From Acidobacteriota bacterium (lineage in GTDB: Bacteria; Acidobacteriota; Vicinamibacteria; Vicinamibacterales; UBA8438): a stretch of 45,936 nt of DNA. Made by a program: the position numbers and the translations under genes. Positions 1 through 45,936 of this stretch are shown here, in pieces. The notes below the pieces were generated by a model. That model saw only the letters and a list, made by a program, of their open reading frames with translations. It was not told the origin of the DNA and searched no databases. The stretch spans positions 1 to 45,936 of the forward strand of contig VXME01000032.1 of NCBI GenBank assembly GCA_009861545.1, written 5' to 3'. Position 1 is the stretch's first letter. The number at the start of each line of letters is the position of its first letter.

Positions 1-220
1 GTGGACTGGCGACCCGTTTCGTGCCGCAAACGTCCTGCGGCGCAGACTCCTAGCCGGCGCCGACGAGCCAGCGGCGGACATCGAGAAGAGCGCGCCGGCC
101 GGGACCGCAGCGATACGGTCGTCGATGCCATACGGCATTTCGCCCGGGTAGAACGTGCGGACGAACGCCTTCCGCCACGCCGCGCGCCAGCGCTTTCTCG
201 AGCCCTCCGCCGTCGAACCG

Positions 221-1693
221 CTAGTCCTGGGAGGATGCCTCCCGTACCGCCCGCCGGGCGATGCTCCGCAGGAGCCCCCTGAACAGAACGACGTGGACCG
301 GGTACAGCGCGTGCCAGTAGCACCGCCCCAGCAGGCCGGCCGCGTCGAAGACGGCGGTCTGGCGGACGGTGGAACCCCCGCCGTCGCGCGGCGCGACGTC
401 GAACTGGAGCCACGCGCGGCCCGGCACCTTCATCTCGGCCGCGAGCCGCAAGCGGGCATCGGGCTCGTACGCCTCCACCCGCCAGCAGTCCAGCACGTCG
501 CGCTCCGCCAGGTGTTCGCGGTCGCGCCGGCCGCGGTGCATGCCGACGCCGCCCAGCAGCAGGTCGACGAGACCACGCAGGCGCCAGATCCAGTCGCCGT
601 AGTACCAGCCGCTGGCGCCTCCGATGCGCCGGATGGGCGCGAACGCGGCATCCGGCGCCATGGGCAGGTCGACCGCGCACGAGTGAATCAGCCGGGTGCT
701 GATGCGCACGCCGCCCCAGCGCAGGGCCGTCCCCGCCGACAACGCATCCTCGGACCACGAGATCGAGGCGAAACCGGCGTCCTCCTCCTCGATGGCCCGC
801 GCAACCGCCTGCCGCAGCCCCGGCGGGCGAACGGGAAACGCCGCCAGGGCGGCAGCGTCGCTCACGACCGTCGCGGTGCGGAGGCCGTCGACGAGCTCGC
901 GGCCCACCCTTGCGTACACCGGCGTGGTCAACCCCAGCCACAGGCTCGACAGGTGCGGCGTCAGCAACGGCACCGGGATCAGCCAGCGCCGGAGTCCGCG
1001 CTGCCGGGCGTACTCCTGCATGATCCGGCCGTACGACACCACGTCCGCACCGCCCACCTCGAACACCCGGCTCTCACCGCCGGGCCGGTCGAGCACGGCC
1101 ACGAGATAGCCCACCAGGTCCGCCAGTGCGATCGGCTGGGTCGGGGTACGGACCCACGACGGGCAGATCATGACCGGGAGCCGCTCGACCAGCGCGCGGA
1201 TCAACTCGAACGAGAGACTGCCGGCGCCGAGCACGATGCCGCTCCGCAGCTCGATGACCGGGACGCCCGACTCGCGCAGCACCTCGCCGGTCTCATGCCG
1301 GCTGCGCAGGTGGCGGGACAGGCCCGACGAGGCGCCGAGTCCGCCCACGTACACGATGCGGCGGACGCCCGCGGTACGCGCGGCGGCCCCGAAGTTGCGC
1401 GCCGCGGCGCGGTCCTGCGCCTCGAAGTCCGCCGTGCCCCCCATCGAGTGGACCAGGTAGTAGGCGGTGTCGATCCCGGCGAGGGCGTCCGGCAGCGAGG
1501 CCGGGTCCAGACAGTCGCCGCGGACCACGCTGGTGCGCGCTCCTGCCCGACCGGCCAGGGCCTCCGGACGTCGTGTCATGCAGCGGACCGGATACCCGCG
1601 CGCCTCGAGCGCCGCAAGCAGGCGGCCGCCGATGCAGCCGGTGGCGCCCGTCAGCAGAATCTTCGGCCGTGGCTCCGTTACGTTCATCGCCAT
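221..1693 (-). CDS. SDR-family NAD(P)-binding protein with C-terminal DUF2867-like domain
   Basis: A 490-residue protein. It opens with a Rossmann nucleotide-binding motif (TGATGCIGG, residues 16-24), followed by an atypical/extended SDR fold with YYLVHSMGG near residue 78 and YVGGLG near 115, as in the YbjT/NmrA-like group. Roughly the last 150 residues (SWSEDALSAG onward) match the DUF2867 domain that often follows this SDR type. Likely a cytoplasmic or membrane-associated NAD(P)-dependent oxidoreductase or epimerase-like protein of unknown substrate. The ATG at 1693 is used; an in-frame ATG two codons downstream is an alternative. It lies just downstream of the VapBC pair on the same strand, 10 bases after the toxin stop. 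The family call is secure; the substrate is not visible. Confidence 0.85.
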   Translation of the reverse strand: MAMNVTEPRPKILLTGATGCIGGRLLAALEARGYPVRCMTRRPEALAGRAGARTSVVRGDCLDPASLPDALAGIDTAYYLVHSMGGTADFEAQDRAAARNFGAAARTAGVRRIVYVGGLGASSGLSRHLRSRHETGEVLRESGVPVIELRSGIVLGAGSLSFELIRALVERLPVMICPSWVRTPTQPIALADLVGYLVAVLDRPGGESRVFEVGGADVVSYGRIMQEYARQRGLRRWLIPVPLLTPHLSSLWLGLTTPVYARVGRELVDGLRTATVVSDAAALAAFPVRPPGLRQAVARAIEEEDAGFASISWSEDALSAGTALRWGGVRISTRLIHSCAVDLPMAPDAAFAPIRRIGGASGWYYGDWIWRLRGLVDLLLGGVGMHRGRRDREHLAERDVLDCWRVEAYEPDARLRLAAEMKVPGRAWLQFDVAPRDGGGSTVRQTAVFDAAGLLGRCYWHALYPVHVVLFRGLLRSIARRAVREASSQD

Positions 1694-1703
1694 GCGGTTC
1701 GCT

Positions 1704-2114
1704 TCAGCCGTCCATCGAATAGCCCCTCACGTCGAGGCCGGGCACACGGCGATAGTGTCTCGTGTTGCGTGTCACCACCGGCACGCCATGCGCCACCGCG
1801 GTGGCTGCGATCCAGAGATCATTACCGCCAATCATGGCGCCGTTGTCCCGCAGGTATCGGGACGCGCGTCCGTATTCCCAACTGACGTCGTCGGTAATCG
1901 GCAGAACGCGGAACGGACTCAGGAACCGCTCCCAGCGCCCCGGTTCGGCGAGGCTCGTGCCGGCAGCCAGCTCCCCGGCAATGGTCGGGGTTATGAACAG
2001 ACGACAGGTCGCATGAGACTCCAGGAAGCGTTGCGCGGGACCATTCTCACCCTTGACGAACTCGCGTTCGAGGTCGATCAGGAAGGTCGTTTCGAGAATC
2101 AGCGCATGTTCCAT
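1704..2114 (-). CDS. PIN-domain toxin (VapC-like) with Asp-to-Glu change at first acidic site
   Basis: A 136-residue PIN-domain ribonuclease-like toxin. The fold is readable: ETTFLID at residues 8-14, the conserved Glu in AGELAAG (E48), GGNDLWIAA (D99) and a C-terminal TRNTRHY (about 115-121). VapC toxins use four acidic residues to bind Mg/Mn and cut RNA. Here the first one, normally Asp in DTSxLID, is Glu (codon GAA). That could keep, weaken or remove activity. The start codon overlaps the upstream antitoxin gene by 16 bases, so the two are translationally coupled. The antitoxin upstream makes a toxin-antitoxin role very likely; catalytic competence is uncertain. Confidence 0.85.
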   Translation of the reverse strand: MEHALILETTFLIDLEREFVKGENGPAQRFLESHATCRLFITPTIAGELAAGTSLAEPGRWERFLSPFRVLPITDDVSWEYGRASRYLRDNGAMIGGNDLWIAATAVAHGVPVVTRNTRHYRRVPGLDVRGYSMDG

Positions 2115-2347
2115 TTGTCGATCGCCGGAGCGTCATCGCGCTTGAGCGCCTCTACCCGATCGAGCGCCGCGGCATCGAAGACGGCTCCCCGTTCCCTGCA
2201 GATGTCCAGGAACGCCTTGCCGGTCGTCGTCGTCTCCGGCCACGTCGCTCGCAGGACGACAGCACTGAACGACTCGCCGGGATAGCGACGTGCCGCACGG
2301 AGCCGTTCGTACGCCTCCTCCCGGAGCGATATGGTCTTGCTGGACAT
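2099..2347 (-). CDS. VapB-type antitoxin (DUF217/VAPB_antitox-like)
   Basis: An 82-residue protein beginning MSSKTISLREEAYERL, the typical N-terminus of the small VapB antitoxins of the former DUF217 group, followed by a GESFSAVV segment and an acidic C-terminal half expected to wrap the toxin. I chose the ATG at 2347 because family homology begins there; the frame stays open upstream but that part looks non-coding. It overlaps the PIN toxin gene by 16 bases. Palindromic ATGCAT-type repeats directly upstream (about 2346-2368) are a likely autoregulatory operator. Expected role: neutralise the PIN toxin and repress the pair. Confidence 0.85.
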   Translation of the reverse strand: MSSKTISLREEAYERLRAARRYPGESFSAVVLRATWPETTTTGKAFLDICRERGAVFDAAALDRVEALKRDDAPAIDKWNMR

Positions 2348-2368
2348 GCATGTAGTATGCATAATGCA
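2346..2368. promoter_or_regulatory. Probable operator of the first VapBC pair
   Basis: The short divergent region between the antitoxin start (minus strand) and the small membrane protein (plus strand) holds ATGCAT (2346-2351), the palindrome TATGCATA (2356-2363) and the inverted repeat TGCAT-A-ATGCA (2358-2368). Clustered palindromes overlapping the antitoxin start are the usual place for toxin-antitoxin autoregulation. Binding is inferred. Confidence 0.5.
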
Positions 2369-2393
2369 CGTGTTCCCTGCCAGCGACACTCCC

Positions 2394-2555
2394 ATGATCA
2401 CGTTCCTCGACGGTCTCCGGTCCTGGCAGCTTTTCGTACTGGCCGCCGCGCTGCTCGTCATCGATCTGCTCGTCCCGGACCCGATCCCGTTCCTCGACGA
2501 GACGCTGCTGGCCGTGCTCACCTACACCTTGGCGCGCTGGAAGAAACCCCTATAG
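2394..2555 (+). CDS. Small DUF6116-like membrane protein
   Basis: A 53-residue protein from the ATG at 2394 (an ATG at 2364 would add ten residues). One hydrophobic segment (WQLFVLAAALLVIDLLV) is followed by PDPIPFLDE and a second hydrophobic stretch ending in RWKKPL. The VPDPIPF-[VL]-DE signature matches the small DUF6116 family as I remember it; function unknown. It would be an inner-membrane protein with one or two helices. Its stop overlaps the stop of the convergent MATE gene by 6 bases, so the two genes end face to face with no room for a terminator. Confidence 0.65.
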   Translation: MITFLDGLRSWQLFVLAAALLVIDLLVPDPIPFLDETLLAVLTYTLARWKKPL

Positions 2556-3986
2556 CACCCGCTTCTTCCAACCGCCGCGCCGGAACGCGAGCACGCCCAC
2601 CACCGCCATCAGCGTCTGGCAGACCGCGACCGTCACGAACACCCCGGTTGGCCCCAGACCGGCCGGGCCCGCGAGCGTCCACGCGAGCGGGAGCTGCACC
2701 ACCCAGTAGACGAAGAAGTTGATCCACGTCGGCGTGGTCGTGTCCCCCGCCCCGTTGAACGCCAGTACGGTGACGAGGCCGAAGCCCCAGAACACGTAGC
2801 TGCAGGCCACGATGCGCAGGCAGGTGGCGGCCAGCGCCACGACCTCCGGATCGGCCGCCAGCAACCCGACGATGGGCCGGGCGAAGACCACGAAGATCAC
2901 GCCGACGATGCCCAGCAGCACCGTGTTCAGGCGCGCGGTGAACCAGACCGCGCGCTCGGCGCGATCCGGTTGGCCGGCGCCCAGGTTCTGCCCCACCAGC
3001 GTCGCGGCGGCGTTGCCGACGCCCCAGACCGGCAGCAGCACGAAGATGATGATCCGCACCGCGACCGTGTAGCCCGCCAGCACCGTGTCGCCGAACGGCG
3101 CCAGGATGCGGATGAGACCGACGAAGCTGGCGGTCCCGACCAGGTACTGCAGGATGCCGATGCCGCTGACACGGAGCAGGCGCAGCATGGTCTGCGTCTC
3201 GATGCGCACCCGCCGCCAGTCGACGGCCACGCGGCCGTTGCCGCTCGTGAGCGCCCGAAGCTGGTAGGCGACGCCCAGGCCGCGCCCCACCGTCGTCGCG
3301 ATCGCCGCCCCTTCGAGCCCGAACGCCGGGATGGGTCCCAGACCGAAGATCAGGATCGGGTCCAGCACGATGTTGACGAGGTTCGCCAGCCACAGCGCCC
3401 GCATCGCCAGCACCGGATCGCCCGCCCCGCGGAAGATGCCGTTGATCATGAACAGCAGCGTCACCGTGACGCAGCCGCCGAGCATGATCGCCGTGAAGGT
3501 CCGGCCGCTCGCCGCCAGCTCCGGCGTGGCGCCCAGCAGCACCAGCAGATCGGAGGCCCAGACGACCCCGGCCACGCCGATCGCCAACGACACCGCGCCT
3601 CCGGCGGCGATGGCCTGCACAGCGGCGGCCGCGGCGCGCTCGGGCGCCCCCTCGCCGACGCGCCGCGCCACCATCGCCGTGGCTCCCATGCTGAGACCGA
3701 TGGAGACGGCGAACACCAGGGCGATGAGCGAATCGGACAAGCCGAGAACGGCGACCGCCTCCGACCCGAGACGGCCCACGAAGTAGACGTCGACGACCGA
3801 GAACACCGACTGCATCCCCATCTCGAGGACCATCGGCACCGCCAGCAGCAGGACGGCGCGCCCGAGGCTGCCGCGGGTGTAGTCGCGGGGCACGGCGCGC
3901 ACGGCGTCGCGCACGTCGCCCCAGAGTTGCGCGTTGCGGGCCGCCAGGGTGCGGCGGCCGTTGGAAACCACGTTGACGAAAGACAT
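2550..3986 (-). CDS. MATE-family multidrug efflux transporter
   Basis: A 478-residue polytopic membrane protein with the two-lobe MATE pattern. The first half begins near GSLGRAVLLLAVPMVLEMG and contains the helix-1/2 signature VVDVYFVGRLG; the second half begins near QTMLRLLRVSGIGIL. Twelve hydrophobic helices can be counted. MATE proteins export cationic drugs or metabolites in exchange for Na+ or H+ across the inner membrane. I chose the ATG at 3986 (MSFVNVV); an in-frame ATG at 4043 would add 19 Arg/Pro-rich residues. Substrate cannot be read from sequence. Monocistronic and convergent with the small membrane protein. Confidence 0.92.
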   Translation of the reverse strand: MSFVNVVSNGRRTLAARNAQLWGDVRDAVRAVPRDYTRGSLGRAVLLLAVPMVLEMGMQSVFSVVDVYFVGRLGSEAVAVLGLSDSLIALVFAVSIGLSMGATAMVARRVGEGAPERAAAAAVQAIAAGGAVSLAIGVAGVVWASDLLVLLGATPELAASGRTFTAIMLGGCVTVTLLFMINGIFRGAGDPVLAMRALWLANLVNIVLDPILIFGLGPIPAFGLEGAAIATTVGRGLGVAYQLRALTSGNGRVAVDWRRVRIETQTMLRLLRVSGIGILQYLVGTASFVGLIRILAPFGDTVLAGYTVAVRIIIFVLLPVWGVGNAAATLVGQNLGAGQPDRAERAVWFTARLNTVLLGIVGVIFVVFARPIVGLLAADPEVVALAATCLRIVACSYVFWGFGLVTVLAFNGAGDTTTPTWINFFVYWVVQLPLAWTLAGPAGLGPTGVFVTVAVCQTLMAVVGVLAFRRGGWKKRVL

Positions 3987-4279
3987 CGGTGCACCACGAA
4001 AGAAGAGCGGAGACGACGGAACGGGACGCCGCGTCGAACGCAACGGACCCGCGGAGCCGACCGAAGAAGGAAGTAGATCAGCCGCGCCGCGCGGAAGGAT
4101 CGAACCGAACGAACGGCGGAACTGTCGTGAAGGAGCGGCGCCCGTCCAGGAGTCCGCACCCGTTTCTACGGTGCGGATTCCCGGTCGCGCGTGCGGACGC
4201 TAGCCGCGAATGCGAGGTGTGTCGGAGATGGCAAGCACGAACATGGGCAGGCTTCCTGTAGGCAAAGAACCAGTATACA

Positions 4280-4693
4280 TCATCTGCCGATGCGCTTCCG
4301 CACCGTGTCGGCGAACTGCAGAAGCTCGCCGAGATGGTGCTCGACCACGTCGCGGACGATTTCGAGATCGACCGTGTCGTAACCGTGCACGAGCACGTTC
4401 CGGAAGCCGGCCATGTCCCGCAGCGCGTCGGCCAGCACCGGCGGGATCCAGCCCGCCCCATCGAGCAGGTCGAACAGCTCGCGGTTGGTCCGCGGCTCCC
4501 CCAGCCTTTCGTCGGACACGATGTGCGACGCGGTGTCGAGAACCGCCTGGATAGCGATCTGCAGCGTGTGCTCTACGAACCGCGCCTCGCGAACATCGGC
4601 GTGAATCGCCGCCGGGCGGGCCAGCTCGCGCAGCTCGCGGACGCTCGTCTCGATGATCGCGAGCCGTTTCGCGACCAGCTCCGGATCTGTCAT
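4280..4693 (-). CDS. hepT: HepT-like toxin (DUF86 HEPN ribonuclease)
   Basis: A 137-residue all-alpha HEPN-family protein. The active-site motif R-x4-H-x-Y is intact as RNVLVHGY near the C-terminus, followed by the usual DTVDLEIV segment. HepT toxins act on RNA; the Tyr of this motif is the residue that cognate MntA modifies by AMPylation in characterised systems. The ATG at 4693 overlaps the upstream nucleotidyltransferase stop as ATGA, so the pair is translationally coupled. I rejected an upstream in-frame ATG at 4750 because it lies inside mntA. About 290 bases separate its stop from the MATE gene start, and I see nothing coding there. Confidence 0.9.
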   Translation of the reverse strand: MTDPELVAKRLAIIETSVRELRELARPAAIHADVREARFVEHTLQIAIQAVLDTASHIVSDERLGEPRTNRELFDLLDGAGWIPPVLADALRDMAGFRNVLVHGYDTVDLEIVRDVVEHHLGELLQFADTVRKRIGR

Positions 4694-5085
4694 CCGGCCG
4701 GCGCCGCCAATCGCCGATACGTGCGGAGCACCGGCTGCAGGTCGAACCACAGGTTGCGCGTCCGCACTTCGAATCCGATCCGCAAGGCGGGATCATGGTC
4801 CGCGAGGAGCACGCCGTCACGCAGCACGCGGGCGCACAGGTCGACGGGAGCCAAGTTAAGACAGACGACCTCCGTGCGCCGGCGCAGGAGTCGCTCGATC
4901 TCCCCCTCCAGACGCAACGGCAGCGCGTCGAACGTCCGCGGCGGATCGCGCCGGTAGAGGATCGCCACGTCGACGTCGCTCCGAGCCCCGTCGTCGCCGC
5001 GCGCGACGCTGCCGAAGAGCCAGGCGGCGACGAGGTTCCCGTCAGTCGCGTGCGCCGCGAAGTACCGCTCGAGCTGTTCGATCAC
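4690..5085 (-). CDS. mntA: MntA-like nucleotidyltransferase antitoxin
   Basis: A 131-residue minimal nucleotidyltransferase. The catalytic signature GS-x10-DxD is complete: GSVARGDDGARSDVDV. In studied MntA-HepT modules this enzyme transfers AMP to the HepT tyrosine and so neutralises it. The GTG at 5085 (VIEQLERYF) is preferred; it fits the family length and sits at the expected distance before the first helix. No ATG is available downstream before the GS motif, and upstream sequence looks non-coding. The gene is divergent from the Uma2 gene; both promoters must lie in the 77 bases between them. Confidence 0.88.
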   Translation of the reverse strand: MIEQLERYFAAHATDGNLVAAWLFGSVARGDDGARSDVDVAILYRRDPPRTFDALPLRLEGEIERLLRRRTEVVCLNLAPVDLCARVLRDGVLLADHDPALRIGFEVRTRNLWFDLQPVLRTYRRLAAPAG

Positions 5086-5162
5086 GCCGTTTCTTCCGAC
5101 TCGACTTCGATTATAGGCGTCGCGGAGCGTGCTACGATGAAATCGACCCCGCAGGAACGCCG

Positions 5163-5723
5163 GTGACCGATACGACCACCGAGGCCACCTTTCGCTGGAC
5201 CCGCGAGCGGTACGACCGTGCGGTCGAAGCCGGCGTCTTCGGCCCCGACGACCGTCTCGAGCTGATCGAGGGACAGCTTCTCGCCATGAACCCGCAAGGC
5301 AGCCGGCACGCGGCGATTGTCGGTCAGGCCGGCGACATCCTGCGCGACGTCTTCGGCGCCGACTGCAGCATCCGTACGCAATGCCCACTGGTAGCGGGTG
5401 ACGATTCGGAACCAGAGCCGGACCTCGCGGTGGTACCGGGACGGGCGCGCGACTACCTGGACGCCCACCCGACGAGCGCCCTGCTGGTGGTCGAGGTTTC
5501 CGACGACTCGCTGCGCCGCGACCGCATCATCAAGCAGAGCCTCTATGCGCGCCACGGCATCCCCGAGTACTGGATCCTCGCCCTGCCCGACGCCCGTGTG
5601 GAGGTCTACCGCGATCCGACTCCGGACGGATACCGCACCGTCCTGATACGACGCGCCGGCGAGACGATCGCGCCGCTCGCGCGGCCTGCGGCGGCCATCG
5701 CCGCAAGCGACCTGCTCCCGTAA
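5163..5723 (+). CDS. Uma2-family (DUF820) restriction-endonuclease-like protein
   Basis: A 186-residue Uma2 protein with the PD-(D/E)xK-type core: an early RLELIEGQLLAMNP strand, EPEPDLAVV supplying the Asp, then LLVVEVSDDSL supplying the E-x-V pair, and the family hallmark YARHGIPEYWIL. Uma2 proteins are very abundant in cyanobacteria and many environmental bacteria; they look like nucleases but their role is unsettled. Translation starts at GTG (5163) after a GGAA-type ribosome site. It lies divergently from the MntA-HepT pair, and could be part of the same defence or selfish-gene neighbourhood. Confidence 0.85.
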   Translation: MTDTTTEATFRWTRERYDRAVEAGVFGPDDRLELIEGQLLAMNPQGSRHAAIVGQAGDILRDVFGADCSIRTQCPLVAGDDSEPEPDLAVVPGRARDYLDAHPTSALLVVEVSDDSLRRDRIIKQSLYARHGIPEYWILALPDARVEVYRDPTPDGYRTVLIRRAGETIAPLARPAAAIAASDLLP

Positions 5724-5902
5724 CAGAGGACCCGCCGAACACGGACTCCAGTCGTTCCACCAGCACCTGGATTTCGTGGCCGGCTCTTCGACGCGCAATA
5801 GCGGATCGTCGCCGGAACGCGAGTATGATGGCGAACTGGCCCTGGACATCCCGGTCAGGTGGGATCGGCCTGAATCAGGTTGCCGACGAAACGGGGGCGA
5901 GG

Positions 5903-7633
5903 ATGAGCACGAAGACGTGGTGGACGATCTCTCGGACCCGGATATCACGGATGGGGACGCTGGCGATCCTCCTCGCCTCCCTCGCCGGCGCCGGACCCGC
6001 CGCGGCGCAGGACCGCGACTTCACGCCGGTCACCGACGCGATGCTCGCAGACCCCGATCCGGCCGACTGGATCAACTGGCGGAGAACGCTGGACGGCTGG
6101 GGCTACAGCCCCCTCGACCAGATCGACCGGGAAAACGTCCACCAGCTCGGGCTGGTCTGGTCGTGGACGATGCCCACCGGCCTGGCGCAGCCCACGCCGA
6201 TCGTCCACGACGGCGTCATGTACCTGCCGGGTCCGCTCAACGTGGTGCAGGCGCTCGACGCCGTCACCGGCGATCTCATCTGGGAGTACCGCAAGCGCTT
6301 CGAGCGCTCGCCCGACGATTCGTTCCGCGCCCGCACGCGGTCCATCGCCATCTACGACGACAAGATCTACCTGAACACCAACGACGCCCACATCGTCGCC
6401 CTCGACGCGCGGACCGGCGAGGTGGTCTGGGATCACGTGGTGGCCGACAACCGGCTCGGCTACCGCTACACGAGCGGGCCGATCATCGTCAACGGGAAGA
6501 TCGTGGCCGGCATGACCGGCTGCGAGCGCTACAAGGACGGCACCTGCTTCATCTCCGCGCATGACCCGCAGACCGGCGCCGAGCTGTGGCGCACGTCCAC
6601 CGTGGCCCAGCCGGGCGATCCGGGCGGCGACACCTGGGGGGACCTGCCGGCGATGTTCCGGGCGGGCGGCGACGCCTGGATTCCGGGCAGCTACGACCCG
6701 GCCACCAACCTGACCTTCTGGTCGACTTCGCAGGCCAAGCCGTGGGCGCGGCTGTCGCGCGGGACCGACGGCGACGCGCTCTACACGAACAGCGTTCTCG
6801 CGCTGGATCCGGACACCGGCGAGCTCGACTGGTACTACCAGTTCGTGCCGGGCGAGACGCACGATCTGGACGACGTCTTCGAGAGCGTGCTCATCGACCA
6901 CCGCGGCCGGCAGTCGCTGTTCAAGATGGGCAAGCTCGGCATCCTGTGGGAGATCGACCGGAAGACCGGCGCGTTCGTCGCCGCCCACGATCTCGGCTAC
7001 CAGACGCTGGTCGACGTCGACCCCGAGACCGGCGAGACCACCTACCGCCCGGAGATGATCCCGGAGCCCGGCGAGGAGCTGGAGTTCTGTCCCGACTTCC
7101 AGGGCATCCGCAACTGGCGCTCGTCGGCGTACCACCCCGGGACGGGAATGCTCTACATCCCGATCCACCCGACCTGCGTCAAGGGCACGTTCAGCGAGGT
7201 GGCGCGCGAGCCGCATCCGACCGGCGACCTGTACTACTACGGGAACCCGCGCTGGACCGGCTGGCAGTCGGCGGGCCGGCTGCCCCACCCGAAGAGCCCC
7301 GACCACGACGGCCACCTCGTGGCGATGGACATCGACACCGGCGAGGTGCGCTGGCGGCACTCGACCCGCCTGCGCTCCCTGGCCGCGGCCCTGACCACCG
7401 CCGGCGGCCTGGTGGTGACCGCCGACGGCGACCGCTACCTCTACATCATGGACGTGGAGACGGGCAACGTGCTGTACCGCACCCGCATGCCATCGCCGGT
7501 GCAGGGCTTCCCCATCACCTACGCGGTCGACGGCCGGCAGTACCTGGCCATCCCGGTCGGCGGCGGCCGGGTGCCCGGGGCGCCGAACGCGATGTACGTG
7601 TTCGCCATGCCTGAAGATGACCAGGGTCCGTAG
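5903..7633 (+). CDS. Exported quinoprotein-type (PQQ-ADH-like) beta-propeller dehydrogenase
   Basis: A 576-residue protein from the ATG at 5903, preceded by a purine-rich GGGGGCGAGG. A signal peptide ends near AAAQ (about residue 36). The rest is an eight-bladed quinoprotein propeller with repeated W-motif elements (ALDARTGEVVWD, ALDPDTGELDWYYQ, AMDIDTGEVRWRH). It resembles PQQ alcohol dehydrogenases, but the segment that holds the Ca-binding Asn in methanol dehydrogenases (GTGNP) reads STSQAKPW (274-281). Two cysteines in TGCERYKDGTC (C207, C215) are shared with the paralogue at 20421. No haem CxxCH is present. Probably a periplasmic alcohol or sugar oxidase; whether it binds PQQ is open. 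It is monocistronic as far as I can see. Confidence 0.82.
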   Translation: MSTKTWWTISRTRISRMGTLAILLASLAGAGPAAAQDRDFTPVTDAMLADPDPADWINWRRTLDGWGYSPLDQIDRENVHQLGLVWSWTMPTGLAQPTPIVHDGVMYLPGPLNVVQALDAVTGDLIWEYRKRFERSPDDSFRARTRSIAIYDDKIYLNTNDAHIVALDARTGEVVWDHVVADNRLGYRYTSGPIIVNGKIVAGMTGCERYKDGTCFISAHDPQTGAELWRTSTVAQPGDPGGDTWGDLPAMFRAGGDAWIPGSYDPATNLTFWSTSQAKPWARLSRGTDGDALYTNSVLALDPDTGELDWYYQFVPGETHDLDDVFESVLIDHRGRQSLFKMGKLGILWEIDRKTGAFVAAHDLGYQTLVDVDPETGETTYRPEMIPEPGEELEFCPDFQGIRNWRSSAYHPGTGMLYIPIHPTCVKGTFSEVAREPHPTGDLYYYGNPRWTGWQSAGRLPHPKSPDHDGHLVAMDIDTGEVRWRHSTRLRSLAAALTTAGGLVVTADGDRYLYIMDVETGNVLYRTRMPSPVQGFPITYAVDGRQYLAIPVGGGRVPGAPNAMYVFAMPEDDQGP

Positions 7634-7789
7634 CAGTCCATAGACTGCCGGTATTCCCCGGTTTTATTGGCGCATCTTGCAGTATGCATCCAGAGGCCGC
7701 ACGGGTCCTCAACGGCTGGGCCACGCAACCGAACGGTGCTGCCGGATGAACCGTCCGAGTGTGCTGGCGTTGCCGCAAGGGCCTGGCAG

Positions 7790-8228
7790 CTGTGGCTGTC
7801 TACGCGCGACATTGTCAGGCAACGCCTCACCGCAGTGGCCGGAAGGCCGCAGCGGCGCCTCCGCCGCTCGGCCCTGTTGCCCCCGTTCGAGGTGCACGTC
7901 AAGCCGGTGGGCGTCCCGCAACCGGACTACGGCGCGCGGCACGGCGCCGCTCTGGTGCTGATCGTAGAGCCGGGGCGCCATCAGCGTGTCGGTCCGGGCC
8001 TGGTGGCCACGACGCTGGGGCTGACGCCGGGGGAGAGTCAGGTGGCGGTCTGGCCTGGCGGAAGGCAGAAGCGTGCGGGACATGGCCGAGGCGACCGCGC
8101 ACACGCAAGGCGCCATCTACTGGCACCTGAAGGAGATCTACCGGAAGCAGTCCATCTCGCGGCAGGTGGACCTGGGACGGTTGGTGTCGCTCGCCGAGTT
8201 CGGTGATCGCTCGGACCCTCGACGCTGA
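7790..8228 (+). pseudogene. Frameshifted LuxR-type helix-turn-helix regulator remnant
   Basis: One frame reads LLPPFEVHVKPVGVPQPDYG from about 7877 to GLTPGESQVAVW ending at 8053. Homology then continues one base later, from 8055, as LAEGRSVRDMAEATAHTQGA and YWHLKEIYRKQSISRQVDL to a TGA at 8226-8228. Together they form a LuxR-family DNA-binding domain (LTPxExxVxxWLAEG...IYWHLKxIYxK). The single extra C at 8054 breaks the gene. No convincing start or N-terminal domain is visible upstream. Either a true decaying gene or a base-call error; the lack of a recognisable N-terminus favours decay. Confidence 0.65.
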
Positions 8229-8570
8229 AGCGCGCCGTGGCCCGCCGCGATACCAATTCTGGTATTCAACGGCGTAAGGGTCCGCCCCTCTATCCCATGG
8301 TTGCATGGCATTACATCGCTATGTGGCCGGAATTAGTACGCTCGGCGTCGTCGATGCCGCACAGGCAAACTTGACAAACGCCAGCGGGAGTGCGAGAAAA
8401 GGCCCGGCGCGCGGATCGGGAACCACCGCCAGGACCGCCAGGAAGTCTCCGGGCTGACGCCGGATCAGTAGTGACAACTCGAGGAGGAAGAAAGCTATCC
8501 TGAACCGGTGGAGACCGGCTTCGGGGCCAGATTCCGAAAAGGACTGCACTGACCAGGGGACTGACAGATC
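8229..8570. other. Non-coding or decayed stretch
   Basis: I see no supported gene in these ~340 bases. There is a small inverted repeat (ATACCA-N4-TGGTAT, 8250-8265) just after the LuxR remnant. A TTGACA at 8371 has no matching -10 hexamer at normal spacing. Base composition is slightly less GC-rich than the neighbours. Together with the broken genes on both sides it reads as degraded sequence. Confidence 0.4.
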
Positions 8571-8816
8571 ATGCAACACACACATCGTTCGCTCGTGGCG
8601 GTTGCGGTTCGCCTGGGGTTGCTGACAGGCCTGTGGGCGGCGCCGCCATCGGCGCAAGGAGCGCCCTGGATTGCCGAACCAGGGACCGGTAGCGTCAGCT
8701 TTTCGTTCGTGAGGCAATTCACCGACTTCGGTGGGACCTCGGCACGGCCTTCATGCGCCCGCGCAGTCTGACGTATGCACTGTCGCGTCTCGGCGTGTAC
8801 TACGCGCCACGGTGAG
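8571..8816 (+). pseudogene. Truncated exported-protein gene fragment
   Basis: An ATG at 8571 opens a frame with a plausible signal peptide (hydrophobic run VRLGLLTGLWAAPP, then SAQGAPW) and the mature start APWIAEPGTGSVSFSFVRQF, which looks like the N-terminus of an outer-membrane beta-barrel. It stops after only 66 residues at 8771. A second frame continues to 8816 with SLTYALSRLGVYYAPR, suggesting the rest was lost by deletion and frameshift. I cannot name the intact protein. It lies immediately before the halogenase operon and may be a former upstream gene. Confidence 0.4.
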
Positions 8817-8827
8817 GGAAAGCGACA

Positions 8828-9784
8828 GTGACCGGTCGCATCGTCGGGGCAGCCCGGAACATCCCGAACGTCGGGCCATGCGAGACGGCGAATCCGTGGG
8901 AAGTACCCTCGCCGCTCGCGACGGGCGCGGTGGACATGACCGACGGGAGTCGCATCATACTGCGGCGGCACGGCAACCCGGACGGTCCACGGCTCGTGCT
9001 GAGCCACGGCAACGGGCTGGCGATCGATCTGTACTACCCTTTCTGGTCACTGCTCGCAGAGCGATTCGATCTCGTCCTGTATGACCTCCGAAACCACGGC
9101 TGGAACCCGCCGAGCGACATTCGAAGCCACAACATTCCGACCTTCGTTTCCGACAACGAGCACGTCTTCAGGGGCATCGACCGGTACTTCGGGAAGAAAT
9201 CCGGGATCGGCGTCTTTCATTCGCTGTCGGCGGTGGCGGCGCTCAACCACGAGCCCCCGGGAGAAGGGTTGGCGGCCCTTGTTCTCTTCGATCCGCCGAT
9301 CTGCCCGCCCAGCGGCGACCCACTCGAGCTCGACGCCCTGTGGAAGAAGTGCGGCATCATCACGCGGCTGCGCCAGGAACGGTTCGAGACGCGCGAGGAG
9401 CTCGCGGACAACATCCGCCGCACGCCGGCGTTCGCCCGTCTGGCGCCCGGCGTAGCGGATCTCTTCGCGCAGACGACACTCCGCCACGCATCCGACGGCA
9501 CGGGCTACCAACTTCGTTGTCCGCGCGCGTGCGAGGCCCGGGTGTTCGAGTACATCTTCGCCTACAACTTCGAGCCCGAGACGAGCGGTTTCGCTTGTCC
9601 GGTCAAGGTGGTCGGAGGAGACCCGACCGCGGGTTACTCATTCCTTCCGAGCATGAACCTGCGTGGCATCGCCGGCCTCGACTACGACTTCGTGCCGGAG
9701 ACGACTCATTTCCTCCAGCTCGAGGACCCGGAGGCGTGCGTCGCCAGGATGCTGGAGTTTCTCGAGCGCCAGGGACTCGCATGA
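8828..9784 (+). CDS. Alpha/beta hydrolase of the halogenase operon
   Basis: A 318-residue alpha/beta hydrolase. Visible elements: oxyanion strand LVLSHGNGLAID (about 57-67), a nucleophile elbow in the atypical form FHSLSAV (Ser132 where others have GxSxG), the acidic segment VVGGDP, and the catalytic His in PETTHFLQLED near the C-terminus. It could act as a thioesterase, lactonase or ester hydrolase. The GTG at 8828 is the first usable start; a later ATG at 8936 would still keep the core. It is the first gene of a run of six closely spaced same-strand genes, so I infer a release or tailoring step for the carrier-bound product. No signal peptide. Confidence 0.8.
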   Translation: MTGRIVGAARNIPNVGPCETANPWEVPSPLATGAVDMTDGSRIILRRHGNPDGPRLVLSHGNGLAIDLYYPFWSLLAERFDLVLYDLRNHGWNPPSDIRSHNIPTFVSDNEHVFRGIDRYFGKKSGIGVFHSLSAVAALNHEPPGEGLAALVLFDPPICPPSGDPLELDALWKKCGIITRLRQERFETREELADNIRRTPAFARLAPGVADLFAQTTLRHASDGTGYQLRCPRACEARVFEYIFAYNFEPETSGFACPVKVVGGDPTAGYSFLPSMNLRGIAGLDYDFVPETTHFLQLEDPEACVARMLEFLERQGLA

Positions 9785-9838
9785 ACCGGGGCCGCTCGTT
9801 CGGGCCACAGGGGGGCGCCGCCGAGCGGAACAAGGCTG

Positions 9839-11185
9839 ATGGAACACATCGACTGGCAGTTGCAACGCTTCGGAGAAGGCGCGGATCGTGCGGCCATCAT
9901 CTGGCGCGATCGCGCCTGCGACTACTCCGAGCTGACCGATCGCTACCGGCAGTGGCTCGGCCGACTGGAGGCGGCGGGCGTGCGCCCGGGCGATTCGGTA
10001 GGCGTGCTCAGCGACTTCTCGCCGGGCGCCGTGTCGTGCCTGCTGGCGTTGCTGAAGATGCGGTGCGTACTCGTGCCCCTTGCGTGGGAGTCGCGCGATC
10101 AGCACCAGGCCTTCTTCAGGACGGGCGAGCTGGATCACCGCGTGGAGATTGACGACCAGGACCAGGGTGTGGTTACCAGGATGGAGGAGCACCGCCGCAA
10201 CCACCCATTGATGGAGCGACTGCGGACGGCGGGCAAGGCGGGACTGGTGCTCTTCAGTTCCGGCTCCACCGGTAAGCCGAAGGCGATTCTGCACAGCCTG
10301 CCGGAGCTGCTCAACAAGTTCCGCAAGCCCCGGCACTGCTACCGGACGCTGACGTTTCTCCTGTTCGATCACATCGGCGGATTCAACACGCTGTTCTACA
10401 CCCTGGCCAACCTCGGCTGCGTGGTGGCGGCGGCCGGTCGCAGCGTCCCCAGCGTGTGCGAGGTCATCGAAAGGCACCGGGTGGAGCTGCTGCCGACCTC
10501 GCCGACGTTCCTGAACCTCATGCTGCTGTCGGGGGCGCACAAGTCGTACGACCTCTCGTCGCTCAAGTTGATCACCTACGGTACCGAGGTCATGCCGGAG
10601 CGCACGCTCAGGATGGCCAACGCGGCGTTTCCGAAGACCCGTTTCCTGCAGACCTACGGCCTCAGCGAGCTCGGCATTCTGCGCTCGAAGTCGGAGTCCG
10701 ACGAGTCGCTGCGGGTCAGGATCGGCGGCGAGGACTACGAGACCCGCGTCACGGACGGCAGACTGCGGATCCGCGCGCAGTCGTCGATGCTGGGGTATCT
10801 GAATGCGCCCAGCCCCTTCGACGAGGACGGCTGGTTCGACACCGGAGACTCGGTGCTCCGCGAGGGTGACTACTATCGGATCCTGGGACGGCAGTCGGAC
10901 ATCATCAACGTTGGCGGCCAGAAGGTATACCCCGCCGAGGTCGAGCAGGTAATCGCCGAAATGCACGGGATCATCGACGTGTCGGTGAAGGGCGAGCAAC
11001 ACCTGCTGATGGGCCAGGTGGTCACCGCCACCGTACAGGTGGCGGAACCCGTGCCGGCCGTGCAGATGCGGAAGCGAATCGCCGAGCATTGCAGGGGACG
11101 CCTGCAGCCTTTCATGATCCCGGTGAAGGTCAAGGTGGCCACCGAGGGACAGGTGAACTACCGGTTCAAGAAGATCCGGCGATAG
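9839..11185 (+). CDS. Acyl-AMP ligase / adenylate-forming enzyme (ANL superfamily)
   Basis: A compact 448-residue adenylation enzyme with all core motifs: the phosphate loop LFSSGSTGKPK (138-148), TYGLSELG (272-279), GWFDTGD (331-337), GRQSDIINVGGQKVYPAEVE (350-369) and a C-terminal Lys in YRFKKIRR. It activates a carboxylic acid as acyl-AMP and passes it to CoA or, more likely here, to the carrier protein encoded two genes downstream. It is shorter than usual (about 500-550 residues), mostly in the N-terminal subdomain. The substrate cannot be deduced by eye. It follows the hydrolase by 54 bases and precedes the halogenase by 18. Confidence 0.87.
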   Translation: MEHIDWQLQRFGEGADRAAIIWRDRACDYSELTDRYRQWLGRLEAAGVRPGDSVGVLSDFSPGAVSCLLALLKMRCVLVPLAWESRDQHQAFFRTGELDHRVEIDDQDQGVVTRMEEHRRNHPLMERLRTAGKAGLVLFSSGSTGKPKAILHSLPELLNKFRKPRHCYRTLTFLLFDHIGGFNTLFYTLANLGCVVAAAGRSVPSVCEVIERHRVELLPTSPTFLNLMLLSGAHKSYDLSSLKLITYGTEVMPERTLRMANAAFPKTRFLQTYGLSELGILRSKSESDESLRVRIGGEDYETRVTDGRLRIRAQSSMLGYLNAPSPFDEDGWFDTGDSVLREGDYYRILGRQSDIINVGGQKVYPAEVEQVIAEMHGIIDVSVKGEQHLLMGQVVTATVQVAEPVPAVQMRKRIAEHCRGRLQPFMIPVKVKVATEGQVNYRFKKIRR

Positions 11186-11203
11186 AGGAGCGAGTCGTCC
11201 GTC

Positions 11204-12928
11204 ATGGCGAAGAACACGCGCAGACCGGTCGTTGTCGTCGGCGGCGGACCCGCCGGCAGTGTCGCCGCGCTCTGTCTCCGGAAACTGGGACATGACGTGG
11301 TCGTGCTCGAGCGGGAGAAGTTCCCCCGCTACCGACTGGGCGAATCGCTGCTGCCCGGGACCATGTCGATCCTGACCCGGCTCGGGGTGATGGACCGCAT
11401 CGAGGCCGCGAACTTCGTCAAGAAACGGGCTGCGACGTTCATCTGGGGCCCGGAGCAGGCCCCCTGGACTTTCACCTTCGCGACGCCGAAGACCGCGCCC
11501 TGGGTCCACGACCACGCCTACCAGGTGACGCGCGCCGAGTTCGATCAGATCCTGCTGGACGCCGCGCGCGAGCGCGGCGCCGACGTCCGCGAAGCGCACG
11601 AGGTCACCGGGATTCGGACGGACGGCGAGGGCGGTCCCGTGGCCGTGAGCTGGAAGAACGGCGCATCGAGCGGGACGCTGGAAGGCGACTTCATCATCGA
11701 CGCCTCGGGGTCGCGCGGAATCGTCGCCACGAAGCTCAAGATGCGGCGGTTCGACCGGTACTTCCAGAACATGGCCGTGTGGTCCTACTACAAGGGCGGC
11801 AAACGGTTCGAGGGCGACCTGGAAGGCAACATCTTCTCGGTGACGTTCACGGAAGGCTGGATCTGGATCATTCCCCTGAAGGACGACGTCTACAGCGTGG
11901 GGGTGGTGACCGACAAGTCGGCGAGCGCCCGCATGCGCGACGTCGGGATCGAGACGTTCTACCGGGAGTGCCTGGAGATGTGTCCCCTGGCGATGGAGAT
12001 CCTGGAGAGCGCCACCCGCTGCGAGGAGGTGCGGGTGATACGCGAGTGGGCGTACGACGCCTCGTCGCTGTCGCTCGGCCGCGCCTTCCTGTGCGGCGAC
12101 TCGGCCTGCTTCATCGACCCGCTGTTCTCGCAGGGCGTGCATCTGGCGACCTACTCGGCGATGCTGGCCGCCGCGGGCATCGATCATCTGTACCGCAACC
12201 CGCAGGACGCGGACGAGATCCGCAAGTGGTACGAGAAGTCCTACCGGGAGGCCTACAACCGCTACCACGAATTCCTGGCCGCCTTCTATTCCGCCAACTC
12301 CGCGCTCGATTCGACGTTCTGGCGGAAGCGCAAGATCGCCGGCGCGGAAGACAGCCGCTTCGCCGGCAAGGAGTGGTTCACCGCACTGTCCGGCCAGCAA
12401 GTGGAGGCCGGCGCGCGGGGCGTCGACGAACTCGAAGCGCGTGCGGCGACCCTGGCTGACCTGTGGCAGCACAGCAGGAACGAGGTCACCGACCAGTTCG
12501 ACGAGACCGAGCTCTCGCTGCGCCGCCTGCGCTGGGCCGGCCAACTGATGAAAGAGTTCAGGCGGATGGCCCGGATCACCTGGGTGTCGGACGAGGTGCG
12601 GCTGGTGCCGTCCTTCAAGGTCCATCCGACCTCGTTCGCGCTCGAGCGCCAGCAGTTCATCGCCGACGAACATGGGCGCGCCATGACCGCTTATGCCCTC
12701 ACGGAAGAACACCGCCGGCTCTTCGAGAGCCTGAAGAGCCAGCCGCTGAGCTATACGGCGCTGGCCGGCAGGCTGAAGGCGCTTGCCGGCCAGGGCACGC
12801 CGGTGCAGGTCATCGGTCGCCTGACCGAGAACGGCTTCCTGCGGGGATTCGACAAGAACGGCGATCCGGTGAAGATTCGCGCCGCCCTGCGCTTCGGTGG
12901 GGTCGGGGCCGAGGACGACATCTCCTGA
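11204..12928 (+). CDS. Flavin-dependent halogenase
   Basis: A 574-residue FAD protein. Motifs: GGGPAGS (13-19) for FAD, the halogenase hallmark W-x-W-x-I-P as WIWIIP (219-224), and CGDSACFIDPLFSQGVHLA (297-315), typical of phenol/pyrrole and carrier-protein-dependent halogenases. Lys73/Lys74 in FVKKRAATFIWG is a candidate for the catalytic Lys that binds hypohalite. About 90 C-terminal residues (TEEHRRLFESLKSQPLSYTA onward, ending VIGRLTENGFLRG) look like a winged-helix-type extension. The enzyme would chlorinate or brominate an electron-rich substrate using FADH2 from an unlinked flavin reductase; none is encoded here. The adjacent carrier protein (27 bases downstream) favours a tethered substrate. 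Non-halogenating relatives exist, but WxWxIP argues for halogenase. Confidence 0.86.
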   Translation: MAKNTRRPVVVVGGGPAGSVAALCLRKLGHDVVVLEREKFPRYRLGESLLPGTMSILTRLGVMDRIEAANFVKKRAATFIWGPEQAPWTFTFATPKTAPWVHDHAYQVTRAEFDQILLDAARERGADVREAHEVTGIRTDGEGGPVAVSWKNGASSGTLEGDFIIDASGSRGIVATKLKMRRFDRYFQNMAVWSYYKGGKRFEGDLEGNIFSVTFTEGWIWIIPLKDDVYSVGVVTDKSASARMRDVGIETFYRECLEMCPLAMEILESATRCEEVRVIREWAYDASSLSLGRAFLCGDSACFIDPLFSQGVHLATYSAMLAAAGIDHLYRNPQDADEIRKWYEKSYREAYNRYHEFLAAFYSANSALDSTFWRKRKIAGAEDSRFAGKEWFTALSGQQVEAGARGVDELEARAATLADLWQHSRNEVTDQFDETELSLRRLRWAGQLMKEFRRMARITWVSDEVRLVPSFKVHPTSFALERQQFIADEHGRAMTAYALTEEHRRLFESLKSQPLSYTALAGRLKALAGQGTPVQVIGRLTENGFLRGFDKNGDPVKIRAALRFGGVGAEDDIS

Positions 12929-12955
12929 CGAAGCCGGCGCCACGGTGGGGAGAAC

Positions 12956-13300
12956 ATGCAGAAAACCGATCTGATCGAGATGATGACCGCGCTGCTGGTC
13001 GACGCGCTGAAGGAAGAGGGCTGGGACGATCCCGGGCGGGCCGGGGCGGGCGCGCCGCTGTTGGGGAGCGACGCCGTGCTCAGCTCCATCGGCCTGGTCA
13101 CCTTCATCACCGGCGTCGAGTCGGTCCTGGAGGAAGAGTACGAGGTGGAAGTGACACTGGTGAGCGAGGAGGCGTTCTCGCGCCGGCAGAGTCCCTTCCG
13201 CACGATCGACACGCTGGCGGACTACATACTTGAATTGTCCGGCGACGCGACGAACGATGCCGTGCAGGAAGCGTCAGCGAGCAGGCCGACCAGCCGATGA
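12956..13300 (+). CDS. Acyl carrier protein
   Basis: A 114-residue carrier protein. The core reads LLGSDAVLSSIGLVTFI, then an acidic helix VESVLEEEYEVEV and SPFRTIDTLADYI, the usual helix pattern for this carrier type. The phosphopantetheine attachment site is Ser44 in SSIGLV; the Asp that normally precedes it (DSL/DSI) is Ser43 here. The protein is acidic, with an extra C-terminal tail of about 18 residues rich in Ala/Ser/Thr. It would carry the substrate activated by the upstream ligase. Its stop overlaps the next start as ATGA, so it is coupled to the SDR gene. The modification is inferred; a phosphopantetheinyl transferase is not in the window. Confidence 0.85.
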   Translation: MQKTDLIEMMTALLVDALKEEGWDDPGRAGAGAPLLGSDAVLSSIGLVTFITGVESVLEEEYEVEVTLVSEEAFSRRQSPFRTIDTLADYILELSGDATNDAVQEASASRPTSR

Positions 13301-14013
13301 ATAGCGGACCGTGCCCGGTAGCCCTGGTGACCGGGGCTCGAAGAGGGATCGGCAGGGCCCTGGCCGAGCATCTGCTCGACCGCGGGTACCGGGTGGTCGG
13401 CTGTAGCCGTCTGGACGCGGACTGGACGGCCGAGGGCTTCTTCCACCTGCGGACCGACGTGGCCGACGAGCGGCAGGTCAAGGCGCTGTTTCGCGAGGTC
13501 AAGCGACGCTACGGCCGTCTGGACGCGGCGATCAACAACGCGGCAGTAACCTCGATGAACCATGTTCTGCTGACGCCGGCGGCTTCCGTCGAGAAGATGA
13601 TGAGCGCCAACGTCGTCGGCACGTTCCTGGTCAGTCGCGAAGCCGCAAAGCTGATGCAGAGGCGGGAGTACGGGCGCATCGTGAACTTCAGCTCGCTGGC
13701 CGTACCCATGCGTCTGGGCGGTCAGTCGGCCTACGTCGCGTCCAAGGCCTCGGTGGAGAGCCTGTCGCAGGTCATGGCCCGGGAGTTGGCGGAGTACGGC
13801 ATCACCGTGAACGTGATCGGCCCGTCCCCAATCGAGACCGACATGATCCGCGGGTTGTCGAAGGACAAGGTCGATCACCTCCTCGACGCGATGGCGGTCA
13901 AGCGGATGGGAACCTTCGCCGACGTCGCCAACGTCCTGGACTTCTTCCTGCGCCCGGAGAGCGATGCGGTGACCGGACAGGTGATATATCTCGGCGGAAT
14001 TCCCAACCTCTGA
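13297..14013 (+). CDS. SDR reductase, FabG-like (3-ketoacyl-ACP reductase type)
   Basis: A 238-residue classical short-chain dehydrogenase. Cofactor motif TGARRGIG (12-19), NNAA (80-83), catalytic Ser132/133, Tyr146 and Lys150 in SSLAVPMRLGGQSAYVASK, and the late IGPSPIETDMI segment. FabG-like enzymes reduce beta-ketoacyl groups on carrier proteins with NADPH. Translationally coupled to the carrier-protein gene by ATGA, which strongly suggests it acts on the carrier-bound intermediate. Because there is no ketosynthase nearby, the keto group would have to come with the substrate or from primary metabolism; alternatively it works as a dehydrogenase. Cytoplasmic. Confidence 0.88.
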   Translation: MNSGPCPVALVTGARRGIGRALAEHLLDRGYRVVGCSRLDADWTAEGFFHLRTDVADERQVKALFREVKRRYGRLDAAINNAAVTSMNHVLLTPAASVEKMMSANVVGTFLVSREAAKLMQRREYGRIVNFSSLAVPMRLGGQSAYVASKASVESLSQVMARELAEYGITVNVIGPSPIETDMIRGLSKDKVDHLLDAMAVKRMGTFADVANVLDFFLRPESDAVTGQVIYLGGIPNL

Positions 14014-14024
14014 TTCCGTACGGC

Positions 14025-15731
14025 TTGCCCCGCGTGCTCCACCATGCGGGCGCCCCGGAGGTGGCACTGCGCGTGCGCGGTTCCTTCAACGCGCCGGCTC
14101 TGGCCGGAGACCTGTTCGGCGGCGTGACGACGGCGGCCGTGGCTCTGCCGGTGGCGCTGGGCTTCGGCGTCGCCTCGGGGCTGGGCCCGCTCGCCGGCCT
14201 GTACGGCGCCGTGATGGTCGGATTCTTCGCGGCGGTCTTCGGCGGGGCGCCCGCACAGGTGTCGGGCACCGCCGCACCGATGGCCATCGCCACGGCGGTC
14301 GTGGTGACCCGGCACGCCGACCACCTCGCCGAAGCGTTCACCATCGTCATCCTCGCCGGGTCGATCCAGATTCTGCTGGGGGTCCTGCGGCTCGGCAGTT
14401 TTGTCGCCTACACGCCGTACTCGGTAGTCTCAGGGTTCATGTCCGGCATCGGCATCATCATCGTCGTCATGCAGGGAGCGCCCATGCTCGGTGCCGCGAC
14501 CGCGCCGGGAAGAGCCCTCGACACGATCCGGTCATGGCCCGACGCGGTGGCCGCCGTCAACCCGGACGCTGTCGCGGTGGCCGCCGTGGCGCTGGCGGTG
14601 AGCTGTGGTTGGCCCCGCAGAATCCGCCGGTTTCTGCCCGCGCCGCTGGCTGCCCTGATCATCGGCAGCCTGGCCGCCTCGCTCTGGTTCGGCGACGCCC
14701 CCGTCCTCGGGGCGACGGTGTCCGGCCCGCCCAGCTTCGAGACGCCCGCGTTCTCCCTCGACTTCGTCGCCAGCGCCCTGCAACCGGCGTTCATACTCGC
14801 CCTCATCGGCTCCGTCAACAGCCTGCTCACCCTGCTGGTGACCGACTCGCTGACCCGCAGGCGTCACAATCCCAACCGCGAGCTGGTGGGGCAGGGGATC
14901 GGCAACATCGCGGCCGGACTGATCGGCGGCCTGCCCGGCGCAGGATCCCCCCCGCTCACCGTGCTGAACATCAGCGCGGGCGGCAGGACCGCGCTCGCAG
15001 GCGTCGTGCGCACCGCCGTCCTGCTGGCGCTGGCCCTCGGGATGGGCCGGATCGCCGAACCTGTCCCGCAGGCGGTCCTCGCGGGCATTCTGGCGAAAGT
15101 CGGCTGGGACACGATCGACTGGCGCTTTCTGACCCGGATCCGCCGGATCGGACGCAGCTACGCCGTGGTGATGCTGATCACGCTCGTCCTCACCGTGTTC
15201 GTGGATCTCGTCACCGCCGTGGCGCTCGGCTTCATCGCCGCGGCCATCGCGCAGGCGCGGGATGCCGAGCGCCTGGAGCTGGACGGCGTCGTCTCCGCGC
15301 CGCTGCTCGACCAGTCGTTCCTCCCGGACGGGAAGGGCGCGGGCGAGCTCGACCCCTACATGGCCCGCGTCGGTCTCGTGGTGCTGCGGGGCCGCTTCTC
15401 CGTCGCCTCCGCCAACGCGCTGGCGCGCGTCGTCGGGGCGGACATCCGCGAGCACGATGTCGTGATCTTCGATTTCTCGTCCACCACTCACATGGACGAC
15501 AGCGCAGCGTTGATCATGGAACAGCTTATCGGCATCGCCGCCGAGGACGGGACGGCTTGCATCGTGATGAATCTCTCCGACCCGGTCGCCGGCGCCCTGC
15601 AATCGCTCGACGTGCTCAGGCGCGTCCCCAAGCATCATATCGTCGACAGCCTGGACGAGGCGAGGCGCGCGGCGAAACGCGTCCTCGACACCAGAGACCG
15701 GTCGCATGCGCCGAGCCGATCGGTGACCTGA
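14025..15731 (+). CDS. SulP-family anion transporter with STAS domain
   Basis: A 568-residue membrane protein. Early motif LAGDLFGGVTTAAVALPVAL and LGPLAGLYGAVMVGFFAAVFGG are typical of SulP carriers; about 10-12 hydrophobic helices follow, then a cytoplasmic STAS domain (about residues 440-550) with DVVIFDFSSTTHMDDSAAL. SulP proteins move sulfate, bicarbonate or other anions, often with Na+ or H+. The frame opens with TTG at 14025, 11 bases after the SDR stop; a GTG at 14034 is an alternative start. Its place at the end of the halogenase operon suggests anion supply (halide, sulfate or product), which is inference only. The 207 bases after it look non-coding. Confidence 0.85.
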   Translation: MPRVLHHAGAPEVALRVRGSFNAPALAGDLFGGVTTAAVALPVALGFGVASGLGPLAGLYGAVMVGFFAAVFGGAPAQVSGTAAPMAIATAVVVTRHADHLAEAFTIVILAGSIQILLGVLRLGSFVAYTPYSVVSGFMSGIGIIIVVMQGAPMLGAATAPGRALDTIRSWPDAVAAVNPDAVAVAAVALAVSCGWPRRIRRFLPAPLAALIIGSLAASLWFGDAPVLGATVSGPPSFETPAFSLDFVASALQPAFILALIGSVNSLLTLLVTDSLTRRRHNPNRELVGQGIGNIAAGLIGGLPGAGSPPLTVLNISAGGRTALAGVVRTAVLLALALGMGRIAEPVPQAVLAGILAKVGWDTIDWRFLTRIRRIGRSYAVVMLITLVLTVFVDLVTAVALGFIAAAIAQARDAERLELDGVVSAPLLDQSFLPDGKGAGELDPYMARVGLVVLRGRFSVASANALARVVGADIREHDVVIFDFSSTTHMDDSAALIMEQLIGIAAEDGTACIVMNLSDPVAGALQSLDVLRRVPKHHIVDSLDEARRAAKRVLDTRDRSHAPSRSVT

Positions 15732-15938
15732 AACGCGACGCTCGCGCGCTCCACGCGAGAACTATTACGCCATCGATGAAGCCGCGCCCCGCTTCCGGCA
15801 ACTGCCCGACGGAGGTCTGGCCCACGCGACGGATCTTTACACGGCCGAGGAGGTGAGATCCTGGCCACCGAACCCGGCGCATCGATGACGTGACCGCGTT
15901 CGACCGGGACCGGGCATGAGAGTACGATCCCTTCCGGG

Positions 15939-17153
15939 ATGCCGGGCAACAGCTTCGGGCAGGCGTTCCGGATCACGACCGCGGGCGAATCGCACGGCCC
16001 CGGGAATCTGGTCATCGTCGACGGCTGTCCCCCAGGACTGCCGCTGCGCGTCGAGGACCTGATCCCCGACCTCGCGCGGCGACGGCCCGGGCAGAGCGCC
16101 ATCGTCACGCAGCGCGACGAGCCGGATGCGCCGGAGATCCTGTCGGGCGTATTCGAGGGGAAGACCACCGGCACGAGCATCGCGATCCTCATCCGCAACC
16201 GCGACCAGCGCAGCCGCGACTATGCCGCCATCAAGGACAAGTACCGCCCGGGGCATGCCGACCACACCTACGATGCCAAGTATGGGTTCCGCGACTACCG
16301 GGGCGGCGGGCGGTCGAGCGCGCGCGAGACGACGGTCCGCGTGGCCGCCGGGGCCATCGCGAAGAAGCTGATCGCGGAGCGGTTCGGCGGGCGGGTCGTC
16401 GGCTACGTGAAGCAGGTCGGCGGCGTGGCGGCCGAGATTCCGGACCCGGCCGCAGTCACCCTCGACCGGGTGGAGCAGCTCCCGGACGGACGGCCCAACA
16501 TCGTGCGCTGCCCGGACGCGGCGGCGGCCGAGCGCATGGTGGCGCTGATCGAGCGGATGCGCGCCGAGCAGAACTCGATCGGCGGCGTGGCCGAGATAGT
16601 CGCCGCGGGGATCCCGGCCGGACTCGGCGAGCCGGTCTTCGACAAGCTGAAGGCCGACCTGGGCAAGGCGCTGTTCAGCCTGCCGGCGGTGCTCGGGGTC
16701 GAGTACGGCGTCGGCTTCGGCTGCGCGACGCTGCGCGGCACGGAGAGCAACGACGTGTTCTACGCGGCCGAGGTCCTGGAGCGAACGATCGGGAGCGGCA
16801 ACCGCCCGGCCGACGACGTCGGAGAAACTGCCGGCAACGCCGGGGACAGGTCGGCAGCGGGTGGAGGCGCTCCGGCTTCACCCCGCATCGCCACCCGCAC
16901 GAACCGCCACGGCGGCATGCTCGGCGGCATCTCCAGCGGGATGCCGATCGTGCTGCGGGCCGCCGTCAAGCCGACCAGCAGCCTGCCGCAGCCGCAGGAG
17001 ACGGTGACCCGCACCGGCGAGCCGACGACCATCGCCACGAAGGGGCGCCACGACCCCTGCCTGCTCCCGCGCTTCATCCCGATGGCGGAGGCGATGGTCG
17101 CGCTGGTCCTCGCCGACCACTGGCTGCGCTGGCAGGCCGCGGGCGGAAGCTGA
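15939..17153 (+). CDS. aroC: Chorismate synthase
   Basis: A 404-residue chorismate synthase, which converts EPSP to chorismate with reduced FMN in the last common step of aromatic biosynthesis. All three family signatures are present: GESHGPGN (17-24), [12 protein letters not shown] (121-132) and KGRHDPC (368-374), plus [10 protein letters not shown] (325-334). Length compares with 361 for the E. coli enzyme; the excess is mainly an insertion at about residues 274-319, rich in Gly, Ala, Ser and Asp, just before TNRHGG. The ATG at 15939 gives the normal N-terminus. A separate transcription unit from the halogenase operon is likely, although it is on the same strand and could supply aromatic precursors. 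Confidence 0.97.
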
Positions 17154-17232
17154 CCAATCCCCCCTCGATGCCGCCGAACGGGACCTGGCGGGACACGGAC
17201 ACCGGCGCAGGGGATCAGGACGCGCCGCACGC

Positions 17233-17238
17233 TATAAT
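17233..17238 (+). promoter_or_regulatory. Possible -10 element (TATAAT)
   Basis: A perfect TATAAT lies 27 bases before the ATG at 17265 and is followed by a strong ribosome site (GGGAGGT, 17250-17256). No good -35 hexamer is visible at 16-18 bases upstream, so the promoter assignment is tentative. Confidence 0.35.
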
Positions 17239-17264
17239 CGCCGCAATCCGGGAGGTCGATTGCG

Positions 17265-17795
17265 ATGCATGCCGAGACGAAACCCGTCAACGTCGGTGCC
17301 ATAGCCAAGATAGCCGCCGCCGGCGCGGTCCTGATCCTCGTGTTCGGCCTCGGCTGGCTGACCGCCGCCACAGGACGCGGACAGGAAGCCGACCCCGCCT
17401 CGCTCACCGACCTTGAGCGCGAGTTCACCGAGCGGATGCGCAACGTCGTCCTCGTCGGGCACTTCACCATCGAGGGACAGCAGCGCCGCGACGGCCTCCC
17501 CGAGCGCTACGCCATCAGCGAGGTGACGAAGCTGGAAGGTGACCGCTGGCGCTTCGACGTCCACATGACCTACGGCAGCGTCGACGCCACCCTGCCGGTG
17601 GTCGTGCCGATGGTCTGGGCCGGCGACACGCCGATGGTCAGCATCACCGACTTCGCCATCCCCGGCCTGGGCGAGGAGTTCGGCGCGCGGGTGGTCTTCC
17701 ACGACAGCCGCTACGCCGGCACCTGGGACCACGGGGAGTACGGCGGGTTGATGTACGGCACCATCGAGCCGCTCGACGCGGAAGACGGGGAATAG
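17265..17795 (+). CDS. Conserved exported/membrane-anchored protein of unknown function
   Basis: A 176-residue protein with one N-terminal membrane segment (IAAAGAVLILVFGLGWLTAA, about 15-36) and a soluble domain containing LVGHFTIEG, ERYAISEVTKLEGDRWRF, MVWAGDTPMVSITDFAIPGL and YAGTWDHGEYGGLMYGTIE. I recognise this pattern from hypothetical proteins of Planctomycetes and related environmental bacteria, but know no function. It is likely anchored in the inner membrane with the domain in the periplasm. A strong GGGAGGT site and an upstream TATAAT support expression. Convergent with the Nudix gene downstream. Confidence 0.75.
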   Translation: MHAETKPVNVGAIAKIAAAGAVLILVFGLGWLTAATGRGQEADPASLTDLEREFTERMRNVVLVGHFTIEGQQRRDGLPERYAISEVTKLEGDRWRFDVHMTYGSVDATLPVVVPMVWAGDTPMVSITDFAIPGLGEEFGARVVFHDSRYAGTWDHGEYGGLMYGTIEPLDAEDGE

Positions 17796-17866
17796 CCCCA
17801 CACGCCCGGACGTTCTGTCCCCCGCCGCGGCAGGAAGCGAGAGTGGGGCCGCCCGCTCGGGTCGGC

Positions 17867-18547
17867 TCAGAACGCCCGCTCGTAGCGCCAGCCCGACTCC
17901 AGCATCCACAGGCGGTGCCGCGGACCGGGAAGGTCGAGTCGACCGTCCCCGTGGGCGGCATCCTGGTGATACAACGCGACCTGCCCGCCTTCCACGTCGA
18001 GCAGATCGCCGAGCAGGCGCTCCTCCGGCCAGCCCGCCACGGCGGCGAGGGCCGTCTCGACATCGTCGAACGCCGCCATCCGCGTCGTCAGGGCGAAGGT
18101 GGGCGCGGCCAGCTTGATATCCCCCGCGGCCTGCCGCGCAAGCGCGTCGGCCGGCCCCAGCCACTGGTGCGCATGGATCTCGCCGCCGTCCACCGTAATG
18201 CGTTCGGTGGGGGCCCGCGCCACGAAGAACCAGGTGGCGAAGCGGATGGGGCTGACCTCCGGGGTCGTCCAGTGGACGGCGAAGGCCAGCGACTCGGGGG
18301 TCACCTCGACGCCCGCCTCCTCGCGGGCCTCGCGCACCGCGGCCCGCCGCGCCGCCGCCGCCTCGTCGCCCGGCGCATCGGGATCGGCGTCGTCCGCGTC
18401 GATCCGCCCGCCGGGAAAGACCCAGTAGCCGCCGTGGAAGGCCAGCGTCGGATTGCGCCGGAGAAAGAGGATCTCGAGTCCCCGAGCACCCTGCCGGACG
18501 AGCATGACGGAGGCGGCCGGCCGCGGCGTCACCGGAGTTGCGCTCAC
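17867..18547 (-). CDS. Nudix hydrolase
   Basis: A 226-residue Nudix protein. The Nudix box G-x5-E-x7-REUxEExGU can be read across GGRID and RRAAVREAREEAGVEV, with extra residues (DADDADPDAPGDEAAAA) between the first Gly pair and the REAREE helix, as in the NUDT19-like subgroup. It hydrolyses a nucleoside-diphosphate-linked substrate, possibly a CoA ester or ADP-sugar; this cannot be decided here. Translation starts at GTG (18547) without a clear Shine-Dalgarno site. It is divergent from the TauE/SafE gene, with only 34 bases between starts, so the promoters must overlap. Confidence 0.88.
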   Translation of the reverse strand: MSATPVTPRPAASVMLVRQGARGLEILFLRRNPTLAFHGGYWVFPGGRIDADDADPDAPGDEAAAARRAAVREAREEAGVEVTPESLAFAVHWTTPEVSPIRFATWFFVARAPTERITVDGGEIHAHQWLGPADALARQAAGDIKLAAPTFALTTRMAAFDDVETALAAVAGWPEERLLGDLLDVEGGQVALYHQDAAHGDGRLDLPGPRHRLWMLESGWRYERAF

Positions 18548-18581
18548 GATAAAAGTTTAGCGGACGGTAGACTGTACCGTT

Positions 18582-19298
18582 TTGTCCATCGCCGACGTCG
18601 TCTTCGTGACCGTGCTCACGTTCGTGGGGTCGACGCTGCAGGGCGCCATCGGCTTCGGGATGGGGCTGCTCGCCGCGCCGCTGCTCATCCTGCTGGACCC
18701 GCGGTTCGTGCCGGCGCCCATCCTCGCCTGCACCCTAGTGCTGACGCTGCTCATGGCGTACCGCGAGCGCCACGCGATCGACCTGCGCGGCATCAAGTGG
18801 GCGATGCTCGGGCGCGTCGCGGGCACGGTCGTCGCCGGCGGCATCCTGGCGATCGTGGCGGCCGACACCCTCGTGCTGCTGTTCGGGATATTCATCCTGG
18901 CCGCCGTGGCGATGAGCGTTTCCGGACTGCGCTTCGTACCCACGGGCCGCGCCCTGGTGGCCGCCGGCGTGCTCTCGGGCGTGCTCGGCACGGTCGCAGC
19001 GGTCGGCGGCCCCCCGCTGGCGCTGCTCTACCAGGACGCCCCCGGCGCCCGCATCCGGAGCACGATCTCCGGCTTCTTCGTGGTCGGCACCATCGTGTCG
19101 CTCGCGGCGCTGTGGGTCGTCGGCCGTTTCGGGGCGGACGAGTTCCGGCTGGCGCTGGTGATGCTGCCCGGCATGTTGGCCGGACTCGCCCTGTCGCGGC
19201 GCGTCGCGCCCTACGTCGACCGCGGCCGTACCCGGCCGGCCGTTCTCACCGTCGTGGCCCTGACCGGCGCGGCGATCGTCCTCCGGGAGATCCTCTAG
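18582..19298 (+). CDS. TauE/SafE-family sulfite/anion exporter
   Basis: A 238-residue membrane protein with about eight helices in two repeats. The first repeat holds VGSTLQGAIGFGMGLLAAPLL, the family hallmark; the second holds SGVLGTVAAVGGPPLALLYQ. The family exports sulfite, sulfoacetate and similar organosulfur anions across the inner membrane. The start is a TTG at 18582, which sets the normal N-terminus (SIADVVFVTVL). Divergent from the Nudix gene. Its substrate is unknown; a SulP transporter lies 3 kb upstream, but I see no sulfur-metabolism enzymes. Confidence 0.87.
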   Translation: MSIADVVFVTVLTFVGSTLQGAIGFGMGLLAAPLLILLDPRFVPAPILACTLVLTLLMAYRERHAIDLRGIKWAMLGRVAGTVVAGGILAIVAADTLVLLFGIFILAAVAMSVSGLRFVPTGRALVAAGVLSGVLGTVAAVGGPPLALLYQDAPGARIRSTISGFFVVGTIVSLAALWVVGRFGADEFRLALVMLPGMLAGLALSRRVAPYVDRGRTRPAVLTVVALTGAAIVLREIL

Positions 19299-19405
19299 AG
19301 GTGCCAGCGCATGCGGGTCTCCGGTTGACCCCGCCGGCGATTGGATCGATCCTTGGGTTTGTATCGCGTGGCCGTGTCTCCTTCGGAGTTCAGAGAGGTG
19401 TTCCG

Positions 19406-20386
19406 ATGAAAGCCCGTCATCTTGTGCTGCTGCTCGCGGGAATCCTGGCCGTATCGCTGGCGCCGGCGCCGGCCGCCGCGCAGAACGAAATGCCGCGGAC
19501 GGCGTGGGGCGCGCCGGACCTGCAGGGGATCTGGGACTTTCGCACCATCACGCCGATGGAGCGTCCCGAGGAGTTGGGCGACCAAGCGTTCCTGACCGAG
19601 GAGGAAGCCGCGAACCTCGAGCAGGCCACCGTCGACCGCAACGCGCAACTGCTGGCGGCGGAGGCGCGCCGCACCGAGGCCGGCGGAAACGTCGGCGCCT
19701 ACAACAACTTCTGGATGGACCGGGGCACGCGCACGGTCAGCAACCGGCGCACGTCGCTGATCGTCGATCCCCCGAACGGACGCATTCCGGCGGTGACCGC
19801 GGGCGGACAGGCCCGCAAGGACGCGGTGGCCGTGCGGCGCGGGCGCCCCGCCTTCGGCCCCGAGGACCGCAGCATCGGCGAGCGGTGCCTCCTCGGCTTC
19901 AACGCCGGCCCGCCGATGGAGCCGCGCGCCTACAACAACCACGCGCAGCTCTTCCAGACCCCTGACCACATCGTGATCCTCAACGAGATGGTCAACGATT
20001 CGCGCATCATTCCGCTGGACGGACGGGATCGCCTGCCGGAGGACGTCACGCAGTGGCGGGGCGACTCGCGCGCCCGCTGGGAGGGAGACACGCTGGTCGT
20101 CGAGACCCGCAACTTCCATACCGACACCGCGTTCAGCGAGCGCCAGGGATCGAGCCCCGACATGTTGCTCACCGAGCGCTTCACCCGCGTCGACGGCGAG
20201 ACGCTGCTCTACGCGGCGACGATGGACGACCCGTCCACCTGGACGCAGCCGTGGACCTTCGAGGTGACGATGTTCCGGACCGACGAGCCGGTCTACGAGT
20301 ACGCCTGCCACGAGGGCAACATCGGCATGGACGGCATCCTCGCCGGCGCGCGCGCCGACGACGCGCGGGCCGCCCAGCAGCAGTAA
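19406..20386 (+). CDS. Exported CHEGN-family protein, copy 1
   Basis: A 326-residue exported protein: signal peptide to about residue 25 (LAPAPAAAQ), then WGAPDLQGIWDFRTITPMER, RRTSLIVDPPNGRIPA, FQTPDHIVILNEMVNDSRII, RARWEGDTLVVETRNF, and the C-terminal YEYACHEGN. I use CHEGN as a label; the family is abundant in Acidobacteria and some Proteobacteria but I know no assigned function. The C, H and E of the motif could bind a metal or form an active site. The ATG at 19406 follows GAGAGGT. The quinoprotein gene begins 34 bases downstream, so they form an operon and probably work together in the periplasm. Confidence 0.8.
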   Translation: MKARHLVLLLAGILAVSLAPAPAAAQNEMPRTAWGAPDLQGIWDFRTITPMERPEELGDQAFLTEEEAANLEQATVDRNAQLLAAEARRTEAGGNVGAYNNFWMDRGTRTVSNRRTSLIVDPPNGRIPAVTAGGQARKDAVAVRRGRPAFGPEDRSIGERCLLGFNAGPPMEPRAYNNHAQLFQTPDHIVILNEMVNDSRIIPLDGRDRLPEDVTQWRGDSRARWEGDTLVVETRNFHTDTAFSERQGSSPDMLLTERFTRVDGETLLYAATMDDPSTWTQPWTFEVTMFRTDEPVYEYACHEGNIGMDGILAGARADDARAAQQQ

Positions 20387-20420
20387 ACCGATCACCGCAA
20401 AGCAGATTCCGGAGCCATTC

Positions 20421-22136
20421 ATGACACGTCGCTTTTCGTTCGCAGCAACCGTCCTCGCCGCCGCGCTCGGCGCCGGGCTCGCCGGCCCCGCCGCCGCGCA
20501 GGTAGAGGATTACCTCCCGGTCACCGACGACATGCTTGCCGCACCGCCGGCGGCCGATTGGCTGAGCTGGCGCCGCACGCTGGACGGGCAGGGGCACAGC
20601 CCCCTGGACCAGATCACGACGGAGAACGTCGACGACCTGCGGCTGGCCTGGAGCTGGAGCCTCGGGCCGGGGTCCCAGCAGACCACCCCGCTGGTACACG
20701 ACGGGGTCCTGTACATCGCCAACCCCGGCGAGATCGTCCAGGCGCTCGACGCCGCGACCGGCGACTTCCTGTGGGAGTACCGGCGCGACGCGCCCCCGCC
20801 CGGAAACAGCTTCGGCGGACCGCCGCCGGGCCGGCAGCACCGCAACATCGCGATCTACGAGGACAAGGTCTACCTGAACACCGCCGACGCCCACATCATC
20901 GCCATCGACGCGCGGACCGGCGAGGCGGTCTGGGACACGGACGTCGGCCGGGGGGTCGGCTTCCAGTACTCCAGCGGGTCGATCGTCGCCGACGGCAAGG
21001 TCGTGTCGGGTCTGACCGGCTGCGGCCGCTACCGCGAAGACACCTGCTACATCGTGGGACTCGACGCCCGCACCGGGGACGAGCTGTGGCGGACGTCCAC
21101 CATCGCGCTGCCCGGCGAGCGGGGCGGCGACACGTGGGGCGATCTGCCGCTCATGTTCCGGGCCGGGAGCGATTCGTGGATTCCGGGCAGCTACGACCCG
21201 GCCACCCGCACCCTGTTCCACGGCACGTCGCAGGCCAAGCCGTGGGCGCGGGTGGTGCGCGGCACCGACGGCGACGCGCTCTACACCAACTCGACCCTCG
21301 CCCTCGATCCCGACACCGGCGAGATGAAGTGGTACTACCAGCACATCCCGGGCGAAACGCTCGACATGGACGAGACCTTCGAGCGGATCCTGGTCGACTA
21401 CGACGGACAGCGCTCGGTGTTCACGATGGGCAAGATGGCGGTGCTCTGGGAGCTCGACCTCGAGACGGGCGGGTTCCGCAACGCGCACGACCTCGGCTAC
21501 CAGACCTTCGCCGACGTCGATCCGGAGACCGGCGAGGTGACGCACCGGGAAGGCATGATCCCCGAGCTCTACGAGGAGGTCTTCTGGTGCCCGAGCACGG
21601 CCGGCTTCAAGAGCTGGCGGGCGATGTCGTACCACCCGGAGACCGAGGCGTTCGTCATCCCCATCAACCTGAACTGCGAGACCGGCGTGTTCGGCCCCGT
21701 CGAACGGGTCGAGGGGGGCGGCGGCACCGGTCCGGTGCGGCGCACCAACCACTTCCATCCGGACAGCCCCGGCCAGCTCGGCGAGCTGCTGTCGATGAGC
21801 ATCCGCACCGGCGAGGTCCTCTGGCGGCAGCGGTTCAAGACGCCGATCAACAGCGCTGCGCTGACCACCGCGGGCGGGCTGGCGTTCGCCGGTAGCTGGG
21901 ACCGCTACATCTACGCCTTCGATGCGGCCGACGGCGAGATCCTCTGGAGCCGGCGCCTGCCGACCTCGATCCAGGGGTTTCCGATCAGCTACGCGGTGGA
22001 CGGCCGGCAGTACGTCGCGGTGCCCGTCGGCGCCGGCGGCGCGAGCTGGCAAGGCATGATCCCCACCGACCTGATGCCGGAGGAGAAGCGTCCGGTGGGG
22101 GGCAACGGGCTGTTCGTCTTCGCTCTCGACGAGTAG
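20421..22136 (+). CDS. Exported quinoprotein-type beta-propeller dehydrogenase, second copy
   Basis: A 571-residue paralogue of the gene at 5903, similar over its entire length. Signal peptide to AAAQ (about 27), then propeller blades with ALDAATGDFLWEY, AIDARTGEAVWD, GLDARTGDELWR and ALDPDTGEMKWYYQ. GTSQAKPW (268-275) replaces the GTGNP of methanol dehydrogenases, and GETLDMDETFERILVD keeps acidic residues where the catalytic Asp is expected. C201 and C209 match the cysteine pair of the paralogue. No haem site. Likely periplasmic oxidation of an alcohol or sugar-like substrate with an external electron acceptor. It is the second gene of an operon with the CHEGN protein and ends before a strong terminator. 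Confidence 0.83.
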   Translation: MTRRFSFAATVLAAALGAGLAGPAAAQVEDYLPVTDDMLAAPPAADWLSWRRTLDGQGHSPLDQITTENVDDLRLAWSWSLGPGSQQTTPLVHDGVLYIANPGEIVQALDAATGDFLWEYRRDAPPPGNSFGGPPPGRQHRNIAIYEDKVYLNTADAHIIAIDARTGEAVWDTDVGRGVGFQYSSGSIVADGKVVSGLTGCGRYREDTCYIVGLDARTGDELWRTSTIALPGERGGDTWGDLPLMFRAGSDSWIPGSYDPATRTLFHGTSQAKPWARVVRGTDGDALYTNSTLALDPDTGEMKWYYQHIPGETLDMDETFERILVDYDGQRSVFTMGKMAVLWELDLETGGFRNAHDLGYQTFADVDPETGEVTHREGMIPELYEEVFWCPSTAGFKSWRAMSYHPETEAFVIPINLNCETGVFGPVERVEGGGGTGPVRRTNHFHPDSPGQLGELLSMSIRTGEVLWRQRFKTPINSAALTTAGGLAFAGSWDRYIYAFDAADGEILWSRRLPTSIQGFPISYAVDGRQYVAVPVGAGGASWQGMIPTDLMPEEKRPVGGNGLFVFALDE

Positions 22137-22168
22137 CAGCCGGCGCCGCGCGACGGCGGAAATACGGG

Positions 22169-22198
22169 AAGCCCGGGCCTTCTCTCCGGCCCGGGCTT
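22169..22198. terminator. Strong (bidirectional) hairpin terminator
   Basis: An 11-base perfect stem (AAGCCCGGGCC, 22169-22179, pairing with 22188-22198) with an 8-base loop lies 32 bases after the quinoprotein stop and 106 bases after the convergent response-regulator gene. It is followed by a T/C-rich stretch. It most likely ends transcription from the plus strand and perhaps both. Confidence 0.8.
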
Positions 22199-22304
22199 CT
22201 CTCTGTGCACGGCGCCTGGAATCCCGGAGCGACGAGCTACCCATCGGCAGCGTTGCGGTCGGGGTCCGGGAAACCCGGTCCGGCAGACGGCAGGCGGCCG
22301 CAGT

Positions 22305-22964
22305 TCACGGCAGCTCGGTGAATCCGTGCGCCACCGCGTACTTCGTCAGCTCCGACGCCGTCCGCACCCCGAGCCGATCCATGATGCTCGCCTTGTGGAA
22401 CTCGACGGTCTTGACCGAGATGCCGAGGCGGGCCGCGATGTCCTTGGCGGTGTGTCCCTCGGCCACCAGTTGCAATACCTCCCGCTGGCGCGGCGTCAGC
22501 CTGCCCAGGGTGGGCGGCACCGCCACCGAGCGGGGCACGCTCGCCCGCAACGCGTCGCTCGTGATGAGCGGCGTCAGGTACTTGCGGCCGGAGAGGACCG
22601 CGGCGATGGCGACTCCCAGCTCCGAAGCGGCCGAGCGCTTCAGCAGGTAGCCGGCGGCCCCCGCCTCGAAGGCCTCGCTGGCGTAGGTCGGATCGGCGTG
22701 CATCGTCAGGAAGATGATCCGGGTGTCGGGAACCAGGGTGCGCAGCCGGCGCGCCGCGTCGAGCCCGTTGAGCAGCGGCATCGAGATGTCGAGCAGGACG
22801 ACGTCGGGCGCGAGCCTCGGCGCCGCCTCCACCAGGGCCCGGCCGTCCTCGACCATGCCGACCAGCTCGCACTGGTCCTCGAGGAGCCGGCGCAGGCCCT
22901 CCAGCACGAGCGTATGGTCGTCCGCCAGCAGAACCCGCGGCCGCTTCGCCGCCGTCTTCGTCAT
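22305..22964 (-). CDS. NarL/FixJ-type response regulator
   Basis: A 219-residue two-domain regulator. Receiver domain: DD15-16, phosphoacceptor Asp59 in VVLLDISMP, Thr in IIFLTMH and Lys109 in YLLKRS. Output domain: LuxR-type helix-turn-helix with LTPRQREVLQLVAEGHTAKD and SVKTVEFHKASIMDRLGV. It binds DNA when phosphorylated by the adjacent kinase. Its ATG overlaps the kinase stop as ATGA, so the pair is translationally coupled. Targets are unknown; the convergent quinoprotein operon and the aldolase region are plausible, but nothing in the sequence shows this. Confidence 0.95.
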   Translation of the reverse strand: MTKTAAKRPRVLLADDHTLVLEGLRRLLEDQCELVGMVEDGRALVEAAPRLAPDVVLLDISMPLLNGLDAARRLRTLVPDTRIIFLTMHADPTYASEAFEAGAAGYLLKRSAASELGVAIAAVLSGRKYLTPLITSDALRASVPRSVAVPPTLGRLTPRQREVLQLVAEGHTAKDIAARLGISVKTVEFHKASIMDRLGVRTASELTKYAVAHGFTELP

Positions 22965-24109
22965 TCCGCGCCGCCCTCACCACCGGCCGCAGCGCCCGGC
23001 AACGGCGCCCACACCGTGACCCGGCTTCCCGCCCCGGACCGCGAGGCGAGCTCGAAGCGCCCGCCGGCCAGCCGCACCCGTTCCTGCATCCCCACGATCC
23101 CCAACCCCTCGGTCGAGCGCGCCGGCACGGCGAACCCGACGCCGTCGTCGGACACCGTCAGCCGGATCCCGCCGTCGGCCGGCGCCATGTCGACCGTCGC
23201 CCGGCTGGCGCGGGCATGCTTGACGACGTTGCGCAACGCGGCCTGCGCCACGTGGTACAGGCACGCCGCCACCGCGGGCGGAACCGGCTCGGACAGATCG
23301 CCGATCCGCAGGTCGATGCGAATCGATCCGTGGCGCCGCAGATCCGCCACGTGGGACCGCAGCGCCGCCTGCAGGCCCAGATGATCCAGGACCGACGGAT
23401 GCAGGCCGTAGGCGAGGCCGTGCACGTCGTCCGACAGCTCCACGAGCCGGTCGCGGATGGCCCCGAGCCGCTCGGCGGTCGCCCGCGGTGAACGGGGCAC
23501 GCCGGCCTGCAGCGACTCGACGTCGAGCGTCAGCATTGCGAGCCGCTGGTTGACGTCGTCGTGCAGCTCGCGCGAGATGCGCCGCCGCTCGTCGTCCTGG
23601 GCCGTCAGCAGCCGCCCCGCCAGCGCCCGCAGCTCGGCCTGACTCTGTTCGAGCTCCGCCTGCTTCCGCCGCAGGGCGTCCTCGGCCCGCTTGCGGTCGG
23701 TCACGTCCCGCCAGATGGACCGGTAGTAATAGTTGCCGCGCTCGTCCCGGATAAGCGCCATGCCGAGGCTGACGTCCAGCAGGCTGCCGTCCCGACGCCG
23801 CAGTCGAAGCTCCACGTCTCCCGCCCGTCCGTCCGCGCGGGCGGTCTCCAGCGCCCGGCCGAGAGCGGCGGCGCTGCCCGCATCGTGCAGCTCGCGGATC
23901 GGGCGCCCGAGCACCTCCACCCGCCGGTAGCCGGTCGCGCGCAGCAGCGTGGCGTTGCACTGCACGACCCGCTCGGTGTCGACGGTCACCGAGGCGAACA
24001 TGTCCGGCGCGTCCTGGTACAGGTTCTCGTAGCGCGCCCGCGCCGCCTCCAGCGCACGCAGGGACTGCTCGCGCAACTGCTCCCGGTCGGCGTCGCGCGT
24101 CTTCTGCAT
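22961..24109 (-). CDS. PAS-domain sensor histidine kinase (HisKA_3/NarX-like)
   Basis: A 382-residue kinase. A PAS domain fills about residues 25-150 (NLYQDAPDMFASVTVDTERV ... GNYYYRSIWRDVTDRKRAE), followed by a short coiled coil (RRKQAELEQSQAELRALAG) and a HisKA_3 dimerisation domain with the phospho-His in ERRRISRELHDDVNQRL. The ATPase has the N-box ALRNVVKHA and the G1 box DDGVGF. No transmembrane segment is visible, so it is a cytoplasmic sensor, probably of redox or a small ligand bound by PAS. I use the ATG at 24109 (MQKTRDADREQ); an ATG at 24199 would add 30 residues of poor coding character. Confidence 0.93.
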   Translation of the reverse strand: MQKTRDADREQLREQSLRALEAARARYENLYQDAPDMFASVTVDTERVVQCNATLLRATGYRRVEVLGRPIRELHDAGSAAALGRALETARADGRAGDVELRLRRRDGSLLDVSLGMALIRDERGNYYYRSIWRDVTDRKRAEDALRRKQAELEQSQAELRALAGRLLTAQDDERRRISRELHDDVNQRLAMLTLDVESLQAGVPRSPRATAERLGAIRDRLVELSDDVHGLAYGLHPSVLDHLGLQAALRSHVADLRRHGSIRIDLRIGDLSEPVPPAVAACLYHVAQAALRNVVKHARASRATVDMAPADGGIRLTVSDDGVGFAVPARSTEGLGIVGMQERVRLAGGRFELASRSGAGSRVTVWAPLPGAAAGGEGGAE

Positions 24110-24252
24110 GCCTGCAGTCAGATGTACCCGAGCGGCCGCGATCCGAGGACCTGGGGATATCCCTAGTTTCCAGGCGCCCCGGGACATCGTATCTTGCACT
24201 CAGAACCGGGGCGGCGCGAGGCTTGGCCGGCCCGGGGAGAGATGGAGGCACG

Positions 24253-24477
24253 ATGGACACACCACCGGACTTCCAGCGCCTTCGCCGGCAGACGGCTCGC
24301 GGCCCCGCGCGCCGTCTGTACGGCGGAGGCATCGCCGTTGCGCCAGGCCGGCGCGACCGCAGCCCGGGAACCGAAACGCGCGTGACCGCCGTGTCGCGCG
24401 GCGTGGACGCTCCAACGACAATCTGTCCAGTGCGAGCCGCGCAGGCCACTCCTCGGGCGCGGGGCCGGACGGCGTGA
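24253..24477 (+). CDS. Doubtful small ORF, divergent from the kinase
   Basis: A 74-residue frame beginning MDTPPDFQRLRRQTARGPAR, preceded by GGAGG four bases before the ATG. The rest is Arg/Ala/Thr-rich with no recognisable domain, and composition alone could keep it open in DNA this GC-rich. The ribosome site is the only support. It may be a small basic protein or no gene at all. Confidence 0.22.
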   Translation: MDTPPDFQRLRRQTARGPARRLYGGGIAVAPGRRDRSPGTETRVTAVSRGVDAPTTICPVRAAQATPRARGRTA

Positions 24478-24581
24478 CGGGCGCATCACGCTGTCCGGCC
24501 GGCGGGCGTCGGTTCCGTCCGACAGCGACGGCGTTTTCCCCCTCCTCCGTCGGCAACGCCTGATCGGCCGCCGCCGCGAGC

Positions 24582-24738
24582 TCACGCGAACGGATTCCGT
24601 ACCGTCACGCCGGCGAAGTGCACGCCGCCCTGCAGGTCCTGGCGCAGCCACGATTCGACCAGGTTCACGGCGGCCTCGTGGGCGAGACGTCCGGCTTCGT
24701 CGCCCGCGTCGCCTGCACGTAGAATTCCTGGAGCACCT
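24582..24738 (-). other. Possible gene fragment in a poorly coding stretch
   Basis: The 24478-24738 interval has no supported intact gene. On the minus strand it reads DEAGRLAHEAAVNLVESWLR followed by QDLQGGVHFAGVTVRNPFA and a stop at 24582, which has the look of a genuine protein C-terminus, but no start or domain precedes it and it runs into the SprT-like gene. I cannot assign a family. Confidence 0.25.
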
Positions 24739-25452
24739 GTGCGATCGCCTCTCCAGTACTTCCTCTGGCCGTCGCCGCCCCGCACCCGCGGGGCCATCAC
24801 CGCCGATTTCCCCGGCGCCGCGGCTCCCCCCGGCAGCCGGGTGCGGTTCACGACCCGCGGCCAGTCGATCACCGGCGTGGTGGCCGAGCTGCAGGCCGCC
24901 CGCGCGGTGGTGCTGGCCGGCGACGACGGCCGGTGGCAGGTGCCCTACCGCCTCCTGGAGGTCGTGGAACGGGTGCCGGAGCGGGAGTGCACCCTGGCCG
25001 ACGTCGAGACGATGGCGCGGCGCCTGCTCGCGCGGCATCAGGCGCAGAGCGGACTCGGCACGCAGTGGACGTTCGGCTTCGACCTCTCTACGGCGCGGGC
25101 CGGCGTCTGCCGCTACCGGGAGACGCGCATCGACCTGTCGGTGAGCTACTGCCTGCGGGCGACCCGGGCCGACATCGAGAACACCCTGCTGCACGAGATC
25201 GCACACGCGATCGTCGGCGCCGAGCACGGCCACGACGCCGTCTGGCAGCGCAAGGCGCGCGAGATCGGCTCCACCGCCGAGCGCTGTCACGACCTCACCC
25301 ACACCGCGGCCCGCTGGGTGGGCGAGTGCGGCTGCCGGCGGCGCTGGTTCCGCCAGCGCTTGAGCCGCAGACTGCGCCACGGCGCGATCTGCAAGGCGTG
25401 CGGGCGCACGGTCGCGTGGCGCTGGAACACGGGCGAAGAACCCGCGGGTTGA
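24739..25452 (+). CDS. SprT-like zinc metalloprotease-domain protein
   Basis: A 237-residue protein. Residues 20-80 form a small beta-rich region (GSRVRFTTRGQSITGVVAEL), then a SprT-like domain with the zinc motif HEIAH (152-156), a third ligand His in GAEHGHDAVW (163 or 165), and a C-terminal zinc-ribbon-like segment GECGC...ICKACGRTVAW. SprT domains are zinc peptidases related to the DNA-protein crosslink protease Spartan; bacterial function is little known. GTG start at 24739. It is convergent with the ABC ATPase gene, with 2 bases between stops. Confidence 0.85.
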   Translation: MRSPLQYFLWPSPPRTRGAITADFPGAAAPPGSRVRFTTRGQSITGVVAELQAARAVVLAGDDGRWQVPYRLLEVVERVPERECTLADVETMARRLLARHQAQSGLGTQWTFGFDLSTARAGVCRYRETRIDLSVSYCLRATRADIENTLLHEIAHAIVGAEHGHDAVWQRKAREIGSTAERCHDLTHTAARWVGECGCRRRWFRQRLSRRLRHGAICKACGRTVAWRWNTGEEPAG

Positions 25453-25454
25453 GG

Positions 25455-26132
<678 letters not shown>

Positions 26133-26304
26133 GGAAGAGCTTACCAGTCCGCCGCGCGGGCCTCGCCGCGGACTCCGGCCCGGAATGCGGAGCAACGGCC
26201 GGCCCGGTGGATGGCGGAGCGAGTCACGGAGTAGACTCCGTGCGTCACGGGATTCCAGCGCGTCTGACGCGCACCACAACGGCCTCACCAGAAGCGAGGA
26301 TGTC

Positions 26305-27459
26305 ATGAGAATCACCACGTTGCTCACCGTAGTTGCCGTCGCCGGCTTGCTGGTCGGCGGGACGGCGCAGGATGCCGCCGCCCAGGAAGCGGAGCAGTTC
26401 CGGGCCGCCGACTTCGAGTACGGCTCGCGCTTCGAGCTGCCGGACGGCACGACCGCCCAGATCTGGAACCCGGCGAAGGCCAAGCTCGTCGCGGGCGGGC
26501 CGATGATCGGCGGCACGGTGCGCGCCACCGACCCGCGCACGTACTGCGCGATGGCCGCGGCCGGCTACGACTTCGTCTGGGTGGAGATGCAGCACGAGTC
26601 CATCTCGTGGGAGCAGGTCTCCCGGATGTGGCGCACCTGTCCGGGACCCGCCGCCCCCGGCGCGCGCGTGGCGTATGCCGACGAGCGCGAGATCCAGCAC
26701 GCCACCGACATGGGCGCGCTGGTCATCGTGGTGCCGACCGTCGACAGCGTCGAAGAGGCGCAGGCCGCGGTCGACTGGACCTACTTCCCCCCGATCGGCC
26801 GGCGGAGCGCGGGCGGCGGCCAGGGCGCGGGCGAGTTGTGGAACCAGGTGCCCGGCGGCTACCGGCAGACCTACAACGACAACGTGGTGCTGATCCTGAT
26901 GATCGAGACCCTCGAGGGCGTGGAAGCCTCGCGCGAGATCGCGCAGATCCCGGGCGTCACGGGGCTGTTCGCGGCCAGCGGCGACCTCGGCAACTTCTCC
27001 GGCTACGGCGAGGGCGATCCGGAGTACGAGGCGCTGATCACCGAGGTGCGCGACGCGGCCCTCGACGCCGGCATCCACGCCTGCGCGCCGCTGCGCTGGG
27101 CCAACCGGGCGTCGTTCACCTGCTTCCAGGCGGGTACCGAGGCGGCGAACATCAGCCGCGGCGCCGCGGCCGAGATCCAGCAGGCCAACGAGGTGTTCGG
27201 CGCCACCGGCGGCGGCGCCCCGGGCGAGCGCTCCGGCGCGGCCGGGCTGCTCGCCGAGCTGACCGCCCAGTGCGGCTCGATCACCTACGAGGACGACTGC
27301 TACGCGGCGGTCCGCAACGCGGCCGGCGCGGCCGGCGACCTGTCCGACGACGAGCAGGCGCAGATCGTGCGCCGTCTGCGCGAGGTCATGGGCAACAACC
27401 CGAACCAGGCGGGCCGGATCGGCGAGATCGCCGCCGAGGCGGGCCTGTCGGTCCAGTAG
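26305..27459 (+). CDS. Exported HpcH/HpaI-type aldolase
   Basis: A 384-residue protein with a clear signal peptide (LLTVVAVAGLLVGGTAQDAAAQ, cleavage near 27), followed by a class II HpcH/HpaI aldolase/citrate-lyase-type barrel: FVWVEMQHESIS (His97), IVVPTVDSVEEAQ, LILMIETLEGVEAS (metal Glu201) and FAASGDLGNFSG (metal Asp227). The cytoplasmic relatives cleave hydroxy-oxo acids to pyruvate and an aldehyde using a divalent metal. A periplasmic form is unusual. An extra C-terminal region of about 95 residues (from SRGAAAEIQQANEVFG) carries Cys pairs (CGSITYEDDC) and has no match I recognise. Good ribosome site GAGGA. Possibly linked to the neighbouring exported oxidases. Confidence 0.85.
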   Translation: MRITTLLTVVAVAGLLVGGTAQDAAAQEAEQFRAADFEYGSRFELPDGTTAQIWNPAKAKLVAGGPMIGGTVRATDPRTYCAMAAAGYDFVWVEMQHESISWEQVSRMWRTCPGPAAPGARVAYADEREIQHATDMGALVIVVPTVDSVEEAQAAVDWTYFPPIGRRSAGGGQGAGELWNQVPGGYRQTYNDNVVLILMIETLEGVEASREIAQIPGVTGLFAASGDLGNFSGYGEGDPEYEALITEVRDAALDAGIHACAPLRWANRASFTCFQAGTEAANISRGAAAEIQQANEVFGATGGGAPGERSGAAGLLAELTAQCGSITYEDDCYAAVRNAAGAAGDLSDDEQAQIVRRLREVMGNNPNQAGRIGEIAAEAGLSVQ

Positions 27460-27642
27460 TCCGCGGCGCGCGGCGGCCCTTCGACGAGCGCAGGGGGCCG
27501 TGACGCGCCAACCCCCCGCAAGTCCGGCGCCGGATGCCTGAACAGGGTGTCCGGCGCCGGTCGCATTCGACACGCGCCCACGGCACATTCCTCCGGCACC
27601 CGCTCGCGGCTTCACCGGGCGCCCGTCCCGGGCGGCTGGGCG

Positions 27643-29037
27643 CTATCTCTCGGCCGCGGCGCGCCGGCGTTGCTCGCCGACGAGCCGCGGCAGGGCATCG
27701 ACCGCGTACAACGGCAGCGACAGGATGCGCACCGTCACCGGCTGCGTTCCTTCCGCAACGCGGATGGTGTGGCGCACCGTCTGCAGGCTGGGCGGGTTGG
27801 CGTCGAACCGTACCGCGAGCGGCGGCCGTTTCTCGTGCGCGAACTGCAAGAGCGATTTCAACGAGCCGCTGCTCCCCGCCTTGACCTCGATCGGCACCAT
27901 CCAGTCGCCGTGCGAGACGACGTAGTCGACCTCGGCGTTGCCCCTGCGTGCATTGCGCAGCCAGTAGTGGAGCGCCGGCGGCTGCTCCCCGCCGTTCAAT
28001 CCGATGAGTTGCTGTCCGACGTACTGCTCGGCGATGCCCCCCTCGTTCACGAGGCGAACCGCATCCATGGCCTCGATGCCGGTCGGATCGAGGCCGCAGA
28101 CGTGGTTCATCAACCCCACGTCCATGAACAGCAGCTTGCCGGTGCGGCGGCCGGCGTCGGCGCCCAGCGGGAGCCCGGCGCAGTTGCTGTGGGAAACGCG
28201 ATGGCAGACGCGCGCCTTGACCAGCAGCTCGACGGCCTGGCCGACCTCGGCGGCGCGCGCGTCCGGGTCGAGGCGGCGGTAGCTCACGGGATGTCCGACC
28301 GTGCGCGGCACGGTGCGGAACAGCCGCTGCAACCGGCCGAGCTGGGCCCCCCGCGCATACTTGGCGAAGTCGTCTTCGTAGGTCGATGCGATGGACCGGT
28401 GGACGGCGGCCACCTCCAGCGGCGACCCCGACTCGCAGTGCGCCTGCACGGCTTCGGGCAATCCGCCCACCAGCAGGTACTCCCGCAGCCGGCGTGACAG
28501 CCGGCGGTGCACGGCGTCGGCAGACGGCGCGTCCGGATCCGCGGCGGCGGCCTCCTCCGACACCTCCGGGTCGGCGGCGGCCAGGAACTCGCGGAACGTC
28601 ATCGGTCCCAGGTGCAAGTACTCGATGCGTCCGACGGGCATCGAGAACCCATGGTCGGCGAGCGTGAACTCCAGCAACGATCCGGCCGCCGCCACCGGCA
28701 GGTTCGGCCGGTCCTCGTAGAGGTAGCGCAGCGCCGGCAGCGCATGCGGCGTCGCCTGCACCTCGTCCAGAAACAGCAGCGCCCCGTCCAGCCGCACACC
28801 GCCGAGCGCCTCCAGCTCCCGCAGGATGCGCCCGGTGTCCAGACTCTCGAACACCCGGTCGAGGTAGAGATGCCGCTCCAGGTTCACCTCGCACAGCGCG
28901 AGCCCGGCCGCCGCCGCGAATTGCCGGACTAGGGTCGTCTTCCCGACCTGCCGTGCGCCGCGCAGCACCAGCGGCTTGCGGCGCGGGGCCTTCAGCCAAC
29001 CGTGCAACGTCTCTTCCGCGAATCGCTTCATGTTCAA
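27643..29037 (-). CDS. AAA ATPase with DUF4143 domain
   Basis: A 464-residue protein: N-terminal AAA_14 ATPase with Walker A GARQVGKTT (27-35) and Walker B ALLFLDEVQ, FREFL box, then a DUF4143 C-terminal region with AEVDYVV...VPIEVKAG, a PD-(D/E)xK-like arrangement. The family is widespread in bacteria and archaea, often in genome islands; it may be a nucleic-acid-acting or toxin-like enzyme but is uncharacterised. It starts at ATG 29037 (an ATG two codons later is equivalent). An unusually AT-rich region with an imperfect inverted repeat lies immediately upstream. No partner gene. Confidence 0.88.
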   Translation of the reverse strand: MNMKRFAEETLHGWLKAPRRKPLVLRGARQVGKTTLVRQFAAAAGLALCEVNLERHLYLDRVFESLDTGRILRELEALGGVRLDGALLFLDEVQATPHALPALRYLYEDRPNLPVAAAGSLLEFTLADHGFSMPVGRIEYLHLGPMTFREFLAAADPEVSEEAAAADPDAPSADAVHRRLSRRLREYLLVGGLPEAVQAHCESGSPLEVAAVHRSIASTYEDDFAKYARGAQLGRLQRLFRTVPRTVGHPVSYRRLDPDARAAEVGQAVELLVKARVCHRVSHSNCAGLPLGADAGRRTGKLLFMDVGLMNHVCGLDPTGIEAMDAVRLVNEGGIAEQYVGQQLIGLNGGEQPPALHYWLRNARRGNAEVDYVVSHGDWMVPIEVKAGSSGSLKSLLQFAHEKRPPLAVRFDANPPSLQTVRHTIRVAEGTQPVTVRILSLPLYAVDALPRLVGEQRRRAAAER

Positions 29038-29083
29038 ACAGACGTCTAAAATATCAAATATATCGACTTAAAATACATCTGTT
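29037..29083. promoter_or_regulatory. AT-rich promoter/operator region with imperfect inverted repeat
   Basis: AACAGACGT (29037-29045) and ACATCTGTT (29075-29083) are inverted repeats with one mismatch, enclosing a 29-base AT-rich core in a genome region of about two-thirds GC. It sits at the start of the AAA/DUF4143 gene, so it is a good candidate for that gene's promoter with an operator. Confidence 0.4.
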
Positions 29084-29119
29084 CTAGCAAGGAACACGTG
29101 CAATCGAACCGCTGGAGGC

Positions 29120-29230
29120 TCAGTCGGACGGTTCCGCCAATTCGTGCGGGCGCACCATCTCGACGACCCGCTGGTTCCCCTGGCGCGCCAGGGCGTACGG
29201 GGGCACGTCGACACAACATCACTCGGCCCG
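29120..29230 (-). pseudogene. Possible C-terminal gene remnant
   Basis: A minus-strand frame reads DVPPYALARQGNQRVVEMVR then PHELAEPSD and a stop at 29120. It looks like a real protein end, but there is no upstream coding sequence in the same frame. I cannot name the family. Confidence 0.2.
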
Positions 29231-29277
29231 CAACGCCGCGGCCGGATTCGGCCGTTCCTCGATTTCTACACTTCTGG

Positions 29278-29296
29278 TGGTGTATCATGTACACCA
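29278..29296. promoter_or_regulatory. Operator-like palindrome of the second VapBC operon
   Basis: A perfect 7-base inverted repeat TGGTGTA / TACACCA with a 5-base spacer (TCATG) covers 29278-29296 and overlaps the first possible antitoxin ATG (29287); the preferred ATG starts at its last base. Position and symmetry fit an autoregulatory VapB site. Confidence 0.65.
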
Positions 29297-29520
29297 TGCG
29301 AACCAACATCGTGCTGGACGACGCCCTGGTTCGGCGGGCGATGAAGCTGACCGGCGCGCGGACCAAGCGCGAGGTCGTGCACGTGGCGCTCACCAGCCTC
29401 GTCGAGAGCCGCTCCCGCAAGAACCTGCTGGAGCTGGCCGGAACGCTGGAGTTCGCACCGGACTTCGATCACAAGGCGCTGCGCGGATTGCGCGGCGATG
29501 CCGACCGTGTTGATCGTTGA
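29296..29520 (+). CDS. vapB: VapB-family antitoxin
   Basis: A 74-residue antitoxin: MRTNIVLDDALVRRAMKLTG then TKREVVHVALTSLV, the ribbon-helix-helix N-terminus of the common VapB family, and a C-terminal toxin-binding tail. I chose the ATG at 29296 because the family typically begins MRTN; an ATG at 29287 would add MYT. The stop overlaps the vapC start by 23 bases. It should bind the palindrome over its own start and neutralise the PIN toxin. Confidence 0.9.
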   Translation: MRTNIVLDDALVRRAMKLTGARTKREVVHVALTSLVESRSRKNLLELAGTLEFAPDFDHKALRGLRGDADRVDR

Positions 29521-29899
29521 CACATCGCTCTGGATCGACGTGCTGCGCAACGCGGACAAGCGGGGCGCGCTCGAAGCAGCGATCAGTGGAGACGATGTCT
29601 TTCTCACCCGCTTCACGCAGATCGAGCTCCTCGCGGGCGCCCCGCGCGAGGAGCAGTGGCACCGGCTGGCGACCTATCTCGACGGGCAGCGCTACCTGGA
29701 GCCCGAGCCCGACACCTGGCGGCAGGCGGCGCGGACCTTCTTCGAGCTGCACCGTCTCGGAACGCCCGCGCACAGCCCCATCGACTGCTGCATCGCCGAG
29801 ATTGCGATCGCGCACAAGGCGCTGCTGCTCCACCACGACCAGGACTTCGGACTCATCGCGGCGCTGCGCCCGCTGCAGGAACGCTGGCTGGAGCTGTAG
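29498..29899 (+). CDS. vapC: VapC-family PIN-domain toxin
   Basis: A 133-residue PIN ribonuclease with the normal acidic set: Asp8 in VDTSLWIDVL, Glu43 in QIELLAG, Asp96 in SPIDCCIAEIA and Asp114/116 in HHDQDFGLIA. VapC toxins cleave tRNA or rRNA using Mg2+. In contrast to the PIN protein at 1704, no catalytic residue is changed. It is coupled to vapB by a 23-base overlap. The 260 bases after it, up to the TonB receptor, look non-coding. Confidence 0.92.
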   Translation: MPTVLIVDTSLWIDVLRNADKRGALEAAISGDDVFLTRFTQIELLAGAPREEQWHRLATYLDGQRYLEPEPDTWRQAARTFFELHRLGTPAHSPIDCCIAEIAIAHKALLLHHDQDFGLIAALRPLQERWLEL

Positions 29900-30160
29900 T
29901 CGAGCGTTGACGCCGGCGGCAGCCACGACCCCGCCGCGGTGGCTGATCTCGTCGCCGGCGAGTCCGCGCACGCCCGCATCCTCTCTATCCGGAAGGTAGC
30001 CGAGTCGAACGGCCGAGTGGCCCGGCAGGCGCACCGACCGGGGTTGGCGTTTTCTACGCCCCCTCCCGTTCTGTACGCGCCTGCACGAAAATTCGAAACG
30101 AGCGATGATGGGTACACACGCTTCCGAACGGGAAGTTCGCTTCGGAAGGGGAGGATTGGA

Positions 30161-33103
30161 ATGCCATCGAGAGTGCTCGCATCGGGGGTCGGTCTTGCGC
30201 TGGCCCTCACGTTCGCGCCCGGTGCTTTCGGGCAGGGCCGCCAGACCGGCGCCATCGGCGGCGCCGCCGTCGATTCGCAGGGACTCTCGCTTCCCGGCGT
30301 CACCGTCACCGTGAGCTCACCGTCCCTGCAGGGGACACGAACCGCCGTCACCGACATCAACGGCAACTATTCGCTGCCGCAGCTCCCGCCGGGAGCCTAC
30401 TCGGTGGTGTTCACGCTGTCCGGCTTCGACGACGTCGAGGAGGAGGCGACCGTCCCGCTCGGCGGCGAGGTGGGCGTCAACGCCGTCCTGGCGCCGGCCG
30501 GCGTGACCGAGATGGTGCAGGTGGTGGGCGTGGTCCCGGCGGAGATCCAGACCACGGAGACCGCCTCGAACATGGTGGTCGACGAAGTGAACGCGTTGCC
30601 GATGGGCCGCTCGCCGTTCGCCATCGCCGCGGTGCAGCCCGGTTTGAATACGAACACGCCCAACGGGGGCCAGCTCGCGGTCAACGGCTCGTTCGCCTAC
30701 GACAACGTCTACCTGATCGACGGCGTGGACACGAACGACAACCTCTTCGGGACCTCGAACAGCCTCTACGTCGCCGACGCGATCGAAGAGACGCAGGTCC
30801 TCACCTCCGGAATCTCCGCCGAGTACGGGCGGTTCTCCGGCGGTGTGGTCAACGTCATCACGAAGAGCGGCGGCAACACCTTCTCGGGCAGTTGGCGGAC
30901 GAACTACGACAACCCGACCTGGGAAGGGCTCAACCCCTACGAGGTCGAGAACGAAGTGGAGCGGGAGGACGTCCTGAACCAGACGCACGAGGCGACGCTG
31001 GGAGGCCCGATCGCGCGCGACCGCCTCTGGTTCTTCACCTCGTACCGCCGGGCCCGGACCACCGACAGCGACAGCTTCGGGCAGACCGGCATCTCGTACA
31101 GCGAGCGGGCCAACAACGACCGGAACCAGATCAAGCTGACCGCGACGCTCGCGCCGGGGCACACGCTCTCCGGCCAGTACATGCGGAACTACACGGCCCA
31201 GTTCGGCCGTCCCTCGTTCTCGGCGTTCAGCATCACGCCCGACGTGCTGAACGACGCGACGCGGCCGAACGACCTGTACGTGACGACCTGGCGCGGCGGC
31301 GTCAGCCGCAACGTCTTCGCCGAGGCGCAGGTGTCGCAGAAGCGGTTCGGCTTCCGGGGGGGCGGCGGCAGCGAGACCGCCATCGGGCACTCGCCGTTCA
31401 TCACCCTGACGCAGGAGCTGGGGCACTACAACGCACCCTATTTCGATGCGACCGACCCCGAGGATCGCAACAACCTGCAGGTGACCGGCAACGTCACGTG
31501 GTACCGCGGCACCGAGCGGTTCGGTTCGCACAACGTGAAGGTCGGTTTCGAAAGCTACCGGTCCACGCGCACCGGCGGCAACTCGCAGACGTCGACCGGC
31601 TACGTCTTCGACGCCGACTACAAGGTGGACGCCAACGGCGATCCGGTCCTCGTGAACAACCGGCTGACCCCGGTGTTCTCCCCCTTCGAGTCGCTCATCG
31701 AGAACTGGATCCCCTCGCGCGGCGCGCGGATCGACATCAACACGTCGTCGTTCTTCATCAACGACAACTGGTCGCTCAACGACCACTTCTCGTTCAACCT
31801 GGGCCTGCGCGGCGAGTACGTCTCGAGCGAGGCGACGCCGGGCGACATCACGACCGTCGACACGCGGGCCATCGTTCCGCGCCTGGCCGCCTCGTACGAC
31901 CCGCTCGGCGACGGCCGCTACTCGATTCAGGCGACCTACAGCCAGTACTCCGGGAAGTACAGCGAGGCGCAGTTCGCCGAGAACACCAACGTCGGCAACC
32001 CGAGCCTGCTGCTGGGTGTCTACACCGGGCCGCCGCACGAGTGCCCGGGCCTGCCGAACGCCACCGCGCTCGACTGCCCGGGTCTCGACCCGGCCAACTA
32101 CTTCACCGTCCTGGGCCGCTTCCCGACGCAGAACGTCTTCACCGGTGAACGCCTCAATTCGCCCGTCACCGAGGAGTTCACGCTGTCGACCGGCGCCACG
32201 CTCGGCAGACGCGGGCACTTCCAGGTGACCTACGTCCGACGCCGCGCCCGCAGCTTCGTGGAGGATTACCAGGACCTGACGACGGGAACGACGGTGCTGA
32301 CGGATCCGGACACCGGGGACGAGTACGGCGAGTTCACGAACAAGTTCTACCGGAACCCCGGCGACCTGGGGGACGATCCCGACGTTCTGCAGCGGAACTA
32401 CGACGGACTGCAGTTCGAGACGCGTTACCAGTTGTTCGACGACCTGCTGCTGAACGGATCCTGGACGACCCAACTCCGCAACGAGGGGAACTTCGACGGC
32501 GAGGGCACCAACACGCCCGGCGTCTCGTCGGTCTACGGCGACTGGCCCGAGATTTCGCCGGCGGACCGGTTCTACCCCTGGGGCCGCCTCGACGACTACC
32601 AGAAGCAACGGGTGCGCGTCTGGGGCATCTATACCCTCGGCGTGGGATCGTTCGGCAATCTCGACATCGGCGCCTTCTGGCGCTACGACTCGGCGGAGAA
32701 CTACAGCCTGGCGTCGAGCAGCTTCCGCGTGACGCCGGAGCAGCAGGCGATTCTCGACGAGCTCGGCTACATCGACGGTCCGTCCTCGCGCACGCTCTAC
32801 TACTCGGACGGGCGCGGGTCCGAGCTCTACAACGGCTCCGGCCGGTTCGACCTGTCGCTGCACTACGACATCCCCGTCTGGCGGCGCCTGCGGCCGTGGG
32901 TGAAGATCGAGTGGTACAACCTGACGAACAACGACAAGCTGCTCTACTTCAACACTACGGTCCGGCCCGATTTCGACGGCCCGCTGGACGCACTCGGGAT
33001 CCCGACCGCGTACATCGAGGGAGACCGCTTCGGCGAAGCGACCGCGGCCGGCGACTACCGTTCCGCCCGGTCGTTCCTGATCGCCTGGGGCTTCCGCTTC
33101 TAG
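30161..33103 (+). CDS. TonB-dependent receptor with carboxypeptidase-like regulatory domain (Oar-like)
   Basis: A 980-residue outer-membrane receptor. Signal peptide to about residue 25 (LTFAPGAFGQ), a CarboxypepD_reg-like beta-sandwich (GAAVDSQGLSLPGVTVTV ... DINGNYSLPQLPPGAYSVVF), a plug domain with YLIDGVDTNDNLF and SAEYGRFSGGVVNVITKSGG, then a long beta-barrel ending in an aromatic (FLIAWGFRF). It is of the Oar type common in Acidobacteria. Such receptors import large or scarce molecules with TonB energy. The ATG at 30161 follows a GGGGAGG site. The Tat-exported hydrolase gene starts 36 bases downstream, pointing to uptake and processing of the same compound. Confidence 0.92.
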   Translation: MPSRVLASGVGLALALTFAPGAFGQGRQTGAIGGAAVDSQGLSLPGVTVTVSSPSLQGTRTAVTDINGNYSLPQLPPGAYSVVFTLSGFDDVEEEATVPLGGEVGVNAVLAPAGVTEMVQVVGVVPAEIQTTETASNMVVDEVNALPMGRSPFAIAAVQPGLNTNTPNGGQLAVNGSFAYDNVYLIDGVDTNDNLFGTSNSLYVADAIEETQVLTSGISAEYGRFSGGVVNVITKSGGNTFSGSWRTNYDNPTWEGLNPYEVENEVEREDVLNQTHEATLGGPIARDRLWFFTSYRRARTTDSDSFGQTGISYSERANNDRNQIKLTATLAPGHTLSGQYMRNYTAQFGRPSFSAFSITPDVLNDATRPNDLYVTTWRGGVSRNVFAEAQVSQKRFGFRGGGGSETAIGHSPFITLTQELGHYNAPYFDATDPEDRNNLQVTGNVTWYRGTERFGSHNVKVGFESYRSTRTGGNSQTSTGYVFDADYKVDANGDPVLVNNRLTPVFSPFESLIENWIPSRGARIDINTSSFFINDNWSLNDHFSFNLGLRGEYVSSEATPGDITTVDTRAIVPRLAASYDPLGDGRYSIQATYSQYSGKYSEAQFAENTNVGNPSLLLGVYTGPPHECPGLPNATALDCPGLDPANYFTVLGRFPTQNVFTGERLNSPVTEEFTLSTGATLGRRGHFQVTYVRRRARSFVEDYQDLTTGTTVLTDPDTGDEYGEFTNKFYRNPGDLGDDPDVLQRNYDGLQFETRYQLFDDLLLNGSWTTQLRNEGNFDGEGTNTPGVSSVYGDWPEISPADRFYPWGRLDDYQKQRVRVWGIYTLGVGSFGNLDIGAFWRYDSAENYSLASSSFRVTPEQQAILDELGYIDGPSSRTLYYSDGRGSELYNGSGRFDLSLHYDIPVWRRLRPWVKIEWYNLTNNDKLLYFNTTVRPDFDGPLDALGIPTAYIEGDRFGEATAAGDYRSARSFLIAWGFRF

Positions 33104-33139
33104 ACTGGTCCCGCTACCCAAGGAAGGAGCGCCGCCGCC

Positions 33140-34261
33140 TTGCCTGACCGCCACGAGAACCACGCCGCCCGCACCGTCGCCCCGGCATCCCCATCGCGCC
33201 GCCGCTTCCTGCGGGAAACGGCGGCCGCGCTTGCCGCGGCGCCCTTCGTCCGCCCGGCGTTCGCCCTCGGGCAGCCCGCCGTGCGCCCGGCGCCCGGCCT
33301 GCCGGCGCCGCACTTCGTCACCACCAACGGGATCAGGATGGCGGTGTACGAACGGGGCGAGGGCCTGCCGGTGGTCTTCGTGCACGGCTTCCCGGAGCTG
33401 GCGTACTCGTGGCGCAACCAGTTCCGCTCCTACCCGGCGGCCGGCCTGCGGGCCATCGCCCCGGACATGCGCGGCTACGGGCTGACCGACCGGCCCGCGG
33501 AGGTCGACGGGTACGCCATCCCGAGCCTCTGCGCGGACCTGGTCGGCCTGCTCGACGCCCTCGACATCGAGCGCGCGCTGTTCTGCGGCCACGATTGGGG
33601 CGGCGCGGCGGTCTGGACCATGCCGCGGCTCTACCCGGACCGGGTGCTCGGCGTCATCGGCGTGAACACGCCGGCGTTCGGCGGACAGGCGCCAAGCGCG
33701 CCGGCCGAGGAGCCGCTGATCGTCTTCACCGAGAACTACTACGCCACCACGTTCCTGGAGCCGGGCCGGGCCGAGGCGGTCTTCTCCCGCGACGTGCGGC
33801 GGGCGCTGGAGATGATCTTCCGCCGGGGATGGTACTGGGACGTCGAGAACATGCGCGGCTACCCGCCCGACTCGGCCGAGAAGACGATGGACATGCTGCG
33901 GATGATCGAGGAGGACAACTACCGGGGGGAGCTCATCCTGCCCGCCGACGTCCTCGACTACTGGGTGGAGACCTTCGAGGCGACCGGGTTCACCGGCGGG
34001 CTCAACTACTACCGGGCGAACATCGGCCGCGGCGGCGGGACGCCCCGGCCGACCGGCGACATCGACGTCCCCTGCCTCTACGTCGGCGCGGAGAACGACA
34101 CGATCCTGCGTCCCTCGTCGTCCGACGCCATGCCGTCGTTCATTCCCGACCTCGAGCGCCGCGTCATCGCCGACTGCGGCCACTGGACGCAGCAGGAGCA
34201 GCCGGAGGAGTTCGACCGGCTGACGCTCGACTGGATCCGCCGCAAGTTCCGTTCAGCATGA
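33140..34261 (+). CDS. Tat-exported epoxide-hydrolase-like alpha/beta hydrolase
   Basis: A 373-residue protein. The N-terminus carries a twin-arginine signal (SRRRFLRETAAALAAAPFV, about 19-37). The catalytic domain has HGFPE, nucleophile Asp in CGHDWGGAAV, the epoxide-opening Tyr candidate in GGLNYYRANIG, acid Asp in ENDTIL, and His in CGHWTQQE. The HGFPE / GHDWGG pair is characteristic of epoxide hydrolases and haloalkane dehalogenases; the Tyr and the HGxP oxyanion motif favour epoxide hydrolase. TTG start at 33140 with AAGGAGC eight to nine bases upstream. Probably one operon with the TonB receptor. Confidence 0.85.
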   Translation: MPDRHENHAARTVAPASPSRRRFLRETAAALAAAPFVRPAFALGQPAVRPAPGLPAPHFVTTNGIRMAVYERGEGLPVVFVHGFPELAYSWRNQFRSYPAAGLRAIAPDMRGYGLTDRPAEVDGYAIPSLCADLVGLLDALDIERALFCGHDWGGAAVWTMPRLYPDRVLGVIGVNTPAFGGQAPSAPAEEPLIVFTENYYATTFLEPGRAEAVFSRDVRRALEMIFRRGWYWDVENMRGYPPDSAEKTMDMLRMIEEDNYRGELILPADVLDYWVETFEATGFTGGLNYYRANIGRGGGTPRPTGDIDVPCLYVGAENDTILRPSSSDAMPSFIPDLERRVIADCGHWTQQEQPEEFDRLTLDWIRRKFRSA

Positions 34262-34519
34262 CGGGTGGAACCAAGCGCAGGAACGACGAGGCGGCGATCT
34301 GCCCGCCATGCTGCGGGAAATGGTCGGGGTGAATAGCCTCCAGGCAACCAACCAGGTGGCGACGCGGGAACTCGTGGCCATGCTGCGGGAGATGGCCGTC
34401 CGATCCCGGCCGACGTCGTCGACGTCCTCCCCGCCACCCTGCCCATCGAGCCGTTCGATCAGTCGCTGCAGCCGTTCGCGTTCGCGCAGGGCACGAGGTC
34501 CTGGGACGACGCGCGGAGG
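34262..34519. other. Intergenic stretch with short direct repeats
   Basis: No supported gene. ATGCTGCGGGAAATGGTC (34307) and ATGCTGCGGGAGATGGCC (34380) are near-identical repeats 73 bases apart; in one frame they read MLREM twice, which could be the last trace of a helical protein. Nothing else is recognisable. Confidence 0.3.
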
Positions 34520-34725
34520 TCACACGAGATCGTCCAACGGCACGTCCAGAGCGGTGGCGAGGCTCTTGAGCGCCTTCACCGATCCGGGCTTCACGCCGCG
34601 CTCGATGGCGGAGAGGTAGGAGCTTGGGATGCCCGCGGCGACGGCCAGCGAGCGGGCGGTCATGCCGCGGTGCGTGCGCCAGACGCGCACGGGGTGTTCC
34701 CCTTCGACAATGCGGCGTGGCTGGC
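34520..34725 (-). pseudogene. Truncated XRE-family helix-turn-helix (HigA/antitoxin-like) gene
   Basis: The minus strand encodes RRIVEGEHPVRVWRTHRG then TARSLAVAAGIPSSYLSAIE and KPGSVKALKSLATALDVPL, a clear C-terminal XRE helix-turn-helix of the type found in Phd/HigA-like antitoxins. The usual N-terminal half is not found in this frame; the upstream sequence reads as unrelated DNA. No good ATG or GTG with a ribosome site precedes it. Likely a broken antitoxin gene. No toxin gene is left nearby. Confidence 0.55.
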
Positions 34726-34928
34726 ACCGGCTCTTGCGCCACGGCGTCAGAGCTGCTCGCCCGCGTCCGCGGCGACAGGCCGTCACCCGGTTCGGCTCGA
34801 CGCGATCCGCATCGAGGAATCCCGCCGTTTCCCTCGCCGCGGCGGCGGGCGATATGATCGATGGGTTCGGCCACCACCGGTGCCGGCCGACGCCGCATCC
34901 ACCACCGACACTTTCCACGGAGCCTCCC

Positions 34929-36365
34929 ATGCAACTCGCTCGCTCGCTCGCTGCAACCACCCTGCTCGTCGTCGCCGCGGCCCTCCCGGCCGGGGCGCAG
35001 GTGCAGGCCGTGAACGACCCCATTGCGGAGCCGATCCGGAAAGGCGACCTGGTCGTGGAGGCGAACCGGTTCGTGCGCGCGCCGCAGACCGAGGAATCGG
35101 CGCTGGACGCCATCACGAACCTGGCCTATGCCCGCATCCAGTACCTGACGCCGATCGGGGACGGCTCGGGGCGCCTGGTCCTCAACGACCTGCGCGGGCC
35201 GCTCTACATCACCGACGAGAGCGGGATGGAGCCGGTCACCTACCTGGACATCCGCACCCGCGACGTCGGCTTCGACGACTCGATGTTCCCCAACGAGACC
35301 GGTCTGGTGGGGATTGCGTTCCACCCGCAGTTCGCCGCCGCCGGCACGCCGGGGTACGGGAAGTTCTACACGGCGTACAGCGCCACGTCGGAAAGCGGTC
35401 GGGCGGACTACCTCGACGACGACGCCGAGAGCCACGAGAGCGTGATCCGGGAGTGGACGGCCGACGATCCGGCGGCCAACGTGTTCAGCGGCACGTCGCG
35501 CGAGGTCTTCCGGATCGGCCAGTTCGCCTCCAACCACAACATCGGCGTCATCGCGTTCAATCCGACGGCGGCCGCGGGGTCGCCGGACTACGGGATCCTC
35601 TACGCCAGCCTCGGAGACGCCGGGGCGGCCAACGATCCCCGCGACTTCAGCCAGTCCCTCGGCGTTCCGCACGGCGCGATCATCCGCATCGATCCCCTCG
35701 CGGGCGACGGAAGCAGGGGCTACGGCATCCCGGTGGACAATCCCTTCGTGGGCGAGGCCGGCGTCGCCCCCGAGATCTGGGCCTACGGCCTGCGGCACGC
35801 GCAGCAGTTCTCCTGGGACACCGACGGCCGGATGTTCATGGGCGACATCGGCCAGAACTTCGTGGAGGAGGTCAATCTGGGCGTGCCCGGCGCCAACTAC
35901 GGCTGGCGGCTCCGGGAGGGCACCTTCGCCACCGGCTACGCGGTCGGCGCCAGGCGCCCGGGACGCGTGTATCCGCGGCCGGCCCAGGACGACCAGGCCT
36001 TCGTGTATCCGGTGGCCCAGTACGACCACGGCGAGGGCAACGCCGTCGGCGGCGGGTTCGTCTATCGCGGCCAGGCCATTCCCGCCCTGCAGGGCAAGTA
36101 CGTCTTCACCGACTTCCCGCGCGGCCGCGTGTTGTACATCGATGCGGACACGCTCGTCGCCGGTCAGCTCGCCGAGATCCGGGAGTTGCGGCTGATCGTG
36201 GACGGCGAGGAGCGCGACCTGGTCGACGTGGCCGGGTTCCCCAACACCTACGGCCGCGGCGACCGGGTGGACGCACGCCTGGGGATCGACTCGACCGGGG
36301 AGCTCTACCTGCTGACGAAGGGCGACGGCTGGGTGCGGAAGCTGGGGCCGGCGCGAGCGCAATAG
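34929..36365 (+). CDS. Exported PQQ sugar dehydrogenase-like (GSDH family) protein
   Basis: A 478-residue exported protein. Signal peptide to about residue 24 (AALPAGAQ), then a six-bladed GSDH propeller: GLVGIAFHPQF, NHNIGVIAFNP, LYASLGDAG, AYGLRHAQQFSWD, MGDIGQNFVEEVNLG, ANYGWRLREG, GGGFVYRG, YVFTDFPRGRVLYI. Relatives oxidise aldose sugars with PQQ (YliI/Asd-like). The common GLRNP motif is GLRHA here. It heads the catabolic block and is followed by a perfect palindrome and a strong promoter for the next gene, so it is probably its own transcription unit. ATG at 34929 after GGAG. Confidence 0.85.
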   Translation: MQLARSLAATTLLVVAAALPAGAQVQAVNDPIAEPIRKGDLVVEANRFVRAPQTEESALDAITNLAYARIQYLTPIGDGSGRLVLNDLRGPLYITDESGMEPVTYLDIRTRDVGFDDSMFPNETGLVGIAFHPQFAAAGTPGYGKFYTAYSATSESGRADYLDDDAESHESVIREWTADDPAANVFSGTSREVFRIGQFASNHNIGVIAFNPTAAAGSPDYGILYASLGDAGAANDPRDFSQSLGVPHGAIIRIDPLAGDGSRGYGIPVDNPFVGEAGVAPEIWAYGLRHAQQFSWDTDGRMFMGDIGQNFVEEVNLGVPGANYGWRLREGTFATGYAVGARRPGRVYPRPAQDDQAFVYPVAQYDHGEGNAVGGGFVYRGQAIPALQGKYVFTDFPRGRVLYIDADTLVAGQLAEIRELRLIVDGEERDLVDVAGFPNTYGRGDRVDARLGIDSTGELYLLTKGDGWVRKLGPARAQ

Positions 36366-36373
36366 GACGTCAG

Positions 36374-36397
36374 GAAGACCGATCCGGATCGGTCTTC
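36374..36397. terminator. Perfect hairpin after the sugar dehydrogenase gene
   Basis: The arm GAAGACCGATCC (36374-36385) is directly followed by its exact complement (36386-36397), a 24-base palindrome starting 9 bases after the stop codon. No clear T-tract follows. Best read as a terminator or 3'-end stabilising hairpin. Confidence 0.5.
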
Positions 36398-36425
36398 GGA
36401 GGGCGTTCATCCTCGCGCGAATGCT

Positions 36426-36454
36426 TTGACAGGGTGCGGTAGCGGGCATATATT
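36426..36454 (+). promoter_or_regulatory. Sigma-70-type promoter
   Basis: TTGACA (36426-36431), a 17-base spacer and TATATT (36449-36454). This is the best consensus promoter I found in the window. It lies about 100 bases before the ATG at 36558 and should drive the three-gene unit 36558-39184. Confidence 0.7.
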
Positions 36455-36557
36455 CGAACTGAGTCCAGGAGCTGCGACAACGGCGCCGGCGGCGGCGCAG
36501 CCCGATCGCCATGGGCCGCGCGTCCGGCAGCCGGCCGACGTCTCGGGAGGTGTGGAG

Positions 36558-37697
36558 ATGCGGCAACGACTGATCGAGTCGTTCGGCGTGGCAACGGCAA
36601 TCGCAACCGTCGCGGTGCTGCTGCAGCTCGCCGCCGTGCCGGTCGAAGGGCAGGCGCCGAGCGAGACTCCGTGGGGGCATCCCAACCTGGAGGGCATCTG
36701 GCTCGACGTCTACGCGACGCCCTTCGAACGGCCCGCCGAGCTCGGTGATCGGGAGTTCTTCACGGCGGGCGAGCGGGCCGCACGCGACCAGGCCCGCATG
36801 GTCAACCCGGGCCGCAACGCGCGCGGGCAGGATGGCCGGACGGACGTGGCCGGGGCGTACAACGCCGTCTACACGTCGGCCCGCCCGGCCGGCCCGCGCA
36901 CGTCGCTCGTGGTCGATCCGCCGAACGGGAGGCTCCCCGCCCTCACGCCGGAGGCCCGGCGGCGGAACGAGTTGGAGCGCGAGTGGCGCCTCATGCTCCT
37001 GCGCAGCACCGAGACCTGCCGCCTCGGCGGTAGCGGCTGCGCCGGCGGGGAGTACGGATCGGCGTCGCCGCGGCGGTTCGATGTCGTTCCCTTCTACAAC
37101 ACCGGCCGCATGAACCGCCACTTCGGGCCGGAGGATCAGAGTCTGGGCGACCGCTGCATGTCTGGGCGCACACCCGATTTCAACGGGTTCCGGCGCATCG
37201 TGCAGGGCGCGGATTCCATCGCGATCGGCTACGACACCGGGCAGGGACAGGGCTACCAGCGCATCGTCAACCTGAGCGGAAGCCATCCGCCGGACCGCAT
37301 CCGCCTGCGGCACGGAGACTCGCGCGGCCGCTGGGAGGGCGACACGCTGGTCATCGAGACCACGAACTTCTCGCCCAAGTTCCGCTTCCGCGAGTCGGGC
37401 GGGAGCCGGCGTCTCGTCGAGCGCTATACGCGGGTCGACGAAGACACGCTGGCCTACGAAGTGACCATCGAGGACCCGGCGGCGTGGGTGGCGCCGTGGA
37501 CCGTGCGGCAGGAGCTGAAGCGTCAGAGCGACCGGCAGAACCGAATCTACTACGAGCCGCGGTGCCACGAGGGAAACTACGGCCTGCCGGCGCTGCTCAT
37601 CGGCGCCCGCGTGGACGAGCAGGCGTTCGCCGATGGGCGCGGTCCGGATCCGTTCTCGCTGGACACGGCGACCTGCGTAACCGGCTTGCAGGACTGA
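36558..37697 (+). CDS. Exported CHEGN-family protein, copy 2
   Basis: A 379-residue exported protein. Signal/anchor ATAIATVAVLLQLAAVPVEG, then WGHPNLEGIWLDVYATPFER, RTSLVVDPPNGRLPALTPEA, MNRHFGPEDQSLGDRCMSGR, RGRWEGDTLVIETTNFSPKF, and YYEPRCHEGNYGLPALLIGAR. A longer subtype than copy 1, with an extra Cys-containing loop (TETCRLGGSGCAGGEYG). It is nearly the same as copy 4 (minus strand, 39321) in length and motif order. The ATG at 36558 follows GGGAGG. First gene of a unit with copy 3 (22 bases later) and the DUF6152 gene. Function unknown; periplasmic by prediction. Confidence 0.8.
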   Translation: MRQRLIESFGVATAIATVAVLLQLAAVPVEGQAPSETPWGHPNLEGIWLDVYATPFERPAELGDREFFTAGERAARDQARMVNPGRNARGQDGRTDVAGAYNAVYTSARPAGPRTSLVVDPPNGRLPALTPEARRRNELEREWRLMLLRSTETCRLGGSGCAGGEYGSASPRRFDVVPFYNTGRMNRHFGPEDQSLGDRCMSGRTPDFNGFRRIVQGADSIAIGYDTGQGQGYQRIVNLSGSHPPDRIRLRHGDSRGRWEGDTLVIETTNFSPKFRFRESGGSRRLVERYTRVDEDTLAYEVTIEDPAAWVAPWTVRQELKRQSDRQNRIYYEPRCHEGNYGLPALLIGARVDEQAFADGRGPDPFSLDTATCVTGLQD

Positions 37698-37719
37698 GCG
37701 ATCTCGGCATCAAGGAGCG

Positions 37720-38697
37720 ATGATGATGGGAAACCGTTTGAGAGTCTCGACCGTTGTCACGGCCCTTGCCGCCTTCAGCATGGGCGCCGTCCTCTCCTTC
37801 GGGGTGACCGGCACGGCCAGCCAGGACCAGGCGGAGCGGCCGGCGCAGACCCCCGACGGGCGGCCGAACTTCAACGGCGTGTGGCAGGCCCTCAACGAGG
37901 CGCACTGGGATCTGCAGGCGCACGAGGCGCTGCCGGGCATGGTGATGCAGGAGGGCGTCTATCCCTACGAGTACGCCCGGGTGCCGGCCGCGCCGGTGGT
38001 GGCGCTGGGCGCCGCGGCCGGCGTGCCCGGGTCGATGGGGGTCGTGCAGGGAGACGGCGGCATCCCGTACCGGCCGGAAGCGCTCCAGGTGAAGCAGGAG
38101 AACGGCGCGAACTGGATCGACCGCGATCCCGAGCTCAAGTGCTACCTGCCGGGGACGCCCCGCGCGATGTACATGCCCTACCCCTTCCAGATCGTCCAGG
38201 GCACGAACAAGATCCACATGAACTTCGCGTTCTCGAACGCGGCGCGCATCATCCACCTGGACGAGGTCGATCTTCCGCCGGACTATTCCTACATGGGACA
38301 CTCGGTCGGACGGTGGGAAGGCGACACGCTGGTGGTCGACGTGACGGACTTCAACGGCAGGAACTGGTTCGACCGGGCCGGGAACTTCCACAGTGAAGCC
38401 CTGCAGCTCACCGAGCGCTACTCGCCGCTGTCGGCGGACGCCATCTGGTACGAAGTGACGATCGACGATCCGGAGACCTTCACCGAACCGTGGTCGATCG
38501 CCATGCCAATCTATCGTCGCCTGGAACCGAACGCCACCGTGCTGGACTATCCCTGCATCGAGTTCGCCGAGGAGTTCATGTACGGGAACCTGCGCCGCGA
38601 GCAGTTGGTCCGGCGCTGGGAAGGCGAGACGATAATCGTGGAGATTACGCGCAAGATTCCACCGGGCGACGCACTGCACGAGTGGTATCGACGGTAA
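37720..38697 (+). CDS. Exported CHEGN-family relative with divergent motif, copy 3
   Basis: A 325-residue exported protein: signal peptide near SMGAVLSFGVTGTASQ, TPDGRPNFNGVWQALNEAHW, LKCYLPGTPRAMYMPYPFQI, MGHSVGRWEGDTLVVDVTDF, FTEPWSIAMPIYRR and LDYPCIEFAEEFMYGN. The RWEGDTLVVD core and the overall plan match the family, but the C-terminal CHEGN is replaced by CIEFAEEF, so a His/Gly-Asn pair is lost. It belongs to a different subtype, perhaps with another ligand. Strong ribosome site AAGGAG before three consecutive ATG codons (37720). Second gene of the promoter-36426 unit. Confidence 0.78.
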   Translation: MMMGNRLRVSTVVTALAAFSMGAVLSFGVTGTASQDQAERPAQTPDGRPNFNGVWQALNEAHWDLQAHEALPGMVMQEGVYPYEYARVPAAPVVALGAAAGVPGSMGVVQGDGGIPYRPEALQVKQENGANWIDRDPELKCYLPGTPRAMYMPYPFQIVQGTNKIHMNFAFSNAARIIHLDEVDLPPDYSYMGHSVGRWEGDTLVVDVTDFNGRNWFDRAGNFHSEALQLTERYSPLSADAIWYEVTIDDPETFTEPWSIAMPIYRRLEPNATVLDYPCIEFAEEFMYGNLRREQLVRRWEGETIIVEITRKIPPGDALHEWYRR

Positions 38698-38725
38698 CGA
38701 ACCGGTGGCAAGGAGGGCAAAGCCC

Positions 38726-39184
38726 ATGAGGACGAAACTGTTGATTGCGGGCTGTGCGGTCGTCGGGAGCTGCTTGTGGTTGGCGGGAATGGCCGCGCCA
38801 GTGGCAGCGCATCACGCCTTCGCCGCGGAATTCGACGCCGACAGGCCGGTCGATTTCAGCGGCACGGTCACGCGGGTCGAGTGGGTCAATCCCCACGTCT
38901 GGATCCACATCGACGTGGAGCTCGACGACGGCACCACAGAGGAATGGGCGTTCGAAGGGGGCACTCCGAACGTGCTGTTCCGGCGGGGCTTCACGAGGCG
39001 GTCGCTGCTGCCCGGCACCGAGGTCAACGTCGACGGGTATCAGGCCAAGGACGGCACGAACCGGGCGAACGGCCGGGACATCACGCTCCCCGACGGGACG
39101 AGGCTGTTCCTCGGGTCGTCCGGCACCGGCGCCCCGTGGGAGCTGGCCCGACCGGGTGTCGACACCGTAGAGAATCCCAGGTAG
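38726..39184 (+). CDS. DUF6152-family exported protein
   Basis: A 152-residue exported protein. Signal peptide to about residue 28 (MAAPVAAHH), then the DUF6152 pattern HHAFAAEFDADRPVDFSGTV, EWVNPHVWIHIDVE, WAFEGGTPNVLFRRGFTRRS and GANGRDITLPDG-like end. A small periplasmic OB/beta-barrel-like domain of unknown function, very often found beside CHEGN-family genes in Acidobacteria and some Proteobacteria. ATG at 38726 after AAGGAGGG; an in-frame GTG at 38705 is less likely. Last gene of the unit, followed 41 bases later by a strong terminator. Confidence 0.85.
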   Translation: MRTKLLIAGCAVVGSCLWLAGMAAPVAAHHAFAAEFDADRPVDFSGTVTRVEWVNPHVWIHIDVELDDGTTEEWAFEGGTPNVLFRRGFTRRSLLPGTEVNVDGYQAKDGTNRANGRDITLPDGTRLFLGSSGTGAPWELARPGVDTVENPR

Positions 39185-39225
39185 CCGCAGCCTGTCGGAC
39201 GACGCGACGTTTCGAGTACACGAAA

Positions 39226-39264
39226 AGCCCGGCCTCGCAAATTGCGAGGCCGGGCTCGATTTTT
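39226..39264. terminator. Intrinsic terminator, probably bidirectional
   Basis: A perfect 15-base stem: AGCCCGGCCTCGCAA (39226-39240) pairs with 39242-39256, and TTTTT follows at 39260-39264. An AAAA on the left side gives a T-tract for the opposite strand. It serves both the plus-strand DUF6152 unit and the convergent minus-strand CHEGN gene. Confidence 0.9.
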
Positions 39265-39320
39265 GCGGGCCCGCGCCCGCAGGCAGCACGGGGCTGCCTC
39301 GACGCTCGGGACCCGAGCGG

Positions 39321-40433
39321 TCACCGCTGCAGGCGGTCGGCGTCGTAGATGGAGAAGGAGGCCGGGTCCGGGCCGCGCCCTTCCGCAAACGCCTGATCGT
39401 CCAGACGATAGCCGAGGAGCAACGCCGGCAGGCCGTAGTTCCCTTCGTGGCACCGGGGCTCGTAGTAGATCCGGTTCTGCTGGTCGCTCTGCCGCTTCAG
39501 CTCCTGCCGGAGCGTCCACGGCGCCACCCACACCGTCGGATCCTCGATCGTCATCTCGTAATCGAGCGTTTCCTCGTCGACCCGCGTATACCGTTCGACG
39601 AGCCGGCGGTTCTCGGCCGAGCCCTGGTACGGGAACTTGTGGGAGAAGTTCGTGGTCTCGATGACCAGCGTGTCGCCCTCCCACCGGCCGCGCGAGTCGC
39701 CGTGACGCAGGCGGATGTGGCCCGGCGGATGACTTCCGCCCAGGTTGACCATGCGCTGGAACCCCTGGCCCTGCCCGGTGTCGTAGGCGATGGCGACGGA
39801 GTTCTCACCCTGCACGATGCGGCGGAACCCGTTCAGGTCTGGCGTGCGCCCCGACATGCACCGGTCGCCCAGGCTCTGATCCTCCGGACCGTCGTGGCGG
39901 TTCATGCGGCCCCGCGTGTTGTAGTAGGGCGTCGTCTCGTAGCGGCGGGGCGAAGGGGGCCCGTACTCTCCCCCGGCGCACTGCGGCGCCTGGGTCCGGC
40001 AGGTCTCGGTGTTGCGCAGGAGCATGGCGCGCCACTCCTGCTCGATCTCGTTGCGCCGCACCTGCTCCGGCGTGAGTGCGGGAATCCTCCCGTTCGGCGG
40101 GTCGACGACGAGCGACGTCCGGGGGCCCGCCGGCTTCGCCGAGGTGTAGACGGTGTTGTACGCCCCGCTGGGCAGCACCGGCGGACGAGCGAGCGCGGCC
40201 TGATTCCGTGCGGCCCGCTCTTCCTCGGTGGCGAACTCGCGCTCGCCGATCGCCGGGTCCCGCTCCAGCGGCGTGGAGTACACGTCCAGCCAGATGCCCT
40301 CCAGGTTCGGATGCCCCCACGCGGTCGTATCCGGCGCCTGGCCGCTCACCGGCACCGCGGTAAGCTGCAAGAGCACCGTGAGGGTCGCGAGCACCGCTGC
40401 CGTACCGAGCAACTCGAGCAGTCGTCGCCTCAT
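39321..40433 (-). CDS. Exported CHEGN-family protein, copy 4
   Basis: A 370-residue protein that mirrors copy 2: signal GTAAVLATLTVLLQLTAVPV, WGHPNLEGIWLDVYSTPLER, RTSLVVDPPNGRIPALTPEQ, TETCRTQAPQCAGGEYG, MNRHDGPEDQSLGDRCMSGR, RGRWEGDTLVIETTNFSHKF, YYEPRCHEGNYGLPALLLG. The ATG at 40433 aligns with the start of copy 2 and has GGGGG upstream; ATG 40439 is an alternative. It is the third gene of a minus-strand run after the NHL protein, separated from it by 79 bases that contain a 12-base stem hairpin. Copies 2 and 4 are an inverted duplication facing each other across the terminator. Confidence 0.8.
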   Translation of the reverse strand: MRRRLLELLGTAAVLATLTVLLQLTAVPVSGQAPDTTAWGHPNLEGIWLDVYSTPLERDPAIGEREFATEEERAARNQAALARPPVLPSGAYNTVYTSAKPAGPRTSLVVDPPNGRIPALTPEQVRRNEIEQEWRAMLLRNTETCRTQAPQCAGGEYGPPSPRRYETTPYYNTRGRMNRHDGPEDQSLGDRCMSGRTPDLNGFRRIVQGENSVAIAYDTGQGQGFQRMVNLGGSHPPGHIRLRHGDSRGRWEGDTLVIETTNFSHKFPYQGSAENRRLVERYTRVDEETLDYEMTIEDPTVWVAPWTLRQELKRQSDQQNRIYYEPRCHEGNYGLPALLLGYRLDDQAFAEGRGPDPASFSIYDADRLQR

Positions 40434-40465
40434 TTCCATACCCCCTGACATTCCTCACCGGCCTG

Positions 40466-40492
40466 CGAGGGGCCGCCGGCGGCGGCCCCTCG
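40466..40492. repeat. Intergenic GC hairpin
   Basis: A 12-base stem CGAGGGGCCGCC (40466-40477) with its complement (40481-40492) and a GGC loop, between the NHL gene stop and copy 4. No T-tract. It could be a terminator without tail, an attenuator or an mRNA processing site that sets different levels for the two proteins. Confidence 0.5.
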
Positions 40493-40512
40493 ACGCGCAA
40501 GCCCGGCGGGCA

Positions 40513-41718
40513 TCAGTCACCCGGCCAGGGCACGCCGACGTCGCCGGCGGCACTGCCCATCCCGACGTACTTGAACCGCTGCACGCGCTTGCCCTCGAAG
40601 GTCTCGGTCGTGTAGACGTTGCCGGCCGAGTCCACCGCGATGCTGTGGTTGCCGAAGAACTGCCCCGCCATGCGGCCGCCGCTGCCGAAGCTGTAGATGT
40701 ACTCCAGCGGCTTGCGGCGCAGCACGTGCACCTGCTGGTTCACACCGTCGGCGACGTAGGCGAAGGTCTGGTCCGGATCCGTCGAGAACGCGATGTCCCA
40801 GGCGGAGCCGGATCCGAGCGTCTTCGGCATGAGGTAGATCTCCTCGACGAACTCGCCCGCCTTGGTGAACACCTGCACGCGGTTGCCCGGACGGTCGCAC
40901 GCGTAGACCAGGCCGTCGCTGGTCGGGTCGGCGCAGTGCACCGGGTTGCGGAACTGCTGGTCCCCGGACTTGTCGCTGCTGACCGCGCCGTGCGCCGGCG
41001 CGTTCGCCGCGTTGTAGCGCGGCAGCTCGTCGTCGCTGGGCCGGTTGCCGTAGGCGCCCCAGTAGCGCTTCAGCTCGCCGGTGTCGCCGTCGACCACCGC
41101 CACGCGCCGGTTGCCGTAGCCGTCGGCGAGATACGCCTCGTTGGCCTCGGCGTCGAAGGTGACCTTGGCGACCTTCTGGTAGCGCGTCATCGAGTTGCTG
41201 TCGGGCTCGGCGTAGCCGTCCTCACCGACCTGCAGCAGGAACTCGCCGCTGTGGCTGAACTTCAGCGCGTGCGAGTCGTCGGCGCCGTTGCCGCCGATCC
41301 AGACGTTGTCCATCGGATCGACCCAGATGCCGTGGTTCGAGTCGGGCCAGTCGTAGCCCTCGCCGGGTCCGCCCCAGTGCTGCACCAGCTTGCCCTCCTG
41401 GTCGAACTCCAGGATGGGCGGCGCGGGATGGCAGCACGCCTCGGCGAACGGCGGGTCCAGCGCGGCCGGGATCTCGTTCGGCGCGAGGTTGCCGCGGTGC
41501 ACGATCCAGACGTGGTCGTCCGAGTCGACCGAGACCCCGATGGTCGAACCGAGCAGCCAGTTGTTCGGCAGCGGCTGCGGCCAGAACGGGTCGACCTCGA
41601 ACAGCGGCGCGTTCGGGACGGCTTCCTGGGCCCCGATCCCCCCGCTCTGTCCGCCGCCCCACACCAGAATCGCCGCCAACAGAGTACAGACGCTCAAGAT
41701 GATCAGTCGCGACTTCAT
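40513..41718 (-). CDS. Exported NHL-repeat beta-propeller protein
   Basis: A 401-residue exported protein. Signal sequence LIILSVCTLLAAILVWGGGQ, then NHL-type six-blade propeller repeats: GVSVDSDDHVWIVHRG, HGIWVDPMDNVWIGGNG, EAYLADGYGNRRVAVVDGDT, GLVYACDRPGNRVQVF, AYVADGVNQQVHVLRR, SIAVDSAGNVYTTETFEGKR. Relatives include peptidyl-alpha-hydroxyglycine lyase-like and scaffold propellers. A vicinal Cys pair and His sit in EACCHPAPPILEF. Likely a secreted lyase or binding protein. ATG 41718 follows a GGGGGAC-rich site. It lies between two CHEGN genes on the same strand (142 bases after copy 5, 79 before copy 4). Confidence 0.8.
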   Translation of the reverse strand: MKSRLIILSVCTLLAAILVWGGGQSGGIGAQEAVPNAPLFEVDPFWPQPLPNNWLLGSTIGVSVDSDDHVWIVHRGNLAPNEIPAALDPPFAEACCHPAPPILEFDQEGKLVQHWGGPGEGYDWPDSNHGIWVDPMDNVWIGGNGADDSHALKFSHSGEFLLQVGEDGYAEPDSNSMTRYQKVAKVTFDAEANEAYLADGYGNRRVAVVDGDTGELKRYWGAYGNRPSDDELPRYNAANAPAHGAVSSDKSGDQQFRNPVHCADPTSDGLVYACDRPGNRVQVFTKAGEFVEEIYLMPKTLGSGSAWDIAFSTDPDQTFAYVADGVNQQVHVLRRKPLEYIYSFGSGGRMAGQFFGNHSIAVDSAGNVYTTETFEGKRVQRFKYVGMGSAAGDVGVPWPGD

Positions 41719-41860
41719 GTCCTTGTCCCCCACCTCACCCGAAAACAGAGGCTCACAGTATACGCCCCGCGGAACGCCGTCGCGAGCCCTTCCGCCCCTC
41801 CGCCGCCGGCGTCCGCGGATCACCAGCCGAACCCGGATCCACGGAGCACGGGCGCCGGGG

Positions 41861-42958
41861 CTACCTGGAATCCGTCCCCGCCGCGTCGCCTGCCGCCTGC
41901 CGTTCGAGATTGCGGTGAATCTCGAGTATGTGTCGAATGTCGTGATTGCCCTCGTGGCACCCGTACTCGAACAACGGACCGGTGGTCTTCACCATCGGCA
42001 GCTCCACGCTCCACGGGCTGGTCCACGTCTCCGGATCGGTGACCGTGAACTCGTAGTGAATCCGATCGGCGCTGACGCGGGTGAAGCGTTCCACGACGTG
42101 GAGTGCGCCGCCGGCTCCGCGGAAACGTCTCCTCTCGGCGTAGTTGCGGGTCTCGACGACCAGCGTGTCCCCCTCCCAGCGGCCGCGCGAGTCGCCGGGG
42201 AACTGGCGGATTGCGTCCGAGACGTGCGGGCGCCGGTCGAGCGGGATGATGCGCGGGGGATTGGTGGCCAGCTCGGAGAGCACCACGACGTGGTCCGGAG
42301 TCTGGAAGAACTGATGGATGTCGTTGTAGGACGGCGGCATCATCGGCGGACCCTCGTGCGACCACGCGATGCAGCGCTCGGACAGGGGCCGGTTCTGGTG
42401 GCTGTCGAACGCGCTTGCATGCGCCTGGGCGGCCCGGGTAGCGGCCGCGCGCGCCGCGGCCTCCGGCGTCAGCGGCGGGAATCGGCCGTTCCGCGGCCGG
42501 GTGATCAACGACGTGCGCCGGCTCGACAGTCCCTTGGGCACCGGCGTGCGCAGCCAGATCTCGTTGTCGTAGTGGATGTGATGACGCTCGTCCGGCGTGC
42601 GGTTGGCCTGATACTTGTACCGCTGGAGTTCCTCCCGATCTTCTATGTCGATGATGTCGAGAATCTCGCGCGCCGACGGGTCGACGCCGGCGGCCGTGAG
42701 CTCCCGCTGCAGCCAGGCGGTCTCCTCTTCCGTGAAGAACTCCCGGTCGCCCAGATGCGCGGGCCGCTCCAGCGGCGTGAAGGTCTGGGTCGTCCAGTAG
42801 CCCTGCAGGTCGGGACGGCCGTCGGGAGTGCGAGGCAGCGTCCACTCCGCCGCCCCGTCCGCGTCACTCTTTTCCCGATCCTGCGCGGACGCGGAGACCG
42901 GCGACAGAAGCGCGATCGCGACGACCGCGGCCAGCGCCGCAAGCGTGGCATGGTGCAT
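41861..42958 (-). CDS. Exported CHEGN-family protein, copy 5
   Basis: A 365-residue exported protein of the short subtype like copy 1. Signal peptide to SASAQ (about 26), then TPDGRPDLQGYWTTQTFTPL, GDREFFTEEETAW, RRTSLITRPRNGRFPPLTPE, FQTPDHVVVLSEL, RIIPLDRRPHVSDAIRQFPG, RGRWEGDTLVVETRNY, WTSPWSVELPM and FEYGCHEGNHDIRHIL. It differs from others by an inserted helix (ILDIIDIEDREELQRYKYQA). The ATG at 42958 has GGGGAGG upstream, a strong site, so it is likely the first gene of the minus-strand unit with the NHL protein and copy 4. Divergent from the propeller gene at 43093. Confidence 0.8.
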   Translation of the reverse strand: MHHATLAALAAVVAIALLSPVSASAQDREKSDADGAAEWTLPRTPDGRPDLQGYWTTQTFTPLERPAHLGDREFFTEEETAWLQRELTAAGVDPSAREILDIIDIEDREELQRYKYQANRTPDERHHIHYDNEIWLRTPVPKGLSSRRTSLITRPRNGRFPPLTPEAAARAAATRAAQAHASAFDSHQNRPLSERCIAWSHEGPPMMPPSYNDIHQFFQTPDHVVVLSELATNPPRIIPLDRRPHVSDAIRQFPGDSRGRWEGDTLVVETRNYAERRRFRGAGGALHVVERFTRVSADRIHYEFTVTDPETWTSPWSVELPMVKTTGPLFEYGCHEGNHDIRHILEIHRNLERQAAGDAAGTDSR

Positions 42959-43092
42959 CTGAGTCCTCCCCGAGCATCAGGCCCGTCGGTGACCGGGATC
43001 GCGCTCATGATCGCCTGCCGCACGCCCTTTTTCAAGCCGCGGTGGAGTCGCCGGCGTTGACCACTGGATTCCATCGCCCATACCATCGCGCG

Positions 43093-44475
43093 ATGTCCCA
43101 CCGTCCTTCCACAAGCCGAACCGCCGTCGTCGTCGCCTGCGCGATCGTCTGGCTCGGCGCCGCCGCGCCCGGCGCCGAGGACTGGCCGCAGTGGCGCGGC
43201 GTCGACCGGGACGCCGTGTGGCGCGAGACCGGCCTCGTCGAGCGGTTCGCGGACGACGGCCTGATCGTGAAGTGGCGGACGCCGGTCCGCGGCGGCTTCG
43301 CGGGACCGGCCGTCGCCGGGGGGCGCGTCTTCGTCCTCGACTACCAGGAGACGCCGGGCAGCCGCACGATGGACGGCCACGAGCGGCTGCTGGCGCTCGA
43401 CGAGGAGACCGGCGCCGTGCTGTGGACGCGGGAATGGCCGGCCGCCTACCGCAACATCCACTTCAAGTTCGCGAGCGGCCCGCGGGCGACGCCGCTCGTC
43501 GACGGCGGCCGGGTCTACATCCTCGGGGCGGCCGGCATGCTGTCGTGCTTCGACACCGCGACCGGCGACCTGATCTGGCGCATCGACACGGCGGCCGACT
43601 ACGGGGTGACGGTCCCGGTCTTCGGCGTGTCGCAGTCGCCGCTGGTCGAGGGCGGGCACCTGATCGTGCTGCTCGGCGGCGAGCCGGACGCGAAGGTGGT
43701 CGCCTTCGACAAGGCGACCGGCACGGAGGCGTGGCGGGCGCTCGAGTCCGACTCGGAGCCCGGCTACTCGTCGCCCATCGTCATCACCGCAGGCGGCGTG
43801 CGGCAACTGATCGTCTGGCACGCGTCGGCGCTCACCTCGCTCGATCCGGCGACCGGCGAGATCTGGTGGAACCACCCGTACGAGGTCGGCGGCGGCCTGT
43901 CGATCGTGACCCCGGTCCGCAGCGGGCGCTACCTCGTGGTCAGCGAGTTCTTCAACGGCACGATGATGTTCGCGCTCAACTCGGACCGCCCGGCGGCGCG
44001 CATGCTGTGGCGGGGGCAGGCCCGCACCGAGTTTCCCGACCAGACCGACACGCTGCACTCGCTCATCTCGACCCCGATCGTCGTCGGCGACCACCTGTAC
44101 GGCGTCGGCAGCTACGGCGAGCTGCGGGGCCTCGACGCCACGAGCGGCGAGCGGCTCTGGCAGAGCGACCGGATGAACGCCCAGGATCGCTGGGCGACGG
44201 CCTATTTCGTCCGCAACGGCGACCGCCACTTCGTCGTCAACGACTCGGGCGACCTGATCATCGCGCGCTTCGGACCGGAGGGTTACGAGGAGGTCGACCG
44301 GACGCTTCTGCTGACCCCGACCACGCGCACGCGCGGCGGCGCCTCCGGGCGCTGGAACGACCGGGCCGTGCTGTGGTCCCACCCGGCCTTTGCCAACGGC
44401 CACGTCGTCGCCCGCAACGACGCCGAGGTCGTGCGGCTGTCGCTGGCCGCCGTGGACTACGAGCAGGGACCATGA
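43093..44475 (+). CDS. Exported PQQ-like (BamB-type) beta-propeller protein
   Basis: A 460-residue exported protein. Signal peptide AVVVACAIVWLGAAAPGAE, then propeller repeats typical of the PQQ_2/BamB-like group: DWPQWRGVDRDAVW at the N-terminus, LLALDEETGAVLWTREWPA, CFDTATGDLIWRID, AFDKATGTEAWRALE, SLDPATGEIWWNHPYE, GLDATSGERLWQSD. The WPQWRGxxRDA start is usual in planctomycete and acidobacterial quinoprotein-like proteins that may not bind PQQ. Function unknown; periplasmic. ATG at 43093, no strong ribosome site. It is divergent from copy 5 and convergent with the small exported protein downstream. Confidence 0.83.
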   Translation: MSHRPSTSRTAVVVACAIVWLGAAAPGAEDWPQWRGVDRDAVWRETGLVERFADDGLIVKWRTPVRGGFAGPAVAGGRVFVLDYQETPGSRTMDGHERLLALDEETGAVLWTREWPAAYRNIHFKFASGPRATPLVDGGRVYILGAAGMLSCFDTATGDLIWRIDTAADYGVTVPVFGVSQSPLVEGGHLIVLLGGEPDAKVVAFDKATGTEAWRALESDSEPGYSSPIVITAGGVRQLIVWHASALTSLDPATGEIWWNHPYEVGGGLSIVTPVRSGRYLVVSEFFNGTMMFALNSDRPAARMLWRGQARTEFPDQTDTLHSLISTPIVVGDHLYGVGSYGELRGLDATSGERLWQSDRMNAQDRWATAYFVRNGDRHFVVNDSGDLIIARFGPEGYEEVDRTLLLTPTTRTRGGASGRWNDRAVLWSHPAFANGHVVARNDAEVVRLSLAAVDYEQGP

Positions 44476-44533
44476 CGGCGCGCGGGCCGGTCTGGCAGCG
44501 TCCACGGGCTCGCGTACGTCGCCGGGTCGGTGG

Positions 44534-45007
44534 TCATTGGACGGTGAAGGTGCCCGCCACGGTGCGCCCGCCGTCCGCGCGTTGGCGGCGGACCGAAGGA
44601 ACATCGCCGACAGTGAACTCGAACGCGCCGGTCCGGATCGGCGTGAAGCTGAACTGCACCGTGCCGCCGACGTCGAATTCGATGGCGCGGAACGCCAGCG
44701 CCTGCAGATGCACCTCGATCCCGTTGATGGTGACGAGGCGCAGGTGCGAGTTGTGCAGCAGCTCGTCGACCTCGAGCCGCCACGGCTCGACCCCGTCGCT
44801 GGTGACGTTCAGCCGGTAGTACTCGCCCGTTACCAGGTCGAACGCCGTGGTGGAGAGCACGGGTCCGTCGGGGCTTGTCGTGATCTCCAGGTGGATGTCG
44901 AGGGGCGGCCCGGCGGCCAGATTGCCACCCACCTGGGCATGTGCCGCGGCCCCGGCAAGCACCAGCGCCGGACCGCAGATTGCGACGACGAGGGCTCGCT
45001 GCAGCAT
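44534..45007 (-). CDS. Small exported beta-rich (cupredoxin-like?) protein
   Basis: A 157-residue exported protein from ATG 45007 (MLQRALVVAICG), with signal peptide to AAAHAQ (about 25). The mature part is all-beta: TAFDLVTGEYYRLNVTSDG, LRLVTINGIEVHLQALAF, FDVGGTVQFSFTPIRTGAFE. It resembles cupredoxin-fold proteins (FxPxxxGxFxF), but a clear Cys-His-Met copper set is not visible, so copper binding is doubtful; a His pair (NSHLR, EVHLQ) could serve. It follows the CHEGN copy 6 gene on the same strand by 82 bases and could be its partner. Confidence 0.6.
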   Translation of the reverse strand: MLQRALVVAICGPALVLAGAAAHAQVGGNLAAGPPLDIHLEITTSPDGPVLSTTAFDLVTGEYYRLNVTSDGVEPWRLEVDELLHNSHLRLVTINGIEVHLQALAFRAIEFDVGGTVQFSFTPIRTGAFEFTVGDVPSVRRQRADGGRTVAGTFTVQ

Positions 45008-45089
45008 GCCGGTGGTTATATCCGAATGTCGTCCGGCGAGCCAGCAGTTTCGGCGGAAGCGCGCCGGCGCTATCGGGGTGGACGCGCGA

Positions 45090-45825
45090 TCAGCGGCCGT
45101 CGGCACGAGTCTCCTGCACGCGAGCGCCGCGCAGCACGTTCACGATCGCGTAGTTCCCCTCGTGGCAGGCATATTCGAACAGGCGGCCCGGGGCCACCCC
45201 TCGCTGCGCCTGATCCGACGACATCGTGAAGCGGACGGTCCACGGCCGGGCGAAGCGGACCGGGTCGGTGATCGTCGCTTCGTAGTCGATCGTGCCGGCA
45301 TCGACTCGCGTGAACCGCTCGACTACGCGCAGACTCGCGGACGGCGCGCGCCAGACGTGGCGGAACCGATCCTGCGACCGATCCGGGAAGTGGCGGCTCT
45401 CGACCACCAGCGTGCTCCCGTCCCACCGGCCGCGCGGCTCACCGTCCCACCGCGGGATGCCGGTCCGCGGGCGGCCGTCGATCGGGATGATGCGGCGCAC
45501 GTGGTACATCTCGTGCAGGATCACCACGTGGGTCGGCGTCTGGAAGATCTGGTGGTTCGGGTTGTCGCCGAACCAGATCTGGGGCAGCCCGTCGCCGAAG
45601 CACCGCTCTCCCGTGTCGAGATCGATGTGCGAGTGCCAGGGACCGGTCCCGTACGGCCGCTCGTGGTCGCGCGCCGTGGGCGTATAGGGGATTCGCCCGT
45701 TCGCCGGGTCGACGATCAGCGACGTACGCCCACTGGCCTGCCAGGTGCTGCCCTCGTCGAGCCAGAAGGCGTCGTAGCCGAGGCTGCCGTCGGACCGGTA
45801 GTCGACGTCCCCCCCGGCTGGCGCC
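45090..45825 (-). CDS. Exported CHEGN-family protein, copy 6 (5' end missing)
   Basis: The C-terminal ~240 residues of another family member: GRTSLIVDPANGRIPYTP, DTGERCFGDGLPQIWF, FQTPTHVVILHEMYHVRRII, RGRWDGSTLVVESRHFPD, VVERFTRVDAGTIDYE and FEYACHEGNYAIVNVLRGAR. The N-terminus is lost: upstream of about 45825 the sequence turns into runs of C, A and G that encode nothing plausible. The gene is incomplete because of the contig end, not by mutation. The stop is at 45090. Confidence 0.75.
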
Positions 45826-45936
45826 CCCCGCCGCGGCCCCCCCCCCCCCCCCGCAAAAAAAAACCCCCCGGGGGGTGAGAACGCCCCCCCCCCCACCGAA
45901 CGCCCAAACACCCCCCCCACCCTAAACCCCCCGCCG
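45826..45936. other. Low-quality homopolymer-rich contig end
   Basis: Long C runs, an A run of about nine, and G runs dominate the last ~110 bases; the composition and lack of coding content differ sharply from the rest. Best explained as assembly or sequencing noise at a contig end. Confidence 0.8.

Follow-up and report, generated by a model that had tools for sequence, protein, structure and literature searches.

A putative stand-alone form of the chloramphenicol dichloroacyl module in a laterally transferred operon of an Acidobacteriota bacterium

What does an operon make that combines an acyl ligase, a carrier protein and a flavin-dependent halogenase with neither a ketosynthase nor a condensation domain? 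Six genes in a 45,936-nucleotide stretch of contig VXME01000032.1 (the window) from an Acidobacteriota bacterium of the order Vicinamibacterales raise this question. The original prediction, made from the sequence, compared the operon with the ligase-carrier-halogenase sets of the pyoluteorin and bromopyrrole pathways, envisaged a carrier-bound short acid or aromatic released by the hydrolase, and proposed looking for the gene set in other genomes and building a halogenase tree. Its layout was reproduced exactly on rechecking: an alpha/beta hydrolase (8828–9784; Abhydrolase_6, E 3e-11), an AMP-forming acyl ligase (9839–11185; AMP-binding, E 1e-35), the halogenase (11204–12928), a stand-alone acyl carrier protein (12956–13300), a FabG-like short-chain dehydrogenase/reductase (SDR; 13297–14013) and a SulP-family (BicA-like) anion transporter with a STAS domain (14025–15731) are all encoded on the + strand with gaps of 54, 18, 27, −4 and 11 bases. 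HMM searches confirmed the family calls for all of these except the carrier protein, which was recognized by an invariant serine and a four-helix model. As predicted, no ketosynthase or condensation domain was found in the six-gene operon, and none of the six genes encodes a prolyl oxidase, the acyl-CoA-dehydrogenase-like enzyme that forms pyrroles. Promoter and terminator scans gave results near chance.

Comparison with solved structures revealed that the halogenase is most similar to CmlS (PDB 3i3l), with 615 bits over residues 5–572 of 3i3l and 48% identity, followed by CndH (PDB 3e1t), with 301 bits over residues 9–384, whereas PltA and Mpy16 reached only ~154 bits, so that the pyoluteorin and bromopyrrole enzymes are not its nearest relatives. 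The protein contains the Pfam CmlS_C domain (PF22045, E 3e-29) and matched NCBIfam NF033113 (halo_ClmS) with 729 bits over 567 residues, below the 900-bit equivalog cut-off that was set for the chloramphenicol enzyme itself. The WxWxIP motif is present as WIWIIP (W219/W221), and Lys71, Glu44 and Tyr350 of CmlS are kept as K74, E47 and Y354. By residue numbering rather than structure, Asp277 of CmlS corresponds to E281 in the window, with the same replacement in L008–L012 and L017 and with Asp retained in L013–L015; we take Asp277, by its number, to be the residue to which flavin is reported to be covalently bound in CmlS, and the roles assumed for all four residues are those reported with the CmlS structure. 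In a tree of 41 halogenases, the nine sequences of the type found in the window (sponge-type) grouped as a single clade whose sister group comprised CmlS and its relatives (100/100), and a long branch (100/100) set both clades apart from 20 other halogenases. To judge from its sequence, the enzyme is a full-length CmlS relative of the aliphatic-halogenase type. The same genome encodes a second halogenase-like flavoprotein (G000:C42:94779-95852, locus L002; Trp_halogenase, E 3e-28) that is 36% identical to residues 6–365.

The ligase showed 39–42% identity to the ligases of every other cmlS-type quartet and 79–97% to those of sponge-type loci, and its best solved relatives by sequence are 4-chlorobenzoate-CoA and succinylbenzoate-CoA ligases. 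Pfam gave no match to the carrier protein. Its Ser44, the putative phosphopantetheine site, is invariant in 20 homologues, although in sponge-type carriers the Asp before it has given way to Ser, Asn or Thr, and a phosphopantetheinyl transferase (PPTase) is encoded in the genome. An AlphaFold model (pLDDT 83) predicts four helices, and Foldseek returned matches that were weak (best E 0.06) but consistent, mostly acyl and peptidyl carrier proteins, with PltL and DltC among them; model and serine together point to a carrier protein. Because the SDR superfamily is large, orthology of the SDR was tested in both directions. In six further genomes or records, the top match to the window SDR was the quartet SDR, with E values from 1e-51 to 1e-73 and no runner-up stronger than 1e-34, and CmlJ of Saccharothrix L018 had a single match in the window genome, the window SDR, so that the orthology is reciprocal. 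The SDR retains the Ser-Tyr-Lys motif, and its GCSR motif suggests NADP as the cofactor.

On sequence grounds, the ligase, carrier protein and SDR thus correspond to CmlK, CmlM and CmlJ, and the core of the operon is the cmlM-J-K-S quartet, a core to which the SDR, passed over in the original prediction, belongs. In Streptomyces venezuelae, cmlM-cmlJ-cmlK-cmlS (sven0925–0928) lie within the chloramphenicol cluster; the four genes were proposed by elimination to serve dichloroacetylation, and their roles "remain obscure" (Fernandez-Martinez et al., PMC4249514). A CmlS-family alignment run against 84,980 genomes, together with a plasmid search, yielded loci L006–L024 with a full CmlS-type halogenase and a partial copy in G206; the scan of genome contigs used two short patterns and was not exhaustive (S. 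venezuelae was not returned), and most loci came from metagenome bins. No relative was found on viral contigs. The arrangement is far beyond chance, because ligase, halogenase, carrier protein and SDR recur together on the same short stretch in every CmlS-type locus with intact surroundings.

Searches of the window genome (G000, 99% complete) returned no match to CmlP or CmlA, the CmlA search being the one backed by a positive control, the Saccharothrix genome; hidden production of chloramphenicol was rejected on these empty searches. In Saccharothrix L018, CmlA and a CmlP-like adenylation-reductase protein are located beside the quartet. CmlA was not found in Microbispora, Andreprevotia, S. 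eurythermus, S. achromogenes, WELS2, three sponge-type genomes or either Rhizobium plasmid, and S. roseolus has a 35% identical homologue elsewhere in its genome. Since CmlA is absent from most of the quartet genomes and plasmids searched, the quartet is a module of its own, and it occurs in several architectures. The sponge-type is hydrolase-K-S-M-J(-SulP); Rhizobium and some Streptomyces have M-GNAT-J-K-(hexapeptide)-S-hydrolase; and other loci show antiporter-M-J-K-S, which in L021 and L023 is followed downstream by a PPTase gene. In L006, L007, L017, L020, L022 and L024, a GNAT gene adjoins the carrier gene, a small serine hydrolase (PF06821 in L020) follows the halogenase and a FeeM-like N-acyltransferase is often present, making these loci candidates for a haloacyl transfer pathway. 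In the Streptomyces loci L019, L021 and L023, a Na+/H+ antiporter gene adjoins the cmlM-J-K-S quartet and the genome has no CmlA; these are chloramphenicol-type accessory genes without the antibiotic core. In L006, ~13 kb separate the quartet of this Rhizobium plasmid from an NRPS gene (29817–31653) that lies amid transposases.

Positions 8846–15753 (+ strand), a unit of 6.9 kb, showed 97% DNA identity to L008 and L009, whose genomes (G413 and G414) represent another genus of the same family, with homology stopping at both ends, as the junction sequences show. The next gene of the window, aroC, is 81–88% identical to its counterparts in G413 and G414. Neither the halogenase nor SulP was found in three congeners, and congener G432 has an empty site, joining window position 7614, the end of the PQQ-dehydrogenase gene (5820–7614), through ~41 bases to the aroC region (15922 onward), collinear on both sides, so that 7615–15921 is missing. 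The cassette has been laterally transferred, and recently, because the unit is 97% identical when aroC is 81–88% identical, and because of the empty site. The first five cassette genes have a G+C content of 0.65–0.67 and the neighbours 0.69–0.72, with SulP at 0.71; no direct or inverted repeats flanking the unit were found. Between the conserved PQQ-dehydrogenase gene and the cassette lie ~1.2 kb (7615–8845) that have no equivalent in the congener, L008 or L009. Judged by eye, this stretch contains a LuxR-type HTH remnant split by a frameshift, reading LTPGESQVAV in one frame and SVRDMAEATAHTQGAIYWHLKEIYRKQSISRQVDL in the following one, as well as another gene fragment, and it resembles an insertion scar.

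More distant copies were found beyond the family. L010–L012 share window positions 9839–14013 at 81–82% identity and L013–L015 share 8899–14000 at 75–76%; their record titles name Gemmatimonadota, Latescibacterota and Gammaproteobacteria. L010–L012 fall in one GTDB phylum. L013 (titled Gammaproteobacteria) and L014 (titled Gemmatimonadetes) have 97% identical cassettes and are unlike outside them. The bacteria that carry the cassette are marine and probably sponge-associated; the sponge origin of the bins is deduced from isolate prefixes, as COS and RHO fit Coscinoderma and Rhopaloeides (PMC8163846), and not from the records.

The two outer genes are less constant than the quartet. The hydrolase showed 50–96% identity to six homologues, mostly located beside a quartet, and S132, D265 and H294 are invariant across them, likely forming the catalytic triad Ser132/Asp265/His294. 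Its GTG start at 8828 is uncertain because 8846 is where the other copies start to align, and its AlphaFold model (pLDDT 48) was left out of the evidence. Profile searches gave weak matches to cofactor-free haloperoxidases in the N-terminal part. A role as haloacid dehalogenase, considered for its weak N-terminal similarity to fluoroacetate dehalogenase, was rejected, the nucleophile position being Ser in all seven homologues. The hydrolase is missing next to the quartet in L012, where 8.6 kb of upstream sequence is available, and other architectures have unrelated hydrolases or GNATs instead; release by the hydrolase, as first suggested, is therefore kept as a possibility only. SulP is carried by three of 28 family genomes, those with the 97% identical unit. 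In a Gammaproteobacteria bin (L025), ~6 kb separate a 50% identical hydrolase (2922–3869) from a halogenase with 41% identity (10172–11584), and no ligase, carrier or SDR matches were found near this pair.

For the chemistry and the product, we infer the following course. The operon would be a stand-alone, horizontally acquired form of the chloramphenicol dichloroacyl module, turning a small acid into a 3-ketoacyl thioester that is gem-dihalogenated at C2 and releases a dihaloacyl group, a reading that we hold with somewhat better than even confidence. The ligase would adenylate a short acid, for which acetoacetate and 3-hydroxybutyrate are the likeliest candidates, and load it onto the phosphopantetheine arm at Ser44 of the carrier. 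The NADP-type SDR would set the 3-keto state, making C2 acidic, and the halogenase would use FADH2, O2 and halide to generate a Lys74 haloamine or HOX and halogenate the enolate twice. The gem-dihalo 3-ketoacyl thioester may then lose its acyl end by C–C or thioester hydrolysis, for which the alpha/beta hydrolase, where present, is the candidate, and the dichloroacetyl or dibromoacetyl product would be released or handed to an acceptor; SulP may move halide or the product acid. The original proposal of halogenation of a small carrier-bound acid without a ketosynthase or NRPS thus probably stands, and its aromatic variant is less likely than an aliphatic dichloroacyl product, because the chloramphenicol cluster is already known to contain these four genes. 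More speculatively, the six genes may form a self-sufficient pathway to free dihaloacetic or a similar small gem-dihalo acid, chlorinated or, in seawater, brominated, that sponge-associated bacteria of several phyla export as a transferable trait; we consider this extended version doubtful.

Other routes would use the same genes differently. The carrier could hand the haloacyl group to an amine whose pathway is encoded elsewhere in the genome, which would yield a haloacyl amide resembling chloramphenicol, with the hydrolase as an editing enzyme or transferase. The group ends as an amide in chloramphenicol, and the NRPS-free quartets of Rhizobium, S. achromogenes and WELS2 bear GNAT and hexapeptide transferases, but the transferred unit contains no acyltransferase, CmlH-like amidase or amine pathway and neither CmlP nor CmlA was found in the window genome, so that we regard this outcome as possible though unlikely. 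Slightly less probable still is chlorination of the enolate of malonyl-carrier or malonyl-CoA with decarboxylation to dichloroacetyl-carrier, the SDR acting elsewhere, for example by reducing a downstream carbonyl. A review proposed malonyl-CoA as the CmlS substrate, with the enolate stabilized by Tyr (PMC8407142), and this Tyr is kept as Y354; however, a malonyl thioester as sufficient substrate would leave unexplained the SDR in every other intact quartet, nearly all of them without CmlA, and malonyl-CoA as the substrate would make the ligase superfluous.

A route in which the carrier bears an aromatic group (pyrrole, benzoate or beta-tyrosine), like those to pyoluteorin, bromopyrroles or C-1027, would agree with the aryl substrates of the ligase's best solved relatives noted above and with the guess of an aromatic acid for CmlK by Piraee et al. 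(quoted in PMC4249514). It is improbable given a CmlS-type halogenase with CmlS_C, a transferred unit with neither a pyrrole-forming acyl-CoA dehydrogenase nor an aminomutase, and an SDR better suited to a 3-ketoacyl substrate; the halogenase family and the gene content led us to reject the pyoluteorin-type reading. That the halogenase is really a non-halogenating flavin monooxygenase, or the locus an assembly or binning artefact, would fit a fold common to FAD monooxygenases and the location of related copies in metagenome bins. The catalytic Lys, the WxWxIP motif and the placement in the tree argue against the former, and aligned copies in further genomes of two phyla against the latter, making either highly improbable; an assembly artefact was rejected because both insertion flanks are collinear with the empty site of the congener.

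The operon matters since the source of the dichloroacetyl group of chloramphenicol is still unsettled, with gene roles described as obscure and a halogenase substrate that is only proposed (PMC4249514, PMC8407142). Four genes kept together on their own across several phyla, mostly without CmlA, define a minimal module, and we argue that CmlJ belongs to halo-acyl formation because the quartet stands alone in this way. With the SDR in the minimal module, the 3-ketoacyl route becomes testable with four or five small proteins. The locus also shows that a putative halogenation trait has recently passed among symbiont-type marine bacteria belonging to different genera and phyla.

Comparison with known systems places the operon most clearly. 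CndH, the chondrochloren halogenase, is likewise a variant-B flavin halogenase, but it matches only the N-terminal 380 residues of the window halogenase and belongs to a different pathway. The pyrrolyl-carrier sets (PltA with its ligase and carrier; Bmp) share the logic of ligase, carrier and variant-B flavin halogenase and differ in the distance of their halogenases (~154 bits) and in having a pyrrole-forming dehydrogenase where the window has an SDR. The NRPS-free quartets of the Rhizobium plasmids (L006, L007), Streptomyces (L020, L022, L024) and Andreprevotia (L017) have the same quartet and, save for the homologue in S. roseolus, no CmlA in the genomes and plasmids searched, but carry a GNAT, a PF06821-type serine hydrolase of another family and sometimes a hexapeptide transferase. 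Closest is the chloramphenicol sub-operon, in which the four genes were already known: it encodes the same four proteins, with the CmlS_C domain and catalytic residues kept and with reciprocal SDR orthology to Saccharothrix L018, where the quartet adjoins CmlA and CmlP. The order there is M-J-K-S and in the window K-S-M-J, the window halogenase is 48% identical with Glu281 in place of Asp277, and the window unit is without CmlP, CmlA or other core genes and without CmlT. What sets the window unit apart is the stand-alone form, to which an alpha/beta hydrolase and SulP have been added and which is laterally mobile in Gram-negative marine phyla.
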